The notes under the pieces: generated by a model
What the model was told of the DNA's origin: nothing
Seen by the model: the letters and a program-made list of their open reading frames with translations, nothing else
The model's database searches: none
Source: Stomatobaculum sp. F0698
GTDB lineage: Bacteria > Bacillota > Clostridia > Lachnospirales > Lachnospiraceae
DNA: 64,000 bases
Assembly (NCBI RefSeq): GCF_030644385.1
Contig: NZ_CP130060.1
Location: 1,612,001 to 1,676,000, forward strand
Reading direction: 5' to 3'
Position numbers and translations under genes: made by a program
Shown here: piece after piece, positions 1 to 64,000 of the stretch
Layout of the letters: each line of letters starts with the position of its first letter
Position numbering within the stretch: the stretch's first letter is position 1

Positions 1-96
1 CGCGGGCAGAGAAAAAGCGACGTCTCGCAGCACCGTCCGCTTTCCGTACCCTGCAGACAGTTGATGCACTGCGACCGCCGCTCTCTCTTCGTTCAT
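1..96 (-). CDS. Metal ABC transporter ATP-binding protein, N-terminal fragment
   Basis: Only the first 32 codons lie in the window; the gene continues past the left edge. The start is ATG at 96-94 behind a GAGGAGAG ribosome site. The visible residues LSAGYGKRTVLRDVAFSL are the typical opening of an ABC ATPase (the aromatic A-loop region GY before Walker A); Walker A itself is outside the window. It starts 16 bases after the stop of the metal-binding lipoprotein, so the two are co-transcribed. By context it is the ATPase (ZnuC/MntB type) of the same importer. The ABC family is clear; the substrate is inferred from the neighbour. Confidence 0.75.
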   Translation of the reverse strand, partial: MNEERAAVAVHQLSAGYGKRTVLRDVAFSLPA

Positions 97-112
97 GCTT
101 CTCTCCTCGCGC

Positions 113-1081
113 TTATTTTAAATGCGCCGCAATCAATTTTACATTGTGTTCCACCATCGTGATATAGGTGTCGCCGTCCTCGCCCTTTTGCGCGAGCGAA
201 TCGCTGTAGAGTTCCTCATTGCCGCCACTCACCACTTCAACCGCAAAGCCGCGCGCCGCGCAGCTTTCCTGTAGCTTCTTCATGCGTGCCGGGTCCGTTG
301 TGGACTCCGCAAAAATCGCCTTGATTTTATGCGCGACAATAAAATCCGCCGTCTCCGCCATGTCATTGGTCGAGAGTTCCGCATCCGTGCTGACACCCTG
401 GGGTGCCTTCACCTCAATGCCGTAGCGCCGCGAGAAATAATGGAAGGCATCGTGGGGCGTGACCAGAATGCGACTCTCCTCCGGAATTTCCGCAAGCGTC
501 GAGCGGATTTCCGCATCCAAAGCCTCGAGTTTTGTCCGGTATGCATCCAGATTTGCCCGAATCTCCTTCTCGTGCGCGGGAATCTTCTCAATCAGCGCCT
601 TGGCCGCCTCATCGCAGGCCTTCTCATAGAGTTTCACATCGAACCAAAAGTGCGGATCCGCAGCATTTGCCGCGAGCCCCATGCTGCTGTCCGCAGACAG
701 AATATCATCCTGCGTAAAAGATGCCGTGACCGCATGGCCGTTGACCGCCTCCAAGAGTTCCGTCATATGTCCCTCAAAGTGGAGACCGTGATAGAGCACC
801 AACTCCGCATTCTTAAACTTCTCCCGGTCCTCCGGCTTTGCCTCATAGCTGTGCGGATCCTCGCCCGCCGGTATGACCAGCGCAATATCGGTATAGTCGC
901 CCGCAAGCTGTTCCGTCATATCCTGCAAAAAGGTCGTCGTAACCGTCACCTTTAATTTCCCGTCCTCGGCCTTGCTCTCTGCCGCCTTGCTCTTCTGCCC
1001 GCAAGCCCCAAGTGCCAGTAACGCGAGAAACGCAAGCCCAAACTTCCGCAACTTTCTCTGAATCACCAATACACTGTTCAC
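113..1081 (-). CDS. Metal ABC transporter substrate-binding lipoprotein (TroA/PsaA/ZnuA family)
   Basis: 322-residue extracytoplasmic lipoprotein that captures a divalent metal for an ABC importer. A signal peptide ends in the lipobox LGAC. Likely metal ligands by comparison with PsaA/TroA are His in DPHSYE, His in DPHFWFDV, Glu in FAESTTD and Asp in LYSDSL, a His-His-Glu-Asp set that fits Mn2+ better than Zn2+. There is no long His-rich loop of the ZnuA type. Start is GTG at 1081, eight bases after GGAGG. The next gene downstream encodes the ATPase. A palindrome resembling DtxR-family operators lies in the leader, which also favours Mn or Fe. The family is certain; the metal is inferred. Confidence 0.88.
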   Translation of the reverse strand: MNSVLVIQRKLRKFGLAFLALLALGACGQKSKAAESKAEDGKLKVTVTTTFLQDMTEQLAGDYTDIALVIPAGEDPHSYEAKPEDREKFKNAELVLYHGLHFEGHMTELLEAVNGHAVTASFTQDDILSADSSMGLAANAADPHFWFDVKLYEKACDEAAKALIEKIPAHEKEIRANLDAYRTKLEALDAEIRSTLAEIPEESRILVTPHDAFHYFSRRYGIEVKAPQGVSTDAELSTNDMAETADFIVAHKIKAIFAESTTDPARMKKLQESCAARGFAVEVVSGGNEELYSDSLAQKGEDGDTYITMVEHNVKLIAAHLK

Positions 1082-1104
1082 TATCGTTTCCTCCGTTCCA
1101 ATTT

Positions 1105-1122
1105 GATTAGTCTGGACTAATC
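1105..1122. promoter_or_regulatory. Putative DtxR/MntR-type metalloregulator operator
   Basis: Perfect inverted repeat GATTAGTC-TG-GACTAATC, 8-bp arms with a 2-bp spacer, 24 bases upstream of the start of the metal-binding lipoprotein. TTAGTC/GACTAA arms resemble sites of the DtxR/MntR/ScaR family. It sits just downstream of the predicted -10 box, where a metal-loaded repressor would block transcription. The regulator gene is not in the window. Confidence 0.6.
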
Positions 1123-1133
1123 TATCTAAAACG

Positions 1134-1162
1134 AAGATAGCATAAACTAACTACATCTGCAA
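1134..1162 (-). promoter_or_regulatory. Promoter of the metal ABC transporter operon
   Basis: TTGCAG (1162-1157), 17-bp spacer, TATCTT (1139-1134). The predicted start point near 1127 places the palindrome at about +5 to +22. Confidence 0.45.
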
Positions 1163-1186
1163 GTCTTTTCCGAATTATTTTTTGAC

Positions 1187-1224
1187 AAAAAAAGGAGAAG
1201 ACTCTCCGAGGGAAAGGCTTCTCC
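1187..1224 (-). terminator. Intrinsic terminator
   Basis: Stem GGAGAAG/CTTCTCC (1194-1200 with 1218-1224) with inner CTC/GAG pairing, followed on the minus strand by seven T. It lies downstream of the tRNA-Pro terminator, so it acts as a second stop before the metal transporter promoter. The stretch 1225-1361 between the two terminators has no gene I can support. Confidence 0.6.
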
Positions 1225-1361
1225 CGGCTTATCCTTTGACAACTCGCGAGACAGGTGAGCCTCTGCCCTCACCGAAATGGGTGTTATGATTGCCCGCCGC
1301 CTGCAGCAGACCATAGACTTCTGATTTTCTCGCATCCCGCATTCCACCGATTTTCCCACGC

Positions 1362-1403
1362 AAAAAAGCGGAAGGCTTTGTTTCCAAAGCCTTCCGCTTT
1401 TCC
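1362..1403 (-). terminator. Terminator of the tRNA-Pro transcript
   Basis: Perfect stem AAAGCGGAAGGCTTTG / CAAAGCCTTCCGCTTT with a 4-base loop, T-rich on the minus-strand 3' side and immediately downstream of the tRNA. Confidence 0.85.
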
Positions 1404-1409
1404 TCTTCA

Positions 1410-1483
1410 TCGGGGTGACAGGATTCGAACCTGCGACATCCTGCTCCCAAAGCAGGCGCCCTACCGGGCTGGGCTACACCCCG
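1410..1483 (-). tRNA. tRNA-Pro (anticodon UGG)
   Basis: Minus-strand sequence folds as a cloverleaf: acceptor CGGGGTG/CACCCCG, anticodon stem CCTGC/GCAGG with loop TTTGGGA (anticodon TGG), T-loop GGTTCGAATCC, discriminator A. CCA is not encoded. It has its own promoter and a strong terminator, so it is transcribed as a single-gene unit. Confidence 0.95.
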
Positions 1484-1493
1484 CACGACGTCT

Positions 1494-1522
1494 ACTATAC
1501 TGTATTCCGAAGTGAAAGTAAA
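1494..1522 (-). promoter_or_regulatory. Promoter of tRNA-Pro
   Basis: TTTACT (1522-1517), 17-bp spacer, TATAGT (1499-1494), ending 10 bases before the tRNA 5' end. Confidence 0.6.
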
Positions 1523-1545
1523 TCGAAATTCCCGCTCCCCGGCGC

Positions 1546-2157
1546 TCAGCGCTCTTTTGCGGAGAGAAGTTCACGCAACTTCTCCTGCATCTGCCGCAGG
1601 GCCTTGCCGCGGTGGCTGATTGCGTTTTTCTCGTGTTCGCTGAGTTCTGCCGAGCACTTTCCGTATTCCGGCAAATAGAGTATGGGGTCGTAGCCGAAGC
1701 CGTTTTCGCCTGCGGGTGCCTTCGCAATCTGTCCTTCCATATGCGCTTCGCTGAGAAGCCGGGTGCCGTCCGGGAGTATGCAGGCAATGGCCGCCGTAAA
1801 GCGGGCACTTCGCGCTTCTCCTTCTACGCCCTCGAGTCTGCGAATCAGCTCCGCATTCTTCTCGGCATAGGAGGTGTCGCGTCCCAGCCAGCGCGCCGAG
1901 TAGACCCCGGGTTCCCCGTTCAAATAATCGACACAGAGTCCGGAATCATCCGACATCACAATGGCGTCTGGGCGCAGCGCATGCACGGCCTCCGCCTTAA
2001 TGAAGGCATTTTCCGCAAAGCTCGCACCGTTTTCCTCCGGGTCCGAGACCAGTCCCGCCTCCTTGAGCGAGTACAGTCTCACCGGGAGACCTTCGAAAAT
2101 CTCCCGAATTTCCCGCATTTTATTCTCGTTTCCCGTCGCAAAGATAATGTCCCGCAT
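1546..2157 (-). CDS. rdgB: RdgB/HAM1-type XTP/dITP pyrophosphatase
   Basis: 203-residue cytosolic house-cleaning enzyme that hydrolyses non-canonical purine NTPs (XTP, dITP, ITP) to the monophosphate and PPi, keeping them out of DNA and RNA. Seen: the N-terminal ATGNENK substrate-binding motif, the DDSGLCVDYLNGEPGVYSARW region with the catalytic acidic pair, the FGYDP segment and the C-terminal SHRGKAL motif. Length is normal. The ATG at 2157 is chosen because it follows AGGGGGAG and lies one base after the stop of the upstream methyltransferase (TGAGATG), so the two are translationally coupled. An ATG 33 bases further upstream would only add residues without family similarity. Confidence 0.95.
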   Translation of the reverse strand: MRDIIFATGNENKMREIREIFEGLPVRLYSLKEAGLVSDPEENGASFAENAFIKAEAVHALRPDAIVMSDDSGLCVDYLNGEPGVYSARWLGRDTSYAEKNAELIRRLEGVEGEARSARFTAAIACILPDGTRLLSEAHMEGQIAKAPAGENGFGYDPILYLPEYGKCSAELSEHEKNAISHRGKALRQMQEKLRELLSAKER

Positions 2158-2158
2158 C

Positions 2159-3343
2159 TCACTCCCCCTGCTTCTCTGTGCGCTTTTCACGCTTCGGCGG
2201 CTTTTTCCCGAGGAACTGGTAGAAGTAGGTCTTCATCATACCGTTGTAGATTTTTCGGTTCTTATCCGCCTTTCTGCCGATGCACTTTTCCGCATCCGGG
2301 AAGGCCGTGATGAGATAGAGTGACCAGTCCTGCAGCGCGCGGAAGCGCTCGCCGAGGGTGCGGTAGAGCGCCTCAACCTCCGCTGCCTCGCCGCTCTCAC
2401 CCATGAGTCTTGCGCCGTAAGGCGGATTGGTCACGATAAAACCGTACTTCTTTGCATGGCTGAACTGCGCCACATCCCGCTCCTGAAAGTGTATCAACTC
2501 ACTGACACCCGCCTGCTCCGCGTTAATCTTTGCGCGGCGTATCACGCTGCCGTCAATGTCAAACCCCTGGAGATCGGTCTCCGGCTTCGGAATGAGCAGC
2601 TCCTGCGCCTCGTCAAAGCTGTTATACCAGATTTTCTTCGGAATCAAATGCTCCCAGTTTTGGCTCAAGAATTCGCGGTTCATGCCCGGCGCCATATTGG
2701 ACGCCATCATTGCCGCTTCAATTAAGAAGGTTCCGCTTCCGCAGAAGGGATCCGCGAGGATGCGGTCCGCATGCCAAGGGGTCAGAAGGAGGAGTGCCGC
2801 CGCGAGGGTTTCGGTAATCGGCGCACGCGCCGTCTCCGTGCGATAGCCGCGCTTATGCAGGGAGACACCGCTCGTATCCAGCGCGACCGTCACAATGTCC
2901 TTCTGGATGCTCACGCGGAAGGGATAGCTCTCCCCTGTCTCGGGGAAGGGCACCGCGCCATACTGCTTCTCCATGGAACGCACCATGGCCTTCTTCATGA
3001 CAGACTGGATGTCCGAGGGGGAGAAGAGCTTCGAGTCCACCGAAGTTGCCTTCGCAACCCAGAAGCGCCCGTCCCGCGGAATCAGTTCGCCGAAGGGCAG
3101 GGCCAGAGTGCCCTGAAAGAGCTCCTCGTAGCTGGTCGCCCGAAAGCGTCCCAGCTCGATGAGCACGCGCTCCGCAGTTCTGAGCCAGAGGTTGGCTCTC
3201 GCGATTGCCTCCGCATCGCCGAGAAAGCTCACTCTGCCGTTATCCACCGCCGTAATATCGTAACCAAGTTCCGTAATTTCCCGCTTCAATACCGCCTCTA
3301 AGCCGAAATGGCAGGGCGCCGTCAATGTAAATGTATTCTTCAT
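2159..3343 (-). CDS. THUMP-domain class I SAM-dependent RNA methyltransferase (YpsC/RlmL-N family)
   Basis: 394 residues. The N-terminal half is a THUMP/ferredoxin-like RNA-binding part. The C-terminal half is a Rossmann methyltransferase with SAM motif DPFCGSGTFLIEAA at about residue 200 and the catalytic NPPYGARL motif at about 310, which is typical of guanine-N2 or adenine-N6 methylation. The best match is the Firmicute YpsC group, related to the N-terminal half of E. coli RlmL, which modifies 23S rRNA; the exact target base is inferred only. The start MKNTF is chosen by family alignment, though its ribosome site is poor; a GTG ten codons upstream is the alternative. It overlaps no gene upstream and is coupled to rdgB downstream. 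Confidence 0.88.
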   Translation of the reverse strand: MKNTFTLTAPCHFGLEAVLKREITELGYDITAVDNGRVSFLGDAEAIARANLWLRTAERVLIELGRFRATSYEELFQGTLALPFGELIPRDGRFWVAKATSVDSKLFSPSDIQSVMKKAMVRSMEKQYGAVPFPETGESYPFRVSIQKDIVTVALDTSGVSLHKRGYRTETARAPITETLAAALLLLTPWHADRILADPFCGSGTFLIEAAMMASNMAPGMNREFLSQNWEHLIPKKIWYNSFDEAQELLIPKPETDLQGFDIDGSVIRRAKINAEQAGVSELIHFQERDVAQFSHAKKYGFIVTNPPYGARLMGESGEAAEVEALYRTLGERFRALQDWSLYLITAFPDAEKCIGRKADKNRKIYNGMMKTYFYQFLGKKPPKREKRTEKQGE

Positions 3344-3625
3344 AGGGAGAGTGTACGCGAAAACGGGGGGCACTGCAAGCCGAAGCTCTCCGAATGCGCG
3401 TATTTTTGTCGGAAGCTCTGCCGAACTACCGGGCCAACTTCGACCCTAACGCAGTTAGATTCCGCAAAGCCTTCGTCCGGCTTCCGATTCCGCCTCTCGT
3501 CCCGGTGCACAAATACATCTTGCGCCGTAACTCTGTTTTCAACGCCTGAAGGTTTTTACAGCAACTTCTTTGATATGTGCCCCCGCCAGCCCCGCCGGAA
3601 AACTTCTGCCTCCGGCTTTTACAAC
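3344..3625. other. Intergenic stretch without a supported gene
   Basis: About 280 bases between the methyltransferase start and the terminator of the first NlpC/P60 gene. Short open frames exist on both strands but none has a ribosome site or a recognisable product. The promoter of the methyltransferase-rdgB operon must lie here, but no convincing -35/-10 pair was seen. Confidence 0.5.
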
Positions 3626-3660
3626 AATCAAAAACCCGCCGGACTAAGCCGACGGGTTCT
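3626..3660 (-). terminator. Terminator of the first NlpC/P60 gene
   Basis: Stem AACCCG(T/C)CGGCTTAGTCCGGCGGGTT followed by TTTTTGATT on the minus strand, 18 bases after the stop codon. Confidence 0.75.
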
Positions 3661-3678
3661 TTCATTCGATTGTATTAC

Positions 3679-4530
3679 TCAGTCACCGAGCAGGTTGCGA
3701 ATTGCAAGCGGCTCTGCATAGTCCCAAGCCGTAATCTGCACGCCCTCGTTTTTACCTCTCGCGTGAATTGCCTTGCCGTCTCCGACATAGATTGCGATGT
3801 GGTTGACCTTGCCGTCGCGCGGCTGGCCGTCGTAAGCGATGATATCGCCCGGGCGCATCTGATCTGCGCTGACCGCAACACCCTCGGTTGCCTGCGAAGC
3901 GGAATAGTGATCCAAATCAAGGCCTGCCTTATCGCGCATCACGACCAGGATGAGACCCGAGCAGTCAATGCCGCTCTTCGGATCGACACCGCCGAACACA
4001 TAGCGGCTGCCCTCAAGGCTCTTCGCATAGCTGACAATGGACTTTCTGAGCTTGCTGACCTTGCTCCAGTCCGTGACGCTTCTTCCTGCGCCGCCGGAGG
4101 TCTTGGTCTGTGCACTCACGGGATCCGAGCTGTTTCCGCTGAGCTTTGCCTGAATTCTGCCGTTCGGACCTGCATTGTCGTCGGACTTCTGCTGCTTTGC
4201 CGTCTCGGACTTCTCGGAAGCTCCCTTGCGGATGACCGCGGCACTGGTATTCTGAAGGCTCTCGGTCTTCTCCTCGCCGGTAGGCTCTCCGACCGGCTTC
4301 GCCGGCTTCATATCTCCGACAACCGCGGACTCAACCACGCCCTGTCCGTTACTATTAGACGCCTCCGCATCCTCCACATGGAGCTCCGGCACAATCCCGT
4401 TCACCTCGGCACTTTCATTGTTGAGCGCCTCTACCATAACGGCGTCATCCTTTGCAGCGAATGCCGGTACACTCGCCGCAATGGATACGCAGAGCGCCAA
4501 TGCCGCACAAACTCCGATACGCTTCCTCAC
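3679..4530 (-). CDS. Secreted NlpC/P60 (C40) peptidoglycan peptidase
   Basis: 283 residues: Sec signal peptide (about 1-25, ending VPAFAA), a low-complexity Ser/Lys/Gln-rich linker of about 130 residues, then a C-terminal NlpC/P60 domain. The catalytic Cys lies in GIDCSGL, the first His in VNHIAIYVGD and the second polar/His position in AIHARG. The family cleaves D-iGlu-diaminopimelate or related bonds in cell-wall stem peptides. It is the first of three adjacent NlpC/P60 genes, each with a different N-terminal region, which suggests duplication followed by change of targeting. It has its own promoter and terminator. No cell-wall binding repeats are visible in the linker. Confidence 0.9.
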   Translation of the reverse strand: MRKRIGVCAALALCVSIAASVPAFAAKDDAVMVEALNNESAEVNGIVPELHVEDAEASNSNGQGVVESAVVGDMKPAKPVGEPTGEEKTESLQNTSAAVIRKGASEKSETAKQQKSDDNAGPNGRIQAKLSGNSSDPVSAQTKTSGGAGRSVTDWSKVSKLRKSIVSYAKSLEGSRYVFGGVDPKSGIDCSGLILVVMRDKAGLDLDHYSASQATEGVAVSADQMRPGDIIAYDGQPRDGKVNHIAIYVGDGKAIHARGKNEGVQITAWDYAEPLAIRNLLGD

Positions 4531-4619
4531 AGCACATCCCCCTAATCTATTCTCTGTCGATTCCCCCGAACAGTGCTAAATATTACGAAAATATTTCAAC
4601 CTGTTGCAAATATGAATCC

Positions 4620-4648
4620 AGTATAGGCGGCGATATTGCTAAAGTCAA
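4620..4648 (-). promoter_or_regulatory. Promoter of the first NlpC/P60 gene
   Basis: TTGACT (4648-4643), 17-bp spacer, TATACT (4625-4620); near consensus, 90 bases before the start codon. Confidence 0.7.
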
Positions 4649-4696
4649 CGTTCCAATCTTTAGGATTTCTTTAGTTTTTTCTCGACACTTGACAAA

Positions 4697-5284
4697 TCAG
4701 TCAAGAAAACTTGCAATGCGAACCGGCGTTCTGTAGTTCCATGCCGAAACGATGATGCCGGTCTTTGAGGAAGATGCATGAACAATCTGTCCGTTTCCGA
4801 TGTACATAGCGACATGATTCACACCGCCGCCTTTGCTATAGAAGAGAAGGTCGCCCGGCTGCATGTTCTCGGCCGAAACGGTTCTGCCCTCACCCGCCTG
4901 CTCCGCGGAGCTGCGGCTGATCGAGACACCGCCCGCGTTGCGCAGGATGTAGCCCGTAAAGCCCGAGCAATCCGCGCCGGTGTGCGGATCCGTGCCGCCC
5001 CAGACATAGCGTCCGCCGACAAACGAGAGGGCGTAGTCCACGACCTGCTGGCGCTTGCTCGACTTCTGTGCAGCTTCCGCCGCCTCTGCCGCAGCAGCTG
5101 CCGCTTCCTCGGCTGCCTTTGCCTCTTCCGCGGCACGCTCAGCCTCTGCCTGCTCCTTTGCCTCTTCGACCCAAGCCGCGGTGTTCTTCGTGACCTTCGG
5201 GCTTGCCATGGAAGTTACTGCGCTGCCCGCGGAAATCACGGAAGCAAGGGTTGCCAGTGCCAGATATTTTTTAAAATGGTTCAT
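4697..5284 (-). CDS. Small secreted NlpC/P60 peptidase with Ala/Glu-rich coiled linker
   Basis: 195 residues: signal peptide (MNHFKKYLALATLASVISAG to about residue 28), an Ala/Glu-rich helical linker (about 35-75, almost pure A, E, K) and an NlpC/P60 domain with GADCSGFTGY (Cys), VNHVAMYIG (His) and IVHASS (His). The start at 5284 follows GGAGGGACAATCG; an upstream in-frame codon lacks a ribosome site. The catalytic domain is very close to that of the third paralogue (shared CSGFT.YIL..AGGV.I.R, NHVAMYIG, WNYRTPV), so these two are the more recent duplicates. Likely a peptidoglycan hydrolase for separation or turnover. The leader carries WalR-like repeats. Confidence 0.9.
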   Translation of the reverse strand: MNHFKKYLALATLASVISAGSAVTSMASPKVTKNTAAWVEEAKEQAEAERAAEEAKAAEEAAAAAAEAAEAAQKSSKRQQVVDYALSFVGGRYVWGGTDPHTGADCSGFTGYILRNAGGVSISRSSAEQAGEGRTVSAENMQPGDLLFYSKGGGVNHVAMYIGNGQIVHASSSKTGIIVSAWNYRTPVRIASFLD

Positions 5285-5349
5285 CGATTGTCCCTCCGTT
5301 GAAAAGCATAGTCGTCTTGGACGCTCTCTCATACTCTCTCTTTGTTCTT

Positions 5350-5388
5350 GTTACGGAACAATTCCCTACTTGTTACGGAATTGTTACA
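5350..5388 (-). promoter_or_regulatory. Putative WalR-like (YycF) binding repeats
   Basis: Minus strand shows TGTAAC-N5-CGTAAC (5388-5372) and a further CGTAAC at 5355-5350. The WalR consensus is two TGTWAH hexamers spaced by five bases, and WalR typically controls cell-wall hydrolases. The repeats overlap and follow the predicted transcription start, a repressing position. Functional assignment is inference. Confidence 0.35.
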
Positions 5389-5394
5389 GTGGCT

Positions 5395-5423
5395 AGTATA
5401 GCTTCTCATTGCTCTCCCGTCAA
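5395..5423 (-). promoter_or_regulatory. Promoter of the second NlpC/P60 gene
   Basis: TTGACG (5423-5418), 17-bp spacer, TATACT (5400-5395). Confidence 0.7.
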
Positions 5424-5483
5424 GGTTTTTACAAATTCTTTACATTTGGCCCCAATTCTTTCGATTTCCCTATCTTTCAGGCG

Positions 5484-5525
5484 AAAAAAACAGAGCTCCG
5501 CGCGGTTTCCCGCACAGAGCTCTTC
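5484..5525 (-). terminator. Terminator of the ser-bactofilin-NlpC operon
   Basis: Stem AGAGCTCTGTGCGG-GAAA-CCGCGCGGAGCTCT (5492-5523) followed by seven T on the minus strand, downstream of the third NlpC/P60 gene. Confidence 0.85.
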
Positions 5526-5557
5526 TCAATATTGTTACAAAAGTGTTACGTTCTCGT

Positions 5558-6691
5558 TTATTCGCCGAGAATATTTCGGATGTGTACCGGTGTCCGGTAA
5601 TTCCAGCGCGAAACCATGATGCCGTTTCTCTCGTTGGAGGCATGCACCACTCTGCCGTCGCCGATGTACATGGCGACATGGTTCACACGACTGCCGTTGC
5701 TGTAGAAAATCAAATCGCCGGGCTTTGCCTCTTCAATCGAGACCTCTCTGCCCTGCTGCGCCTGTTCCGCCGCCGTGCGGTTGATGTACACGCCGCCCGC
5801 ATGGCTTAGGATATAGCGTGTAAAGCCCGAGCAATCCGTTCCCGAGTAGGGATTTTCCCCGCCGTAGACATAGCGACCGCCGAGAAAGGAGAGCGCGTAA
5901 CCGATGACGGTCTGCCGCCGCTGCTGCGCCCGCTCGGCCCGTTGCTGCGCCTGGAATTCCTGTGAGGCAACCACACCCTCATACTCGTCGTAATTCTCCG
6001 AAGTGAGAGATACCAAGGCCTGTGCCCGCTGTAACTCCGCCGCGAGCTGCATGGTATTGCCGCGCTGCCGTGCGCCCATCATGACGGAGAGCTGCACACT
6101 GCTCTCCCGCTGCAAAATGACTTCGGCCGCGCTCCCGTCCAGCTTGTTGTACTCTTCTCCCTCGCCCGCGTCGCCGAGCGCAAGCGGCTGTAACTCCGCC
6201 GTGCTCTGCGCCGTGCCGACCGGGGTCTGCCCCGGCTGACTTGCATTGCCCGAAGAGGCCGGCGGGTTCTCGGAGAGTCCCAACTTTCCGCGAATTTCGC
6301 TGTCTCGTCCCTGCAAATTTTCGATGTTACTCTTGATTTCGTCCGAGACTTCCTGGAGATTTTGCATCTCCTTGTCCTGTTGTTCGGTGTAGGCTTTCAG
6401 ATTTTGATTTTCCGAGCGTATCTTGTCCTGCTCCACTTTTAAGAGCGCAATTTCCTGCTCGAGCGCTGCTTTCTGGCGCGCAACCGGCTTTAAGAGAGCC
6501 GCCGAAATCAGGCCGTAGCCGGTGAGACCGAGCAAGAGAAGAACCACCGTGAGCATCCCCTTAAAAAAGAGAGGCGGCAGTTGAAACTGCACCGGCTTCT
6601 TCTCGCTGTTTGAGAGCAGAAGCAGGGTAAACCCCGTCTCTTTCTTACTTTGCTTCCGGGGCCTTTTGCTCTTTTCGGTTCGCTTCCACAT
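5558..6691 (-). CDS. Membrane-anchored coiled-coil NlpC/P60 peptidase, bactofilin partner
   Basis: 377 residues: a basic cytoplasmic N-terminus (MWKRTEKSKRPRKQSKK), one membrane segment at about 47-70, a long coiled coil (about 75-135), a Ser/Pro/Gly linker, a second helical part rich in Gln/Arg and a C-terminal NlpC/P60 domain with GTDCSGFTRY (Cys), VNHVAMYIG (His) and VVHASN (His). The architecture matches the M23 peptidases usually encoded beside bactofilins, but with an NlpC/P60 catalytic unit. The start at 6691 follows AAGGAGG and lies inside the last codons of the bactofilin gene (47-base overlap), so expression of the two is coupled. It is likely placed in the envelope by the bactofilin polymer. 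Confidence 0.88.
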   Translation of the reverse strand: MWKRTEKSKRPRKQSKKETGFTLLLLSNSEKKPVQFQLPPLFFKGMLTVVLLLLGLTGYGLISAALLKPVARQKAALEQEIALLKVEQDKIRSENQNLKAYTEQQDKEMQNLQEVSDEIKSNIENLQGRDSEIRGKLGLSENPPASSGNASQPGQTPVGTAQSTAELQPLALGDAGEGEEYNKLDGSAAEVILQRESSVQLSVMMGARQRGNTMQLAAELQRAQALVSLTSENYDEYEGVVASQEFQAQQRAERAQQRRQTVIGYALSFLGGRYVYGGENPYSGTDCSGFTRYILSHAGGVYINRTAAEQAQQGREVSIEEAKPGDLIFYSNGSRVNHVAMYIGDGRVVHASNERNGIMVSRWNYRTPVHIRNILGE

Positions 6692-7097
6692 GCTTCTCTG
6701 CCTCCTTCTGCACACCGTCCTGAACCTTCTGCAGCGAGGTCATGGTGCACTTGCCGGCGAAGGATGCGCCCTCCGCGATAATCAGAGACTTGGTCGTGAT
6801 ATCACCGATGATCTTGCCGTTCTCGGTGACCTCAAGGCGCTCCCGCACAAAAATATTGCCCTGCACGGTGCCCGCAATCAACATATTTTCGCTTCGAATA
6901 TCGCCTTCCACGTAGCCGTTCTCACCGATGATCAAATAACCGTCGGAGATGGCTTCCCCTTTGATTCTGCCGTCGATTCTCGTTGTGTCCTGGGTGTGCA
7001 GCGTCCCCTCGACCCGCGTCTTCTCGCCGATGATGGTATCGATCTTATTGGCCGATACAGGAATCACCGGTTCTGCCTTGCTCTTTGAACTGAACAT
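6645..7097 (-). CDS. Bactofilin (polymer-forming cytoskeletal protein)
   Basis: 150 residues with the bactofilin right-handed beta-helix: repeated G-x-I/V-x-G steps (VEGTLHTQDTTRIDGRIKG, EGDIRSENMLIAGTVQGNI, IIGDITTKSLIIAEGASF) between about residues 25 and 115, followed by a charged tail. Bactofilins self-assemble without nucleotide on the inner membrane and position cell-wall enzymes. The next gene, overlapping by 47 bases, encodes a membrane-anchored NlpC/P60 peptidase. Start: ATG at 7097, nine bases after AGGAGG; a GTG two codons earlier is too close to the ribosome site. It belongs to the operon that begins with serC. Confidence 0.92.
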   Translation of the reverse strand: MFSSKSKAEPVIPVSANKIDTIIGEKTRVEGTLHTQDTTRIDGRIKGEAISDGYLIIGENGYVEGDIRSENMLIAGTVQGNIFVRERLEVTENGKIIGDITTKSLIIAEGASFAGKCTMTSLQKVQDGVQKEAEKHVEANRKEQKAPEAK

Positions 7098-7133
7098 TTC
7101 CACTCTCCTCCTTCTGGCTATGACTCTTATGGT

Positions 7134-7613
7134 TTAGCGCCGAAACAACTCGCTCAGCGCCTGATACACAAAACGGAATACCAGCAGCGCAAAGATGACG
7201 GGCGCCGCCCAAATAATCAAGCCCGCTATCGCGAGTATCAGAAGAAGCGCGAACAGCAGGAATAAGAGGCCGAGCAGCCATGAATTGAAACGCTGCACTT
7301 TGATATGAATATCACTCTCTTCCCGCGAGGTTTCACTCTGTTCCCGGTAATGCTGCGAGGCAGCCGCGCCGAGATCCCCCTCGGGATTCCGGTCCGGCAT
7401 GCCGTCCACCTGAAAGCCCGCGGCATCCAGTATGGATCGCGCAATCAGCGCCGGGTTGCCGAGCTCCGCGAGCACTTCTTCTTCGCTCCGCCCCTTTGCA
7501 ACCTCTTCCTCGATGTAACTGCGATAAAAATTCAGATTTTCCGCGACCAGAAGCTCGGCGCCCTCCTCCCGGAGGCGCGCTGCGAGCTCGTCCAAAAACT
7601 GCTGCTTGCTCAT
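7134..7613 (-). CDS. HAAS-domain (DUF1700-type) membrane protein
   Basis: 159 residues. The N-terminal 65 residues match the HAAS/DUF1700 pattern (MSKQQFLDELAARL, then FYRSYIEEE...G.SEEEVLAELGNP..IA..I), a small helical domain frequent in Firmicutes and often paired with PadR regulators; there is no PadR gene here. The C-terminus has two hydrophobic membrane segments separated by a short turn and ends in a basic FRR. The ATG overlaps the stop of the DUF1015 gene (ATGA), and the bactofilin gene follows 36 bases downstream. The role is unknown; location in this operon suggests an envelope function. Confidence 0.75.
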   Translation of the reverse strand: MSKQQFLDELAARLREEGAELLVAENLNFYRSYIEEEVAKGRSEEEVLAELGNPALIARSILDAAGFQVDGMPDRNPEGDLGAAASQHYREQSETSREESDIHIKVQRFNSWLLGLLFLLFALLLILAIAGLIIWAAPVIFALLVFRFVYQALSELFRR

Positions 7614-8872
7614 AAGCTGTGAATAAAGAGTCCGCTGCGGAGCTTCGGCTCAAACCAAGTGGACTTCGGGGGCATCAGTAGACCCGCATCCGCAACCGAG
7701 AGCAGTTCTTCCATCTGCGTCGGATACATGAGGAAGGCAACACCGCCGTTTTGGTCGACCAAGCGCTTCAGCTCTTCGCTGCCGCGGATTCCGCCGATAA
7801 AGCGGATGCGTTCCGAAGTTCTGGGATCCTCGATTCCAAGGAGCGGGGAAAGCACCTCATCCTGCAGGAAGGAGACATCGAGTCCCTCGACCGGATCCTC
7901 CGAGCGAAGTTCCTCGCGCACGCCGAGGGCATACCAGTGACCGTCTAAGTACATGCCGAGCTCGCCTCTCATTTCGGGTGTCGGCACCGTCTCGCCGCAG
8001 TCGCGTATCGTAAAGACCTGGTCGAGCGCGAGCAGAAGGTCTGCCGGGCTCTCGCCGTTCAAATCATCGACCACACGGTTATAGGGGAGTATGCGAAGTT
8101 CTTCCTCCGGGAACAGCACCGAGAGGAAGTAGTTAAACTCTTCCTTGCCCGTGTAATCCGGATGCTCCTCTCTCCGCTTCAGCGCAACCTTGACCGCAGA
8201 AGCCGCACGGTGATGACCGTCCGCAATGTAGGTGGTCGGAACCGCCCGGAAGCCCTCGGTGACAGCCGCAACCTCTGCCTCGTCCGCAACGCGCCACACG
8301 CGGTGGCGTATGCCGTCATCTCCCACAAAATCATAAATCGGCGCCTGCTCCTTGGCGCGCGCCTCGCAGGCCTTTAAGGCCTCGGTGCCGCGGTAGGTTA
8401 AGAAAATCGGGCCCGTCTGCGCATCCACGATATCCACGTGCCGTATGCGATCCCGCTCTTTTTCCTCTCTCGTGTTCTCGTGCTTCCGCACCACCTGATT
8501 CAGATAGTCGTCCACGGAAGAGCAGGCAACCACACCGGTCTGGCTGTGTCCCTTTAAGAGAGGCGCAAGCACGCCGCTCTCGACGCTCAGCTCGTAGAAG
8601 AAGTAGACCGGCTTCTCCTCTCTCACATAGACGCCCGCCGCCGTCTGCTCACGCAGCATATCCCGCGCCTTCTCATAGACCTCCTGCGCGTACATGTCGC
8701 AGTCCTCCGGAAACTGGGTCTCCGGACGGTCAATGTTCAGGAAGGAGAGCGGGTGTCCCTGCACCGCAGCTCTCGCCTCCTCTCTCGTGTAGACATCGTA
8801 GGGGAGGGCCGCAACCTCCGCCGCCTGCTTCTCATTCGGACGAAGGGCGCAAAACGCCTTGACCTCTGCCAT
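7610..8872 (-). CDS. DUF1015 family protein
   Basis: 420 residues, the usual length for the family. Characteristic segments: an opening with LRPNEKQAAEVAALPYDVY, FLNIDRPE, FFYELS, HENTREEKERDRIRHVD near the middle and TYIADGHHRAASA, a conserved DGHHR motif. The family's biochemical activity is not established. It stands directly behind serA (TGATATG junction), an arrangement I recall from other Clostridia, which suggests a link to serine metabolism or to kinase-like handling of serine. No signal peptide or membrane segment. The family assignment is solid and the function is open. Confidence 0.85.
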   Translation of the reverse strand: MAEVKAFCALRPNEKQAAEVAALPYDVYTREEARAAVQGHPLSFLNIDRPETQFPEDCDMYAQEVYEKARDMLREQTAAGVYVREEKPVYFFYELSVESGVLAPLLKGHSQTGVVACSSVDDYLNQVVRKHENTREEKERDRIRHVDIVDAQTGPIFLTYRGTEALKACEARAKEQAPIYDFVGDDGIRHRVWRVADEAEVAAVTEGFRAVPTTYIADGHHRAASAVKVALKRREEHPDYTGKEEFNYFLSVLFPEEELRILPYNRVVDDLNGESPADLLLALDQVFTIRDCGETVPTPEMRGELGMYLDGHWYALGVREELRSEDPVEGLDVSFLQDEVLSPLLGIEDPRTSERIRFIGGIRGSEELKRLVDQNGGVAFLMYPTQMEELLSVADAGLLMPPKSTWFEPKLRSGLFIHSL

Positions 8873-8873
8873 A

Positions 8874-10043
8874 TCAGCCTCCTGTCACTGCGCGGAAGCG
8901 TATCACACCCGGAATGGCTCTGAGGGCCGCCTCATCCTCTGCCGGCAGGCAGCTCTCGAGGTCCATGAGGGTGTACGCATACGCGCCGCGACTCTTATTT
9001 GTCATTTTGTCGATGTTGATGTTTCGCTTTGCGAGTTCCGCACTGATCTGACCTATCATATTCGGCACATTTCTGTGGAGCAGGGCAATGCGCTGTGCGC
9101 TCGTCGGAACCCCCATGTCGCAGTCCGGATAGTTCACGGAATTGCGGATGTTGCCGTTGTCCAGATAATCCATGAGCTCCTTAACCGCCATGACCGCACA
9201 GTGATCCTCGGCCTCTTCGGTTGAGGCGCCGAGATGCGGTGTCACGATAGCGTTCTCCAGTTTCACGGAGAGCGGATTCGCAAAGTCGGTCACATAGAGT
9301 CTCACCTTGCCGCTCGTGAGCGCCGCCTCCATGGCGCGCTCGTCGACCAGCTTGTCGCGCGAAAAGTTTAAGAAGACCACGCCTTCTTTCATGGCCGCAA
9401 TCTCTTTTTCGCCTATCATGCCCGGGTTCTTGTCGGTCAGCGGGACATGAATGGTAATGTAGTCGCACTGCTTGCAGAGTTCCTCGAGCGAGGTCGCATG
9501 GCGCGCCTCCTTGCTGATTCTCCAGGCGCCGTTCACCGAGAGGTAGGGATCGTAGCCGTAAACCTCCATGCCGAGCGCGACCGCCGCATTCGCGACTTCC
9601 GCGCCGATGGCGCCGAGGCCGATGACACCGAGCTTCTTGCCGCAAATTTCCGTTCCGACAAACTGCTTCTTGCCCTTCTCGGCTTCCTTCGCGATATCGG
9701 GTGCATCCTTATGCGCCGCAACCCAGTGCACAGCCGGAATTACGTTTCGCGCGGCAAGCAGCATCTCGCAGATCACAAGTTCCTTCACGCTGTTTGCGTT
9801 TGCGCCGGGCGTATTAAAGACCACCACGCCCTCCTCGGCAAAGCGCTCCAGGGGGATGTTGTTGACACCCGCGCCCGCCCGCGCCACGGCCAGAGTCGCC
9901 GCACCGAGTTTCTCCTCGTGCATGTCCGCGGAGCGCACCAAGATGCCCTCTGCCTCTTCCTCTGCCTCCGTCAGCGTAAAGTTCGGGAGCAGGCTCTGTA
10001 AGCCCTCCTCCGAAATCGCATTTTTGCAGTGAATCCGAAACAT
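8874..10043 (-). CDS. serA: D-3-phosphoglycerate dehydrogenase
   Basis: 389-residue cytosolic enzyme oxidising 3-phosphoglycerate to 3-phosphohydroxypyruvate with NAD+, the first step of serine synthesis. Seen: Rossmann motif LGVIGLGAIGAEVANAA at about 140-156, the Arg of FLNFSRDK and the catalytic His in PHLGASTEEAED. The C-terminal ACT domain (about 320-389, RNINIDKMTNKSRG) usually binds serine for feedback control. This is the short form lacking the extra substrate-binding domain of mycobacterial enzymes. serC lies immediately upstream (3-base gap), so serC-serA are co-transcribed. Confidence 0.96.
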   Translation of the reverse strand: MFRIHCKNAISEEGLQSLLPNFTLTEAEEEAEGILVRSADMHEEKLGAATLAVARAGAGVNNIPLERFAEEGVVVFNTPGANANSVKELVICEMLLAARNVIPAVHWVAAHKDAPDIAKEAEKGKKQFVGTEICGKKLGVIGLGAIGAEVANAAVALGMEVYGYDPYLSVNGAWRISKEARHATSLEELCKQCDYITIHVPLTDKNPGMIGEKEIAAMKEGVVFLNFSRDKLVDERAMEAALTSGKVRLYVTDFANPLSVKLENAIVTPHLGASTEEAEDHCAVMAVKELMDYLDNGNIRNSVNYPDCDMGVPTSAQRIALLHRNVPNMIGQISAELAKRNINIDKMTNKSRGAYAYTLMDLESCLPAEDEAALRAIPGVIRFRAVTGG

Positions 10044-10046
10044 GCC

Positions 10047-11126
10047 TCAGGCCTCCTTCTTCTCAAACGCATCCATGAAGTCCGTGAGGTGCTGCACACC
10101 CTCGATCGGCATTGCGTTATAAAGGCTTGCGCGCATACCGCCGACCGAGCGGTGTCCCTTCAGATTTTCAAGTCCCGCGGCCTTTGCCTCCGCGACAAAC
10201 TTTTTATCCAGCTCCTCGTTTCCGGTCACAAAGGTCACATTCATGACCGAGCGGTCTTCGCGCCGCACCGGATTCGTGAAAAGCTTCGATTGATCGAGGA
10301 AATCGTAGAGCAGTGCCGCCTTCTTCTCATTTCGCTTCTGCATGGCCGTGAGCCCGCCGAGCTCTTTAATCCAGCGGAACACTATGCCGCAGATATAGAT
10401 ATTGTAGCAGGGCGGGGTGTTGTAGAGCGAGCCGTGCGCCGCATAGGTATCGTAGCGCAACATGGTCGGCGTTCCGGGCAGGCAGTCTCCGATTAAGTCC
10501 TCGCGCACCACGGCGATTGCCATGCCCGCGGGACCCACGTTTTTCTGAACGCCGCCCCAGAGTATGCCGTAGTCCGTAATCTTCTCGGGCTCCGAAAGGA
10601 AGCAGGAGGAGACATCCGCGACGAGGTTCTTTCCCTTCGTGTTCGGTAAGGTATGAAAGGCCGTGCCGTAAATCGTATTGTTCTTGCAGATATAGAGATA
10701 ATCCGCGTCCTCCCGAATCGGAAGATCCTCGCAGTCCGGGATATAGCTGTAGACCTTGTCTTCGCTCGAAGCCACCGCACGCACGTCGCCGTAGAGCGCT
10801 GCCTCCTGCATGGCCTTCTTGGCCCACTGGCCGGTCACCACATAATCCGCCTTGCGGTTTCGCATGAGGTTCATCGGGACCATGGCAAACTGCACATGAC
10901 CGCCGCCCTGAATGAAGAGCACCTTGTAATTTTCCGGAACCCCGAGGAGCTCTCGAAAGTCCTGCTCCGCCGTGTCTAAAATGTCCTGAAACATTTTGGA
11001 GCGATGGCTCATTTCCATGACCGACATTCCGCTTCCCTTGTAGTCGAGCATCTCTTCCGCCGCTTCCCGCAGCACTTCCTCCGGAAGCACTGCCGGCCCG
11101 GCGCTGAAATTATATACACGTGCCAT
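10047..11126 (-). CDS. serC: Phosphoserine aminotransferase
   Basis: 359-residue PLP enzyme (class V aminotransferase) converting 3-phosphohydroxypyruvate and glutamate to phosphoserine and 2-oxoglutarate. Seen: N-terminal YNFSAGPAVLPEEVL, the SHRSKMF motif, the PLP-lysine region LWGGVQKNVGPAG and the C-terminal KGHRSVGGMRASLYNAM. The start at 11126 follows AAGGAGGAGAGC; upstream in-frame sequence is poorly coding. It is the first gene of the ser operon. The 80-base gap to ilvB holds no terminator, so readthrough from the leu-ilv operon is possible. No serB gene is in the window. Confidence 0.96.
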   Translation of the reverse strand: MARVYNFSAGPAVLPEEVLREAAEEMLDYKGSGMSVMEMSHRSKMFQDILDTAEQDFRELLGVPENYKVLFIQGGGHVQFAMVPMNLMRNRKADYVVTGQWAKKAMQEAALYGDVRAVASSEDKVYSYIPDCEDLPIREDADYLYICKNNTIYGTAFHTLPNTKGKNLVADVSSCFLSEPEKITDYGILWGGVQKNVGPAGMAIAVVREDLIGDCLPGTPTMLRYDTYAAHGSLYNTPPCYNIYICGIVFRWIKELGGLTAMQKRNEKKAALLYDFLDQSKLFTNPVRREDRSVMNVTFVTGNEELDKKFVAEAKAAGLENLKGHRSVGGMRASLYNAMPIEGVQHLTDFMDAFEKKEA

Positions 11127-11206
11127 CTGCTCTCCTCCTTGCTTGTAAAGCGAAAACCAAAACAATTTCTTACAATAACTGTATCATATTTTGACTGATT
11201 TTAAAG

Positions 11207-12874
11207 TTATAAATCCGTCTCGTCGAAGACTTCCTTTAAGTCCGCACCGGGCGGGCACATCGGGAATACCTTCTCGTCGGAATCGATACGAACATCCAAC
11301 ACCGCCGGTTTGCGGCTTGCGACCGCCTCCGAAAGCGTGGCGCGGAGTTCTTCCACGCTCGTCACACAGTAGGCCCGAATGCCCATGGCCTCGGCAATCT
11401 TACAGTAATCCACATGATCCCGAAGCACGGTCGACGAGTAGCGCTTTTCATAGAACAGAGTCTGCCACTGACGCACCATGCCGAGCGCATGGTTATTCAC
11501 AATCAGTTCGATCAGCGGAAGTCCTTCGCGGGCCACCGTCGCGAGCTCGTTCATATTCATGCGGAAACAGCCGTCTCCCGCGACATTCACGACCACGCGA
11601 TCCGGCATGGCGCTCTGTGCGCCGATGGCCGCACCGAGGCCGAAGCCCATGGTTCCGAGGCCGCCGCTTGTCAAAAAGGTTCTCGGATTCCGGTAACTGT
11701 AGTGCTGTGCCGCCCACATCTGGTGCTGACCGACCTCGGTCACGATGATCGCATCGTCCGGCGTGAGCGCATCGAGCTCCCGGATGACGCGCGGCCCCGT
11801 TAAGCCCTCGCCGACCTGCAGGGGGAACTGCTCCTTGCGCCGCTGAATCTCGGCGAGCCACTCCCGGTGGTGCTGCTGCTCCAGGCTCTCCGCGAGGCAG
11901 GAAAGAATCTGTCCCGCATCGCCGATTAAGGCCGCCGCGACATGGATGTTCTTATTGACCTCCGCCTCGTCAACGTCAATCTGCAAGATTTTCGCCTTTG
12001 CCGCAAACTGCTTCGGGCTTCCCGCGACGCGGTCGGAAAAGCGCGCGCCGACCACCACGAGCAAATCGCAGTCCGAGACCGTGTAGTTCGAAGTCTTGGT
12101 GCCGTGCATGCCGACCATGCCCGTGTAGAGCGTGTCGTTCTGGTCAAAGGCCCCCTGCCCCATCAGGGTGCAGCAGACCGGTGCGTCGAGCTTATGGGCA
12201 AAGCGCTTCAGTGCGGGCGCGGCCTCCGATAAAATCGCGCCGCCGCCCGCCATGATGCAGGGCTTCTTTGCCGCACGGAGCAGCGAAACCGCCTCCGTGA
12301 GTTTCTCCGCCGCCGGAAGTTCTTGCATAGAGGCGACCGCGATGTTCTTCGGCTCGTACTCGGTCTCCGCCGCCGTCACATCCTTCGTGATGTCTACCAG
12401 CACCGGGCCCGGACGGCCGCTCCGCGCAATCCGAAAGGCGCGGCGCAATACACCCGCGAGTTCCCGAACGTCCTTCACGATAAAGTTGTACTTGGTAATC
12501 GGCATGCTGATGCCGGCAATATCAATCTCCTGAAACGAGTCTTTTCCGAGAATCGGATTGGCCACATTGCAGGTGATGGCGACCACGGGCGAAGAGTCCA
12601 TATAGGCGCTCGCAATGCCGGTGACTAAGTTCGTCGCGCCGGGGCCGCTGGTCGCAAGGCACACGCCGACCTTGCCGCTTGCGCGCGCATAGCCGTCGGC
12701 CGCGTGCGCAGCGCCCTGCTCATGGCTGGTCAGCACATGGTGAATCTCATCGCTGTGCTTATAGAGTGCATCATAAATATTCAAAATCGCACCGCCCGGA
12801 TAACCGAAGACCGTGTCAACGCCCTGTTCCTTGAGGCAGGCGATTACAATTTCCGCGCCGCTCAGCTTAGTCAT
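11207..12874 (-). CDS. ilvB: Acetolactate synthase, large catalytic subunit
   Basis: 555-residue ThDP- and FAD-dependent enzyme forming acetolactate or acetohydroxybutyrate for valine, leucine and isoleucine. Seen: [13 protein letters not shown], the ThDP-activating Glu in [15 protein letters not shown], the FAD region [14 protein letters not shown] and the ThDP pyrophosphate motif [12 protein letters not shown]...NN at about 435-465. The start at 12874 overlaps the ilvD stop by eight bases. No regulatory subunit gene (ilvN) follows, although the catalytic subunit is of the IlvB/IlvI type that normally needs one. Confidence 0.95.
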
Positions 12875-14543
12875 GCTTCCAGCCTTCCACCGAGAGCACC
12901 GCACCCTGCGGCGCGCCGGTCACCAGCTCGCGGTAGCGAACCAGGTAGCCGTCCACCTCATTGACGCGCGGCTTCCAGTTCTTCTTTCTCTCCGCGAACT
13001 CCTCCTCGGAGACACGCGCGTTCAGGGAGTGCGCATCGATGTCGATGTCGATGATATCGCCCTCTTCTATCAGCGCAATCGGACCGCCGACCGCCGCCTC
13101 CGGTGCCACATGGCCGATCGAAGCGCCGCGGCTCGCGCCGGAGAAGCGTCCGTCCGTGATGAGCGCCACGGTGGAGCCGAGACCCATGCCGACAATCGCC
13201 GAGGTCGGATTCAGCATTTCGCGCATGCCGGGGCCGCCCTTCGGTCCTTCGTAACGAATCACGACGACATCGCCCGGGACTATCTTGCCGCCCTTGATGG
13301 CCGCAATCGCATCGTCCTCGCAGTCAAAGACGCGCGCGGGGCCGCTGTGCTTTAACATTTCCGGTGCCACCGCGCTGCGCTTCACGACGCAGGACTCCGG
13401 CGCAATGTTGCCGCGGAGAATCGCGATACCGCCTGTCTCGGAATAGGGATTCTCGATCGGGCGAATGACTTCCTTGTCGAGGTTCCATGCATTCTCGATG
13501 TTCTCGCCGACGGTCTTGCCGGTCGCGGTCAGGCAGTCGAGGTTGATGAGGTCCTTCTTCGAGAGTTCCTTCAGCACGGCGTAGACACCGCCCGCCTCGT
13601 TCAGATCTTCCATATAGGTGTGACCCGCCGGCGCAAGGTGGCAGAGATTCGGGGTGCGCGCGGAAACCTCGTTCGCAATGTTCACATCCAGCTTCACCTT
13701 CGCCTCGTGCGCAATCGCCGGGAGGTGGAGCATGGTATTGGTCGAGCAGCCGAGCGCCATATCCACGGTCAGCGCATTCATAAATGCCTTCTCGGTCATG
13801 ATGTCGCGCGGGCGGATATCATTCCGGTAGAGCTCCATAATCTGGTTGCCGGCGTGCTTCGCGAGGCGAATGCGCTCCGAGTAGACCGCCGGAATCGTTC
13901 CGTTGCCGCGAAGTCCCATGCCGAGCACCTCGGTGAGACAGTTCAGCGAGTTCGCCGTGTACATACCGGAGCAGCTGCCGCAGGTCGGGCAGACCTTCTC
14001 CTCGAACTCGGAGACATCTTCTATGGTCATCTTGCCGGCCGCGTAAGCGCCGACCGCCTCAAACATGCTGGAGAGCGAGCGCTTCTCGCCCTTCACGCGA
14101 CCCGCAAGCATGGGGCCTCCGCTCACAAAGATGGTCGGGATGTTGACGCGCGCCGCCGCCATGAGGAGACCCGGCACGTTCTTATCGCAGTTCGGGACGC
14201 AGACCATCGCATCAAACTGATGCGCTCTCGCGAGACACTCGGTCGAATCCGCAATCAGGTCTCTTGTAACCAGGGAGTACTTCATGCCCGTGTGTCCCAT
14301 CGCAATGCCGTCGCAGACCGCAATGGCCGGCACCACGACAGGCATGCCGCCCGCCTCTGCGACGCCGAGCTTCACGGCATCGACAATCTTGTCGAGGTTC
14401 ATGTGGCCCGGGACAATTTCGTTGTAGGACGAGATGATACCGATGAGCGGCTTCTTCATCTCCTCCTGGGTAAAGCCGAGTGCATTAAACAAAGAGCGGT
14501 GGGGTGCCTGCTGCATCCCCGCTTTCACGTGATCGCTTAACAT
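12867..14543 (-). CDS. ilvD: Dihydroxy-acid dehydratase
   Basis: 558-residue iron-sulfur enzyme dehydrating 2,3-dihydroxy-isovalerate and -methylvalerate to the 2-oxo acids of valine and isoleucine. Seen: conserved Cys in [16 protein letters not shown] and [21 protein letters not shown] [17 protein letters not shown], plus [16 protein letters not shown] near the C-terminus. Length is standard. Start ATG at 14543 with GAAGGAAT upstream. It lies between leuB (66-base gap) and ilvB (8-base overlap) in one operon. Confidence 0.97.
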
Positions 14544-14609
14544 GGTAATTCCTTCTTTCTAGCTATGTCTTTCCAAGCTGTAACAAAAATAAAAATCTGA
14601 TTATCAATT

Positions 14610-15692
14610 TCAGATGCGGGCCCTGACCAGCGCGCCCATCTCTCGGGTGCCGACCTTTTTCGTGCCCTCGGTGTAAATATCCGGCGTGCGGTAACCGTCC
14701 CGCAATACGGCTGCCACCGCAGTCTCCACCGCGCGCGCCTCAGTCTCCATATCGAAGGAGTAGCGAAGCAGCATAGCCGCCGAGAGTATGGTCGCAAGCG
14801 GATTCGCCTTGTCCTGTCCCGCAATATCCGGCGCGGAACCGTGGCTCGGCTCATAGAGTCCGAGCTTCGTCTCGTTCAGGCTCGCGCTCGGCAACATGCC
14901 GATGGAGCCCGTCACCATGCTCGCCTCATCCGACAGAATGTCGCCAAACGTGTTCTCGGTCACGATGACATCAAACTGTCCCGGATTGTAGACCAGCTGC
15001 ATGGCAGCGTTGTCGACCAGCATGTGCGAGAGCTTCACGTCCGGATAGTCCTTGCCGACTTCCTCCATGACCCGGCGCCAGAGGCGCGAGGTATCGAGGA
15101 CGTTTGCCTTGTCCACACTGATCAGGGACTTTCTGCGCTTTGCCGCGGCCTCGAAGGCCTTGACGGCAATGCGCCGAATCTCCGGTTCCGTGTAGACCAG
15201 GGTATCGACCGCAGTCTCGACGCCGTCCACGACTTCCGTGCGGCGCTCGCCGAAATAGAGACCGCCGGTGAGTTCTCTTACAATCACAAGGTCAAAGCCG
15301 TTCGCAAGCTGCTCCGGCTTTAAGGGGCAGGCCGCCGCAAGCTCCGGGTAAAGAAACGCGGGGCGCAAATTCGCAAAGAGACCGAGCTCCTTCCGAATCT
15401 TCAAAAGACCTGCCTCCGGGCGCAGTGAAGGTGCCAGCTTGTACCAGGGAGACGTCTCAGCGTTTCCTCCCACGGCACCGAGCAGCACAGCATCGCTCTC
15501 CTTTGCCTTTTGCAAGTTCTCATCGGTCAGCGGCTCGCCGTAGCGGTCAATCGAGCAACCGCCCATTGCAATCTCCGTAAAGTGAAACACATGTCCGAAC
15601 TTCTCGGCGACATGCGCGAGCACTGCCTTTGCCTCTCCCACAATCTCCGGTCCGATACCGTCGCCCGGAATCAAAACAATTTTCTTCTCCAC
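14610..15692 (-). CDS. leuB: 3-isopropylmalate dehydrogenase
   Basis: 360-residue NAD-dependent oxidative decarboxylase of leucine synthesis. Seen: [11 protein letters not shown] at the N-terminus, the substrate Arg set in [33 protein letters not shown], the metal-binding Asp region [14 protein letters not shown] and the NAD-binding [14 protein letters not shown]. The start is GTG at 15692, eight bases after AGGAGGAG; an upstream ATG frame has no family similarity. It is the first gene of leuB-ilvD-ilvB. leuA, leuC, leuD and ilvC are not in the window, so the branched-chain pathway is split. Confidence 0.96.
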
Positions 15693-15760
15693 AGTAGTCT
15701 CCTCCTGTGCCTGTCCTCGGGATTCCAAAAAGCTTTCTCTCAGGAAAAACTTTTCCCTCC

Positions 15761-15789
15761 ATATTAAAACAAGACGCTGTATTTTTCAA
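15761..15789 (-). promoter_or_regulatory. Promoter of leuB-ilvD-ilvB, overlapping a terminator
   Basis: TTGAAA (15789-15784), 17-bp spacer, TAATAT (15766-15761). The -35 box and most of the spacer lie inside the terminator hairpin of the upstream gene. The resulting leader is only about 60 bases, too short for a T-box. Confidence 0.7.
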
Positions 15790-15814
15790 GAAAGCTTGAA
15801 AAATACAGCGTCTT
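15771..15814 (-). terminator. Terminator of the secreted repeat protein gene
   Basis: Perfect 20-bp stem (15771-15790 with 15795-15814) and 4-base loop, followed on the minus strand by GTTTTAAT. The stem is symmetrical and could also stop plus-strand transcripts (TCTTTTGAAT). Confidence 0.85.
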
Positions 15815-15833
15815 TTGAATATCTGTCTCAGTT

Positions 15834-16814
15834 TTACTGTGCGCTTGCCAGCGGTGCAACCCAGACACCGTTGATGTCGAGCTGGTAGCCGTCCGGGCTC
15901 ATGCGGTTGTAGAACATGTTGCCGTTCGCCTCATCGAAGTAGTACCAGTTGTCGCCGTCCTTGAACCAGCCGGTGATCATGTTGCCGTTTTCGTCGAAAA
16001 TGTACCACTCGTTGTTGATTCTTCTCCAGCTGCTCTTCACGAGCTCGCCGTTCGGAAGACGGAAGCTCCACTTGCCGCCGTTCTGCAGCCAGGTTCCCGC
16101 GCTCTCCTCGGTTGCGTTCTTTGCTCTCTGCGCCGCCGCAGTCTCTTCGCTCACCGAAATCTCGTTGGAGCTTGCCCACGGTCCGCGGTAGTCCGGGTTC
16201 ATTGCGCTCACGCCGCGAACCTGGAAGGAGTAGGTGCCTGCCTTGGTCATGTACTTCGAAACATCGAGGGACTGACCCTGCACCATCTGCACACCGCCGA
16301 GCGTCGTGTTGCCTCTCTTAAGCTTCACCTCGTAGCTGCCTGCGCCGAGAGACTCGGTCCAGCTTGCCGTGGTGCCCTGAAGATAAGCCTCGTTGATTCT
16401 GGAAGCCTGCTGCTCAAGGCTCGGAAGCTTCAGATCAATCACCAATGCGTAAGCGTTGTCTTCACGCGTTGCGCTCACATACTCTGCGCCCTCCAGATGA
16501 ATCTGGCTCGCAGCGTTGACCCGGAAGTAGCAGCCGTCCTCAGCCTGCAGACGAACGCGGAAAGTCGGGACATCCGTCGCTTTCCAAGATGCACCCTCAT
16601 TCAGCACCTCGAAGCTGTTCACGGTGTAACGGTTGCTGACCGGCTTAAATTCAAGCTGCTCATCACCGTGCGGCGTTCCCGCATGCACGGTTCCGGTCAC
16701 CTTAAGGCCTACGCTCTTAATTGCCTTCTCTTTCGCATATGCGGTCAAACCCAATGCAGCTGTGAGGAGCATCAAAGCTCCTGCGAGAACGGTTCCTTTT
16801 ACGACATGTTTCAT
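15834..16814 (-). CDS. Secreted protein with C-terminal cell-wall-binding (choline-binding-like) repeats
   Basis: 326 residues. A Sec signal peptide (about 1-26, ALGLTAYA) is followed by two unrecognised beta-rich regions; the second (about 150-215) has fibronectin-like spacing with SYEVKLKRG and YSFQVRGVS. About 70 C-terminal residues form Trp/Tyr/Gly repeats (WYIFDENGNMITGWFKDG, DNWYYFDEANGNM) of the CW_binding_1 type, which attach to teichoic acid or polysaccharide. There is no enzymatic domain. The start is the ATG at 16814, ten bases after AAGGGGG; an ATG two codons upstream is possible. It is a single-gene unit ended by a perfect terminator. Likely a surface or matrix protein. Confidence 0.78.
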   Translation of the reverse strand: MKHVVKGTVLAGALMLLTAALGLTAYAKEKAIKSVGLKVTGTVHAGTPHGDEQLEFKPVSNRYTVNSFEVLNEGASWKATDVPTFRVRLQAEDGCYFRVNAASQIHLEGAEYVSATREDNAYALVIDLKLPSLEQQASRINEAYLQGTTASWTESLGAGSYEVKLKRGNTTLGGVQMVQGQSLDVSKYMTKAGTYSFQVRGVSAMNPDYRGPWASSNEISVSEETAAAQRAKNATEESAGTWLQNGGKWSFRLPNGELVKSSWRRINNEWYIFDENGNMITGWFKDGDNWYYFDEANGNMFYNRMSPDGYQLDINGVWVAPLASAQ

Positions 16815-16991
16815 TGTCATTTCCCCCTTATGAATCGCTCTGAAATTTGTCCGGTCGGAAAATGTGAATAGAACTCTACGCTTCAAACGTCAACTTTTTC
16901 TACATTTCTTCTAATCGGGACTGTCTATAGGATACCCGATAACCGCTATATCGTCAATAACAATCCGCTTACATTTTTATGACATTTGCCA

Positions 16992-17031
16992 AAAAAAAGA
17001 CCCCCGCGCCCGTAATATCTTGGGCGCGGGG
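16992..17031 (-). terminator. Terminator of rny
   Basis: Stem CCCCGCGCCC/GGGCGCGGGG with a 10-base loop, followed by GTC and eight T on the minus strand, 14 bases after the rny stop. Confidence 0.88.
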
Positions 17032-17044
17032 ATCTCCCGCAATT

Positions 17045-18592
17045 TTATTTTGCCGTGTCCTGAACGCGCGATTCGCGAATCACATTGACGCGAATCTGGC
17101 CCGGGTACTGCATCTCCTGCTCAATGCGCTTTGCGACATTGTGCGCAAGAATAACCATATCGTCGTCCGTGACCTTCTCCGGAACAACCATGATGCGAAC
17201 CTCACGGCCTGCCTGCACCGCAAAGGACTTCTCGACGCCCTCAAAGGAATTCGTGATTTCCTCAAGCTGCGCGAGACGGTTCGTGTAAGTCTCAATGGTC
17301 TCACGTCTTGCGCCCGGACGCGCCGCCGAAATGGTATCCGCAGCCTGCACAATGCATGCAATCAGACTCTCCGGCTCGACATCGCCGTGGTGAGATTCCA
17401 CGGTATTGATGACAATCTGGTTCTCCTTGTACTTCCGGCAGAGTTCCACGCCGAGCTGCACATGGGAGCCCTCGATCTCGTGGTCGACCGCCTTGCCGAT
17501 GTCGTGCAGGAGACCTGCACGCTTCGCCATGCGCACATCTACGCCGACCTCCGCCGCCAGTATGCCGGACAGTTCCGCGACCTCGATCGAATGACGCAGG
17601 GCGTTCTGACCGTAGCTCGTGCGGTAGCGCATGCGTCCGATGAGCTTCACAAGCTCCGGATGAATGCCGTGCACGCCGACTTCGAGCACCGCAGCCTCAC
17701 CGGCTTCCCGCATGCGGGTATCGACCTCGCGCTGCGCCTTCTCGACCATCTCTTCGATGCGCGCGGGGTGAATGCGGCCGTCGTTAATCAGTTTCTCAAG
17801 CGCAACCTTCGCAATTTCGCGGCGCACCGGGTCAAAGCCCGAGAGCACGACCGCTTCCGGCGTGTCGTCGACAATCAGTTCCACACCGGTCAGCTGCTCG
17901 AGGGTGCGGATGTTTCTGCCCTCGCGGCCGATGATACGTCCCTTCATCTCGTCGTTCGGCAACTGTACCACCGAGACCGTGGATTCCGCGACGCTGTCTG
18001 CGGCGCAACGCTGAATTGCGCTCACCACATACTCCTTCGCCTTCTTATCCGCCTCTTCCTTTGCGGCGCTCTCAAGGTCGCGGATCATACGCGCCTTGTC
18101 GTGCTTCACATCGTCCTCGATCGAACGAAGCAGGAATTCCTTCGCCTGCTCCACCGAGAGGCCGGCAATGCGCTCCAACTCTTCCATACCTCTGTCGTAG
18201 AGAGAGTCCACCTCACGGCTTCTCGCCGCAATGCTCTCCTCTTTCTGCTGCAAGGTCTGCTCTCTCTTTTCAAGCGCATTCTGCTTCTTGTCGAGATTCT
18301 CCTCCTTGCTGAGGACGCGATTCTCATAGTGCTGCAACTCCGCGCGACGCTCCTTGGTTTCCCGCTCCAGTTCATTCTTGGTCCGGAGCGCTTCTTCCTT
18401 GGCTTCCAACATGGCCTCGCGCTTCTTTGTCTCCGCAGTTTTCAGGGCTTCTTCGATGATCTCGCGGGATTTCACCTCCGCGCTGCCGATCTTGCTTTCA
18501 TAAGTACGCTTCCGATATGCAATCGCAAGATTCCAGCTCAAAAAAGCCACAATCACCGCCGTGATGACAACTGCAATGATGATTTGTGACAC
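17045..18592 (-). CDS. rny: Ribonuclease Y
   Basis: 515-residue membrane-anchored endoribonuclease that starts mRNA decay in Firmicutes. Domains: N-terminal membrane segment (about 3-22), a long charged coiled coil (about 28-190, rich in E, K, R), a KH RNA-binding domain (about 205-270, with [19 protein letters not shown]) and an HD phosphohydrolase domain with [12 protein letters not shown] at about 370. The start is GTG at 18592, seven bases after GGAGG. Length and order are normal for the family. It stands downstream of recA-recX but has its own promoter-like sequence (TTGCCA-16-TATAGG). Confidence 0.97.
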
Positions 18593-18680
18593 AGAGCACC
18601 TCCTTATTCAGTTTTCATGGTACAAATTTTTCCCTATATTGCGCTTCGATTTCATGGCAATATGAATATACTAGCAAATC

Positions 18681-19289
18681 TTAAGAATTATCGCAAGTAT
18701 AAGTACGTATTGCATCCCGAATCGCGCCGTAAGTATAGCCCTTACGCAGGAGAGCTGCATAAATACGCTGTTCCGCCTTGTTGTCGAGTTCGGCGGAGTA
18801 GCGCCGTTTCTTAAGTTCCCGACAGATTTGTGCGCTTTCGTCCGGTGCCTCGGCTTCGAGTAACTCTTCGATGAGTTCCTTGTCGACCCCGCGGTTTCGG
18901 AGGGCGGTCTTTATATAGCGGGCGCTCTTTTCCCCGCTCCGTGTCCTGATATAGGTCTCCGCGACGCGTCTGTCGTCCACATAGCGAAGACTGCGCCCGT
19001 AGTCGAGCGCAAGTTCCGCGATTTCTTCCGGATAAAAGCCTTCGCGAAATTTTCGACGCAGTTCCGCCTCGGTGTAATCCCTCTGCTTTAAGAGATAGAG
19101 CAGACGCTCCCGGCTCCGCCGAATGAGCAGGGGATAGAGTTCCGTCTTCAGGAAGTCCTCCGTGAGTTCTTTCCCGACTTCCAAGTCCATTTTTTTAATT
19201 TCCCCCCGGTAAAGCGAAAAAGCAAAGTCCTCATCCGTGAGGACTTTGCTTTTTTTCGTGCCGAGCGGAAGAATTTCCGTAATCGTCAT
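18681..19289 (-). CDS. recX: Regulatory protein RecX
   Basis: 202-residue modulator of RecA filaments. It shows the helical RecX repeats: [23 protein letters not shown], then [27 protein letters not shown] and [16 protein letters not shown]. Its ATG overlaps the recA stop (ATGA at 19289-19286), so it is produced in fixed ratio with RecA and shares SOS control. Confidence 0.93.
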
Positions 19290-20347
19290 ACTTCCGCTTC
19301 CCGCTCCTCTATGGCTTCCGCCTTACCGGCCGAAATTCCTGTCGTATCTACGGGTGTCAGTCCATGCGCCTCGCGCACGCGATTCTCGATTTCAACCGAA
19401 ATTTCCGGGTGTTCCTGCAGGAAGCCCTTGGCGTTCTCACGACCCTGGCCTATTTTATTGCCCTCGTAGGAGAACCAGGCGCCGCTCTTTTCGACGATAT
19501 TTTCCTTGACCGCGAGGTCCAGAATATCGCCCTCCTTCGAGATGCCCTTGCCGAACATGATATCGAACTCAATCTCCTTAAACGGCGGCGCAATCTTATT
19601 TTTGACCACCTTCACACGGACACGGGTACCCACAATCTCGCCGCCCTGCTTTAAGACATCGATTTTGCGGACATCCAGACGCACCGAGGAGTAGAACTTC
19701 AGCGCTCTTCCGCCCGTCGTGGTCTCGGGGCTGCCGAACATGACGCCGATCTTCTCGCGCAGCTGGTTAATAAAGACTACGGTGCTGTTCGTATTGCTGA
19801 CAATGCTCGTGAGCTTACGGAGCGCCTGGCTCATGAGACGCGCCTGGAGACCCACGTGGAGATCTCCCATATCGCCCTCAATCTCCGCCTTCGGCACCAG
19901 CGCCGCAACCGAGTCCACAATGATGATGTCCACGGCACCGCTTCGCACCATGGTCTCGGTGATCTCGAGCGCCTGCTCACCGGTGTCCGGCTGGGAGATG
20001 TAGAGGTTGTCGACATCGACCCCGATGTTCTTTGCGTAGACCGGATCCAGTGCGTGCTCGGCATCGATAAAGCCCGCAATGCCGCCGCGCTTCTGCACTT
20101 CCGCAACCATGTGCAGCGCGACCGTGGTCTTACCGGAGGACTCCGGTCCGTAGACCTCGATGATACGTCCCTTCGGAATGCCGCCGAGTCCCAGCGCGAG
20201 ATCTAAGCTCAGCGATCCGGTCGGCGTGGTCTCGACACTCATCATATTGCTCGGGTCGCCGAGTTTCATGACCGCGCCCTTGCCGAAATCCTTTTCAATC
20301 TGCTTTAACGCTTCGTCCAGCGCCCGTCTCTTTGCATCCTGATCCAT
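19286..20347 (-). CDS. recA: Recombinase RecA
   Basis: 353-residue ATP-dependent strand-exchange protein and LexA co-protease. Seen: Walker [10 protein letters not shown] at about 66-74, the MAW-like [13 protein letters not shown], Walker [19 protein letters not shown], the L2 region with [16 protein letters not shown] and [11 protein letters not shown]. The C-terminus is acidic ([10 protein letters not shown]). The promoter region carries two LexA boxes. Confidence 0.98.
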
Positions 20348-20390
20348 ACCGCACCTCTTCTCTCAAGTCAAATCGCGGGAACCGTTTTGC

Positions 20391-20417
20391 AAACATTTGT
20401 TCCGCGAACTTTTGTTC
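20391..20417 (-). promoter_or_regulatory. Two LexA (SOS) boxes at the recA promoter
   Basis: GAACTTTTGTTC (20406-20417) matches the Gram-positive core GAAC-N4-GTTC exactly. AAACATTTGTTC (20391-20402) differs at one base. They are side by side, 15 bp centre to centre, just after the predicted -10 box. Confidence 0.85.
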
Positions 20418-20424
20418 TGTTTTC

Positions 20425-20453
20425 AGTTTACCCGCTTCCGGCAAATTTTGCAA
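20425..20453 (-). promoter_or_regulatory. Promoter of recA-recX
   Basis: TTGCAA (20453-20448), 17-bp spacer, TAAACT (20430-20425). The LexA boxes begin eight bases downstream. Confidence 0.65.
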
Positions 20454-20462
20454 GCGAAACTC

Positions 20463-21947
20463 TTATTCGCCGGTTCCGTTTACGGCAATCGACTTGAGCA
20501 CCTCGATTTCTCCCTCCGTAAACGAAGTGAGTTCCTCTCCGCGTCCCACAAATTGCACCGTGACAAGGGTGTTGTGCACGCAGAGGATTGCCTTCTTCTT
20601 GAGGAGTTTTCCGAAGGGCTCGGTGCTCTTATCCAGCTGCAGGGTCACAAAGAAGGGCTTGTCGCCGTAGACCTGAACGCCCACCTGCTCGGCCTCGATA
20701 AACTGCGAGATGTAGGCATTCGCGCTGAAAATGGATCTCTCGAGCGCGTTTCCGCTGTTCACCTCGGTCGTGACCTCGATGTAGGATTCGGTGTTATAGT
20801 CCGCAACGTTTAAGTGACGGTGATAGAGCGGTCCGTTCTGACTCGAGTTAAACTGCGCGGGAAGTCGAATCGAGATGCTTTCATTGTCTTCGTTGCCATG
20901 GAGCACCACGGTTTCGCCGCTGAACGAGGAGCAGTCCTCCACCGCGCTCAAGTCGAGTTCCTTCATCTTTTCCAGATACGCATCTCCGAGTAATCTGACA
21001 CCCTTCCGCATCTTCTTGAGTTCGCCCGCATCGAGGCTCAGCGGCACCGGCTGTAAATATTCCTCCACGCCGGTCACGGTATTCGGCTTCACATTTTCCT
21101 TGTCGACATAGGGCGTTAAGTCGATGCCGGCGGGCTTATACTCGTTCACCGGAACCGTCGCGACGGAATTCACCATCTGCTCCATCAGTTCCTCGGTGAA
21201 GGGAGACTCGGTTCTTCCCCTGTATTCCTCCGCAGTCGTGCCGTATTCAAAGCGAAGCACTACCTCGCGGTTTGCGAGAAAGCCGATGTAGTCGACAAAG
21301 TCCCGGACCACCCGGCTCTGCCCCGTCCCTCTGTCCGAGCGATAGGAAAGGCGAAGCCACTTTTGCTTCCCCACATTGATGACCTTGGCCTTCATGTCCG
21401 TGTAATCTTGGTAGCTGTAGCCGGTCTCGAGCGAACGCACGCGGTCGGCGCCGCGCCGCACACCGGATCCCTGGCCCGCCGTCACCTCAAGCGTGATCGT
21501 CGCGGCGCGTCCCTGTCCGTCCTCCGTGACCGCCCAGACCTCGTAATTGGCCTGCTCCGGGTCATTGGAGCGCTGAAAGCCTTTGGCCGGAAGTTCCGCC
21601 GTGACAGGTCCCGACGTGAGCGTCAAGACTTCGCCCTCCGGCTTCTTTGCGCTGCTCTTCTTCTCGTCGTAGTTGACATCTCGGAGCTCCGTGAACGCCG
21701 CTCTCACCTCGGTCGGAAACTTGCTGTCCTCTTCGCTCGCCTTGCTCGCTGCATTTGTCCCGCCGGATGCACTTGCTCCGTCGCTCGCCTTGGTCTCTTC
21801 GCCGCTCCCCGCGTTCGATGCTTCCGACTGCGCCGCAGCGCTCCCATCGATGGACTTTGACTCGGACTTTTTGCCGCCGCAGCCGGAAACCGCCAGTGCC
21901 GCCGCCAGAGAAAGTGAAAGTAAAACCGCCTTTTGTCTCTTCTTCAT
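20463..21947 (-). CDS. Large lipoprotein of unknown function
   Basis: 494 residues. A lipoprotein signal (MKKRQKAVLLSLSLAAAL, lipobox VSGC) is followed by a Ser/Ala/Glu/Gly-rich spacer of about 65 residues and a folded part with many beta-type segments (about 100-494). I do not recognise a domain. The text includes two similar-looking halves, one ending near EYKPAGIDLTPYVDKENV and one starting with QPVPLSLDAGELKKM, both discussing similar lengths of beta structure; this may be an internal duplication. The start follows AAGGGAGTTTGAC. It lies just upstream of recA without a visible terminator. Confidence 0.7.
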   Translation of the reverse strand: MKKRQKAVLLSLSLAAALAVSGCGGKKSESKSIDGSAAAQSEASNAGSGEETKASDGASASGGTNAASKASEEDSKFPTEVRAAFTELRDVNYDEKKSSAKKPEGEVLTLTSGPVTAELPAKGFQRSNDPEQANYEVWAVTEDGQGRAATITLEVTAGQGSGVRRGADRVRSLETGYSYQDYTDMKAKVINVGKQKWLRLSYRSDRGTGQSRVVRDFVDYIGFLANREVVLRFEYGTTAEEYRGRTESPFTEELMEQMVNSVATVPVNEYKPAGIDLTPYVDKENVKPNTVTGVEEYLQPVPLSLDAGELKKMRKGVRLLGDAYLEKMKELDLSAVEDCSSFSGETVVLHGNEDNESISIRLPAQFNSSQNGPLYHRHLNVADYNTESYIEVTTEVNSGNALERSIFSANAYISQFIEAEQVGVQVYGDKPFFVTLQLDKSTEPFGKLLKKKAILCVHNTLVTVQFVGRGEELTSFTEGEIEVLKSIAVNGTGE

Positions 21948-21969
21948 GTCAAACTCCCTTCATCCTCTT

Positions 21970-21988
21970 GCCGCAGTATTACTGCGGC
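21970..21988 (-). other. Leader hairpin before the large lipoprotein gene
   Basis: GCCGCAGT-ATT-ACTGCGGC, an 8-bp perfect stem 22 bases before the start codon, with no T-tract. It may stabilise the 5' end or mark the end of the ogt transcript. Confidence 0.35.
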
Positions 21989-22014
21989 GCTTCCGTAGCC
22001 GCTAACATTTGTTA

Positions 22015-22569
22015 TTATATACGAATCTTTTCTTTCGATGTATTACATTTTTGTAAATTCGGTTCCGCCTGTTCCAACTTAAGCAGATATTTCTTCTTCT
22101 CGATTCCCCCCGCATAGCCGCTTAAGCGACCGTCCGCCGCGATGATGCGATGGCAGGGAATGAAGAGAAGCAAGGGGTTATGTGCAACCGCGCCACCGGT
22201 CGCATGGGGGGAAATAAAGTCCTTGCCCTCTTTTGCGGCAAGACGCACCGCAAGTTCTTGATAGCTTGCCGTCTGTCCGTAGGGGACCGCTAACATCTCC
22301 CGCGCAATCGCCTTTCGAAACTCGGAACCGCTGAATGAAAGCCGCGGGTAAAAGTTCGGCTCCCGCCCCGAAAAATAGAGTTCCAGCCAGCGCGCACTCT
22401 CCCGAAAAATCGGAAGTTCGTCTATGCCGCACTCCCGCACACGCTCGCCTTTTAAGAGCGCACGGTCGTATTTCTGCCCGTCAATCCAGAGTCCCGAAAG
22501 CGTTATCCCGTCGGCGCTCGCAAGGGTCAGCATCCCAAGCGGAGAGTCTAAGTGTGCAATTTGTATCAT
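22015..22569 (-). CDS. ogt: Methylated-DNA-[protein]-cysteine S-methyltransferase
   Basis: 184-residue suicide repair protein removing alkyl groups from O6-guanine and O4-thymine. Seen: the acceptor-cysteine motif FIPCHRIIA, the helix-turn-helix FRKAIAREMLAVPYGQTASYQELA and the following Asn hinge region GGAVAHNPLLLF. The C-terminal GRLSGYAGGIEKKKYLLKLE fits the family. The start at 22569 follows AAGAAGG. Length is normal, without an Ada N-terminal domain. Confidence 0.95.
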   Translation of the reverse strand: MIQIAHLDSPLGMLTLASADGITLSGLWIDGQKYDRALLKGERVRECGIDELPIFRESARWLELYFSGREPNFYPRLSFSGSEFRKAIAREMLAVPYGQTASYQELAVRLAAKEGKDFISPHATGGAVAHNPLLLFIPCHRIIAADGRLSGYAGGIEKKKYLLKLEQAEPNLQKCNTSKEKIRI

Positions 22570-22611
22570 TCTGCCTTCTTTCTCATCGAACATTTCCGCT
22601 CGCACGGCAGC

Positions 22612-23466
22612 TCAGTCAAAGTCCATCCAGACCATGTGCTTTCCGCAGTGCAGGCAGCGAAACAGGTAGCACTGCATGGAGCCGCCGTTTACGGACTCCC
22701 GTATCCACTGCTTTTCGTTTTCGTCCCACATGGGATCTTCCAATACTTCTTCGAGCACACCCTGTATCTTCATTTCCTTTGCGCCCACGTCGCCGAGGTA
22801 GGCGCAGAAATCGCCGCAGTGGGCGCGCCAGTGCTCCTGCTGCCAGCCGATGTAGCCCGGCGTGCGGTGAATCAGCTCATCGAGACGCGCAGGATCCTCA
22901 ACGCCTTCATCGACCGAAAATTGATCCTGAAATTCCCCGTCGTATTTCTGTGCGGCTTCTCCGCTCGCTATGCAGTTCGGGCAAAAATGACTGTCCGCGT
23001 GAAAGCCGTAGAAGGGCCCTTCGTAGTAAATCTTGGTCGGCTTTCCGCAGCAATCGCAGGGAAGCTCCTCTTCCGCCACCCGGAACACACCGGTCTCCAG
23101 CGGGTGCGGGTGGTAGCGGAAAAACGGAAGGCCTTCCTCCCGCTTGCTCTCTTCTTTGATCTTTGCCGCTGTCTTCGGGCATTTGACCGCAAAGGTATCG
23201 CCCCAATTCTCCGCGTAATCCTTGAGGCTCCCGAGACGCTTTAAGTCCTTTCGATCGCTCTTACTTGCAAGGGCGGAAAAGAGCTCATAGGCACTCTTTT
23301 TAAAGTCCAGGAGGTCGTAGACATCGACCAGTACGCGCTTGGCTTCCGGCGCGGTTTCCGCTTCCAAACTTTCCTTCAATGCATAGAGCGCGCGCACGCT
23401 GTCCGCATCCTCTTTCTCCCGGTAACGTTTCGAGCATTCGATATACTGTCTCTGAAATTCATTCAT
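22612..23466 (-). CDS. CbrC family protein (UPF0167)
   Basis: 284 residues. The C-terminal 190 residues match the CbrC family (first known from E. coli colicin E2 tolerance): FRYHPHPLETGVF, CDCCGKPTKIYYEGPFY, FCPNCIASGEAAQKYDG, RTPGYIGWQQEHWRAHCGDFCAYLGDVG and CLHCGKHMVWMD. Four CxxC-type pairs suggest zinc binding. The first 95 residues are helical and Lys/Glu-rich, a common N-terminal addition in Firmicute members. The function is not established. It is divergent from the lipoprotein at 23624. Confidence 0.85.
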   Translation of the reverse strand: MNEFQRQYIECSKRYREKEDADSVRALYALKESLEAETAPEAKRVLVDVYDLLDFKKSAYELFSALASKSDRKDLKRLGSLKDYAENWGDTFAVKCPKTAAKIKEESKREEGLPFFRYHPHPLETGVFRVAEEELPCDCCGKPTKIYYEGPFYGFHADSHFCPNCIASGEAAQKYDGEFQDQFSVDEGVEDPARLDELIHRTPGYIGWQQEHWRAHCGDFCAYLGDVGAKEMKIQGVLEEVLEDPMWDENEKQWIRESVNGGSMQCYLFRCLHCGKHMVWMDFD

Positions 23467-23570
23467 CGCGCTTTCCTCCCCAGTCTCTTGCCGATAACGC
23501 TGCCATTATAACAAAAAGCAGGCGCCGCACTCCAGTATCAGTTTCCGCAGCACAATGCCATCCGGCGGGA

Positions 23571-23600
23571 TTGACCCCGCCGCCGCTTCAATGCTAGACT
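23571..23600 (+). promoter_or_regulatory. Promoter of the 229-residue lipoprotein gene
   Basis: TTGACC (23571-23576), 18-bp spacer, TAGACT (23595-23600), 24 bases before the ATG. Confidence 0.5.
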
Positions 23601-23623
23601 GCCTGTAAAGAAAGCGAGGGCGT

Positions 23624-24313
23624 ATGAAAAAAATAAAGCTATTCACAAGCTGCCTGCTTCTCGTCCTAGGGCTCAGCGCCTGCGCGGCAAATAAGGACGC
23701 CGCAACAAAAAAGAGCGATACAAGTGCGGCAGCGGCAAGCCAAGGAGAGACAGGTCCGGGTGCAACAAAGCAGGGGGAGACCGCGCAGGGAGACACAGCG
23801 CAGGGAGACGCAACACAAGACGAAGCCGGACAGGGCGAAAATGCGGCACAGAACGGAACACCTGAGAGCTCTGCGGCCGAGGAAGCGCTCAAAATGACGC
23901 AGGCGGACATCTACTTGGAAGAAATCACCGACTTTTACTACACCGCGGCAAATGCCGAGAACAGCAGCAGCTATCTGCGCTATCGCTTCTATATGAAGGA
24001 CGGAAGCTATTTCTTCTCCTTTGATAAACGCGACGCAAACGGAAATTACGCAGCCGCCGAAGGGGAAAGCGACAGCGGCGCCGGAAACGTAAGTCTCGGT
24101 ACCGAGGAGCGCCTCGCCTTTTTCAAGCTGATTCAGACCGGCAGTATCAAAGCGCGGGATGAGAGCAGCGAGAACGGCGGCAGCGGCCCCTGGATGTATC
24201 TCTACACCGAGAAGTACCCGGACGGCCTCGTATTTCACTTTGCCTCCGCGACCGAACAGACCGCCTTTGAGGCATACTGCGCGGAACTCGCGGCGCGGGA
24301 AACACAGCCGTAA
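23624..24313 (+). CDS. Lipoprotein with Gly/Gln/Thr repeat spacer
   Basis: 229 residues, one of few plus-strand genes here. Lipoprotein signal with lipobox LSAC, then a low-complexity spacer (about 30-85) made of loose repeats such as QGETAQGDTAQGD, then a folded C-terminal domain (about 90-229) with DIYLEEITDFYYTAAN, RYRFYMKDGSYFFSFDKRD and FKLIQTGSIKARDE. No known domain is recognised. The repeats in DNA (GCAGGGAGACACA units) could vary in number by slippage. Ribosome site GCGAGGGCGT. Confidence 0.75.
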   Translation: MKKIKLFTSCLLLVLGLSACAANKDAATKKSDTSAAAASQGETGPGATKQGETAQGDTAQGDATQDEAGQGENAAQNGTPESSAAEEALKMTQADIYLEEITDFYYTAANAENSSSYLRYRFYMKDGSYFFSFDKRDANGNYAAAEGESDSGAGNVSLGTEERLAFFKLIQTGSIKARDESSENGGSGPWMYLYTEKYPDGLVFHFASATEQTAFEAYCAELAARETQP

Positions 24314-24320
24314 CAGAAAA

Positions 24321-24371
24321 AAAAGAGCCTGAAACAGACCGCGCGTTCAAGGGGCGCACGCTGTTTCAGGC
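24321..24371 (-). terminator. Terminator of the WYL-VOC-GyrI-TfoX operon
   Basis: Stem GCCTGAAACAG/CTGTTTCAGGC followed on the minus strand by TCTTTTTTTT, directly after the TfoX-family gene. It also sits at the end of the convergent lipoprotein gene. Confidence 0.8.
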
Positions 24372-24376
24372 TGCCG

Positions 24377-24724
24377 TTACCATCGCAAAGGTATAACACA
24401 CCGGACTTTCCGATTCTTCCTTTTCCTCTCCGGCAGTTCCTCCCACATGCTCTCGACCAACTTACACAGGAACTCTCGGTTATCCACATCATCTACCAAG
24501 ATCATTTCTTTCGCCCCATCATACGGAAGCTCCATTGGCGCATCCGGCATCAGCTTCACCACCGTCGGAACAGGCTTAACCAGGAGTCGATTATCATATA
24601 TGCCGCCAAACACCCTGCCGCGATAATACAGGATATACTCACCCATCATCGCCCGATAGGATATTTCGTCCATGCCCGATAGCTGTTCTATGACGAAATC
24701 CAGATATTCTTTCGTTGATGCCAT
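24377..24724 (-). CDS. TfoX/Sxy N-terminal family protein
   Basis: 115 residues matching the TfoX_N fold: YLDFVIEQLSGMDEISYRAMMGEYILYYRGRVFGGIYDNRLLVKPV. In Proteobacteria TfoX/Sxy controls competence; the short Firmicute forms are usually uncharacterised stand-alone domains, so competence should not be assumed. Start ATG at 24724, two bases after the GyrI-like gene's stop (TGATATG). It is the last gene of the WYL-regulator operon. The C-terminus is basic (RKRKNRKVR). Confidence 0.85.
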   Translation of the reverse strand: MASTKEYLDFVIEQLSGMDEISYRAMMGEYILYYRGRVFGGIYDNRLLVKPVPTVVKLMPDAPMELPYDGAKEMILVDDVDNREFLCKLVESMWEELPERKRKNRKVRCVIPLRW

Positions 24725-24725
24725 A

Positions 24726-25364
24726 TCAATCTCCCTTTGCCTTGATCGGATGCCTGATAACAGTCTTCAGCTTCTCCCGTGCAACACGCCTCATATCAGA
24801 CAGATAAATCTCGTGGTGCCGCCTGTCATCGGACATATCATTCTCGTATCCGTTTTCATCCAGATACCGATCCATCATGACAACCGTGGTAGGCTCATCA
24901 TCGTAAGCCCCGATATGCATACACTGCACACAGAGTCCTTCTTCAATCGTAAGGAACTCCACCTTGCTGAAATCCTGCTTTTTCTTATTTGTTGCGTCAT
25001 TCACCGCCCACTTGAAATCTTCCTCTGTCACAAAGTCGGGAAGCCTTATCACGGAGAGCCACTGAAAATCTTCCTTATGACTGTAATCAACCCCGGACAA
25101 GCCATCCTGCCACCAGAAACCTTCCAGCGGGGGAACCACATAATCAAAATACCCCTCAATCTTATGGTCGCCCTTCTTGCTCATCTTGATTGTAAAAGCA
25201 ATCGCGTATAAAAGCCCGACAGCCGCCTTGTAATCGCCGTCTTCCGCATTCGGATCTCCGCTTCCGCGGACGGCAATATAGTTCATTTTCGGAACCGTGA
25301 CAATCTCCGGCTTTGCCTTCGGCATATAAAACTCTTTATATTCTTTTTTATAATCAAATGCCAT
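24726..25364 (-). CDS. GyrI-like small-molecule-binding domain protein
   Basis: 212 residues. It begins MAFDYKKEYKEFYMPKAKPEIVTVPKMNYIAVRGSGDPN, the standard opening of the stand-alone GyrI-like (SHS2/AraC-effector-domain) family, and continues with GYFDYVVPPLEGFWWQDG. Such domains bind small hydrophobic or cationic compounds and some act as cyclopropanoid hydrolases. The start at 25364 follows GGAGGAAGAACAG. It is third in the operon behind a WYL regulator and a VOC protein, suggesting a role in sensing or detoxifying a small molecule. Confidence 0.88.
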   Translation of the reverse strand: MAFDYKKEYKEFYMPKAKPEIVTVPKMNYIAVRGSGDPNAEDGDYKAAVGLLYAIAFTIKMSKKGDHKIEGYFDYVVPPLEGFWWQDGLSGVDYSHKEDFQWLSVIRLPDFVTEEDFKWAVNDATNKKKQDFSKVEFLTIEEGLCVQCMHIGAYDDEPTTVVMMDRYLDENGYENDMSDDRRHHEIYLSDMRRVAREKLKTVIRHPIKAKGD

Positions 25365-25380
25365 CTGTTCTTCCTCCGGC

Positions 25381-25791
25381 TTATTGATCTTTTTCTTCAT
25401 ACGGCTTGTTCCATGAACCGATCTCAATCAGGTTCCCTTCGGGATCGGCGATATAGCAGGTTCTCTGCCCCCACGGCTCCGGTTCAGGCTCCAATACCGG
25501 CGTTGCACCGTTCTCCACCGCCTTTTTGAAGGCAGCATCAACCTCATCAAAAGTATCGACATACAACGCGATCTCAAAATGGCCATTCAAGCCCTTGATA
25601 TACTCATATCTCCGGCTTGTCATCTTTTCAAAATCTTTCCTTCCATACAGTAAAAACAGGGTTCCATCCTTCACAAGGTACACATTGGACGTATCCTCCG
25701 CCTCTCTAATTTCAAACCCCATCACATCCCGATAAAAGCGAACCATTTTCGCCATATCTTCAACCAGTAATCCAAAACCGTCTAATCTCAT
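25381..25791 (-). CDS. VOC (glyoxalase/bleomycin-resistance) family protein
   Basis: 136 residues with two beta-alpha-beta-beta-beta modules: MRLDGFGLLVEDMAKMVRFYRDVMGFEI and the second ending CYIADPEGNLIEIGSW. The Glu of LIEIG and His of NGHFEIALYV are plausible metal ligands. VOC proteins range from glyoxalases to antibiotic-binding proteins; the substrate cannot be read here. Its ATG overlaps the stop of the WYL regulator (ATGA). Confidence 0.9.
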   Translation of the reverse strand: MRLDGFGLLVEDMAKMVRFYRDVMGFEIREAEDTSNVYLVKDGTLFLLYGRKDFEKMTSRRYEYIKGLNGHFEIALYVDTFDEVDAAFKKAVENGATPVLEPEPEPWGQRTCYIADPEGNLIEIGSWNKPYEEKDQ

Positions 25792-26708
25792 ACTGCATTA
25801 TCCTCCATGTAGTTTTTTAATGTTTCCTCAGCAGCTTTCCTAATCGCCCTGCGAACCTCCGGCGGTTCCAGAACCTCTGCGTTGCCACCAAAAGTCAGTA
25901 TCCATGTGACCAAGTTCTCCATATTCGTATAATCCGCAGAAAAGAGCAGCCGCCCGTCATCCATCTCGGTAAAGCATTCAGAACCGAACTCTTCCACAAG
26001 CCGCCACTTCACATCCTGCGTGAAAAGAGCCTTTACCGGGATGCCGCCCGGGAATATCTTCTCATTGGACAAATCCGGCATTGGAACTTCTCGGCATATA
26101 AAGGCCTCTCCCGTGTCTGAAAGCCCGTCCATACGGTTCAGCTTAAACAGACGGAAATCCCTGCGGCTTAAGCACCAGCCCCATACATACCAACTCGACC
26201 ACTGAAATACCAGATAGTACGGCTCTATCGCGCGGACACTCTCACCCGAAGGCGCGTAATACTTGAAATCAAGCAGATGCCTGTTATCTATCGCTTCCTG
26301 TATGATCTCAATCTTTGGCGCAAGCATCCCCTTGTACCACGAGGACAGGTCGATAAGCATGGAATCCCTGCCACTTATAAATTCGGATGAGCCTGTCTGA
26401 ATCTTCTCCATCAGCTGCCCGTAATAGCTGCTTCCGCTCACACTGTCAAGGCTCCGGAGCCCGGCAAGAATCATCCGCATATCCTTTGATGTAAGGATTG
26501 TCCTGTCCATGCGGTATCCGTCCATGATGCTGATACCGCCTCCTGTACCCTGCATCGTCCTTATCGGGATTCCGGCTTTGCAAAGGTCCTCGATATCCCG
26601 GTTAATCGTTCGCCTGGAAACCTCAAACCGCTTCGCCAGTTCGGGCGCCGTTGTCTTCTCTTCCTGCAGCAAGATCGACAATATCCCAATCAGCCTGTCT
26701 ATCTTCAT
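25788..26708 (-). CDS. HTH-WYL (YafY-type) transcriptional regulator
   Basis: 306 residues: a DeoR-like winged helix at 1-60 (ELAKRFEVSRRTINRDIEDLCKAGIPI), a linker and a WYL domain at about 140-220 (YYAPSGESVRAIEPYYLVFQWSSWYVWGWC, then FRLFKLNRM), followed by the WCX C-terminal extension. It is the first gene of a four-gene operon (VOC, GyrI-like, TfoX-like) and probably autoregulates it through the palindrome 37 bases upstream. Base composition is visibly lower in GC than flanking genes. Confidence 0.92.
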   Translation of the reverse strand: MKIDRLIGILSILLQEEKTTAPELAKRFEVSRRTINRDIEDLCKAGIPIRTMQGTGGGISIMDGYRMDRTILTSKDMRMILAGLRSLDSVSGSSYYGQLMEKIQTGSSEFISGRDSMLIDLSSWYKGMLAPKIEIIQEAIDNRHLLDFKYYAPSGESVRAIEPYYLVFQWSSWYVWGWCLSRRDFRLFKLNRMDGLSDTGEAFICREVPMPDLSNEKIFPGGIPVKALFTQDVKWRLVEEFGSECFTEMDDGRLLFSADYTNMENLVTWILTFGGNAEVLEPPEVRRAIRKAAEETLKNYMEDNAV

Positions 26709-26744
26709 TATTTTTCACGCTCCGTTCATATCTTAACAAAGATA

Positions 26745-26766
26745 ACACGACATAAGTATGTCATGT
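26745..26766. promoter_or_regulatory. Putative operator of the WYL-regulator operon
   Basis: Inverted repeat ACACGACATA-AG-TATGTCATGT: 10-bp arms, one mismatch. It sits next to the predicted -10 box and over the start point, fitting autorepression. Confidence 0.55.
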
Positions 26767-26768
26767 TT

Positions 26769-26797
26769 ATTGTATCGCTACATCTTTTTTCTGAAAA
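26769..26797 (-). promoter_or_regulatory. Promoter of the WYL-regulator operon
   Basis: TTTTCA (26797-26792), 17-bp spacer, TACAAT (26774-26769). The -35 box is weak. Confidence 0.45.
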
Positions 26798-26820
26798 CAA
26801 AATAGACGGCCAACAAGGAC

Positions 26821-26858
26821 AGAGGCCTTCCCCATCCCAAAGGATGGGGAAGGCCTCT
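26821..26858 (-). terminator. Terminator of the MerR/TipA-like gene
   Basis: Perfect 17-bp stem AGAGGCCTTCCCCATCC with loop CAAA and its complement. T-content after the stem is modest (GTCCTTGTTGG on the minus strand). Confidence 0.7.
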
Positions 26859-26877
26859 TGTTGTCTCTCACCCGAAC

Positions 26878-27618
26878 TCAATTTTCACTGCGCCTATCGC
26901 AGTAGGCTTGGATTGCCTTTTCCGCAAACTTCGCACTTCCTTCGCCTGCCGCGCGGTCTATGTTCTCCGTGAATTCACCGCCGCAGGCGTACACTGTTCC
27001 GAGCGAGCGGAGAATCTCATCCGTACACTCGTAAAAATTCTCTGTAATATACCCCTTAAGCTTCTTGACCCAGAGCTGCGCTTCGCCTTCTTCCGCCGCT
27101 CCGTCCTTCAATTGCCCCAGTTCCCGAAAAATTGCCATAAGTTCTGTCATCATAAGCCGCCTGTCATTTTGACTTCGTTTGACATCCGCCTCCTCGAACG
27201 CTTTGTATTGCGGCGTATGCCCCCAGGCTGCCTTTGCCTCTTCGGCATATGCTTGAATCCGTTCTGTCGTAAAAGCCGAAAAATCCATACGTTTCACTCC
27301 TATTCGTTTGATTCCACAGGCAAACGCAATCAATCTTTCCAACCTCTCTTTCTTTAATTCGAGAAGTCTGATTTGTTGGGAAAGAGCCTTATTCTCATCG
27401 TAGTCGGCGCATTCCAAAATGCGCTTAATTTCGCTGAGCGGAAACTCAAGTTCCTTGAACAGCAAAATCTGTTGCAGCTTGGCAAGTGCCGTATCGTCAT
27501 ACAGCCGGTATCCCGCTTCCGTATGGTCTGTGGGATGTAACAAACCGATCTTGTCGTAGTATTGCAAGGTGCGTATACTCACCCCGCTCAACTTGCTGAC
27601 CTCATTCACCGTCCTCAT
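26878..27618 (-). CDS. MerR-family regulator with TipAS-type effector domain
   Basis: 246 residues: an N-terminal MerR winged helix (MRTVNEVSKLSGVSIRTLQYYDKIGLLHP), a dimerisation coil (about 75-110) and a C-terminal TipAS domain (about 125-246, with YAEEAKAAWGHTPQYKAFE). TipA-like proteins bind thiopeptides or other amphipathic drugs and activate transcription, usually including their own. The start at 27618 follows AGGAGG. Its promoter has the 19-bp spacer and central dyad expected for MerR control. There is no efflux pump beside it, so its only visible target is itself. Confidence 0.92.
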   Translation of the reverse strand: MRTVNEVSKLSGVSIRTLQYYDKIGLLHPTDHTEAGYRLYDDTALAKLQQILLFKELEFPLSEIKRILECADYDENKALSQQIRLLELKKERLERLIAFACGIKRIGVKRMDFSAFTTERIQAYAEEAKAAWGHTPQYKAFEEADVKRSQNDRRLMMTELMAIFRELGQLKDGAAEEGEAQLWVKKLKGYITENFYECTDEILRSLGTVYACGGEFTENIDRAAGEGSAKFAEKAIQAYCDRRSEN

Positions 27619-27643
27619 ATGCTCTTCCCTCCTGTGTGCTTTC

Positions 27644-27674
27644 ATCCTAGACTATGACCTAAGGTAAGAGTCAA
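27644..27674 (-). promoter_or_regulatory. MerR-type promoter with 19-bp spacer and dyad
   Basis: TTGACT (27674-27669), 19-bp spacer, TAGGAT (27649-27644). The spacer holds the dyad GACTCTTACCT-T-AGGTCATAGTC (27672-27650, two mismatches), the usual MerR/TipA operator form with ACCTTAGGT at the centre. Confidence 0.8.
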
Positions 27675-27689
27675 GTGTTTTTCACAACG

Positions 27690-27729
27690 AAAAAAGAGCT
27701 TCCCGCCGCAGCGGAAAGCTCTCTTTTTT
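27690..27729 (-). terminator. Terminator of the M42 aminopeptidase gene
   Basis: Stem AGAGCTTCCCGC/GCGGAAAGCTCT (one mismatch) with A-tract and T-tract on either side, so it may work on both strands. Confidence 0.8.
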
Positions 27730-27764
27730 GTTCACTATTTGCCCTTGCCGTTTTCGGACTGCTC

Positions 27765-28802
27765 TCAGTCTTCCACCAGCGGGCTCTTTACGTAAGCCAT
27801 GACCAGCGCCTCTGCCGCGTCGATCGACTCCTTGTTGGTGCGCTCGTAGGAGTGACTCGACTCGATGCCTGCGCCGAGCAGTGCGTGCTTCACTTCCGCA
27901 CCTGCGTTCAGCGCTGCGGAAGCGTCGCTGCCGTAGTAGGGGTAGATGTCCACGCGATAGGGAATCTTGTTCTCCTTCGCAAGGCTCACAAGTCTCTGAC
28001 GGAACGCATAGTGATAAGGGCCGGTGCCGTCCTTTGCGCAGATGGAAACCGTGTACTCATCGGTCTGCTGATCGTCGCCCATTGCGCCCATGTCGCAAGC
28101 CAGGTACTCAACCACCTTCTCCGGAATCGAAGAGTTGCAACCGTGGCCCACTTCCTCGTAAACCGAGAACGCAAAGTGGGTCGTGTACGGAAGCTCAATC
28201 TTCTCCTTGCTGATGCGATCCAGAATGTCGAGGAGAATCGCAACGCTCGCCTTGTCATCGAGGAAGCGGCTCTTCACAAAGCCCTTCTCGGTAATCAGGG
28301 TGCGCGGATCGAAGGAGACAAAGTCACCCACTTCGATGCCGAGCGCTCTGGTCTCTTCCTCGTTGGTCACCTTCTCGTCGAGGCGCACTTCCATGTTGTC
28401 CTGCGTTCTCTCTGCCGTGCCCGCATCCTTATAGACGTGGCAGCTGGTCTGGTGAATCAGGATGGTTCCGCTGATTTTCTTGCCGTCAGCCGTGTGCACC
28501 GTGCAGTTCTCGCCCTCGACCATGTTCCAGGGGTAGCCGCCGATCTGCGCGAGCTTTAAGCGACCGCTCGACTTGACCGCGCGAACCATAGCGCCGAGGG
28601 TATCCACGTGCGCGGTCAGCATGCGCTGATGCTCATCGTCCTTGCCCTTGACAGTCACAATCACAAGACCCTTGGCCGTGTGCTTCACCGGGAAGCCGAA
28701 TTCCTTTGCCTTCGCAAGCAGGTACTCCTGCACTTCCTTCGTGAAGCCGGTCGGAGAGGGAATTGCGAGTACTTCCTGTAAATACTTCAATGTTTGAGAC
28801 AT
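27765..28802 (-). CDS. M42 family metallo-aminopeptidase
   Basis: 345-residue cytosolic dinuclear-metal aminopeptidase (glutamyl aminopeptidase/deblocking type, usually a large tetrahedral complex). Seen: LAIPSPTGF at the N-terminus, the metal His in TAHVDTLGAMV, the bridging Asp in FLDDKASVAILLD, the catalytic Glu in SVYEEVGHG, Asp in ACDMGAMGDDQ and a late His in SSHSYERT. The start at 28802 follows AAGGAGGAGC. It fits with PepF and the Opp importer as part of peptide use. Single-gene unit with its own terminator. Confidence 0.94.
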   Translation of the reverse strand: MSQTLKYLQEVLAIPSPTGFTKEVQEYLLAKAKEFGFPVKHTAKGLVIVTVKGKDDEHQRMLTAHVDTLGAMVRAVKSSGRLKLAQIGGYPWNMVEGENCTVHTADGKKISGTILIHQTSCHVYKDAGTAERTQDNMEVRLDEKVTNEEETRALGIEVGDFVSFDPRTLITEKGFVKSRFLDDKASVAILLDILDRISKEKIELPYTTHFAFSVYEEVGHGCNSSIPEKVVEYLACDMGAMGDDQQTDEYTVSICAKDGTGPYHYAFRQRLVSLAKENKIPYRVDIYPYYGSDASAALNAGAEVKHALLGAGIESSHSYERTNKESIDAAEALVMAYVKSPLVED

Positions 28803-28910
28803 ACCGCTCCTCCTTACAAAAATAGGGTGCCCGCAAGCGGGCACTTGTCCGTGTCTAATCAAAATTATCTTAGCATAAGCATTCTTGCTTTGGTAGCATC
28901 TGCCGGAACT

Positions 28911-29282
28911 TTATGCCTCCTTGCGAAGCTTATAACAGTCCGGGCAGCCCCCGGTGCATATCTCACAGGAGAGCTGCTCGGGAATCAACTGTTCAAAGCG
29001 GGCGCCGTCTATCTCAAAGTGGTAGAGCTTCGAGGCCGCACGGGAGCGGAGCTCGTTTTTCTCATCAAAGAGCAGGTAAGTCACCGTTTCTCCGAGGACA
29101 TCGTCCTCGTATTGGGTGATGAAGATGCGATAGCTGTGCCCGCCCATCTGAAACGCCACGCGGTTCCGCTCGGCACTGAGCTCCGTGACCTCCTCTTCCG
29201 GAATCCCGGCGCGGGAGAGCACGGCGCTGAGCAAGAGCTCAAGGTGCTTAACACGAAATTCTCCGCCCTCGATTTGGCTCAC
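28911..29282 (-). CDS. Small protein with C-terminal CxxC-x3-CxxC cluster
   Basis: 123 residues, not recognised. An N-terminal helical half (FRVKHLELLLSAVLSRAGIPEEEVTEL), a beta-rich middle (RVAFQMGGHSYRIFITQYED, TVTYLLFDEKNELRSR) and a C-terminal CEICTGGCPDCYK with Cys spacing that suits zinc or an iron-sulfur cluster. The GTG start overlaps the stop of the DUF4300 lipoprotein gene (GTGA) behind GAAGGGAG, so the pair is translationally coupled. It has no signal peptide, so it is cytosolic although its partner is exported. Confidence 0.7.
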   Translation of the reverse strand: MSQIEGGEFRVKHLELLLSAVLSRAGIPEEEVTELSAERNRVAFQMGGHSYRIFITQYEDDVLGETVTYLLFDEKNELRSRAASKLYHFEIDGARFEQLIPEQLSCEICTGGCPDCYKLRKEA

Positions 29283-30139
29283 GCTCCCTTCTTTAAAACG
29301 CTGTAATCCTGCATCAGCTTGTCGTTTTCCATGAGGAAGGTATGTGCGGTCGGCTGGTTCTCATCCAAATCATAGAGTCCCATGAGATAGGCATTTAAGC
29401 TCGCGCGGTTTTCAAAGTACAGCGCGCGGTACTGCTTCTGGAACGCAAGTTTCTCGACAAAGAGAAGCTTTCCGCTGTCCTCCTGAATGATCACACCCAC
29501 GTGGCCCGGGAAGAGGATGTTCTCCTCCGGGGTAATCTTGGAGTGCAGCCAGACGGTCACAAGGCTTGCCTTGCCGTCCGCAAAGGAGATGCCTCTCTCC
29601 TTCCACGCCTTCTGAACCTGCTTCACCTGCTCTGCGACATCCTTCGTATCCGCCGCCGGAACCTCGGCAAAGAGGCGCGCAAAGGCATCGTTTTGACTGC
29701 TGTCCCAAAGGGTCTCCGGCGCTTTCTGAAGTGCCTCCATATCAAAGGCCAGGTTCTCCTTCCCGGAGAGTCCGTCCCCGCTTCCGCCCTCTACCTTGAC
29801 CAGCGAATTGCCGAGCATGAAGGCCGTAATGCGACAGTTGGTGCCCACAAAATCCGGATAGGCCTTTTCCCAGCGATCCGCCATCTCATCTTCGGTGCTC
29901 GCATCGCCGACCGCTGTCTGAAAGCGCTCTACTTCGCGCTGAAATTCCTGAATATCGGACTCCGGAATACCCGCCTTGGCAAGCGCGGCACTGACTTCCT
30001 CCTGTCCGCTCTTCTCCGACAAATTGATTTCAACCGGTTCGCTCACGCTCGCACTCTGCTTCGCACTGCCGCAGGCCATGAGACTAAGTCCCATGAGCGC
30101 TGCGGCCGCAAAACGGAGTGCCTTATTTCCCGCCCGCAT
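29279..30139 (-). CDS. DUF4300 family lipoprotein
   Basis: 286 residues. Lipoprotein signal with lipobox LMAC at about residue 22. The rest matches the DUF4300 pattern as I know it: AKAGIPESDIQEFQREVERFQ, WEKAYPDFVGTNCRITAFML, TKDVAEQVKQVQKAWKERGI, a GHVGVIIQ.DSGKLLFVEKLAFQ segment and a C-terminal NAYLMGLYDLDENQPTAHTFLMEND. The His, Asn/Cys and Asn positions recall papain-like folds, so peptidase or amidase activity is possible but unproven. The start ATG overlaps the stop of the DUF1858 gene (TAATG). Function unknown. Confidence 0.8.
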   Translation of the reverse strand: MRAGNKALRFAAAALMGLSLMACGSAKQSASVSEPVEINLSEKSGQEEVSAALAKAGIPESDIQEFQREVERFQTAVGDASTEDEMADRWEKAYPDFVGTNCRITAFMLGNSLVKVEGGSGDGLSGKENLAFDMEALQKAPETLWDSSQNDAFARLFAEVPAADTKDVAEQVKQVQKAWKERGISFADGKASLVTVWLHSKITPEENILFPGHVGVIIQEDSGKLLFVEKLAFQKQYRALYFENRASLNAYLMGLYDLDENQPTAHTFLMENDKLMQDYSVLKKGA

Positions 30140-30363
30140 TACGCCTGATGCGCTGCGATGATCTCTTTGATTTTCGCAATCAGCGTGTTGACGTCGATAC
30201 CGGAAGTCTCGGAGACCTGACCCAGGTTCACCCGGCTCACAACGGCCTTCGCAATCGGGTTGTTGAGCGCCGCGAACTTGTCGCTGTACTTGACAAGCTC
30301 GTCCTTTAAGAACGGGTACTGCTTGAAGAGCTCCGCGAGCTTCGTCATATTGGTAATATCCAT
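30139..30363 (-). CDS. Stand-alone DUF1858 domain protein
   Basis: 74 residues matching the DUF1858 domain: MDITNMTKLAELFKQYPFLKDELVKY, a middle NPIAKAVVSRVNLGQ and the C-terminal SGIDVNTLIAKIKEII. This domain usually sits in front of DUF438/hemerythrin-like or RIC-type iron-repair proteins; here it stands alone and the Cys seen in the RIC version is absent. Ribosome site GGAAGGGAG. It is the first of a three-gene unit with a DUF4300 lipoprotein and a Cys-cluster protein. Confidence 0.8.
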   Translation of the reverse strand: MDITNMTKLAELFKQYPFLKDELVKYSDKFAALNNPIAKAVVSRVNLGQVSETSGIDVNTLIAKIKEIIAAHQA

Positions 30364-30410
30364 GATTTTCTCCCTTCCGAGGCAGCCTGCTGCCTCTCAA
30401 GCGCCATGTA

Positions 30411-30447
30411 AAACAAAATAGCGGCAGAACCATCGTCCTGCCGCTAT
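30411..30447 (-). terminator. Terminator of the LURP-one-like gene
   Basis: Stem ATAGCGGCAG/CTGCCGCTAT followed by TTTGTTTTAC on the minus strand. Confidence 0.8.
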
Positions 30448-30508
30448 AGTATAGCAATCCACTCCACTAATTTCTACTGATTTTCTATGAATTCGCTGTG
30501 TCCGCCGC

Positions 30509-30979
30509 TCAGCGCGACGGGTGCTGCACCGAGTCCACAATCAGAGCGACCATCAGTACGCGGAGCACATTGCGCGCATTCGGCACATCGATTGCATAGG
30601 TGTCGCGGACCTTGAGATAGGCCTTCGAAATATTTGCAATCTCCCTGCCCTCGTCGTCTGTCACTTGGTACTCGTGGTCCAGGAAGTTGCCCTGCACCGT
30701 CCAGCCGGACTGCTCCAATTCGTATCGCGGCCGAAACAGTGTGATTTTTTTGACCATGCGGTCAATCTTCTCGCCGTTCTCATAAAAATTGTAGTGCGGC
30801 ATCAGGTGAAACATCTCGAATTTCGTATGTGCGATTTCCTCTCCCGCCGCGTTCCGTATGCGAAGCTCCGGCGTAAGCGCAAACTTTCCGTTGACCTGAA
30901 AGAGCTTCTGCCCCGCTTCGTCGCAGACATCGTAGTGATCCAAAATCGACAAAAGCCGCTGGCGCATCAAAATTCTCAT
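30509..30979 (-). CDS. LURP-one-related (tubby-like, YxjI-type) protein
   Basis: 156 residues with the beta-barrel pattern of LURP-one-related/YxjI proteins: MRQRLLSILDHYDVCDEAGQ, LFQVNGKFALTPELRIRNAAG, then FRPRYELEQSGWTVQGNFLDHEYQVTDDEG and a hydrophobic C-terminal helix (VLRVLMVALIVDSV). The family is structurally related to tubby and phospholipid scramblase; the bacterial role is unknown. Single-gene unit with a terminator. Confidence 0.82.
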   Translation of the reverse strand: MRILMRQRLLSILDHYDVCDEAGQKLFQVNGKFALTPELRIRNAAGEEIAHTKFEMFHLMPHYNFYENGEKIDRMVKKITLFRPRYELEQSGWTVQGNFLDHEYQVTDDEGREIANISKAYLKVRDTYAIDVPNARNVLRVLMVALIVDSVQHPSR

Positions 30980-31051
30980 CGTATCGTTTCTCCTTCTCTG
31001 TGTATTCTGTCATGCTTCCCCGGTACAATCATAGCCCGGCTCATTCCTCCG

Positions 31052-31085
31052 AAAAAGGGCGGCGGTCTCTCGACAGCCGCCCTTT
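31052..31085 (-). terminator. Terminator of the mle operon
   Basis: Stem AAAGGGCGGC/GCCGCCCTTT with T-tract TTTTTC on the minus strand, 10 bases after the malate permease stop. Confidence 0.82.
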
Positions 31086-31095
31086 CGGGATAACT

Positions 31096-32043
31096 TTATT
31101 TCAGCAAGGTCATGACAAGCGGAATCACGACCACAAAGAGCACCGTGCTGGTGACAACGACATTTGTGGCATATTCGACATCTCCGTCCGCATCCCCCGC
31201 AAGAATGGGCAGCACCGTGAGTGCCGGAACCGCGGACTGCACAATCATGGTGTCTCTGAGCTTCGCCGGAAGCGCGATACCGCAGCGCACTGCGAGGTAT
31301 AGAGCAGTTGCCGTTAGGACAGGACTCAGGACAAATTTACCGAGCAAAGCCACAACGGTGTCCTTGTCAAAACGCACACTCCGAAGCCCCGCCTCCGACA
31401 GCACAATGCCGATGTAAAGCAGGGAGAGCGGCGTCACCAGAGTTCCCAGATAAGAGAGCGTTTCCGTAACCGGCTTCGGCAAGTGAATGCCGAGCAACAA
31501 CACCGGCAGCGCTGCAAGCAGCCCCAGAATCGGCGGCGACAAAATCTGCTTGAGATTTACCTTTCCGCCCCCCGCTCCTTGTGTCCGGCCGTCTCGCGCA
31601 ATAAACACCGCACCGACAGTCCAGGTCGAAAGCGTGTTCAAAACATAGTAAACCAAAAAGTAAGAGATTGCCTCCGTTCCGAACAGCGCCTGATTGAGCG
31701 GCATACCGATAAAAATGGTATTCGCGTTCACGACGGTATTCAGAAAAATACCCTTGCGGCCGCGGGGCACGCGGCTCAGGCGCATGATGAAATACGACAA
31801 GATATAATTCGCGCCGAAGACAATGAGACCGATTACGAGCGGTTTCGCAAGCTCCTCCAAGGTCTTGACCGTCAGATTATTGACGACAGAAAGAAAGACC
31901 GAGGCAGGCAGAGCAACGTTCATAACCAAGAATGTCAAATTGCGGTCGAGCCCCTTGCTCAGGAATTTCTTTTCACGCAGAACAAAACCCAGCACAATCA
32001 GGGCAATAATCGGAATAATACCGGAGAGTACCTCTAATATCAT
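31096..32043 (-). CDS. mleP: AEC-family transporter, probable malate permease
   Basis: 315 residues, about ten membrane segments, with the AEC (auxin efflux carrier) features: N-terminal GIIPIIALIVLGFVLREKKF, a conserved NANTIFIGMPLNQALFG near the middle and a C-terminal half starting LSPPILGLL. It directly follows the malolactic enzyme gene (12-base gap). In lactic acid bacteria MleP, of this family, exchanges external malate for lactate, making proton motive force with the malolactic enzyme. Specificity is inferred from this context. Confidence 0.87.
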   Translation of the reverse strand: MILEVLSGIIPIIALIVLGFVLREKKFLSKGLDRNLTFLVMNVALPASVFLSVVNNLTVKTLEELAKPLVIGLIVFGANYILSYFIMRLSRVPRGRKGIFLNTVVNANTIFIGMPLNQALFGTEAISYFLVYYVLNTLSTWTVGAVFIARDGRTQGAGGGKVNLKQILSPPILGLLAALPVLLLGIHLPKPVTETLSYLGTLVTPLSLLYIGIVLSEAGLRSVRFDKDTVVALLGKFVLSPVLTATALYLAVRCGIALPAKLRDTMIVQSAVPALTVLPILAGDADGDVEYATNVVVTSTVLFVVVIPLVMTLLK

Positions 32044-32055
32044 GCGCGTTCTCCG

Positions 32056-33690
32056 TTAGAGCGGCTTGTACTCTGCGGTCCAGGTAACATCCGCAATCAG
32101 TTTCTCCACCTCTCCTTCCACACGGTTCAAGTTCTGCTTCATCGCGCATTCCGCGACCACCGAAGCCACTGTATGGGAGAACTCCGTAAGCCGCGCAACC
32201 GGCGGAATAACAGCCGCTCCCGGAACATCGGGGGTGAGGAAGGAACCGAGCGAGTGTGCCGCTGCGGAAATCATCTCGTCCGTCATGCGGCTGCTGTTTA
32301 CGGCAATGCTGCCGAGACCGAGACCCGGGTAAATCAGCGCGTTGTTCGCCTGACCGATTTCGTAGCGAACGCCCTTATACTCCACCGAATCTGCGGGAAT
32401 TCCCGTTGCGACCATTGCCTTGCCTTCGGACCAGGCAATCAGATCCTCCGCCTTTGCCTCCGCAAGTTCGGTCGGATTGCTGAGCGGGAAAATAATCGGG
32501 TGCTCGCACCAAGAGCACATACCGCGCACAATCTTCTCGGTAAATGTACCGGGCCGGGTCGAAGTTCCCACCATAATCGTGGGCTTCACCGCAAACACCG
32601 CAGCCTCCAAAGTCGTGAGCTCATTCGCATTCTGAAATTCCGTTCGCTTTCTCGCAAACGGACGCTGTTCCGGCGTGAGATCTGTCATATCGTCAAACAG
32701 CAACCCCTGCTTATCCACCAAATAGAAGCGCTGTCTCGCCTCTTCCTCGCTGAGCCCCTGGGCGATCATTTCCTTGTACACGCGATCCGCAATGCCGGCA
32801 CCTGCCGTTCCGGCACCGAAGCAGAGATATTTCTGATCTGTGATTTTCTCCTTGTTAATGCGCATTGCCCCAAGGATACCCGCGAGGGAAATAATGCCGG
32901 TGCCTTGCACGTCGTCATTAAAGACCGGGAATCGGTCACGATAACGTTTTAACACCGCAGCCGCATCGGCTCTGCCAAAATCTTCAAAGTGCAAATAGAG
33001 CCGCGGGAATAGCTTCTCGACCGCCTGAACAAAACGCTCCACAAACGCATTGTACTGCTCGCCGTAAATTCTCGGATGACGGTTTCCCAAGTAGAACTTG
33101 TCCTGCAGAAGCGACTCGCGATTTGTGCCGCAGTCCAACACAACCGGAAGAATGCAGGACGGATCAATGCCGGCCGCCGCGGTATAGACCATCAGCTTTC
33201 CGACCGCAATGTCCACTCCGTTCGTGCCCCAGTCCCCAATTCCCAAAATTCCCTCGGCATCCGTTGCGACAATCAAGCGTATCTCTCTGCCTTCCGCAGC
33301 GCTTCGGAGGGAAGCCTCTATCTCATCCGGACGGTCAATCGAGAGATAGCAGGCATTCTGTGTATCCACAAACTGCTCGCTGTACTTCTCAATACTTTCG
33401 GCAATGACCGGGTCGTAGACAATGGGCATGAGCTCTACCAGATGCTCGCGAAATACGTAGTAAAAGAGGGTGCGGTTGTGGTTAAAGACATCCATGAGAA
33501 AACGTCTCTCCTCAATCAAGGAACTCTTCTTCTTCATCTCCGCATAGACGCGCTCCGCCTGGAGCTCAATGGTCTCAACCGCCGGAGGCAGCAGCCCCTC
33601 CAGCTGATATGCCTTGCGCTCCTCCTGCGTAAATGCCGTCCCCTTGTTGAGGAACGGATCCTTTAAGAGCTCATATCCCGACTTTGTCAT
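32056..33690 (-). CDS. mleA: Malolactic enzyme (malic enzyme family)
   Basis: 544 residues. The protein matches malolactic enzymes closely from end to end: the opening LLKDPFLNKGTAFTQEERK, MPIVYDPVIAESIEKYS, GILGIGDWGTNGVDIAVGKL, HFEDFGRADAAAVL, FNDDVQGTGIISLAGILGA, FGAGTAGAGIADRVY and PIIFPLSNPTELAEAKAEDL. The reaction is L-malate to L-lactate plus CO2, with bound NAD and Mn2+. NAD-malic enzyme (to pyruvate) is the alternative; the N-terminus and the AEC permease next door favour malolactic. A LysR-box-like palindrome overlaps the promoter. Confidence 0.85.
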   Translation of the reverse strand: MTKSGYELLKDPFLNKGTAFTQEERKAYQLEGLLPPAVETIELQAERVYAEMKKKSSLIEERRFLMDVFNHNRTLFYYVFREHLVELMPIVYDPVIAESIEKYSEQFVDTQNACYLSIDRPDEIEASLRSAAEGREIRLIVATDAEGILGIGDWGTNGVDIAVGKLMVYTAAAGIDPSCILPVVLDCGTNRESLLQDKFYLGNRHPRIYGEQYNAFVERFVQAVEKLFPRLYLHFEDFGRADAAAVLKRYRDRFPVFNDDVQGTGIISLAGILGAMRINKEKITDQKYLCFGAGTAGAGIADRVYKEMIAQGLSEEEARQRFYLVDKQGLLFDDMTDLTPEQRPFARKRTEFQNANELTTLEAAVFAVKPTIMVGTSTRPGTFTEKIVRGMCSWCEHPIIFPLSNPTELAEAKAEDLIAWSEGKAMVATGIPADSVEYKGVRYEIGQANNALIYPGLGLGSIAVNSSRMTDEMISAAAHSLGSFLTPDVPGAAVIPPVARLTEFSHTVASVVAECAMKQNLNRVEGEVEKLIADVTWTAEYKPL

Positions 33691-33732
33691 GTTGAACCTC
33701 CTGATTCAAAATCACCGGCAAACTCACTCGAG

Positions 33733-33786
33733 TCTGTTATCGCGGTTATAACAGATAAATTTCGATGTTTCCAATGAATTATCTGT
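33733..33786. promoter_or_regulatory. Promoter and palindromic operators of the mle operon
   Basis: Minus-strand promoter TTGGAA (33774-33769), 18-bp spacer, TATAAC (33750-33745). Two linked inverted repeats: TCTGTTAT-N7-ATAACAGA (33733-33755), which contains a T-N11-A LysR-type box and covers the -10 element, and ACAGATAA...TTATCTGT (33751-33786), whose arms flank the -35 element. MleR of lactic acid bacteria is a LysR regulator; no mleR-like gene is adjacent here. The rest of 33787-33938 holds no supported gene. Confidence 0.55.
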
Positions 33787-33938
33787 GAATCCCTGTGTTC
33801 CGGTATAAGTTCGGAAGTTCGTTCGTCCCAAAGCCGTTCGGCGCAGGCGCTCCGGTATCTCCTCGATTGATACGTGCTGCGCATACTGCCCTCATTTTCA
33901 CCGCAATGGGCGCAGCGAAGCGTTGTGTTTTCTGCCGT

Positions 33939-35069
33939 TCAGGCTTCTTCCGCGCCCCAGACCTCTTCCGCAATTTCTTTGACGAGGCGAAGCTTTGCAA
34001 ACTGCTCTTCCTCCGTCAGCTTGTTTCCGATTTCGCAGGAGGCAAATCCGCACTGCGGGCTCAAATACAAATCGCGAAGCGGTACATACTGCGAAGCCTC
34101 ATAGATGCGACGTTTTATGAGTTCCTTGGATTCGAGCTCCGGACGCTTGCTCGTGATGAGGCCGAGCACCACCTTCTTGCCGCGCGGAATCTCTTTTAAG
34201 CTCGTAAAGTTGCCGGAGCGCTTGTCATCGTACTCCAGATAAAAGCTCTCCACCTTTTCCTGTGCAAAGACATAGGGTGCCACCTTGTCGTAGGGGCCGC
34301 TGCTCGCGTAGGTCGAGTGATAGTTGCCGCGGCAGATATGGGTGTTCACGACCAAATCCTCCGGCAAATTCTCGAGGGAGAGGTTATTGACCTTCAGATA
34401 GCGCTCCGCTTCCTGCTCAAGCGTTGCGCCGTCGCCTTCGCGCATCTTCCAGTAGCCTTCCTCATCCACGATCATGCCCCAGGTGCAGTCATCGAGCTGA
34501 ATGTTCCGGCAGCCCGCCGCGTAGAGGTCCAGATAGACTCTGTGATAGGCCGCCGCAAGGTCGCGAAGCAGCTCTTCGTCGTCCGGATAAAACTCCCTTG
34601 TAATCCGCGCATTGTCCTCACGGAAGAGCTCGGCGAGGGTCTGCGCCGGAGCGGGCAGAGTTTGCTTTGCAATCGTGTTCTCGTCCTCAAACTGCTTTAC
34701 GAAGAGAAAATCCTGTACAATCGGATGGTTCTCGCCGCTTATTTTTCCCGTCATGCGGCAGGAACCGTGTGTGGTCTCCTCGCCCTTAAAATAATAGCCG
34801 TGGTCCAGCTCGATCTCCTCGATGCCGTTTAGCCCCCACATGAAATCAAGGTGCCAGTAGCTCCGACGGAACTCGCCGTCCGTAATCACACGGTAGCCGA
34901 GTGCCTTCTGCTTCTCAATCAAATCCGTGATGCAGGCATCCTCCACCTTGCGGAGTTCCTCACGTGAAATCTTCTTTGCGTTCCAATCGGCTCTTGCCTC
35001 TTTTAATACCTCCGGACGCAGAAAGCTCCCGACATAATCATAGCGAAACGGTGTTTCGAATTTGCTCAT
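33939..35069 (-). CDS. MetE C-terminal-like homocysteine methyltransferase (YxjG/YxjH type)
   Basis: 376-residue cobalamin-independent methionine synthase-like enzyme consisting only of the catalytic barrel. Seen: YDYVGSFLRPEVLKEAR, the substrate region QLDDCTWGM, zinc-ligand candidates His/Cys in NTHICRGNY, Glu in SFYLEYDDKR and Cys in LSPQCGFAS. The family transfers a methyl group to homocysteine, perhaps from a non-folate donor, since the folate-binding N-terminal half of MetE is missing. The start at 35069 follows AAGGAGG. It is divergent from a LysR gene that is its likely regulator. Confidence 0.88.
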   Translation of the reverse strand: MSKFETPFRYDYVGSFLRPEVLKEARADWNAKKISREELRKVEDACITDLIEKQKALGYRVITDGEFRRSYWHLDFMWGLNGIEEIELDHGYYFKGEETTHGSCRMTGKISGENHPIVQDFLFVKQFEDENTIAKQTLPAPAQTLAELFREDNARITREFYPDDEELLRDLAAAYHRVYLDLYAAGCRNIQLDDCTWGMIVDEEGYWKMREGDGATLEQEAERYLKVNNLSLENLPEDLVVNTHICRGNYHSTYASSGPYDKVAPYVFAQEKVESFYLEYDDKRSGNFTSLKEIPRGKKVVLGLITSKRPELESKELIKRRIYEASQYVPLRDLYLSPQCGFASCEIGNKLTEEEQFAKLRLVKEIAEEVWGAEEA

Positions 35070-35114
35070 TATGAATCCTCCTTGCGTAACTCTGATGCGC
35101 TTTATTCTAAGCAC

Positions 35115-35143
35115 TTGCCGTCCCCTTGAAAAATATTTATAAT
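35115..35143 (+). promoter_or_regulatory. Promoter of the LysR gene in the divergent region
   Basis: TTGCCG (35115-35120), 17-bp spacer, TATAAT (35138-35143). Short dyads ATATT-TAT-AATAT around the -10 and TCATTT-TATT-AAATGA before the start codon may bind the LysR protein. Confidence 0.5.
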
Positions 35144-35186
35144 ATCTGAAAATCCATAGTTTCATTTTATTAAATGAGGTATCACC

Positions 35187-36086
35187 ATGACGCTACGCCA
35201 GCTTCGTTACGTTGATGTCATTGCCAAGCGCGGCTCCCTGACCGCCGCAGCCGAGGTTCTCTTTGTGACCCAGCCCTCTCTGACCGCCGCGCTCCGCGAA
35301 CTTGAGCAGGAACTGGGCATCACCCTCTTTTTGCGCTCTCGGAAGGGGCTCACCCTGACTACCGCGGGCGAGGAATTTCTGGCCTACGCGCGCCAAATTC
35401 TGGATCAGGTCTCCCTCGTGGAACAGCGCTATACCGGAGAGGCGCGCGGGCGGCGTCACTTCTGCGTTTCCTCCCAGCACTACTCCTTTGCGGTCGAGGC
35501 CTTTGTAGCCCTCTTAAACACCTACGGCGGCTCGCAGTACGAGTTCCACATGCGGGAGACCGAGACCTACCGCATCTTAGAAGATGTATCAAAGCTCCGC
35601 TCGGAAATCGGCGTGCTCTACCGAAATCAATTCAACGAGGCCGTGCTGCAGCGGAGTTTCCAGGAGATGAAGCTCCTCTTTACGCCGCTCTGCCGCGTGA
35701 AGCCGCATGTCTTCCTCGGAACCCATCATCCGCTCACACAAAAAAAGGAGGTCTCCATGGAAGACCTCCGCGCCTACCCCCGCCTCTCCTATGAGCAGGG
35801 GCAGCACAATTCCTTTTATTTTTCCGAGGAAATTCAAAGTGCCGCCGAGTCCGAAAAGGATATCGTGGTCTGCGACCGCGCGACCCTCTTTAATCTCTTG
35901 ATCGGCATGAACGGCTATACCATTTGCTCCGGCATCATCAACACCGAGTTAAACGGCGAGAACATCGTCGCACGTCCGCTCGCGGTCGATGACTATATGG
36001 AAATCGGCTATGTCCTCCCGAAGGAGCGCCCGGCCGGGGATTTGACCCTCGCCTACATTGATTTCCTCAAGCAGTTTGCGCGCTGA
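35187..36086 (+). CDS. LysR-family transcriptional regulator
   Basis: 299 residues: N-terminal winged helix (MTLRQLRYVDVIAKRGSLTAAAEVLFVTQPSLTAALRELEQ), linker helix to about 90, then a periplasmic-binding-protein-like effector domain. It is transcribed away from the MetE-like gene, the classic arrangement for a LysR activator and its target, so control by homocysteine or another methionine precursor is plausible. It might alternatively control the mle operon 1.5 kb away, whose promoter has a T-N11-A box. It ends three bases from the convergent nitroreductase gene. Confidence 0.92.
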   Translation: MTLRQLRYVDVIAKRGSLTAAAEVLFVTQPSLTAALRELEQELGITLFLRSRKGLTLTTAGEEFLAYARQILDQVSLVEQRYTGEARGRRHFCVSSQHYSFAVEAFVALLNTYGGSQYEFHMRETETYRILEDVSKLRSEIGVLYRNQFNEAVLQRSFQEMKLLFTPLCRVKPHVFLGTHHPLTQKKEVSMEDLRAYPRLSYEQGQHNSFYFSEEIQSAAESEKDIVVCDRATLFNLLIGMNGYTICSGIINTELNGENIVARPLAVDDYMEIGYVLPKERPAGDLTLAYIDFLKQFAR

Positions 36087-36089
36087 GTC

Positions 36090-36617
36090 TCACTCGACCC
36101 AGAGCACCCGCCCGGGTTTCCGCGGCGCTGCCTTCGGAAGCTCGCCCTCGATATAGCCGACGGCGCAGTGTCCGATCCCAATCCACTTGCCCGAAACGCC
36201 GAGTTCCTTGAGGAGCGCAATGAATTCCGGCTGTTCAAACTCTTCCCTCGCGCGGTTAATCCAGATGCTGCCGAGACCGAGGGCATGTGCCGCGAGCATG
36301 AGGTTGCCCATCACGAGGCTGCCGTCATAGACCGCATTGCCCCAGTCTTTTTCGGCGAGCACCAGGAGGATGACAGGCGCGCCGTAGAAGGGATCGAAGC
36401 CCTCCGCCCAGCCGCCGATCTTTCGATTCGCCTCGACAAAACGCGCGCGAAGCGCGGGATTGGTAATCGCTACGGTAAGCGTCGCCTGACGCCCCTTGCC
36501 GTTTGCCGCATAGAGGCCTGTCTCCAGTATCGTTTCGATGTCCTCCCGCTTCGGGAGCTCTTTCTTAAACTTCCGTATGCTGCGGCGCTCCAACATGGCC
36601 TTGATTACTTCATTCAT
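36090..36617 (-). CDS. Nitroreductase family flavoprotein
   Basis: 175 residues with the FMN-binding pattern of NfsA/NfsB-like enzymes: AMLERRSIRKFKKE (Arg-Arg-Ser FMN phosphate contact), GLYAANGKGRQ, VMGNLMLAAHALGLGSIWINRA and a C-terminal GHCAVGYIEGE. It reduces nitro compounds or quinones with NAD(P)H; the natural substrate is unknown. The start at 36617 follows GAGAGGAG. Some short family members act as iodotyrosine-type or dehydropyridine reductases. Confidence 0.9.
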   Translation of the reverse strand: MNEVIKAMLERRSIRKFKKELPKREDIETILETGLYAANGKGRQATLTVAITNPALRARFVEANRKIGGWAEGFDPFYGAPVILLVLAEKDWGNAVYDGSLVMGNLMLAAHALGLGSIWINRAREEFEQPEFIALLKELGVSGKWIGIGHCAVGYIEGELPKAAPRKPGRVLWVE

Positions 36618-36664
36618 ATTGACTCCTCTCACTGCGGCCTTCGTGCCGCTTTTTTCTTTGGCCT

Positions 36665-37087
36665 TCACGCCTCGGGCAAATCCCGAAAATATGCGGTACA
36701 GGGATAGCCCCCGAGCGTGGTCTTAAGTCCGATGGCGCGGTAAAAAGCATTCGAGACCGCATCTTCCGCGTCCGTAATCAGGAGAAACTGCCGCACATGG
36801 GAAAATCTCTCCGAAGTGCGCCGCATGAGTTCCCGCCCTATGCCCTTTCTCTGCTGCGCAGGCCTTACAATCAAGTCCTGCACATAGAGTATATGCTCCC
36901 CGTCGCCGACGCAGCGCACAAAGCCGACCAAAGCGCCGTCTTCAAAAGCGCCGAGCAAAAAGAGAGAACGCCCGAGTGCCCTCCGTAACTTCTCCTCATC
37001 TCCCAGATAGCTTGTCCAGCCGCAGGCCACGTAGATTTCTTGCAGCTCCGTCAAGCATTCCGCCCCGAATTCCCGATATGTCAGCAT
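36665..37087 (-). CDS. GNAT family N-acetyltransferase
   Basis: 140 residues with motif A of GNAT enzymes, IVRPAQQRKGIGRELMRR (acetyl-CoA pyrophosphate loop Q-x-x-G-I-G), preceded by VGFVRCVGDGEHILYVQDL and ending FYRAIGLKTTLGGYPCTAYFR. The substrate is unknown; the pattern resembles aminoglycoside- and polyamine-type small GNATs. The start at 37087 follows GGAGGAGG. It lies 47 bases upstream of the nitroreductase gene and is probably co-transcribed. Confidence 0.9.
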   Translation of the reverse strand: MLTYREFGAECLTELQEIYVACGWTSYLGDEEKLRRALGRSLFLLGAFEDGALVGFVRCVGDGEHILYVQDLIVRPAQQRKGIGRELMRRTSERFSHVRQFLLITDAEDAVSNAFYRAIGLKTTLGGYPCTAYFRDLPEA

Positions 37088-37187
37088 ATGTACCTCCTCC
37101 GGCCACAGGCCCTCTGTTTGAATCCTCATTCACAGAAAGACAGCTCAAAACATAGGGCTACTGCTCACAGTATAACACGGGAAAGGA

Positions 37188-37205
37188 CGCTGCGATATCG
37201 CAGCG
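37188..37205. repeat. 18-bp perfect palindrome
   Basis: CGCTGCGATATCGCAGCG between the CPBP gene end and the GNAT gene start. It may be the stem of a weak terminator (minus strand continues GTCCTTTCCC) or a protein-binding site upstream of GNAT. Confidence 0.5.
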
Positions 37206-37240
37206 CCCCAGCTAAATGCTGTTATAAAATTGTTCCGCTC

Positions 37241-38167
37241 TTATTTGTTCCGATGCTTCCTCCACAGAAGCAGAACCAGCGTAAAGGAGAAAAGCTGCGC
37301 CGTGAGCACACGGAGCAAGAGCCACTCATCCACACCGCTTACCGTGCACACATGGAGCAAGTTGGTCGCGATGCAGTTGTTAAAGAAGTGATCCGCCATG
37401 CCCGCGTAGAGACTCCCGGTCATGCGGGAAAGGAGCCCCCATTTGATGCCCATGAGCCCTGCGAGGATGATGTAACCCACGCTCAGCGCAACAAAACTTG
37501 CGACAGTGATATCCCCGTCCAGCAAATTCCGAAGCGGGGTGACCAGATGCCAGAGTCCAAAGAGCAGCGCCTGAAACAAAAGCGCAAAGCGCGCGGAGTG
37601 CCTTTCTTCCGCAAGGTTTAAAAACAAACCGCGAAAGCATCCCTCTTCCATGATTACATTGATGAGGTTAAAGAACACACAGAGCGCGATCAGCGCTGCT
37701 CCCCGCTGTACCGCGCTCTCACCTGTCAGCGAGAACGCTGTGATAAAGATATCAAGCCTGGGATGCTGCCCCTGCCCCCGCAAAATAAGGAATTCCGCGC
37801 CGTAGGCAAGCAGGAAGGAAAGGCCGGCCAGCAAAAAACCGCGCCCCATGTTTCTCAGGACACCGCGCTTTGCAAAGCCGATTTTTTCCCACGACCAATG
37901 CAAATATCGCAGCGCGAGAGACAAGACCAAAATACCGAAGAGCTTATTGATAAAGTTCTCGCCGAATACGGTCTCGTCCGTGCGTATGAGGAGCGCTTCC
38001 GCGCTGTGCACCGAAAGTAAGAGCAAAAATATGAGGCAGCAGCTTAGCACGGGCTGTGTTTCCAAACGGCTGTGCTGTACATCCCCGGGCAGGAACCGAG
38101 CTCCGCCCGCAAGCTCTGCCCTCTCTTCCTCCGGCAGTCGACTATTTACTTTTTTCCCTTTTCCCAT
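37241..38167 (-). CDS. CPBP-family intramembrane glutamic protease
   Basis: 308 residues, about eight membrane segments. The CPBP (CAAX/bacteriocin-processing) motifs are present: EEGCFRG (EExxxR, catalytic Glu pair), a following FGLWHLV (FxxxH) and ADHFFNNC (HxxxN/D). Such proteins process membrane substrates or protect against bacteriocins. The gene follows the XRE-membrane protein pair closely and probably shares their transcript. The start is either the ATG at 38167 or the TTG one codon upstream. Confidence 0.88.
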   Translation of the reverse strand: MGKGKKVNSRLPEEERAELAGGARFLPGDVQHSRLETQPVLSCCLIFLLLLSVHSAEALLIRTDETVFGENFINKLFGILVLSLALRYLHWSWEKIGFAKRGVLRNMGRGFLLAGLSFLLAYGAEFLILRGQGQHPRLDIFITAFSLTGESAVQRGAALIALCVFFNLINVIMEEGCFRGLFLNLAEERHSARFALLFQALLFGLWHLVTPLRNLLDGDITVASFVALSVGYIILAGLMGIKWGLLSRMTGSLYAGMADHFFNNCIATNLLHVCTVSGVDEWLLLRVLTAQLFSFTLVLLLWRKHRNK

Positions 38168-38176
38168 CAAATTACT

Positions 38177-38371
38177 TTATTCCTCCCAGAACAGTTCGTC
38201 GAGGGTCTTATCCAGCGCGTGACAAATCGCGAGACAAAGCCGTATGGTCGGGTTATAATCCCCCTTCTCGATTGCGTTGACGGTCTGACGGCTCACACCG
38301 ACCAGATCCGCGAGTTCCTGCTGCGATAAATCTTTTGCCGCGCGCGCGGCTTTCAGGCGAAGATTTTTCAT
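38177..38371 (-). CDS. Small XRE-family HTH regulator
   Basis: 64 residues, a single helix-turn-helix: MKNLRLKAARAAKDLSQQELADLVGVSRQTVNAIEKGDYNP followed by LCLAICHALDKTLDELFW, typical of the YozG/YvaO-like short repressors. The ATG overlaps the stop of the membrane protein gene (ATGA). These small regulators are usually encoded after a multi-pass membrane protein, as here, and repress their own operon; the CGACA-CAA-TGTCG palindrome in the leader is the likely operator. Confidence 0.93.
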   Translation of the reverse strand: MKNLRLKAARAAKDLSQQELADLVGVSRQTVNAIEKGDYNPTIRLCLAICHALDKTLDELFWEE

Positions 38372-38892
38372 TGCTCCTCCTCCCGGCGGTTCATCACGTA
38401 CTTGATACACTGCAATAAAAGCATACCCAAAAAGAAGATGCCGAGCAACAGCGGGAGCAGGGCAGGCGCCGAATAACGTCCGTTGGTTCTGAGCCCGCCG
38501 TCCAGTATTTGATTGCGGCTCTGCAGAAGCGAAAGCAAAGCCATGACAAGCCAGAAGATCAGCACGCGCTTTTCCTTTTTCTCCCCGCGGAAGCTCCAAT
38601 AGGCGTCGTGAAAGAGGCAATAGCCAAAGAGCACCAGCCCCGATAACAGCAAAATCGCAATCGGGATGACCCCCGGCGACACAAAGCGCTCCGTCTGCTC
38701 CTCAAAGCCCGCATAGAGCATGAGCAGCGCAATCAGGGTCATATAGGCATACTGAAAGCCTTGGCCGCGCGCAATCAGCTGGCGCTCATCGTAGACCACA
38801 GCCCCTTCCCGATTCCGCTTGCACTTCAGAAAATAGGGCAGCACGCCTACCCCAAGCATACCGCAAAGCATCCCGACATAATAATAACTCAT
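38368..38892 (-). CDS. Four-helix membrane protein paired with XRE regulator
   Basis: 174 residues with four predicted membrane segments (about 3-20, 50-68, 75-95, 108-122, and 145-165 as a possible fifth) and a cytoplasmic loop KCKRNREGAVVYDERQLIARGQGFQYAY, a pattern (YDERQ..ARG.gf.yay) common in small membrane proteins encoded next to XRE repressors in Firmicutes. No enzymatic motif. Probably a stress or bacteriocin-response membrane protein; the function is unknown. Confidence 0.75.
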   Translation of the reverse strand: MSYYYVGMLCGMLGVGVLPYFLKCKRNREGAVVYDERQLIARGQGFQYAYMTLIALLMLYAGFEEQTERFVSPGVIPIAILLLSGLVLFGYCLFHDAYWSFRGEKKEKRVLIFWLVMALLSLLQSRNQILDGGLRTNGRYSAPALLPLLLGIFFLGMLLLQCIKYVMNRREEEQ

Positions 38893-38919
38893 TTCCCTGT
38901 CCTCCTCTCAAAATATAAG

Positions 38920-38932
38920 CGACACAATGTCG
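38920..38932. promoter_or_regulatory. Putative XRE operator
   Basis: CGACA-CAA-TGTCG, a perfect 5-bp-arm dyad in the leader of the membrane protein-XRE operon, about 28 bases before the start codon. Confidence 0.5.
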
Positions 38933-38950
38933 TCTATATATTACATACTC

Positions 38951-38979
38951 AGGATAGCACCACATTTTATTTGTATCAA
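38951..38979 (-). promoter_or_regulatory. Proximal promoter of the membrane protein-XRE-CPBP operon
   Basis: TTGATA (38979-38974), 17-bp spacer, TATCCT (38956-38951). Just upstream on the minus strand is AGTAATATATAC. Confidence 0.6.
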
Positions 38980-39094
38980 GTATATATTACTTTTTGCCAT
39001 CAAAAGTTTATAGGGCAGCAAAAGCTCACCACGTAGCTCGGCCTCGATCCTTCCGAAGAATCACGATGTAAGGTCATTTATATTTCAAGTTCCG

Positions 39095-39123
39095 GGGATA
39101 AGGCCCTTTTGAACACTTGTCAA
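39095..39123 (-). promoter_or_regulatory. Distal promoter-like element, copy of the proximal one
   Basis: TTGACA (39123-39118), 17-bp spacer, TATCCC (39100-39095), again preceded by GGTAATATATAA. The two -35 regions lie in a 21-base direct repeat (38976-38996 and 39120-39140, two mismatches). No gene is seen between the two promoters. Confidence 0.4.
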
Positions 39124-39157
39124 TTATATATTACCTTTTGTTTTTCCGTATTCAGCC

Positions 39158-39186
39158 TTGTTTTCTTTCGAAATACCCCCTATACT
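39158..39186 (+). promoter_or_regulatory. Promoter of the 331-residue membrane protein gene
   Basis: TTGTTT (39158-39163), 17-bp spacer, TATACT (39181-39186), on the plus strand. Confidence 0.6.
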
Positions 39187-39229
39187 GTTTCGGAAGCTTT
39201 TTAGAATAAACGATCGGAGAGGAGCTCCC

Positions 39230-40225
39230 ATGTCTGTCATCAGCGTCAATCAGAAGCTCGCCACTGAGCTTGGCCTCAACTACGACCGCGAGAGCGGCAT
39301 CGTCGCAGGCTTCTACAACGGTTACCACATCGCATTCATCATGCAGAACAATCTGCGCCAAATTGTCGTCTCGGTTTCGAACGGCACAGGCCAAATGCCG
39401 GAGAAGGAGATTTTAAAGCAGGCACACAAGGAGAACAAGAAAGTTCTCTCCAACCCTTCTGTTCAGGGCTACCGCGCGACCTATGCCATCCCGAACGCTA
39501 TGACCGACAACGGAAAGCTTGAGCGGAGCGCTGCCGCTGCCGCTGTGCTCACCGAATTTCTCAGGGCAAACAGTCTTCGCGACTGTAGCGAGCTGAGCGG
39601 CCGCCCGGACGAGAGCAGCTGCTACTACGTGGGCGGTACTCTTCGCTTCCTGACCCAGGATGAGTACAACACGGAACGCAATCGTGCCCAGTCCTCCTTC
39701 GACGAGAAGGCAGCAAAGCGCGGCAATCCGATTGCGGGTATTGTGGGCGCTCTGCTCGGAAGCTTGGTCGGCGTCCTTGCAATGGTAATCATCGGGCAGC
39801 TCGGCTATGTCTCGGTCTGGGCAGGCTTGGTCATGGGCGTCTGCGTCGCAAAGGGTTATGAGCTGCTCTCCGGCAAGTTTGACTTTGTCGGTCTTGTCTG
39901 CAGTCTTCTTGTTATGGCTGTCATGGTCTATTTCGGCAACCAGCTCGACTGGGCCATCACGATTGCACGTGCCTACGAGGCGAATGTCTTCGATGCGTTC
40001 CCGGTTGTCAATGAAGTGGTCAAGGCAAACGAACTGCTTCCGGTCTACTACCGCAATCTGGGGCTCTACTACCTCGCAACCCTGATCGGTGCGATTCCGA
40101 CCCTGATCGGTCTCTTAAAGCACCAGCAGCTTCTCACCGTCTCCTACCCGATTGGGCCGGAGGCGCATGAGTCCGTGGTCTATGTCTCCTCCGACGATGA
40201 CACGGACAGCGAGGATGACGAATAA
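39230..40225 (+). CDS. Membrane protein of unknown function
   Basis: 331 residues. An N-terminal soluble half (about 1-160; KLATELGLNYDRESGIVAGFYNGYHIAF, then NPSVQGYRATYAI) is followed by four to five membrane segments (about 165-310: IAGIVGALLGSLVGVLAMVIIG, AGLVMGVCVAKGYELL, FVGLVCSLLVMAVMVYF, YYLATLIGAIPTLIGLL) and an acidic tail (SSDDDTDSEDDE). No family is recognised. The start at 39230 follows GGAGAGGAG; the upstream in-frame ATG lies inside the promoter. Single-gene unit with promoter and terminator. Confidence 0.75.
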   Translation: MSVISVNQKLATELGLNYDRESGIVAGFYNGYHIAFIMQNNLRQIVVSVSNGTGQMPEKEILKQAHKENKKVLSNPSVQGYRATYAIPNAMTDNGKLERSAAAAAVLTEFLRANSLRDCSELSGRPDESSCYYVGGTLRFLTQDEYNTERNRAQSSFDEKAAKRGNPIAGIVGALLGSLVGVLAMVIIGQLGYVSVWAGLVMGVCVAKGYELLSGKFDFVGLVCSLLVMAVMVYFGNQLDWAITIARAYEANVFDAFPVVNEVVKANELLPVYYRNLGLYYLATLIGAIPTLIGLLKHQQLLTVSYPIGPEAHESVVYVSSDDDTDSEDDE

Positions 40226-40245
40226 AACAAAGCCTCGTCGGCATA

Positions 40246-40282
40246 AAAAAGCAGCATCCGCACCTGCGGATGCTGCTTTTTT
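40246..40282 (+). terminator. Terminator of the 331-residue membrane protein gene
   Basis: Stem AAAAAGCAGCATCCGC/GCGGATGCTGCTTTTT with loop ACCT and T-tract TTTTTTA. Confidence 0.9.
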
Positions 40283-40422
40283 ATTTTTTCGTTGATTCCC
40301 TGCCTTTTCTCCGTCGCAGCGCTTCCGGAGAAGCATTCGCAAGCTTCCCTATCCCGTCGCCCGATTCGTGGTATCATAAATCTCGCAACACAGTCTTTCC
40401 CCTTTTGAACGGAGGTCACGCC

Positions 40423-41253
40423 ATGCGAAAACCGCTTCGCTTTTTTCTGCTTCCGCTTTCGCTCCTTTTGCTCTGCCTACTCTGCCTGCGCTTATTTCGC
40501 CCCGAAGCCGCCGCGAATTCGAAGCCTTACGGCGTATTCATCGGGCTCGGGACAGCGGACCTAAAACGCCTTCGCCCCTACCGCACGGTCGTAATTGAGC
40601 CGAGCCTCTTTTCCACGGAACAAATCAAAGCCCTGCAGGCCGAAGGAAAAAGCGTCTATGGCTACTTAAACTTAGGCTCTCTGGAGAACTTCCGCTCTTA
40701 TTACGAACGCTTTGCAAATCTCACCCTTGCGCCCTACGAAAACTGGCCCGAGGAGCACTGGGTGGATGTCTCTTCCCTCGCTTGGCAGTCATTTGTGGTC
40801 GATGAACTCGGCGGCGCGTACGCTGCCCTCGGGCTGGACGGCTTCTTCCTCGACAACTGCGATGTCTACGCCATCTACCCGCGCGAAGATATCTTTAACG
40901 GGCTCACGACCATGCTCCGCGGCCTAAGCCGCTATCAAAAGCCCTGTATCATAAACGGCGGCGATGTCTTTGTGAGCACCTGCATGGAAAACGGCACTGC
41001 TCAGACGCTCTTTGACGGCGTGAACCAGGAGAGCGTCTTTACGAAAATCGACTTTGCGAAAAACCGCTATACCGCGCAGGATGCCGAGACTCGCAGCTAT
41101 TACCTTAACTATCTGGCGCGCGCCAAAGAGGCGGGACTCAAGGTCTATCTCCTCGAATACCGCCCCTCTGCAAAGCTTGCGGCGGAAATACAAGACTACA
41201 GTGAGAAGAACGGCTTTGTCGCCTACCTCGCAAACGAAAAGGAGCTGCGCTAA
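40423..41253 (+). CDS. Secreted GH114-like (endo-alpha-1,4-polygalactosaminidase family) protein
   Basis: 276 residues: a signal anchor (about 8-25, FFLLPLSLLLLCLLCLRLF) and a TIM-barrel domain of the GH114/TM1410 type, with YGVFIGLGTADLKRLRPYRTVVIEP, YGYLNLGSLENFRSYY, WVDVSSLAWQ, GLDGFFLDNCDVYAIY and a late YLLEYRPS. Asp in LDGFFLDNCD is the likely catalytic acid. The family degrades galactosaminogalactan-type or related amino-sugar polymers; substrate here unknown. The start at 40423 follows GGAGGTCACGCC. Single-gene unit whose terminator overlaps its stop codon. Confidence 0.8.
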   Translation: MRKPLRFFLLPLSLLLLCLLCLRLFRPEAAANSKPYGVFIGLGTADLKRLRPYRTVVIEPSLFSTEQIKALQAEGKSVYGYLNLGSLENFRSYYERFANLTLAPYENWPEEHWVDVSSLAWQSFVVDELGGAYAALGLDGFFLDNCDVYAIYPREDIFNGLTTMLRGLSRYQKPCIINGGDVFVSTCMENGTAQTLFDGVNQESVFTKIDFAKNRYTAQDAETRSYYLNYLARAKEAGLKVYLLEYRPSAKLAAEIQDYSEKNGFVAYLANEKELR

Positions 41254-41268
41254 GCAGCTCCTTTTTCT
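41237..41268 (+). terminator. Terminator overlapping the GH114-like stop codon
   Basis: Stem AAAAGGAGCTGC/GCAGCTCCTTTT (41237-41248 with 41254-41265), loop GCTAA holding the TAA stop, then TTCTT. Confidence 0.85.
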
Positions 41269-41289
41269 TATCGTATCGCACACAAACTC

Positions 41290-41853
41290 TCACGGCTTGT
41301 TTCGCGCTTCCGCGGCGCGCTGTCTCTCAATCAAAGGCAATAAGCGGCTCCGGTTAAAGCGCTGCATCACGACAAAAATCATGTCAAAGCAGCCTGCCGC
41401 GAGGGAACTCAGGAAGAAGGCCGGAAACATGCCGAAGGGGATAGCACCGAGCAACGCACCCGCACTGATCAGCACATTAATCTCATGAATGATTTCCGAC
41501 TGGCAGGTTACCTGTGCGAGTTCTTCCGGGTTGTGCTTCCTCAAATCATAGTACTCCGGAAAGGAGGTCGGCATCTTGTCCTTCCAGTTTTTGACACCGA
41601 TGCGCTTGTAAAAACGTGTCTCCCAAGGGCGTATCCGATACCAGGGGCGCGTGATGTCCGCGCGGTTCTGCTTGACCTTGTCAATGTAAATGCCGACAAT
41701 GAGGCGCACATAGAAGTGGTAAAACACAGTCCCAAAGCTGATTGCAAGCACCTTAAAGATGTGAATGTCGGTCAGATAATACAGCGCAAGTGCGGCTGCC
41801 AGTGCGATGAAACTTACGGCGGATACAGTCTTCATGATTTTCAGTGGTGGCAT
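41290..41853 (-). CDS. Membrane protein resembling CrtO-type acyltransferases
   Basis: 187 residues with two N-terminal membrane segments (about 9-25, 30-52), a cytoplasmic loop WYRIRPWETRFYKRIGVKNWKDKMPTSFPEYYD, a SEIIHEINVLIS segment and a second membrane pair (about 125-165). The E-x-x-F-Y...K-W-K-D pattern and later IIHE recall the glycosyl-4,4'-diaponeurosporenoate acyltransferase (CrtO) family, whose members without carotenoid genes are common and uncharacterised. The start at 41853 follows GGAAAGGACGG; Met7 is an alternative. Confidence 0.55.
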   Translation of the reverse strand: MPPLKIMKTVSAVSFIALAAALALYYLTDIHIFKVLAISFGTVFYHFYVRLIVGIYIDKVKQNRADITRPWYRIRPWETRFYKRIGVKNWKDKMPTSFPEYYDLRKHNPEELAQVTCQSEIIHEINVLISAGALLGAIPFGMFPAFFLSSLAAGCFDMIFVVMQRFNRSRLLPLIERQRAAEARNKP

Positions 41854-41875
41854 GGTCCGTCCTTTCCCTAACTTC

Positions 41876-42117
41876 GGCTCTGTCTTGCGATGGGTCGTGT
41901 TTCCCGTCACCGTATCTTATGCTTCTTCCTTCTCTCCTCAAAGATGCCCGTGATGATGCTGCGAAGCACCTCTCTCCACCTCGGGCAATGCACCCCTTCG
42001 GCTCTGTCTTGCAATGGGTCGTGTTTCTCCTCACTGAATCTTATGCTTCTTCATTCTCTCCTCAAAAATGCCCGTGATGATGCTGCGAAGCGCCTCTCTC
42101 TCCGCCTCGGGCACTTC
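41876..42117. repeat. Imperfect tandem duplication, 124-bp unit
   Basis: GGCTCTGTCTTGC(G/A)ATGGGTCGTGTTT begins at 41876 and again at 42000; ATGCCCGTGATGATGCTGCGAAGC recurs at 41944 and 42068. The period is 124 bp with roughly one mismatch in ten and a 2-bp deletion in the left copy. The right copy encodes the end of the 82-codon frame (SIITGIFEERMKKHKIQ); the left copy encodes the same residues, SIITGIFEERRKKHKIR, without the rest of the gene. Confidence 0.9.
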
Positions 42118-42279
42118 TCCCGGCCGCTTGGCAACGGCGTAGAGCTCCGGATACTCGCTTGCAATCCGCTCTATGGTCTTGGTGGTCGCGTGCTTCCGCA
42201 CAAAAAACGGAATCTTCTTAATCCACGCCTCCGGTACCAACGCCAAAATCTTTGCGGCAGCCCCTTTGTCACCGATCAC
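42031..42279 (-). pseudogene. Remnant of a small helical protein gene, 5' end lost
   Basis: 82 codons from GTG at 42279, with no ribosome site there. The same frame stays open for 22 more codons upstream (residues RREALCFKDFTETEQKQIEAGL) to a TGA but has no start codon, so the true N-terminus has probably been lost. The product is helical and basic (AWIKKIPFFVRKHATTKTIERIASEYPEL, EAEREALRSIITGIFEERMKKHK). No family is recognised. Its 3' end has been tandemly duplicated. A working short protein cannot be ruled out. Confidence 0.5.
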
Positions 42280-42383
42280 TGCGGTCGAAAGCCCAGCTTC
42301 GATCTGCTTCTGCTCTGTCTCGGTAAAGTCCTTAAAGCATAGCGCCTCTCTGCGCTTTTTTCAAGTTTCGCTTCGCCCGCAGT

Positions 42384-43685
42384 TTAAGCAAAACCGATGA
42401 ACCTCTGCTTTGCCGTCATCAAACGCCAGAGGGGCAGGAGGTAGAGATAGCAGGCAAGTAGGACCGCAGTTCCCGGCGCGCCGATGGAGGCCAGCGGCCC
42501 CGCCGCCGCGACAGACCAGGGAATCAGCGCCGCAACGATGACCGCGCTGTCCTCAAGCCCGAGCGCAAGTCTCGAGCTTTCCGGTTCTACCTCCTCGCAG
42601 AGCTGCTTCGTCAACATAACTGTGAGGGTCTGGTTGCAGGCCAGCATCGCAGAGAGCGCCGACGTCCCGAGTATAGCCGCATAGGGGCTTGTTCTTCTCG
42701 CGAAGCGCTCCACCAAAGCCTTGACCCCGACCAGTAAGTCTGTCTTCTGAAAGAGCTCCGCGTACGAGGCCGAGAGACTCACAATGCCCGTGATTTTGAC
42801 AAAGGCCGCAATGCCGCCGCCGTTCAGCATGGCTGCTGCTTCGGGATCCGATGCGCGATAGCCGAAGAGAGAAATTCGCAGTAAGTCCGCGGGCGCGAAC
42901 TTTTGCAGAAAGACAGCCAGCGGGACGGCGGTCAAGATACTCGCCGCCATGGCGGTCTTTGCGTCCACCCGCCGCAGGGAAAGCAACATAATCACAACAA
43001 CCGGAAGTATCGCGAGCCAATGGAGACGCAGTTCCCGGGCAAAGAGCGCCCGCAGGTTGAGAAGCTCTCCGCTCGGCACCGCGTGGAGCCCGAGTCCTGC
43101 ATAAACCGCACAGGCGAGCAAAAAAGGAACCAAGGCGGTTCGCAGCATGTTTTTAATGTTGTCAAAGATATTCGTGTGGGTCAGTTCCGCAACCAAGAGC
43201 GCACTGGTCGCAACCGGGGAACAGCGGTCTCCGAAATAGGCACCGGACAATACCGCCGCGCCGGTCAACTGCATGCTGATGCCCGCGGTCCTGCCCATCG
43301 CGGCGCAGATAACGCCCATGGTCGCCGAAGTCGCAAAGGCAGAGCCCGTTAGCACTGAGACCGCGCAGTTCAGAAGAAAGGTCATCAGTAAAAAGACCGA
43401 GGGGCGAATGAACCCCGCCGCATAGCAGACCACCACCGGGAGCGTTCCCGCCGCCCGCCAGAGCGCGGTCATCGTACCAATCAGAACGAAAGTGATCAGA
43501 ATGCCGCGTATCTTCCAAACGCCCCGAAGCGCCATGCGTAAAATCTCTGTCCATGAAAACCCGCTGCGGCGCGCGTAAACCGAAAACAGCAGCAGGCCGA
43601 AACTCAGTGCATACAGAACGGATAGCTTGCAGAACAGGCATAACAGCAAGCCCGCCGCAAACAGTCCCAGTGTCAACCAGGCCAT
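42384..43685 (-). CDS. NhaC-family Na+/H+ (or exchange) antiporter
   Basis: 433 residues, about ten to eleven membrane segments. NhaC-like features: LLLFSVYARRSGFSWTEIL, IRGILITFVLIGTMTALWRAAGTLP, the helix-break TGSAFATSATMGVICAAMGR, SGAYFGDRCSPVATSALLVA and a second GTSALSAMLACNQTLTVMLT. The DRCSP motif is typical of NhaC/MleN-type exchangers, some of which swap malate for lactate, so a link to the malolactic locus 10 kb away is possible. The start at 43685 follows GGAGGAAAGG. Confidence 0.87.
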   Translation of the reverse strand: MAWLTLGLFAAGLLLCLFCKLSVLYALSFGLLLFSVYARRSGFSWTEILRMALRGVWKIRGILITFVLIGTMTALWRAAGTLPVVVCYAAGFIRPSVFLLMTFLLNCAVSVLTGSAFATSATMGVICAAMGRTAGISMQLTGAAVLSGAYFGDRCSPVATSALLVAELTHTNIFDNIKNMLRTALVPFLLACAVYAGLGLHAVPSGELLNLRALFARELRLHWLAILPVVVIMLLSLRRVDAKTAMAASILTAVPLAVFLQKFAPADLLRISLFGYRASDPEAAAMLNGGGIAAFVKITGIVSLSASYAELFQKTDLLVGVKALVERFARRTSPYAAILGTSALSAMLACNQTLTVMLTKQLCEEVEPESSRLALGLEDSAVIVAALIPWSVAAAGPLASIGAPGTAVLLACYLYLLPLWRLMTAKQRFIGFA

Positions 43686-43776
43686 ATACCTTTCCTCCCC
43701 AATGCCTGTGTCGTCTCGCAAAGAGGCTGTCGGTGCACCTCGAAACCCGGCGCAGACCGGCAGTCCGTTTTTGTTT

Positions 43777-43820
43777 TCAAAAAAGGCTGCCGTCTATACA
43801 ATTCTGCATAGACGGCAGCC
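43777..43820 (-). terminator. Terminator of the opp operon
   Basis: Stem GGCTGCCGTCTAT/ATAGACGGCAGCC (43785-43797, 43808-43820) followed by CTTTTTTG on the minus strand. Confidence 0.88.
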
Positions 43821-43861
43821 GAATGTTTCCCTGCTAAGCCTCAACCCTGCATAGAAGCTTA

Positions 43862-44884
43862 TTACTTGTCATCATAGAGGTGGCAGCAGACATAGTGCCC
43901 GTTGCCCATATCCTTCCGCTCCGGCGCCTGGGTCTTACACTTCTCCATGCACTGCGCGCAGCGGGTGTGGAATTTGCATCCTGCCGGGGGATTTGCCGGC
44001 GAGGGAATGCTGCCCTCCAGGATGATACGTTTCATCTTGGCATCCGGATCCGGGATCGGAATCGCGGAGAACAAGGCCTTTGTGTAGGGGTGAAGCGGGT
44101 TCGCAAACAGCTCTTCCGTCGTGCCGAACTCAACAATATTTCCCAGGTACATGACACCCACCGTGTCCGAGATGTGCTCGACCACCGAGAGGTCGTGGGA
44201 GATGAAGAGATAGCTCAACTTGTACTTCTCCTGCAAATCCTCGAGGAGGTTGATAATCTGCGCCTGCACCGACACGTCGAGTGCCGAGACAGGCTCGTCG
44301 CAAACCACAAACTCCGGATTCAATGCAAGCGCTCTTGCGATACAAATTCTCTGACGCTGACCGCCCGAGAACTCGTGCGGGTAGCGGTCTTTGTGGAAGG
44401 GCTGCAAACCGCAGTTGTCCATGACCTGATCGATGTAGTCATGGTACTCGCCCCGCGGCACCAGATTGTGCTCACGGACCGCCTCACCGATGATTTCGCC
44501 GACCGGCAGTCGCGGGGAGAGGGAGGAGAACGGATCCTGGAAGATGATCTGCATCTTCACGCGCAGGTCGTTCAGTTCGTTCTTCGGAATATCGTAGACC
44601 TCTTTTCCGTTGAACAGTACCTCTCCCGCAGTCTTTCCGCCGTTTAAGCGGAGTATGGTTCTGCCGGCTGTGGTCTTTCCGCAACCGGACTCTCCCACCA
44701 GTCCCATGGTGGTTCCGCGTTTGATATGAAAGGAGATGCCGTCCAGTGCCTTTACCTGGCCCACCACGCTGTTAAAAAATCCGCCCTTAATCGGGAAGTA
44801 TTTCTTCAGGCCGTTGACTTCCAGGATATTCTCTTCGTTGTGCACGATGGGCGTTAATCCCTTCGTTTCGATATTATCCATCAT
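43862..44884 (-). CDS. oppF: Oligopeptide ABC transporter ATP-binding protein OppF
   Basis: 340 residues: Walker A GESGCGKTTAGRTIL, Q-loop FQDPFSSLSPR, signature SGGQRQRICIARAL, Walker B FVVCDEPVSALD, H-loop ISHDLSV, then the OppF C-terminal extension with the HPYTKAL motif and a Cys cluster (CKFHTRCAQCMEKC) like the iron-sulfur site seen in Dpp/Opp ATPases. It powers peptide import with OppD. Last gene of the opp operon. Confidence 0.96.
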   Translation of the reverse strand: MMDNIETKGLTPIVHNEENILEVNGLKKYFPIKGGFFNSVVGQVKALDGISFHIKRGTTMGLVGESGCGKTTAGRTILRLNGGKTAGEVLFNGKEVYDIPKNELNDLRVKMQIIFQDPFSSLSPRLPVGEIIGEAVREHNLVPRGEYHDYIDQVMDNCGLQPFHKDRYPHEFSGGQRQRICIARALALNPEFVVCDEPVSALDVSVQAQIINLLEDLQEKYKLSYLFISHDLSVVEHISDTVGVMYLGNIVEFGTTEELFANPLHPYTKALFSAIPIPDPDAKMKRIILEGSIPSPANPPAGCKFHTRCAQCMEKCKTQAPERKDMGNGHYVCCHLYDDK

Positions 44885-44935
44885 TGCCTCATTTCCTTCG
44901 CAAGCCTACTTAGTCTCAGAAATTCCTACGCACAC

Positions 44936-46090
44936 TCAGTTCTGCTTCGCGCCTCGATGCGCCTCGTCATAGAGATAGCAGCTGACGCGATGCGTCTCGG
45001 AAAGCCATACCTCGCCGGGATATGCGCCGTCGCAACATCCCTCGCACTTGTCGCAGCGATCGCGGAAATAGCAATAGTTGGGCATGTTGATCGGGTTCGG
45101 CACCTTGCCGGGGATGGAGTAGAGCTTGTCCTGGTGTTTACCGACCACCGGCTTCGAAGCCATGAGGCCTATGGTATAGGGATGCGCTGGGCTCGCAAAA
45201 ATCTCCTTCGCCGTTCCCGCTTCCACCACGCGGCCGGAGTACATGACCACGACATAGTCCGCCATCTCCGCAATGACACCGAGGTCATGGGTAATCAGCA
45301 TGATGGACGAATTGATCTTGTCCTTCAGGCCGCGGAGCAAGTCCAAAATCTGGGCCTGAATCGTCACGTCCAGTGCGGTGGTCGGCTCATCGGCAATGAT
45401 GAGCTTCGGCGAACAAGCCAGTGCCATTGCGATCATGACACGCTGCCGCATACCGCCGGAGAGCTCGTGCGGGTACATGTTATAAATGCCCTCGCTGTTT
45501 GCGATACCGACCATCTTGAGGAGCTCAATGGTGCGACCTTTGACCGCTTCCTTGGTCGGGTACTCGCTCTTCTTGTGGAGCGTGGTCACCTCGTCCATCT
45601 GGTCTCCGATGCGGAAGACCGGATTTAAGGAGGTCATGGGCTCCTGGAAAATCATGGACATAAAGTTGCCGCGGAGATGCTGCATGACATGCTCCGGGGT
45701 CTTTGTGATCTCATAGACCTTGTCTCCGGTGTTCAGACGGATGGAGCCCTCCACCACCTGACCCTGGGGACGCTGCAACAGCTGCATGAGCGAAAGGCTG
45801 GTCACGGACTTGCCGCAACCCGACTCACCCACGACGCCTACCGTCTTGCCGAGCGGTACTTCAAAGCTCACGGAGTCAACGCTCTTAACGGTTCCCGCAT
45901 CCGTGAAGAAGAAGGTGTGGAGATTTTCGAACTCCACGGCATTTGCCGGGTTCTTCATCTCGGTCATGTACTCGCTCTCGGGTACATTGCGGCGGGTTCT
46001 CGCCTTCTCGAGCTTTGCTGTAATCTTTCTGTTTTCCTTCGATATCCGCCGCGATTCCCGCGCGGACAGATAGCCATCATCTCTTGCCAT
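44936..46090 (-). CDS. oppD: Oligopeptide ABC transporter ATP-binding protein OppD
   Basis: 384 residues. Walker [17 protein letters not shown]-loop [13 protein letters not shown], signature [15 protein letters not shown], Walker [14 protein letters not shown]-loop [17 protein letters not shown] and the C-terminal Cys cluster [15 protein letters not shown]. An unusual N-terminal extension of about 45 charged residues ([23 protein letters not shown]) precedes the ABC domain. Start ATG at 46090 with AAAGGAAAT upstream. Confidence 0.96.
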
Positions 46091-46111
46091 CTTATTTCCT
46101 TTCGTTCGCGA

Positions 46112-47671
46112 TCAGCGCTTCATCTTCGGGTCAAAGGCATCTCTCAGGCCGTCTCCCACCAGGTTAAAGGCGAGAACGGTGAGGAGCAGGCAGAAGCCCG
46201 CCGGGATCCAAATGAACAGATAGTTGCTGAGCACATAGGTGTTGTTGACATCGTTGATGATATTTCCCCAAGATGCGAACGGGAACTTAACGCCCAGTCC
46301 CAGGAAGGACAGGGTTGCCTCGGTCAAAATGACGCCGCCAAGGCTCATGGTGCAGGTGACGATGAGCTGCGGAATGACGTTCGGAAGCAGGTGACGGAAA
46401 ATGCGGTTGATGGGCTTAATGCCGGTTGCCTCAGCCGCTGTCATGAACTCCTGCTCGCGGAGGGTTAGAATCTGTCCGCGAACCAGTCTGGTGATGGAAG
46501 GCCAGCCGAAGAAGCCCAGAATCAGCATGAGATAGACCATTCGAATCTTCGGGTCGATGCGCAGTGCGTCCATCGCAGCACCGATGATGATGTAAATCGG
46601 AATGCTCGGGATGCAGTAGAAAATATCCACGATACGCATGATGAGCATATCAACCCAGCCGCCGAAGTAGCCGGAGACACCGCCCATAATCATGCCGATG
46701 ACCGTCTCGATGATCACGACGATGAAGCCGATGTAGAGCGAAACGCGGCCGCCGTACATGAGTCGGGTCAGCATATCCATGCCGTTCTTATCGGTTCCGA
46801 GCGGATGTGCCTTAGAGGGCGAAGAGTAGGTGTCATAGACGCGCTGTTCTTTGACCTGCATGATGTTGTATGCCTTCGAGGGCGCATCGTATTCGAGCGT
46901 GTAGCTCGCCTCTGTGCCGTCCGCATCCTTGAAGTTGAATTCCTTCTTGCCCGCTTCGATGGTTTCAATCAGCTCTTCCTTAAACTGCTTGGAGAAGCTG
47001 ACATCGCTCATAATCGCGTTGATGATGTAGCGGCTCGCGTAAGCATAGTCCTTGCCGTCCTTCGTAACCGTACCTTCCGCATCGACCTCGTAGGTATCGT
47101 TGCCGAAGGTGAAGGAAGTCTCCTCATTGGTAACAGCCTTCAGGATGGCAAGCTGCTCCGCAAAGGGAAGGCTCTCGGCGCCGTTTGCGGAACTCACGGT
47201 GGTGAGGGAGGCAAAGGCAATGGGCTCAGCCTCGCCCGCCTTCGAAATGATATAGAAATCCTTGCCCGCCACTTCGTAGCTGTACTGCACACCGCCTGCG
47301 GCAAAGCTCGTCTCACCCTTGCCCTTTGCGAGCACGAACTGCGCCTGCGCGAGCGAGGGGAAAGCATTCTTCTCAACCTGCTGGTAGCGAAGTTCCGTAT
47401 TCACCTTAACGCCGGCGTACTTCTGGACCTGACTGTCCGTGCGATAAAAGAGCTGCGACTCGCCGTAGGGCGAAATGGCACCGCCGACAAAGGAGAAAAG
47501 GAACATTCCGATCAGGATGATCATACCGATGACGGCAATGCGATTCCGGAAGAAACGCTTGGTAACCATGGCACCGGGCGACAGGGTCTTCACGCGGCGA
47601 TCATCATTCAGGGAGTAGGTCGTTTTCTGCTGATCCTGATTTTGGTCCAGCTTCTTCTCGTTTTCAGACAT
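46112..47671 (-). CDS. oppC: Oligopeptide ABC transporter permease OppC with large extracytoplasmic insertion
   Basis: 519 residues against about 300 for a usual OppC. The first membrane segment (about 45-68) is followed by an insertion of roughly 210 residues outside the membrane with repeated motifs about FTFGNDTYEVDAEGT, SYTLEYDAP and FAAGGVQYSYEVAGK, before the normal core (HPLGTDKNGMDMLTRLMYGG...ABC EAA loop EAATGIKPINRIFRHLLPN). The start at 47671 follows AGAGGAGG. The insertion could touch OppA or the cell wall. Confidence 0.95.
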   Translation of the reverse strand: MSENEKKLDQNQDQQKTTYSLNDDRRVKTLSPGAMVTKRFFRNRIAVIGMIILIGMFLFSFVGGAISPYGESQLFYRTDSQVQKYAGVKVNTELRYQQVEKNAFPSLAQAQFVLAKGKGETSFAAGGVQYSYEVAGKDFYIISKAGEAEPIAFASLTTVSSANGAESLPFAEQLAILKAVTNEETSFTFGNDTYEVDAEGTVTKDGKDYAYASRYIINAIMSDVSFSKQFKEELIETIEAGKKEFNFKDADGTEASYTLEYDAPSKAYNIMQVKEQRVYDTYSSPSKAHPLGTDKNGMDMLTRLMYGGRVSLYIGFIVVIIETVIGMIMGGVSGYFGGWVDMLIMRIVDIFYCIPSIPIYIIIGAAMDALRIDPKIRMVYLMLILGFFGWPSITRLVRGQILTLREQEFMTAAEATGIKPINRIFRHLLPNVIPQLIVTCTMSLGGVILTEATLSFLGLGVKFPFASWGNIINDVNNTYVLSNYLFIWIPAGFCLLLTVLAFNLVGDGLRDAFDPKMKR

Positions 47672-47687
47672 ACCGGATCCTCCTCTC

Positions 47688-48674
47688 TTACGCGATGCGC
47701 ACGCGCGGGTCAACCACAGCGTACAGGATATCTGTCAACAGGTTACCGATCAGTGTCAAAATTGCGATGAATACCAGGTAGAACATCGAGAACGGAATGT
47801 CGCCCGATACCATGGCCTGGTAGGAGGTGTAGCCGATACCCGGAATCGAGAACAGCTGCTCCGTAATCATGGCGCCCGAAAACAGCGCCGGCAGAGACGA
47901 ACCCCAGATGGTCACGAGCGTAATCAGAGTGTTCCGGAACGCGTGGTGGAACACGACGCGACGCTCGGAGAGGCCCTTCGCTCTTGCGGTGCGGATGTAG
48001 TCGGAATTCAGGACCTCCAGCATGTTGGTGCGGATAAAACGCATGTAAGCACCGACGCTCGCAATGGTCAGGGTCATAATGGGCAGCACCAAGTGCATGG
48101 CGATATCCCATCTCTGCCCTGCCGGCGAGAGGAAGTCATGGTTTCTGCTGACCAAACCGTTTAAGTCAAACCACTTCAGATTGACCGCAAAAATCAGCTT
48201 TAACAGCGAAGCCAAAAAGAAAGTGGGAAGCGAAATACCCGCCAGTGCAACGACGGAAATCACGTTGTCGGCCATGGAATACTGCTTCGTCGCTGCGATG
48301 ATGCCGAGCGGAATCGAGATTACCACTTCGAGTATCATGACAATGAGACTGATCCAGAACGAAATGCTGACAACCTGGACAAACTTCTGCGTGACCGGAA
48401 TCGTGTACTTCCAGCTGTCGCCGAAATCCAAGCGGACCGCCTTCGAAAGCCAGGCAACAAAGCCCGGGATAATGCCCTTGTCCATACCGTAGGTTGCAGA
48501 AAGTTGCTGCATCCACTCTTCAAAAGTTCTGGATCCGGGCTGCTGCGATTTCTGTCTTGCAATCTGCTCAAGGTAGGAAGTCGGAAGCGACCGCATCAAC
48601 ACATAGAGCAGAAAAGCGACGATGCCCAAAATCACCACAGACCACAGAAGTCGCTTGATAATATATTTTTTCAT
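47688..48674 (-). CDS. oppB: Oligopeptide ABC transporter permease OppB
   Basis: 328 residues with six membrane segments: MKKYIIKRLLWSVVILGIVAFLLYVL, a periplasmic loop with TYGMDKGIIPGFVAWLSKA, and the EAA motif region TARAKGLSERRVVFHHAFRN that contacts OppD/OppF. It stands 17 bases before oppC. Between oppA and oppB there is a GC-rich hairpin that may reduce downstream expression. Confidence 0.96.
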   Translation of the reverse strand: MKKYIIKRLLWSVVILGIVAFLLYVLMRSLPTSYLEQIARQKSQQPGSRTFEEWMQQLSATYGMDKGIIPGFVAWLSKAVRLDFGDSWKYTIPVTQKFVQVVSISFWISLIVMILEVVISIPLGIIAATKQYSMADNVISVVALAGISLPTFFLASLLKLIFAVNLKWFDLNGLVSRNHDFLSPAGQRWDIAMHLVLPIMTLTIASVGAYMRFIRTNMLEVLNSDYIRTARAKGLSERRVVFHHAFRNTLITLVTIWGSSLPALFSGAMITEQLFSIPGIGYTSYQAMVSGDIPFSMFYLVFIAILTLIGNLLTDILYAVVDPRVRIA

Positions 48675-48741
48675 AAAAAACCCGCTCTTCTCTAGTGGGC
48701 AGACTGCCGCAAGCCGCGACAGCTGCTATATATCGGGAAAA

Positions 48742-48772
48742 CCGCATCCCTCGGGTTACCCGGGGGATGCGG
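48742..48772 (-). terminator. oppA-oppB intercistronic hairpin (partial terminator)
   Basis: Stem CCGCATCCC.CGGG/CCCG.GGGATGCGG followed by TTTTCCCG on the minus strand. The T-tract is short, so it probably lets some transcription pass, giving more binding protein than transporter. Confidence 0.6.
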
Positions 48773-48812
48773 CCATGTCCCGAAAACTACATTTACGGAT
48801 TTCCGTAAGATT

Positions 48813-51122
48813 TTACTGCTTCAGCTGCATGTTCTCGATCTCGCCGTACCACTTGTAGTAGGTGGAGATATCCGGCGTAATCGTATCAATGTTAATCCGC
48901 TCAGCCGAGAAGGTCGTGACATCCTGTCTCTGATAAATCGGAACCTCGCAGGACCAGTCGACAATCTTGTCAAGGCAAGCCTTGTAGAGTGTCTTTCTGT
49001 ACTCCTGGTCGGTGGACTCTCTTGCGGTCATGATCATGCTGTCAAGATCTGCGTCCTCGATCTGATAGCGATCATTGGAGCCGCCGGGCTGCTTGCCGCC
49101 GTTTGCGACGTCGGAGTAGTAAATCTGGTACATATCCGGATCCGGCGTGGACTGCCATGCAGCGCACCAAATCTCGGCCTGACCTGCCTCAAGCTTGTTC
49201 CACATATCCGCGACATTGGTGAGGTCGTTGATCGTGAGTTTCATACCGATATCCGCAAGTGCCTTCTGGGACTCGGTCATAAGCATGAAGGACGGGTGAT
49301 CGCCGGTGCCGCCGCCCGGGACCATAACGACATACTCCATCTTCGCACCTTCCGGAGCGGAGACAATCTTGCCGTTCTCAACCTTGTAGCCTGCCGCCTC
49401 GAAGAAGCCGAGCGCTGCCTTCTTAGCCGCCGCGTACTTCTCTTCGTCCGTCATGCCGGAGGTGTAAATCGGATCGCCGTTTACGTCTCTCGAGAATGCA
49501 ATCTCATAGCCTTCGTCGGTCGGCTGCGGCGCTGCCCAAGAGGTGTTGGAAATCGGATAGTTGATGACACTTGCTCTGTCGCCGTAGTAGGTGCTGACAG
49601 CAAGATCGCGGTACACCGAGAAGATGGTCGCGAATGCACGGCGCAGGTTCTTCGAAGCGTCGCTGCCCGGCTCTTTGTTGACCGACACGTTGTGGGAGTT
49701 GATGCCGACATAGCCGTAGCCCGCTGCATCGACCGCAACCGTGTAAATCTTATCGCCGGAAACTTCGCCGTTGCTGTTTGCCTTCTTAATCGCATCCGCA
49801 ATCTCGTTCGTGTAGGACGGGTTCGCAACGTCTGCCGTGCCCGCGATGATCGAGTTGATATAGTCGGACTGGTTGATGTAAGCCATGCGAAGGTTCTTGA
49901 TCTTCGGCTCGCCGAGGAAGTAGTTCGGGTTTGCCTTCAGCGTGACAACACCGTTCTCATACTTCTCAAACATGTACGGGCCTGCGCCGACCGGCTTCGT
50001 GGTCTTTGCGCGAACCAGACTGAGGTCGCCCTTCGGGAAACCGAACTTGTTGTTTGCGTAGTCGTACTGCGCCTTATCACCGTAGTAGTGAAGCGGGCAA
50101 ACCGTAACTGCGAGCTGATAAATCATCTGCGCATCGACCTTGGTTGCAACCACGCGGAGCGTGTTGTCGCCGGTCTTCTGGATACCCGTGATGTTCGGCG
50201 CGGAAGTTCCGGTCTCGACACCGACCGCGAACTCGTTGTAATCGTCCATGAGCTCAAAGAACTGGGTTCCCGCGCTCTCCTTGGAGGACATATCCTTCAC
50301 GCTACCGTCGTAGTGTGCAAGCATCGCGTTGAAGAAATCCATTGCGGTCGCATCCGCCTTGAGATCCGGATAGCCGTAATTTGCCGCGACAGCCGCAATC
50401 GAGTCGCCCTCCTTGTTGGAGCCGTTTGCAATGTTGGAGTCCACGATTTCCTTCACAAATGCCTCTGCGGCCTTGTTGTAGGAAGCCCAGAACTTCTTCT
50501 GCTGATCCTCGGTCCACTTGGAGAAGTCGGTGTTGTTCTCGCCTGCCTTTACCATCAGGTTAAAGAGGGTGTCCACACCGCTTCTGTAAGCCTCCATTCC
50601 CTCGATCGGAAGTGCGAAGAAGGTAGAAGCACCGTCGTAGGTCGGATCCGAGAGGACATACATGGAGAAGATGACATCATCAACCGTGAGCGGCTCGCCG
50701 TCCTCAAACTTAAGGCCGTCCTTCAGGGTGAAATCGTAGTAGACCGTGCCGTCGCTGTTTTCCGTGACAACGAGATCGGAGATACCCTTATAGGTATACT
50801 GCTTTCCGTTGTACTCGCGGGTCTCTCCCTCAATGCCCTTTAAGACCATTGCACCGTTTCTATCCTGCGTCAGGAGGGCTGCCGAGCACTGTGAAACCAC
50901 GTCAGTATCCGGAACAACTTCCGAGAAGAATGCCGAGAACTTCGTGGTGAACTCACCGCCCGCATAGACGAGGCTTCCGGTCGCATCCCCTGCGCCCGCC
51001 TCACCTGATGTCTTGGTTCCGTCCGAAGCACCGGTGTCCTTCTTCGAAGAACAGCTTGCCAGAAGCGAAACTGCCATGGTCGCTGCCAAAAGGGAGGCAA
51101 CGATCCGTCTTGTCTTTTTCAT
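48813..51122 (-). CDS. oppA: Oligopeptide ABC transporter substrate-binding lipoprotein OppA
   Basis: 769 residues, much longer than a usual OppA (about 540). Lipoprotein signal with lipobox LLASC, an SBP family 5 fold (EDGEPLTVDDVIFSMYVL, GAGPYMFEKYENGVVTLKANPNYF, RRAFATIFSVYRDLAVSTYYGD, YKVENGKIVSAPEGAKMEY, PDPDMYQIYYSDVAN) and a middle insertion (about 150-290, from TLFNLMVKAGENNTDFSKWTEDQQKKFW on). The start at 51122 follows GGAGGAAAAG. First gene of oppABCDF, with its own promoter and hairpins in the leader. Confidence 0.95.
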   Translation of the reverse strand: MKKTRRIVASLLAATMAVSLLASCSSKKDTGASDGTKTSGEAGAGDATGSLVYAGGEFTTKFSAFFSEVVPDTDVVSQCSAALLTQDRNGAMVLKGIEGETREYNGKQYTYKGISDLVVTENSDGTVYYDFTLKDGLKFEDGEPLTVDDVIFSMYVLSDPTYDGASTFFALPIEGMEAYRSGVDTLFNLMVKAGENNTDFSKWTEDQQKKFWASYNKAAEAFVKEIVDSNIANGSNKEGDSIAAVAANYGYPDLKADATAMDFFNAMLAHYDGSVKDMSSKESAGTQFFELMDDYNEFAVGVETGTSAPNITGIQKTGDNTLRVVATKVDAQMIYQLAVTVCPLHYYGDKAQYDYANNKFGFPKGDLSLVRAKTTKPVGAGPYMFEKYENGVVTLKANPNYFLGEPKIKNLRMAYINQSDYINSIIAGTADVANPSYTNEIADAIKKANSNGEVSGDKIYTVAVDAAGYGYVGINSHNVSVNKEPGSDASKNLRRAFATIFSVYRDLAVSTYYGDRASVINYPISNTSWAAPQPTDEGYEIAFSRDVNGDPIYTSGMTDEEKYAAAKKAALGFFEAAGYKVENGKIVSAPEGAKMEYVVMVPGGGTGDHPSFMLMTESQKALADIGMKLTINDLTNVADMWNKLEAGQAEIWCAAWQSTPDPDMYQIYYSDVANGGKQPGGSNDRYQIEDADLDSMIMTARESTDQEYRKTLYKACLDKIVDWSCEVPIYQRQDVTTFSAERINIDTITPDISTYYKWYGEIENMQLKQ

Positions 51123-51145
51123 ACCCTTTTCCTCCTTCGTTTGTT

Positions 51146-51214
51146 TGGGCTGCCGCACACCCATGTGCGCGGCTCCTTTGCAACGGGATGTCCCTGCCCT
51201 CTACAGGGCCGTCC
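51146..51214 (-). other. Two hairpins in the oppA leader
   Basis: GCCGCGCAC-ATGG-GTGTGCGGC close to the start codon and a longer GC-rich fold around GGCCCTGTAGAGGGC further upstream, both on the minus-strand transcript, ahead of the ribosome site. No T-tract, so translation or stability control is more likely than termination. Confidence 0.4.
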
Positions 51215-51256
51215 CGCGTGTTACCAAGATTTAGTAAAAATCCAATAACATGAATT

Positions 51257-51285
51257 ATTATACGCGATTCCATTCAGGTCGACAA
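51257..51285 (-). promoter_or_regulatory. Promoter of oppABCDF
   Basis: TTGTCG (51285-51280), 17-bp spacer, TATAAT (51262-51257). The -35 box lies inside the last codons of the upstream membrane protein gene. Confidence 0.65.
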
Positions 51286-51804
51286 GTGCCAATTACTTAT
51301 AATCAGGCCGAGCTTTCGCCAGAAGAACAGCAGTACCGCAAGAAAACAAAGCTGTGTCAGCAGAACTCCCGCTTCCGTCGCCTGCAATTCCGCGCGGTGT
51401 CGCAGCATCCAAACCAGCTGTGACAAGCCGAACAAGATGCCGAAAATACCCGAGAGCGCCGTTCGAACCTGCAATCCCATAAAGGTATTTTTATAGACGT
51501 AACCGTTGACCGCTCCCCGACTTTTTCGCAGGAAGTCGACCAGGGTAATGCCGGTCAGCAGAATCGAGACCACTTCCAGCGCATACGGTATGATGAGAAG
51601 CGCCGTTCGCGCCACCGCAACTCGCGGCAAGAAACCCGGAAGCAGTGTAAACGGGAGTAGCAGGGGATACATCATCCCCAGTATGCGGTTCTCCCGTCCG
51701 GCAAGCGACTCCGGCCGTATATCCCGGTAGCACTTTGCCCTGTCTTGCATGGCCTCCTCCGAGAGCACCCCGTTTCGGTCATAGGGGCTTCGGAACATTC
51801 CCAT
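51274..51804 (-). CDS. Hypothetical membrane protein downstream of pepF
   Basis: 176 residues with four predicted membrane segments (about 43-60, 68-90, 105-125, 135-160) after a charged N-terminus (YDRNGVLSEEAMQDRAKCYRD). No family is recognised. Its ATG overlaps the pepF stop (TAATG at 51806-51802), so it is translationally coupled to the oligopeptidase, and its end overlaps the oppA promoter. Confidence 0.7.
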   Translation of the reverse strand: MGMFRSPYDRNGVLSEEAMQDRAKCYRDIRPESLAGRENRILGMMYPLLLPFTLLPGFLPRVAVARTALLIIPYALEVVSILLTGITLVDFLRKSRGAVNGYVYKNTFMGLQVRTALSGIFGILFGLSQLVWMLRHRAELQATEAGVLLTQLCFLAVLLFFWRKLGLIISNWHLST

Positions 51805-53507
51805 TATTCGATTCCCGTCAGGTCGAAGTTATCCAGATACTTCGCCGCGGTCTCGCAGACTTCCTTCAGGCAGTCTCCCTCAAACGGACTGTCGAGACCT
51901 GCGTTCTTTAAGAGCTCCGTAAACACCACGCTTCCGCCCTGCACGGTGTATGCCATGTAGTGCTTCCACGCGTCGTTCTGGTCTTTCTGAATCCGGTTCC
52001 AGAACTGCAGTGCGACCGTCTGCGCGAGGCAGTAATCAATGTAGTAGAACGGCATCGAATAGATGTGGTGCTGTCTCTGCCAACTCTGTCCCTCCGCATA
52101 GAAGGGAATCTCGCCGTCCAGCTTCATCCACGGCTGGTAAATGGCAAGGAGCTCCTTCCACTTTGCGTGTCTCTCCGCCGGTGTGAGCTGCGGGTTCTCG
52201 TAAACGATGTGCTGGAAATGATCCACCATGGTTCCGTAGGGAATGAAGCAGAGACTCCCGCTCAGGTGAGAGTATTTGAACTTGTTTCCGTCCGGTCCGA
52301 AGAACTGATCCGCGAACGCCTCCGCGAAATACTCCATCGACATGGAGTGCACCTCGCAGGCCTCAAGGCTCGGCCCGCAGGTTCCGATCGGCACGCGGTT
52401 GCGGTTCGTATAATCCGCAAAAGCATGTCCGGCCTCGTGGGTCACGACTTCGACGTCGTGCTGGGTGCCGTTAAAGTTTGCAAAGATAAACGGTGTCTTA
52501 TAATCGCGAAGACCCGCACAGTAGCCGCCGCCCTGCTTGCCCTTCGTGGAGAGCAGATCCATGAGTTCATCTTCAATCATGTGGTTGAAGAACTCGGCTG
52601 TCTCGGGGGAGCGCCACTCGTAGAACTTCTTTGCCACCGCGACAATGTCATCCGGCGTGCCCTGTGGCTTCGGGTTTCCGGAGCGGAACTCCATCGCGTT
52701 GTCCGCATAGCTCATCGGATAGGTCTTGCCGAGGCGCTTTGCCTGTCTCTCGTAGACCTTGACCGCCACCGGCACCACATACTTCTGTACCGCTGCGCGG
52801 AACTTCTCAACATCGTTCTTGTCGTAGGAGTTTCTCTGCATGCGGTAGTAACCGAGCGGCAGGAAGTTCTCGTAGCCGAGCTTTTTGCCCATCTCGTCTC
52901 TGAGCTTTACGAGCTGATCGTAAATGCGGTCCAGCTCTTCCTGATTGTCCTTATACCACTGCCCCTCGGCCTTCCAGGCAGCGAGGCGTCTCGCATCGTC
53001 CGGGTCATTCTTAAAGAGCGACATCTGCGAAATGGTGTAGTACTCTCCCTCGAACGGAATCTCTGCGCTTGCAAGCAGCTTCTCATAGGCGGTGACCAGT
53101 TCGTTCTCCTGCTGTAAGAGCGGGATAATCTCCGGCGAGAAGGTCTTCAGCTCCATCTCCGCGTTGACAAAGATGATGCTGCCGTACTTCTCCTCGAACT
53201 CCTTGCGGAAGGGGGAAGCAAGCAGGGCCTGCGTCCATTCCTGGCTGTACGCCTGAATCTGCGGGAACGCATTGTTCCAGTAGTTTTGTTCGTCATCGTA
53301 AAACTTGTCTGTTGTGTCGATCGAATGGCGAATCGAAGCAAGTGCCGACATGGTTGAGATATGTCCCGACAGCTTGTCTTCCTCGAGGAAAGCCGCCTCT
53401 GCCTCGGCAAAGCTCTTTGCCTCTTTCAATGCCTTTATAAGCTTCTTTTCTTCTTCGGCGATGCTCTCCACCGAAATTCGCTCGTATTGCATCTCTTTGA
53501 ACTTCAT
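51804..53507 (-). CDS. pepF: Oligoendopeptidase F (M3 family metallopeptidase)
   Basis: 567-residue cytosolic zinc peptidase that degrades imported peptides of roughly 7-17 residues. Seen: the zinc site VVTHEAGHAFADYTN (HExxH) at about 385, with the third ligand Glu in ACEVHSMSMEYFAE downstream, and the M3 helices before it. The start at 53507 is chosen because the ATG lies six bases after GGGAGG; two earlier in-frame Met codons overlap the ribosome site. It is encoded next to oppABCDF, so import and hydrolysis of peptides are linked. Confidence 0.94.
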   Translation of the reverse strand: MKFKEMQYERISVESIAEEEKKLIKALKEAKSFAEAEAAFLEEDKLSGHISTMSALASIRHSIDTTDKFYDDEQNYWNNAFPQIQAYSQEWTQALLASPFRKEFEEKYGSIIFVNAEMELKTFSPEIIPLLQQENELVTAYEKLLASAEIPFEGEYYTISQMSLFKNDPDDARRLAAWKAEGQWYKDNQEELDRIYDQLVKLRDEMGKKLGYENFLPLGYYRMQRNSYDKNDVEKFRAAVQKYVVPVAVKVYERQAKRLGKTYPMSYADNAMEFRSGNPKPQGTPDDIVAVAKKFYEWRSPETAEFFNHMIEDELMDLLSTKGKQGGGYCAGLRDYKTPFIFANFNGTQHDVEVVTHEAGHAFADYTNRNRVPIGTCGPSLEACEVHSMSMEYFAEAFADQFFGPDGNKFKYSHLSGSLCFIPYGTMVDHFQHIVYENPQLTPAERHAKWKELLAIYQPWMKLDGEIPFYAEGQSWQRQHHIYSMPFYYIDYCLAQTVALQFWNRIQKDQNDAWKHYMAYTVQGGSVVFTELLKNAGLDSPFEGDCLKEVCETAAKYLDNFDLTGIE

Positions 53508-53555
53508 TTTCATCCTCCCTGAACTGGGTACACATACGAAACAAGTACTACAGAG

Positions 53556-53584
53556 ATAATAACTCATTTTCAACACACTGGCAA
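53556..53584 (-). promoter_or_regulatory. Promoter of pepF
   Basis: TTGCCA (53584-53579), 17-bp spacer, TATTAT (53561-53556). Confidence 0.6.
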
Positions 53585-53828
53585 TGATTTCGCTGAGTTA
53601 GTCGTATATAATCACTGTTCTAAATGAGCTTTTCTGTATACACTTCGTAATATTGCACAATTCTCTCCTCTGTTTTTTGTACATAGTGGTTGAATTACAG
53701 GTTTTGCCTCCCAAAACCTATGTTCGCATTCCGCCGAGCTCTATAAGAAAAATACTATCTTCTACGCCTTTCACTGTCGCGTTTTCTTCTGTTTTTCCAA
53801 CTTTGTCTCGTGTCGAGCTTGGAGAAAC
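53585..53828. other. Intergenic stretch without a supported gene
   Basis: About 240 AT-richer bases between the pepF promoter and the terminator of the glycosyltransferase cluster. It holds a perfect hairpin AGGTTTTG-CCTCC-CAAAACCT (53699-53719) without a T-tract. No ribosome site plus open frame was found; a small RNA is possible but unsupported. Confidence 0.4.
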
Positions 53829-53879
53829 CAAAAAGAGCCCGCTCCATCTCCGCGGAGGAAATGAAAAAGGCTCTTTTCT
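53829..53879 (-). terminator. Terminator of the 53.9-59.4 kb biosynthetic cluster
   Basis: Outer stem AAAAGAGCC/GGCTCTTTT (53831-53839, 53869-53877) with an inner CTCC/GGAG hairpin, followed by TTTGGTTTC on the minus strand. Confidence 0.75.
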
Positions 53880-53917
53880 CAAAGTAATTCTCAGAGATTT
53901 TCTCAATCGTTTGCGCA

Positions 53918-55093
53918 TCATCGCAGGAGCTCTTGAATACAGCGGAGCGCCCTCGCAGTCCCGTCATAGGACCTTAAAATGTGCCGATAGTACTCTATCT
54001 GCGGGCGGCATTTTAACTCTGCCCGACTTAGTTCCGCCTCGCTCCATCCGCGCGGCCGCGGGCAGCAGAGTCCGAGTTTCTTTTTCTCCACCAAACGCGC
54101 GGTGAGCCGCTGTTCTTCCTGCTGCGGGATACAGATCTGAAATACGCCGAAGTAGAGACTCTCATAGACACTGTTTAAGCCCCCGTGATTCACAAAGAGG
54201 CCGGTCTTCGGAAGCAGGGCAAGCTGATTCGTGCCGCGCACAAAGGTAAGCCGCTCATGCCCGAGGCGTTTTTGTAAGTCTGCTGCGGCATATCCCGCGC
54301 TCACAATCACCTTTTTCCCCCGGAACAGCGGAGTCTCCAGAATCCTCTCCAGTTCGCCTGTGCGCGCCGCAAAAATACTGCCGAGCGAGAGGTAGATATC
54401 GCAGTTCTCTATGCTGCTATCGGCTTCAATCCGATCCCGTATGGTGGTTCCCACAAAATCAAAGGAGGGCGGGAAGCTTTGCGCAAAGGGTTGAAATTCC
54501 GGGGGCGAAAACACCAGGGTCTTGTCCCCGCGGTTCACAAAGAGATCCAAGGGAGAAAAGCCCGGCAGCCCCTCCCGCCGCCGAAAGTACTGCTCCTTAA
54601 GCGTAAGTCGCAGAAGTTCCGGCGCATGCTTTACCGTCAGCTTCAGTGAGGGCCAAAAGAGATTCGAAAAGATCAAAGTCGGCAGATTGTAGGCGAGGGT
54701 CGTACAGAGACAGACCGAAGGAAGGTCGAGCTTTTTTGCAATGTTCTTTGCAAACGAGCACATGGAATCATAGAGAATCAGATCCGGCGGATTCGCCTCG
54801 ACTTCTCGCATATAGTCGTAATAGCAGACGCGGTTCAGCTTTAAAAGCCCCCGGTATAGCCGATAAAAATCCGCGGTCAGCTTCTCCAAGCGATAGCGCG
54901 AAAAATCGACCCGGTAGGGATGCCATGCGGCGCCGCAACGTTCAACCGGTTCCCGATATTCTTCCGTGCAATACCAGTCCACCCGGACGCCCGCGTGTGC
55001 GAGCGTCCGCAGCAACGGATAGACCGCATTGATATGCCCCTTAGCCGGGGTCGAAAAAAAGACCACTCGTTTGCCTCTCATTGCGCTTTGCAT
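53918..55093 (-). CDS. UGT/MGT-type glycosyltransferase
   Basis: 391 residues, GT-B fold of the family that glycosylates small lipophilic or polyketide-like acceptors. N-terminal acceptor half: VVFFSTPAKGHINAVYPLLRTLAHAGV, DLILYDSM. C-terminal nucleotide-sugar half: DIYLSLGSIF, FVRGTNQLALLPKTGLFVNHGGLNSVYESLYFGV (the PSPG-like signature with HGG) and IPQQEEQRLTARLVEKKKLGL. The nearest familiar shapes are macrolide/zeaxanthin/rhamnosyl transferases; substrate unknown. The start is ATG at 55093, four residues before Met45-like MRGKR; both are possible. Last gene of the cluster. Confidence 0.9.
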   Translation of the reverse strand: MQSAMRGKRVVFFSTPAKGHINAVYPLLRTLAHAGVRVDWYCTEEYREPVERCGAAWHPYRVDFSRYRLEKLTADFYRLYRGLLKLNRVCYYDYMREVEANPPDLILYDSMCSFAKNIAKKLDLPSVCLCTTLAYNLPTLIFSNLFWPSLKLTVKHAPELLRLTLKEQYFRRREGLPGFSPLDLFVNRGDKTLVFSPPEFQPFAQSFPPSFDFVGTTIRDRIEADSSIENCDIYLSLGSIFAARTGELERILETPLFRGKKVIVSAGYAAADLQKRLGHERLTFVRGTNQLALLPKTGLFVNHGGLNSVYESLYFGVFQICIPQQEEQRLTARLVEKKKLGLCCPRPRGWSEAELSRAELKCRPQIEYYRHILRSYDGTARALRCIQELLR

Positions 55094-55103
55094 TTCCCCT
55101 GCC

Positions 55104-56036
55104 TCAGAGCTGTAACAGCAGCAGGTTACAAGTGAGTCCCGCCGCCGTCCCGCAGAGAAGCACACGATTTCCCTCCTTAAGCCTGCCCTCCTCAAGGAGC
55201 GCACAGAGCACATAGGGAATCGAAGCCGAGACCATGTTGCCGTATTGACTGACTCGATTTACATACTTTTCCGCCGGGATGCCGAGGCGGTCCATGATAA
55301 AGGGCAGTGCTTTGCTTGCCTGGTGCGGCACAATCATATCGACCTCCGCAAAGCTGATGCCGCTCTGCGCCTCAAACTCCCGGAAGAGTTCCGGGAGCTT
55401 TTTGGCACTGAGACTTAAGATACTCTTTCCCTTCATGTCAAAGCAGTAATCCGCCCTGTCCTCGGGCCGGTATTTCATGGCGGAATGCAAGGTTCCGCCG
55501 CCGCGAATCTCGGTGGCGTGCGCCCCCTCCGAATAGGTGCGGATGATGCTGTCCGCGACACCTTGCTTCTCGTTTTCCGTGCGGCTTATGACAAAGGCCG
55601 CGGCGCCGTCCGAGAAAAGTTCATAGCTCTCCGCTTGTCTGTCATTCAAGCCCTCGGAGGCAATGTCGCTAGAAACAATCAGGACATTCCGGTAACGCCC
55701 CGCGTCGATTAAGTAAGACATCGTATCGAGTGCCGTCACAAAGCTCGTACAGGTAGAGTTAATGTCCATTGCCGGAATATTGCTGCCCTTTGCGAGCTGC
55801 TCGTGAATCAACGCCGCATTGCAGGGAATGGGCTGCATCATGACCGCGCTCGCAGAGACAATGCAGTCCATCTCCTCGATTTGCATCTTCGCGCTCGCAA
55901 GCGCCCGCTTGGCTGCCTTGACCGCCATATCGAGTTGCGTCTCGCTGCCGTTTGCGCGGTAGCGGCACTCCCCGTGAAATTCCATCGTGTTCTCCGGCGC
56001 ATACTTCCCGTAGCCCGCAATTCGGATTTTCCTCAT
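55104..56036 (-). CDS. 3-oxoacyl-ACP synthase III-like (KAS III/OleA-like) condensing enzyme
   Basis: 310 residues of the thiolase fold. Catalytic triad: Cys in NSTCTSFVTALD, His in VDMIVPHQASKAL and Asn in SQYGNMVSASIP; GTAAGLTCN at the end is the usual oxyanion Gly region. This is the FabH/OleA/decarboxylative-condensation class, which joins an acyl-thioester to another acyl-thioester or malonyl-ACP. It is not needed for bulk fatty acids in context, since no fab genes surround it. Ribosome site AAAGGAG. It is coupled to the glycosyltransferase 10 bases downstream. Confidence 0.9.
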   Translation of the reverse strand: MRKIRIAGYGKYAPENTMEFHGECRYRANGSETQLDMAVKAAKRALASAKMQIEEMDCIVSASAVMMQPIPCNAALIHEQLAKGSNIPAMDINSTCTSFVTALDTMSYLIDAGRYRNVLIVSSDIASEGLNDRQAESYELFSDGAAAFVISRTENEKQGVADSIIRTYSEGAHATEIRGGGTLHSAMKYRPEDRADYCFDMKGKSILSLSAKKLPELFREFEAQSGISFAEVDMIVPHQASKALPFIMDRLGIPAEKYVNRVSQYGNMVSASIPYVLCALLEEGRLKEGNRVLLCGTAAGLTCNLLLLQL

Positions 56037-56145
56037 ATCCGCCTGTACTCCTTTCTAAGCCCTACTCTTCCGTCTCTTGACACAATTCTCATTCCGCCGT
56101 TTGCTCGCCTGTAACTTATTTTATTTCACTGTCTGTATTTCCCCT

Positions 56146-56325
56146 TCACTTTTGGATTCGCTTCGACGCTTTCACAGACAGCATCTTGGTCAAAACCGTA
56201 CACATATCAAACAGGCAGACCCTTTGTCGTTTTCCCATATCTTGCATCCCGGAAAACAACGTTTGCCGGGCGTAACACTGACTTACGGCTGCGACAAAAT
56301 TCCTCTCGCAGAATGCTTCCCTCAT
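56146..56325 (-). CDS. Possible 59-residue protein between the ligase and condensing-enzyme genes
   Basis: An open frame of 59 codons, ATG at 56325, TGA at 56148-56146, in the only large gap (306 bases) of the biosynthetic cluster. Product MREAFCERNFVAAVSQCYAR...KMLSVKASKRIQK has four Cys but no DSL phosphopantetheine motif, so it is not an acyl carrier protein. The ribosome site is weak (GAGAGG eleven bases upstream). Reported as tentative; it may be leader RNA. The rest of the gap (56037-56145) shows no gene. Confidence 0.3.
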   Translation of the reverse strand: MREAFCERNFVAAVSQCYARQTLFSGMQDMGKRQRVCLFDMCTVLTKMLSVKASKRIQK

Positions 56326-56342
56326 CTGCGGCGTATCCTCTC

Positions 56343-57635
56343 TCAGCCTCCGAACTTTCGCTCCACGCGCTTCATCTTGCGCCGCGGCTCCGGAACATAG
56401 GGCGCGAACGCGATTTCCGGGCAGTGAAACTTCATCTTTTCCGCGAGGCGCGCAAACTCCCGCCGAATTTGCGCTGAGGTATCGGAACTTTTCCGCTCCA
56501 GATAGACAGTCACATGGGCTCTGCCGTCCTGCACAACCTTATAGTTCTTTACTCCTTCCGCATAAATCACGCAGCGGCTTATGAAGTCCGGAAAAACGGC
56601 CACCTCGTTTCGATGGATGCCCGCAAAGTAAAAGATATCATCCTCTCGCCCTTCGATGTATTGAATCAGACTTGCGGGATTCCCGCAGGGGCAATGCCCC
56701 CTTTTCTCGACCAGAATGTCATTCAGGCGGTAGCGGACGATGGGCTGCGACTGCCGCGTAAAGTCCGTGACGATGGGCACAAATCGTCTTTCGTCCAGAT
56801 ACTCCCGTTCGATTAACACCAGTTCCTCGTTTAAGTGAAAATTCCCGCATTCGCAGACATAGCCGAGGAAGCCCTCCGTGCACTGATAGGCCTGGTGGAT
56901 GACTTGAAGCCCGAATTGCGCCTTTAGGTAGGCGGCATCCTCCGCGCGCAGCACCTCCGCGACCGAGATCACTTTTTCGGGATTGATTCTGAGTGCTCCG
57001 CGCTCTATGGCCCGTGCGATGTCGAGTAAGACCGACGGCGGTGCGACCAGCAAGCTCGGGCGGTAGGCCGCGAGTTCCGAAAGATTCTCCGTCATGTCTT
57101 TCAGAAGGTCAAAGTAGCGAAACCGTATCAGCTTGGAATCTATGGTCTCATAGAGATTATTGTCCGCGCGGAGAAAGAAGGCGATACGATGGCCGAAAAG
57201 TCTGCCTTTCGGCAAAAACTTGGCGAGCACCGTTCCCGCCCAGAGCGCCCGTTCCCTGTCGCTCACCAAAAAGAGCCCCCGCGCGCCGCTGGTTCCCGAG
57301 GACAGCCCCACGGAGATACCGCCGAGCTTCTCCGAGAATTCACGCTGCTTTTCGCTGTCGATTGCAAGGGAAAGCGCCTCATCCCGGTCTATGCCGACAC
57401 AGTTCAGCGCATTGAAATGCTCCATCATGAACTGCTTGTTCATCAGGGGCAGTTTCTTAAAGTCTGCGAAGCTATGAACGGAAATCCCTTTAAAATACGG
57501 GGAGTGCTTTTTCAAATAAGCGAGTTGCCCGAGCACACGCCGTTTCTGATAGCGCCGCAGCGCCTTTCTCGTGCGGAAACGCTGTAAGTAGCGCGCCCGA
57601 ATGAAGTACCAAACAACCGCCAAACGCTCTCTCAT
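56343..57635 (-). CDS. PaaK/F390-synthetase-type adenylate-forming ligase
   Basis: 430 residues, the short PaaK-like class of acyl-CoA ligases. Seen: the ATP loop GLSSGTSGARGLFLVS (SSGTSG-RG), VAPPSVLLDIARAI, HQAYQCTEGFLGYVCECGNFHL (Cys-rich, as in F390-synthetase-related proteins), PIVRYRLNDILV and GREDDIFYFAG (D-x-x hinge). It activates an aryl, acyl or other carboxylic acid to an adenylate. The ATG overlaps the metallo-hydrolase stop (ATGA at 57635-57632). Confidence 0.88.
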   Translation of the reverse strand: MRERLAVVWYFIRARYLQRFRTRKALRRYQKRRVLGQLAYLKKHSPYFKGISVHSFADFKKLPLMNKQFMMEHFNALNCVGIDRDEALSLAIDSEKQREFSEKLGGISVGLSSGTSGARGLFLVSDRERALWAGTVLAKFLPKGRLFGHRIAFFLRADNNLYETIDSKLIRFRYFDLLKDMTENLSELAAYRPSLLVAPPSVLLDIARAIERGALRINPEKVISVAEVLRAEDAAYLKAQFGLQVIHQAYQCTEGFLGYVCECGNFHLNEELVLIEREYLDERRFVPIVTDFTRQSQPIVRYRLNDILVEKRGHCPCGNPASLIQYIEGREDDIFYFAGIHRNEVAVFPDFISRCVIYAEGVKNYKVVQDGRAHVTVYLERKSSDTSAQIRREFARLAEKMKFHCPEIAFAPYVPEPRRKMKRVERKFGG

Positions 57636-58435
57636 CCCTTGACGACCTCCTCGGTTCCGCGGTCATGGCTAAAGCATAGCCGTATGCCGTCCGAGCGCAT
57701 GCGCGACAGAATGCGATCATTTTCCCGATAGGCGCGCATATCGTACTGCACAAGCCGCGCAAGAAAGCGGAGTTCATCCGATTTTCCGACAAATTCATTG
57801 CCCCAGCTTGCATCCGCCCCGAGAAAGATTTTATTTTCTATCAGACAGCAGAGCTGTCCCCGCGCGTGCCCGTCCATCTGCGTTAAGAGCAGGCTCCCGT
57901 CCCGGAAAAAATCACAGTAAGAAAAATACGCGTTTTTCTCTTCCCGAAGCTGCTCCCGCCGAAGCACCGTGCAGTGCGCCGCAAACCAGGGCGGCAAGAG
58001 CCTTTGAAAAATCAGGTCTCCGAGCCGGTTGCGGCGGTAGCGCAAAAAGGCGTCCCGGCTCAGCACGATCCGAGCCGACTTGAAGTGCTTCACGCAGCCG
58101 ATGTGGTCCGGATGCAGGTGCGACAGAAAGAGATAGCGTATCTCCTCCGGCTGAATCCCGTCCGCCATGAGCTGATTCCGAATCTCATCCGCCGGGCGCA
58201 CAACAGTCGGATTCAACAGATGGTAGAGCCTCCCCTGAAACCCTAAGGTAGAGATTTCGCTGCTATAGCCGGTGTCAAAAAGGATATAGCCCTCTTTCGC
58301 GTGTCGGATTAAAAAGACTCCCGCCGGAAACTGCCGCTTTTCATGCGGATATCCCCGAAACACCGTGTGCAAATCATTGGTGCAGTACCCGCAGGCATAG
58401 TAACGGATACTCTCAACGGACTTGAATGCTGTCAT
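57632..58435 (-). CDS. Metallo-beta-lactamase-fold hydrolase
   Basis: 267 residues. Metal motif LSHLHPDHIGC (HxHxDH), with further ligands His in MDGHARGQ, Asp in FLGADASW and His in CFSHDRGTEEV. The N-terminus GYCTNDLHTVFRGYPHEKRQFPAGVFLI is typical of lactonase/quorum-quenching-like and thioesterase-like MBL enzymes. It probably hydrolyses a lactone or thioester in this pathway. ATG overlaps the oxidoreductase stop (ATGA at 58435-58432) behind GAAGGGGGAG. Confidence 0.88.
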   Translation of the reverse strand: MTAFKSVESIRYYACGYCTNDLHTVFRGYPHEKRQFPAGVFLIRHAKEGYILFDTGYSSEISTLGFQGRLYHLLNPTVVRPADEIRNQLMADGIQPEEIRYLFLSHLHPDHIGCVKHFKSARIVLSRDAFLRYRRNRLGDLIFQRLLPPWFAAHCTVLRREQLREEKNAYFSYCDFFRDGSLLLTQMDGHARGQLCCLIENKIFLGADASWGNEFVGKSDELRFLARLVQYDMRAYRENDRILSRMRSDGIRLCFSHDRGTEEVVKG

Positions 58436-59415
58436 CGCTCCCCCTTCGCATACTTCCGAATCCCCGCGCGCAGGCTGACAATAGGCCTGTAGCCGAGTTC
58501 TCGCTCCGCTTTCTCGATGTTTAAGGTCTGACTGTAGCCGAGCGTACATATCGTGTAACGCGTAAACGGCGGCTCCCCGTCCGGGCGGAACAGGCGGTAA
58601 ACCCGCTCCGACAAAGTCGCGACGCCGTAGAGAAGGCCGAGTGGCAGGCGCAGATACCGCGGCGTTTCGCCGAGCGCCCGAAAGAGCTCCTCCAGAATTG
58701 TCCGAAATTCTTGCGGCTCTCCGTTCGTGATGTTATAGACCTGCCCTACCGCAGCCTCGCTCTCAATGGCAAGCCGCAGGGCGAGCGCTGCATTTTCCAC
58801 GCAGGTGATGTCCACGAGATTATGTCCGCCCCGAAAGAGCGGAATGCCGCTCCGCCGATTTGCTTTGATGAGCCGCGGGATGATGCTGCTGTCCCCGATG
58901 CCGAAGAGACCCCGCGGGCGTAGGATTACGCAAGGAACGCTCCGCTGCTCCCGCAGTACTTTTTCCGCCAAAATCTTGCTCTCGATATAGTAGTTCAGAC
59001 GATTTGAGGCATCGTAGTCCTCCTCCCGTATGTTCAGGCGGTCGCACTTTCCCGCGTAGATGCTCGGCGATGAGACAAAGACCAAGCGCTTCACTTTATT
59101 TTGTTTGCAGGCGCGCACCACCCGCTGCGTGCCGCGCACATTGGTCTCCATGAAGTCGGAGCGCTTGCCCCAGACCGTAGAGAGCGCCCCCGCGTGAATC
59201 ACAAAGTCCACGCCCTTTGTCGCCGCCGTGATGTCCTCCTGCCGGCAAAAGTCCCCGACAAAGAGCTCTGCGGCTTCCGCACTGTCCGCGCGCAGCGCTT
59301 CGAGTTTATCCCGCTTGCGCCCGAAAGCGACCACTTCATAGCCGTGCGCAAGCAGCTCCCGCACCACATAGCGTCCCAGAAAACCGTATGCGCCGGTTAC
59401 CAATACTCTGCTCAT
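58432..59415 (-). CDS. NAD-dependent epimerase/3beta-hydroxysteroid-dehydrogenase-type oxidoreductase
   Basis: 327 residues, extended short-chain dehydrogenase. Rossmann TGAYGFLGRYVVREL at the N-terminus, HAGALSTVWGKR, SSPSIYAG and the catalytic YYIESK (YxxxK) near 150, then RPRGLFGIGDSSIIPRL, a shape common to OleD, 3beta-HSD and 4-oxo-reductases. It reduces or epimerises a keto group on a lipid or sugar. The start at 59415 follows GGGAGGAAG. It is the first gene of the cluster, downstream of a consensus promoter and a leader hairpin. Confidence 0.9.
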   Translation of the reverse strand: MSRVLVTGAYGFLGRYVVRELLAHGYEVVAFGRKRDKLEALRADSAEAAELFVGDFCRQEDITAATKGVDFVIHAGALSTVWGKRSDFMETNVRGTQRVVRACKQNKVKRLVFVSSPSIYAGKCDRLNIREEDYDASNRLNYYIESKILAEKVLREQRSVPCVILRPRGLFGIGDSSIIPRLIKANRRSGIPLFRGGHNLVDITCVENAALALRLAIESEAAVGQVYNITNGEPQEFRTILEELFRALGETPRYLRLPLGLLYGVATLSERVYRLFRPDGEPPFTRYTICTLGYSQTLNIEKAERELGYRPIVSLRAGIRKYAKGER

Positions 59416-59447
59416 CTTCCTCCCATACACTTTCTCGGAAATACAAA

Positions 59448-59477
59448 GCCCCGGCTGCAACCGCGCGCAGCCGGGGC
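59448..59477 (-). other. GC-rich leader hairpin of the biosynthetic cluster
   Basis: Perfect 11-bp stem GCCCCGGCTGC/GCAGCCGGGGC with an 8-base loop, 33 bases before the first start codon. Minus strand continues TTTGTATTTCC, a weak T-tract, so it may be an attenuator or a stabilising element. Confidence 0.5.
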
Positions 59478-59565
59478 AAAGCAACTACGCCTACAAAATC
59501 AAACCAAACTCTCCTGTGGAACGGTTTGCAGCATAATTACATCCATGGTTATCAATCTGTTATGT

Positions 59566-59594
59566 ATCATAACGGTTCGGCGGGGCTTTTTCAA
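59566..59594 (-). promoter_or_regulatory. Promoter of the biosynthetic cluster
   Basis: TTGAAA (59594-59589), 17-bp spacer, TATGAT (59571-59566), giving a leader of about 145 bases that contains the hairpin. The rest of 59478-59738 shows no gene. Confidence 0.7.
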
Positions 59595-59738
59595 CATAAC
59601 GGCAAGGCATAAAAGCTACGGCAAGACTGCGTCGAACACCATACTCTAATATCCGAGTTCAACATTTTCGGATTCCGTTTCCGGAAGAGCCTCCCCACCG
59701 CTCTGCATTACGGACTGCTTGAAAATCAGAAATAATAA

Positions 59739-59768
59739 GCCCTTGCGAGAAAAACGACTCACAAGGGC
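59739..59768 (-). terminator. Terminator of the lac operon
   Basis: Stem GCCCTTG-T-GAG/CTC-G-CAAGGGC followed by TTATTATTTC on the minus strand, just after the sugar symporter stop. Confidence 0.75.
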
Positions 59769-59775
59769 CCAATTC

Positions 59776-61209
59776 TTATTTTTCCTTCTGCTCCACAACT
59801 GCTTTCTCGACATTCAATCCGCGCAGAATCAGTGTAATCAAGATGGTAAGGACCATGGGCATCCAAAGATAAAGAATGTGGAGCATGTTCATGCAAGCCG
59901 CGGACTGTACCTTAGCCCCCCCCACATAGCCAGACAACGCCAGTAGCCAGCCGGCAACTGCCGTTCCGATACCACCGCCCACCTTTGTTCCGAAGGACGT
60001 GCAAGAATACATGGTTCCGTCAACCCTCTTCCCTGTAGTCAGATAGGTGTATTCCGAGCAGGTCGCAATGAGCGCATTCATGTTGCCTTGAAGAGGACTC
60101 ATGCCCAACGCTGCAATGGCAGTACTGGCCAGCATGAGCGGTACACTTCCCATATAGCCCGCGACAACTACCAAGATGCGTCCCAGACTTCCGATGATAT
60201 ATCCCATCTTGTTGAGCCGGAACATTCCTCCCCACTTCTGTACCAGCATCGGTGTCATCAGAAGTCCGACAATCATCGGAATATTGATTGCCCAGGAAAA
60301 AACGCCGAGCAGATTGGCATTTTTCAGAACATAGGACATAAAATAAATACCCATGTTCAGCGTTGCGGAATAAATTTGCATGAGCAAGTAGGAAACCACA
60401 ATCATCAAATAATACTTATTCTGAACCAGGAGTTTAAACGCAGCTCCTAAGCTGTATTTTTCCTCCCCTGTCTGTGCCTCCCCCTTTAGTTCCTCGGCAA
60501 CCTGTTCCAGCTCTCCCTCTTTGATTTGCTTGTCATAGACAACCGGGTTAATTTCATTCCCTGCCAATTCTTCGGGAGAAAGCTCACGCACTGACATCAC
60601 AGAAATCGTATTGGAAATCAAACCAACAACCGCATAAATGATTGCAACCGTTCTCCAGGCAGCTGCCCCGCCGCCAAAAGCTGCCACAAAAGATACCGTA
60701 ATTGTCTGAATCAACATGCTGGTACCAAAGGCAAACATGAACCGGATGGAGCCCATTTCTACACGCTCCTGGTTGTTTTTGGTAATCAACGCGGTTAAGG
60801 CGGAATACGCGATGTTATTTGCGGTATAGAAGCCTGCATTCAAAACAGTGTAAGCAACAAAGAACCAGGTGTACTGCGCAAAAGCGCTAATATTCGCCGG
60901 AATACAGAAGATTGCAACCAAACAGATTGCGCAGCCAAAGTATCCGTAGAACATCCAAGGACGCGCCTTACCCATTTTTGTACTTGTCTTGTCAATCAGA
61001 ACTCCGAAGAAAATATCGCTAACACCGTCCAAAAGTTTGGAGGCTGCAATCAGACTGCCGATGATACCGGCGTTCATCCCGACTGTATCGGTCAGAAAAA
61101 TCATGACAAAGGCGGACAGCAGTGCGTAAATCACATTTCCGGCAATGTCACCTGAGCCATAGCCAATCTTGTTATACCATTTTAAATAGGTCTTTTCTCT
61201 CATTTCCAT
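59776..61209 (-). CDS. GPH-family sugar:cation symporter (probable beta-galactoside transporter)
   Basis: 477 residues, twelve membrane segments, glycoside-pentoside-hexuronide (MelB/LacS/YicJ) family: NKIGYGSGDIAGNVIYALLSAFVMIFLTD, the cytoplasmic DGVSDIFFGVLIDKTSTKMGKARPWMFYG loop (D-x4-G-K-A-R-P-W) and AFVALTSEN-like segments. There is no C-terminal IIA domain. It lies 13 bases after the beta-galactosidase gene and likely imports lactose or another galactoside with Na+ or H+. Confidence 0.9.
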   Translation of the reverse strand: MEMREKTYLKWYNKIGYGSGDIAGNVIYALLSAFVMIFLTDTVGMNAGIIGSLIAASKLLDGVSDIFFGVLIDKTSTKMGKARPWMFYGYFGCAICLVAIFCIPANISAFAQYTWFFVAYTVLNAGFYTANNIAYSALTALITKNNQERVEMGSIRFMFAFGTSMLIQTITVSFVAAFGGGAAAWRTVAIIYAVVGLISNTISVMSVRELSPEELAGNEINPVVYDKQIKEGELEQVAEELKGEAQTGEEKYSLGAAFKLLVQNKYYLMIVVSYLLMQIYSATLNMGIYFMSYVLKNANLLGVFSWAINIPMIVGLLMTPMLVQKWGGMFRLNKMGYIIGSLGRILVVVAGYMGSVPLMLASTAIAALGMSPLQGNMNALIATCSEYTYLTTGKRVDGTMYSCTSFGTKVGGGIGTAVAGWLLALSGYVGGAKVQSAACMNMLHILYLWMPMVLTILITLILRGLNVEKAVVEQKEK

Positions 61210-61222
61210 CGTGACAGCCCCT

Positions 61223-64000
<2,778 letters not shown>

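Follow-up and report, generated by a model that had tools for sequence, protein, structure and literature searches.

The closest described counterparts of the cluster analyzed here are the OleABCD and lipstatin-type oleACD systems, in which a KAS III-type enzyme, a 3-beta-HSD-type short-chain reductase (SDR) and an adenylating ligase are likewise found together; an oleA cluster with a glycosyltransferase has also been reported in A. atraurantiacus (PMC7064751). Individual members of the cluster have further known relatives. The MxnB/CorB pyrone ketosynthases, whose defining trait is the condensation of two carrier-bound beta-ketoacyl chains, share with our condensing enzyme the Cys-His-Asn residues and an aliphatic residue at the position of the OleA glutamate, and FabH shares its fold and triad and, probably, the use of malonyl-ACP. 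The ligase belongs to the F390-synthetase-related proteins of TIGR02304, a family for which no characterized function was found in the literature searched, and the macrolide-type (MGT) glycosyltransferases, such as YjiC, have PF00201 in common with the last protein of the cluster.

Open reading frames and profile matches place five coupled genes on the minus strand (59415–53918) of the window, i.e., the whole 64-kb stretch of DNA that was analyzed, from a bacterium of oral type. These encode an OleD-like SDR of the epimerase/3-beta-HSD type (327 aa; 58432..59415; PF01370, PF01073), a lactonase-like MBL-fold hydrolase (267 aa; 57632..58435; PF00753), an adenylate-forming ligase of PaaK/F390 type (LIG, 430 aa; 56343..57635; TIGR02304), a KAS III condensing enzyme (310 aa; 55104..56036; PF08545/PF08541) and a UGT/MGT-type glycosyltransferase (391 aa; 53918..55093; PF00201, UDPGT), in agreement with the genes and families named in the preliminary description. 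Its claim of ATGA coupling throughout was correct for SDR/MBL (58432-58435) and MBL/LIG (57632-57635), and hence for the first three genes only; KAS III starts 306 nt past the ligase stop and the glycosyltransferase (start at 55093) 10 nt past the KAS stop. Within the 306-nt LIG–KAS III spacer (56037..56342, minus strand), no promoter- or terminator-like site was found, nor was a second copy of it found in the genome. The flanking genes are ordinary (M3 peptidase, MFS transporter).

The promoter and leader hairpin proposed earlier were both located on the minus strand. A sigma-70-type promoter (TTGAAA-17-TATGAT; 59566..59594) is kept in the sister species ACC2, although the match by itself is weak because four promoter-like sites were observed in the region against 3.4 expected. 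It is followed by a leader (59416..59556) with a 12-pair GC hairpin (stem 59477-59448), which is indicated by both fold statistics (z = -3.06; 2 of 200 shuffles equally good) and conservation in ACC2. From the -35 box to the hairpin, approximately 11 differences were counted by eye in about 155 aligned columns between the two species, whereas the DNA upstream of the -35 box has diverged. The leader matched no Rfam family at the gathering threshold, the sole Rfam match in the window being a tRNA, and is a single copy in the genome, with no second one found.

A search of other genomes gave 207 pattern hits, of which 197 were confirmed and the best 80 kept. In all 80 kept loci (best 80 of 197), the SDR, MBL, LIG and KAS genes occur in one order and on one strand. 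Hosts of these best 80 of 197 loci include Clostridia, Streptococcus (48 of the 80, judged from record titles), Enterococcus, Fusobacteriota and Saccharibacteria bins. In 65 of these 80 loci (best 80 of 197), a glycosyltransferase gene lies near the core, at most about 5 kb from the ligase gene on its upstream side or 11 kb from KAS on its downstream side. The glycosylated acyl product suggested earlier is plausible. No glycosyltransferase was found in this range in the other 15 loci, among which are eight from S. sanguinis and two near relatives of the window cluster, L026 and L041; in L024 one was detected by tblastn at the far end of the locus. ABC-transporter and NMT1-type genes near the S. 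sanguinis loci were regarded as flanking genes. The four core proteins have correlated pairwise distances (Mantel r 0.66-0.89, a level reached by 0 of 1000 permutations) in a set of 38 rows; L119 and L120 had first been set aside, and removal of rows with at least 90% KAS identity then brought the number from 85 to 38. All four genes were present in 11 of 14 genomes with a TIGR02304 protein above the cut-off; in two others (G495 and G538) the ligase was the only one of the four present in the stretches read, and one (G344), in which the ligase is split on two contigs, was left unjudged. Four loci (L112-L115) carry an extra gene between KAS and SDR, which belonged to no recognized family in the two of four that were scanned.

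These results support the view that the four-gene core and a nearby glycosyltransferase form one biosynthetic unit, as previously proposed, and no published description of the gene set was found in the literature searched, in keeping with the earlier claim of novelty. It would be highly improbable that unlinked housekeeping or detoxification genes are adjacent by chance: each class is common alone and the flanks are ordinary, but the gene order shared by all 80 kept loci (best 80 of 197) and the correlated protein distances contradict this explanation, which was rejected. The cluster may have been transferred horizontally.

The condensing enzyme has the thiolase-superfamily fold and PF08541 domain of KAS III, and its catalytic triad (C96/H238/N267), described as intact from the outset, is indeed kept in 89 of 89 rows of an alignment comprising the window, the best 80 of 197 relatives and 8 of 10 additional loci, with near-copies retained (e.g., L120 repeats L032). 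At the site of the OleA catalytic Glu (Glu117 of X. campestris, followed by Pro), the window protein has Ile70-Pro71, and the alignment has Ile in 84 rows, Leu in five and Glu in none. Ile70 falls in a low-confidence part of the structure model (67-70), and therefore its placement rests on the sequence alignment. Against the FabH model TIGR00747 the protein scored 167.3 bits, below the cut-off of 292.1, and near its N-terminus it is 18 residues shorter than FabH: the segment is 16 rather than 34 residues long in 85 of 89 rows, the exceptions being L112-L115 with 34. The missing segment, which binds CoA adenine in FabH, carries the CoA-binding Trp/Arg residues of that enzyme. The host genome's own FabH is a separate gene in which the segment is present.

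OleA-type membership was rejected because the essential Glu is absent in all 89 rows. The head-to-head parallel with OleA/C/D drawn in the preliminary description thus did not hold: in addition to the missing Glu, LIG has no PF00501 domain, and the SDR, whose nearest NCBIfam model is the OleD-type 2-alkyl-3-oxoalkanoate reductase, scored 211.4 bits against a cut-off of 580. A related reading is that condensation of two acyl chains by KAS III gives a 2-alkyl-3-keto acid, which the SDR reduces and LIG activates before the MBL enzyme opens a lactone and the glycosyltransferase acts, yielding a mycolate- or beta-lactone-like glycolipid. The OleD affinity of the SDR, the joint presence of the three enzyme classes, the glycosyltransferase in the A. 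atraurantiacus cluster and the fact that the nearest PDB sequences, MxnB/CorB, join two chains are in its favor; nevertheless, we consider it unlikely. It is quite unlikely, too, that two beta-ketoacyl chains are joined into an aglycone of pyrone or lactone type, on whose lactone the MBL enzyme and on whose enol or hydroxyl the glycosyltransferase would act. MxnB/CorB are the nearest solved relatives of KAS III and its top or tied fold match, they share the aliphatic residue, the MBL enzyme is lactonase-like, and the FabF and malonyl supply of relatives could build a beta-keto chain; however, identity is only ~30%, FabH structures score equally, and tblastn found no second, FabF-type ketosynthase in the 64-kb window.

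Among the other proteins, the SDR is likely a beta-keto reductase, its Tyr/Lys being kept in 87 of 87 rows (two of the 89 alignment rows yielded no SDR). The MBL enzyme is a member of its superfamily, with HxHxDH and further metal ligands in 88-89 of 89 rows, and scored below the cut-offs of the AttM/AiiA N-acyl homoserine lactonase models (59.2 vs. 390 and 34.9 vs. 375); it is likely a thioester or lactone hydrolase. LIG scored 519 bits against TIGR02304 (cut-off 251.9) and had no Pfam match at E 0.001, and therefore none to the AMP-binding family PF00501; one motif Arg is variable (kept in 73 of 89 rows). It likely activates the starter acid. Since its relatives with solved structures are phenylacetate-CoA ligases, and it weakly matches flexirubin FlxY (42.6 bits, cut-off 520), LIG might activate an aromatic or amino-acid-derived acid that KAS III extends once and the glycosyltransferase converts to an aryl glycoside. 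UGT-type glycosyltransferases often accept phenols, but no aromatic-acid or pigment gene was recognized among the selected neighbor proteins scanned, and this option is distinctly doubtful. The glycosyltransferase scored 34.2 against PF00201 (cut-off 19.5) and 140.6 bits against the MGT model TIGR01426 (cut-off 260); YjiC is among its best PDB relatives, and its C-terminal His aligned in 9 of 17.

In a KAS tree of 40 rows, the window enzyme groups with those of L024, L025 and L041 (support 100/99), all three of which have an ACP directly after KAS. Such an ACP occurs in 8 of the 80 kept loci (best 80 of 197), followed by FabD and FabF in seven, AccDA in six, and AccC and BCCP in five each, with L044 and L026 cut by contig ends. 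As a motif scan was too strict and missed known ACPs, tblastn was used; with the L025 ACP, BCCP, AccC, AccDA, FabD and FabF and a set of FabZ candidates as queries, it found no relative of any of them in the 64-kb window, consistent, for the genes queried, with the earlier statement that no ACP or fab gene is adjacent. Elsewhere in the window genome, FabZ is encoded within a FAS II operon. FabZ was present in four of four ACP-less hosts examined, the window genome included, whereas FabA/FabZ was detected in one of eight ACP-carrying genomes (bins, completeness not given); the hypergeometric probability of this FabZ contrast is 0.010 for 12 chosen, non-independent genomes, called by tblastn in the window genome and by Pfam model in the other 11. 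In this small sample, the ACP set complements the missing host FabZ. With loci matched by hand, the cluster KAS III was the only KAS III in all eight ACP-carrying genomes (again bins with completeness not given), and among six searched for FabF-type synthases, four had the cluster copy alone, one had two copies and one had none. PF13561, a model too broad for ketoreductase or enoyl reductase assignment, matched in seven of the eight, and such reductases may be encoded elsewhere in these genomes.

We favor, with a probability of roughly 0.5, a small, widely shared cluster for a malonyl-ACP-dependent glycosylated acyl or polyketide metabolite. In such a pathway, a carboxylic acid would be adenylated by LIG and loaded as a thioester, probably onto ACP; the acyl group would pass to C96 of KAS III and be condensed with malonyl-ACP, H238 and N267 aiding decarboxylation; the beta-keto group would be reduced by the SDR; the MBL enzyme would cleave a thioester or lactone; and the glycosyltransferase would place a sugar on a hydroxyl or carboxyl. 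No dehydration would be needed, and therefore oxygen functions would be kept. Substrates, step order and product are our inference. ACP and malonyl-ACP may be supplied by the host fatty-acid synthase in the window genome, while in hosts without one the cluster would usually bring its own ACP, FabD, FabF and mostly carboxylase genes. Several observations fit this pathway poorly: the window itself lacks ACP, FabD and FabF, it is not obvious what the added FabF would do if the chain is extended only once, L041 has the ACP set in a genome that also contains FabZ and a second FabF, and 15 of the 80 kept loci (best 80 of 197) have no glycosyltransferase in range.

It is possible, at somewhat less than even odds, that the cluster represents a new class of glycolipid/polyketide pathway, exchanged as one block between oral streptococci, Fusobacteriota, Clostridia, Enterococcus and Saccharibacteria and acquired with a private malonyl-ACP supply by bacteria unable to make fatty acids, in which scavenged acids become glycosylated beta-hydroxy (or keto) lipids through a KAS III that lacks the CoA-binding segment and works from ACP. 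If so, Saccharibacteria (bins), which have small genomes and are apparently fatty-acid auxotrophs, would be unusual in retaining a malonyl-ACP system devoted to a single special product. Although the core occurs widely among human-associated bacteria, no description of it was found in the literature searched; were its product a surface glycolipid or diffusible lipid, this would be a candidate for a molecule that mediates interactions in dental plaque.

Compared with OleABCD, a PaaK/F390-type ligase replaces OleC, an MBL enzyme is present, the OleA Glu is absent, and ACP, FabD, FabF and carboxylase genes accompany near relatives of the window cluster; no OleB beta-lactone decarboxylase is among the five proteins, and an alpha/beta-hydrolase-like protein occurs in some relatives only. 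Unlike MxnB/CorB, the window KAS III is shortened by 18 residues near the N-terminus and has other partner genes and no assembly-line PKS. The glycosyltransferase falls below the MGT cut-off, and LIG is a member of TIGR02304; in contrast to FabH, with which it shares fold and triad, the condensing enzyme scores under the curated cut-off, has lost a segment and is encoded outside the FAS operon.

Genes for the reductase (SDR), MBL-fold hydrolase (MBL), PaaK/F390-type ligase (LIG) and condensing enzyme (KAS III) were found in the same order and on one strand in all 80 loci kept as the best of 197 confirmed relatives, which had been collected by running a KAS III profile against 84,980 species genomes (the SDR is truncated by the contig start in L029, and MBL and LIG are split in L035). 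According to record titles, Streptococcus accounted for 48 of these 80 best loci, and other hosts were Clostridia, Erysipelotrichaceae/Bacilli bins, Enterococcus, Aerococcaceae, Fusobacterium/Leptotrichia and three Saccharibacteria bins. The reverse search, starting from the ligase, covered 14 genomes with TIGR02304 over the cut-off (6/200 in the family and 9/398 in the phylum, one shared); all four core genes were present in 11, the ligase occurred without the other three in two, and one was too fragmented. Four of the 11 (L112–L115) had a different order, KAS–further gene–SDR–MBL–LIG. The intervening gene encodes 393-485 aa, and the two scanned (L113 and L115) gave only very weak ATP-grasp matches, with weak glycosyltransferase matches also in L113. 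Distances of the four core proteins were correlated (Mantel r 0.66–0.89, 0/1000 permutations, 38 rows). The core is one unit, and chance adjacency of the genes, ranked last among the readings, is extremely improbable. Its neighbours vary among streptococcal species: L061 of S. sanguinis lies by a ribosomal S4 gene, L070 of S. parasanguinis by ylxM-ffh and L059 of S. peroris by a PLD-type gene. Such species-to-species change would be expected of mobile cargo, and we infer horizontal transfer.

In the window, SDR (59415–58432), MBL (58435–57632), LIG (57635–56343), KAS III (56036–55104) and the glycosyltransferase, GT (55093–53918), are all encoded on the minus strand. The genes, promoter (TTGAAA-17-TATGAT) and leader hairpin (12 pairs) of the preliminary description were confirmed, but the ATGA overlaps, said to join the whole cluster, couple only the first three genes, and a 306-nt spacer (56037-56342), with no promoter- or terminator-like site within it, precedes KAS III. 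GT starts 10 nt past KAS III. The LIG–KAS spacer has a median of 24 nt across 79 loci and reaches 509 nt, with a repeated stretch, in the sister species ACC2 (L023 9492-10000), which mostly keeps the promoter and hairpin, differs upstream of the -35 element, and shares 94, 94, 90, 92 and 67% identity with the window in SDR, MBL, LIG, KAS III and GT, respectively. An MFS_2-type sugar transporter gene and an ORF of beta-galactosidase-like sequence appearance, upstream on the same strand (59776-63859), are ordinary sugar-use genes outside the cluster.

Counting from the ligase gene to about 5 kb upstream and from KAS to 11 kb downstream, 65/80 loci have a member of one of four GT groups; in this range, none was detected at the eight S. 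sanguinis loci. Many Clostridia carry the window's MGT type, most streptococci, Leptotrichia and Enterococcus carry a different one, and some loci additionally have a GT21/HpnI-like enzyme.

An acyl carrier protein (ACP) gene directly follows KAS III in 8/80 loci, and no relative of it was found in the stretches around the other 72. Downstream genes, named from scanned representatives, include FabD and FabF (7/8), a fused carboxyltransferase (6/8), biotin carboxylase (5/8) and BCCP (5/8), with L044 and L026 ending at a contig edge; BirA or phosphopantetheinyl transferase is extra in some. The window KAS III is sister to those of three ACP loci (L024, L025 and L041; support 100/99), and L024 and L025 share the window's GT type. 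The cluster KAS III is the sole KAS III in all eight ACP-locus genomes. Among the six searched for FabF-type synthases, four had the cluster copy alone, that of L044 had none and that of L041 had two. FabA/FabZ was found in one of the eight (L041), and FabZ was present in all three searched hosts without the cluster ACP set (Leptotrichia, Enterococcus and S. sanguinis). The window genome also has FabZ, within a FAS II operon (FabH, ACP, FabD, FabG-like ORF, FabF, FabZ and AccDA; among the genes queried there, AccC, BCCP and an enoyl reductase did not turn up). Thus, the extra genes seem to stand in for functions of the host, with ACP, malonyl supply, FabD and FabF needed and a dehydratase not supplied, in a comparison of few genomes with related rows and possibly incomplete bins, in which L041 is an exception and ketoreductase or enoyl reductase may lie elsewhere in ACP-type hosts. 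This pattern points to malonyl-ACP-dependent extension that retains keto/hydroxyl groups, and a malonyl-ACP-dependent glycosylated acyl product is the reading ranked first, with a probability of about 0.5.

The bins L052, L056 and L044, assigned to Saccharibacteria by label (0.5-0.9 Mb, no FabZ match), carry the core with ACP and biotin-carrier genes, and L052 and L056 additionally have carboxylase, FabD and FabF. Enterococcus, Leptotrichia, Fusobacterium and two Clostridia have a gene for a 211-223 aa protein close to the core or ahead of it (L064 5076-5726, L069 5079-5726, L040 5080-5721, L027 6230-6901, L033 324-974 and L046 849-1484). The one scanned matched no Pfam family; invariant Ser/Asp/His residues, together with weak structural similarity to small lipases (TM about 0.47), suggest a putative alpha/beta hydrolase. 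The gene at 12567-15497 of L118 adjoins the core and encodes 976 aa, with an AMP-binding domain and a weak match to a condensation domain; genes for a FabF-type synthase and an ABC transporter accompany it, and related 380-385 aa proteins occur in L024 and L052.

No description of the cluster was found in the open-licence literature searched. One source surveys airway/oral gene clusters (PMC8549736), another describes an NRPS-PKS unrelated to the cluster (PMC12403116), and a third names an F390-synthetase-like ligase as one of the ladderane candidates (PMC2649909).

Across 89 aligned rows, KAS C96, H238 and N267 were conserved in all, the MBL ligands in 88–89 and SDR Tyr/Lys in 87/87. LIG retains the P-loop Gly (88/89), the A5 Glu (89/89) and Lys420 (88/89); LIG Arg301 (73/89) and the GT C-terminal His (9/17 aligned GTs) were less well conserved. 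MBL is lactonase-like with scores below the lactonase cut-offs, and GT is UDPGT/MGT-like. SDR is of the epimerase/3-beta-HSD type, with OleD as its nearest model and a score below the OleD cut-off. LIG exceeds the TIGR02304 cut-off, and its closest solved structures are phenylacetate-CoA ligases. KAS III scores below the FabH cut-off, and its closest solved structures are MxnB and CorB. The preliminary interpretation, which likened the enzyme classes to OleA/C/D and proposed a glycosylated product, was right in part. An OleA-like pathway, ranked second, is unlikely. A pyrone-like product, in third place, is also improbable, and an aryl starter, ranked fourth, is more doubtful still.
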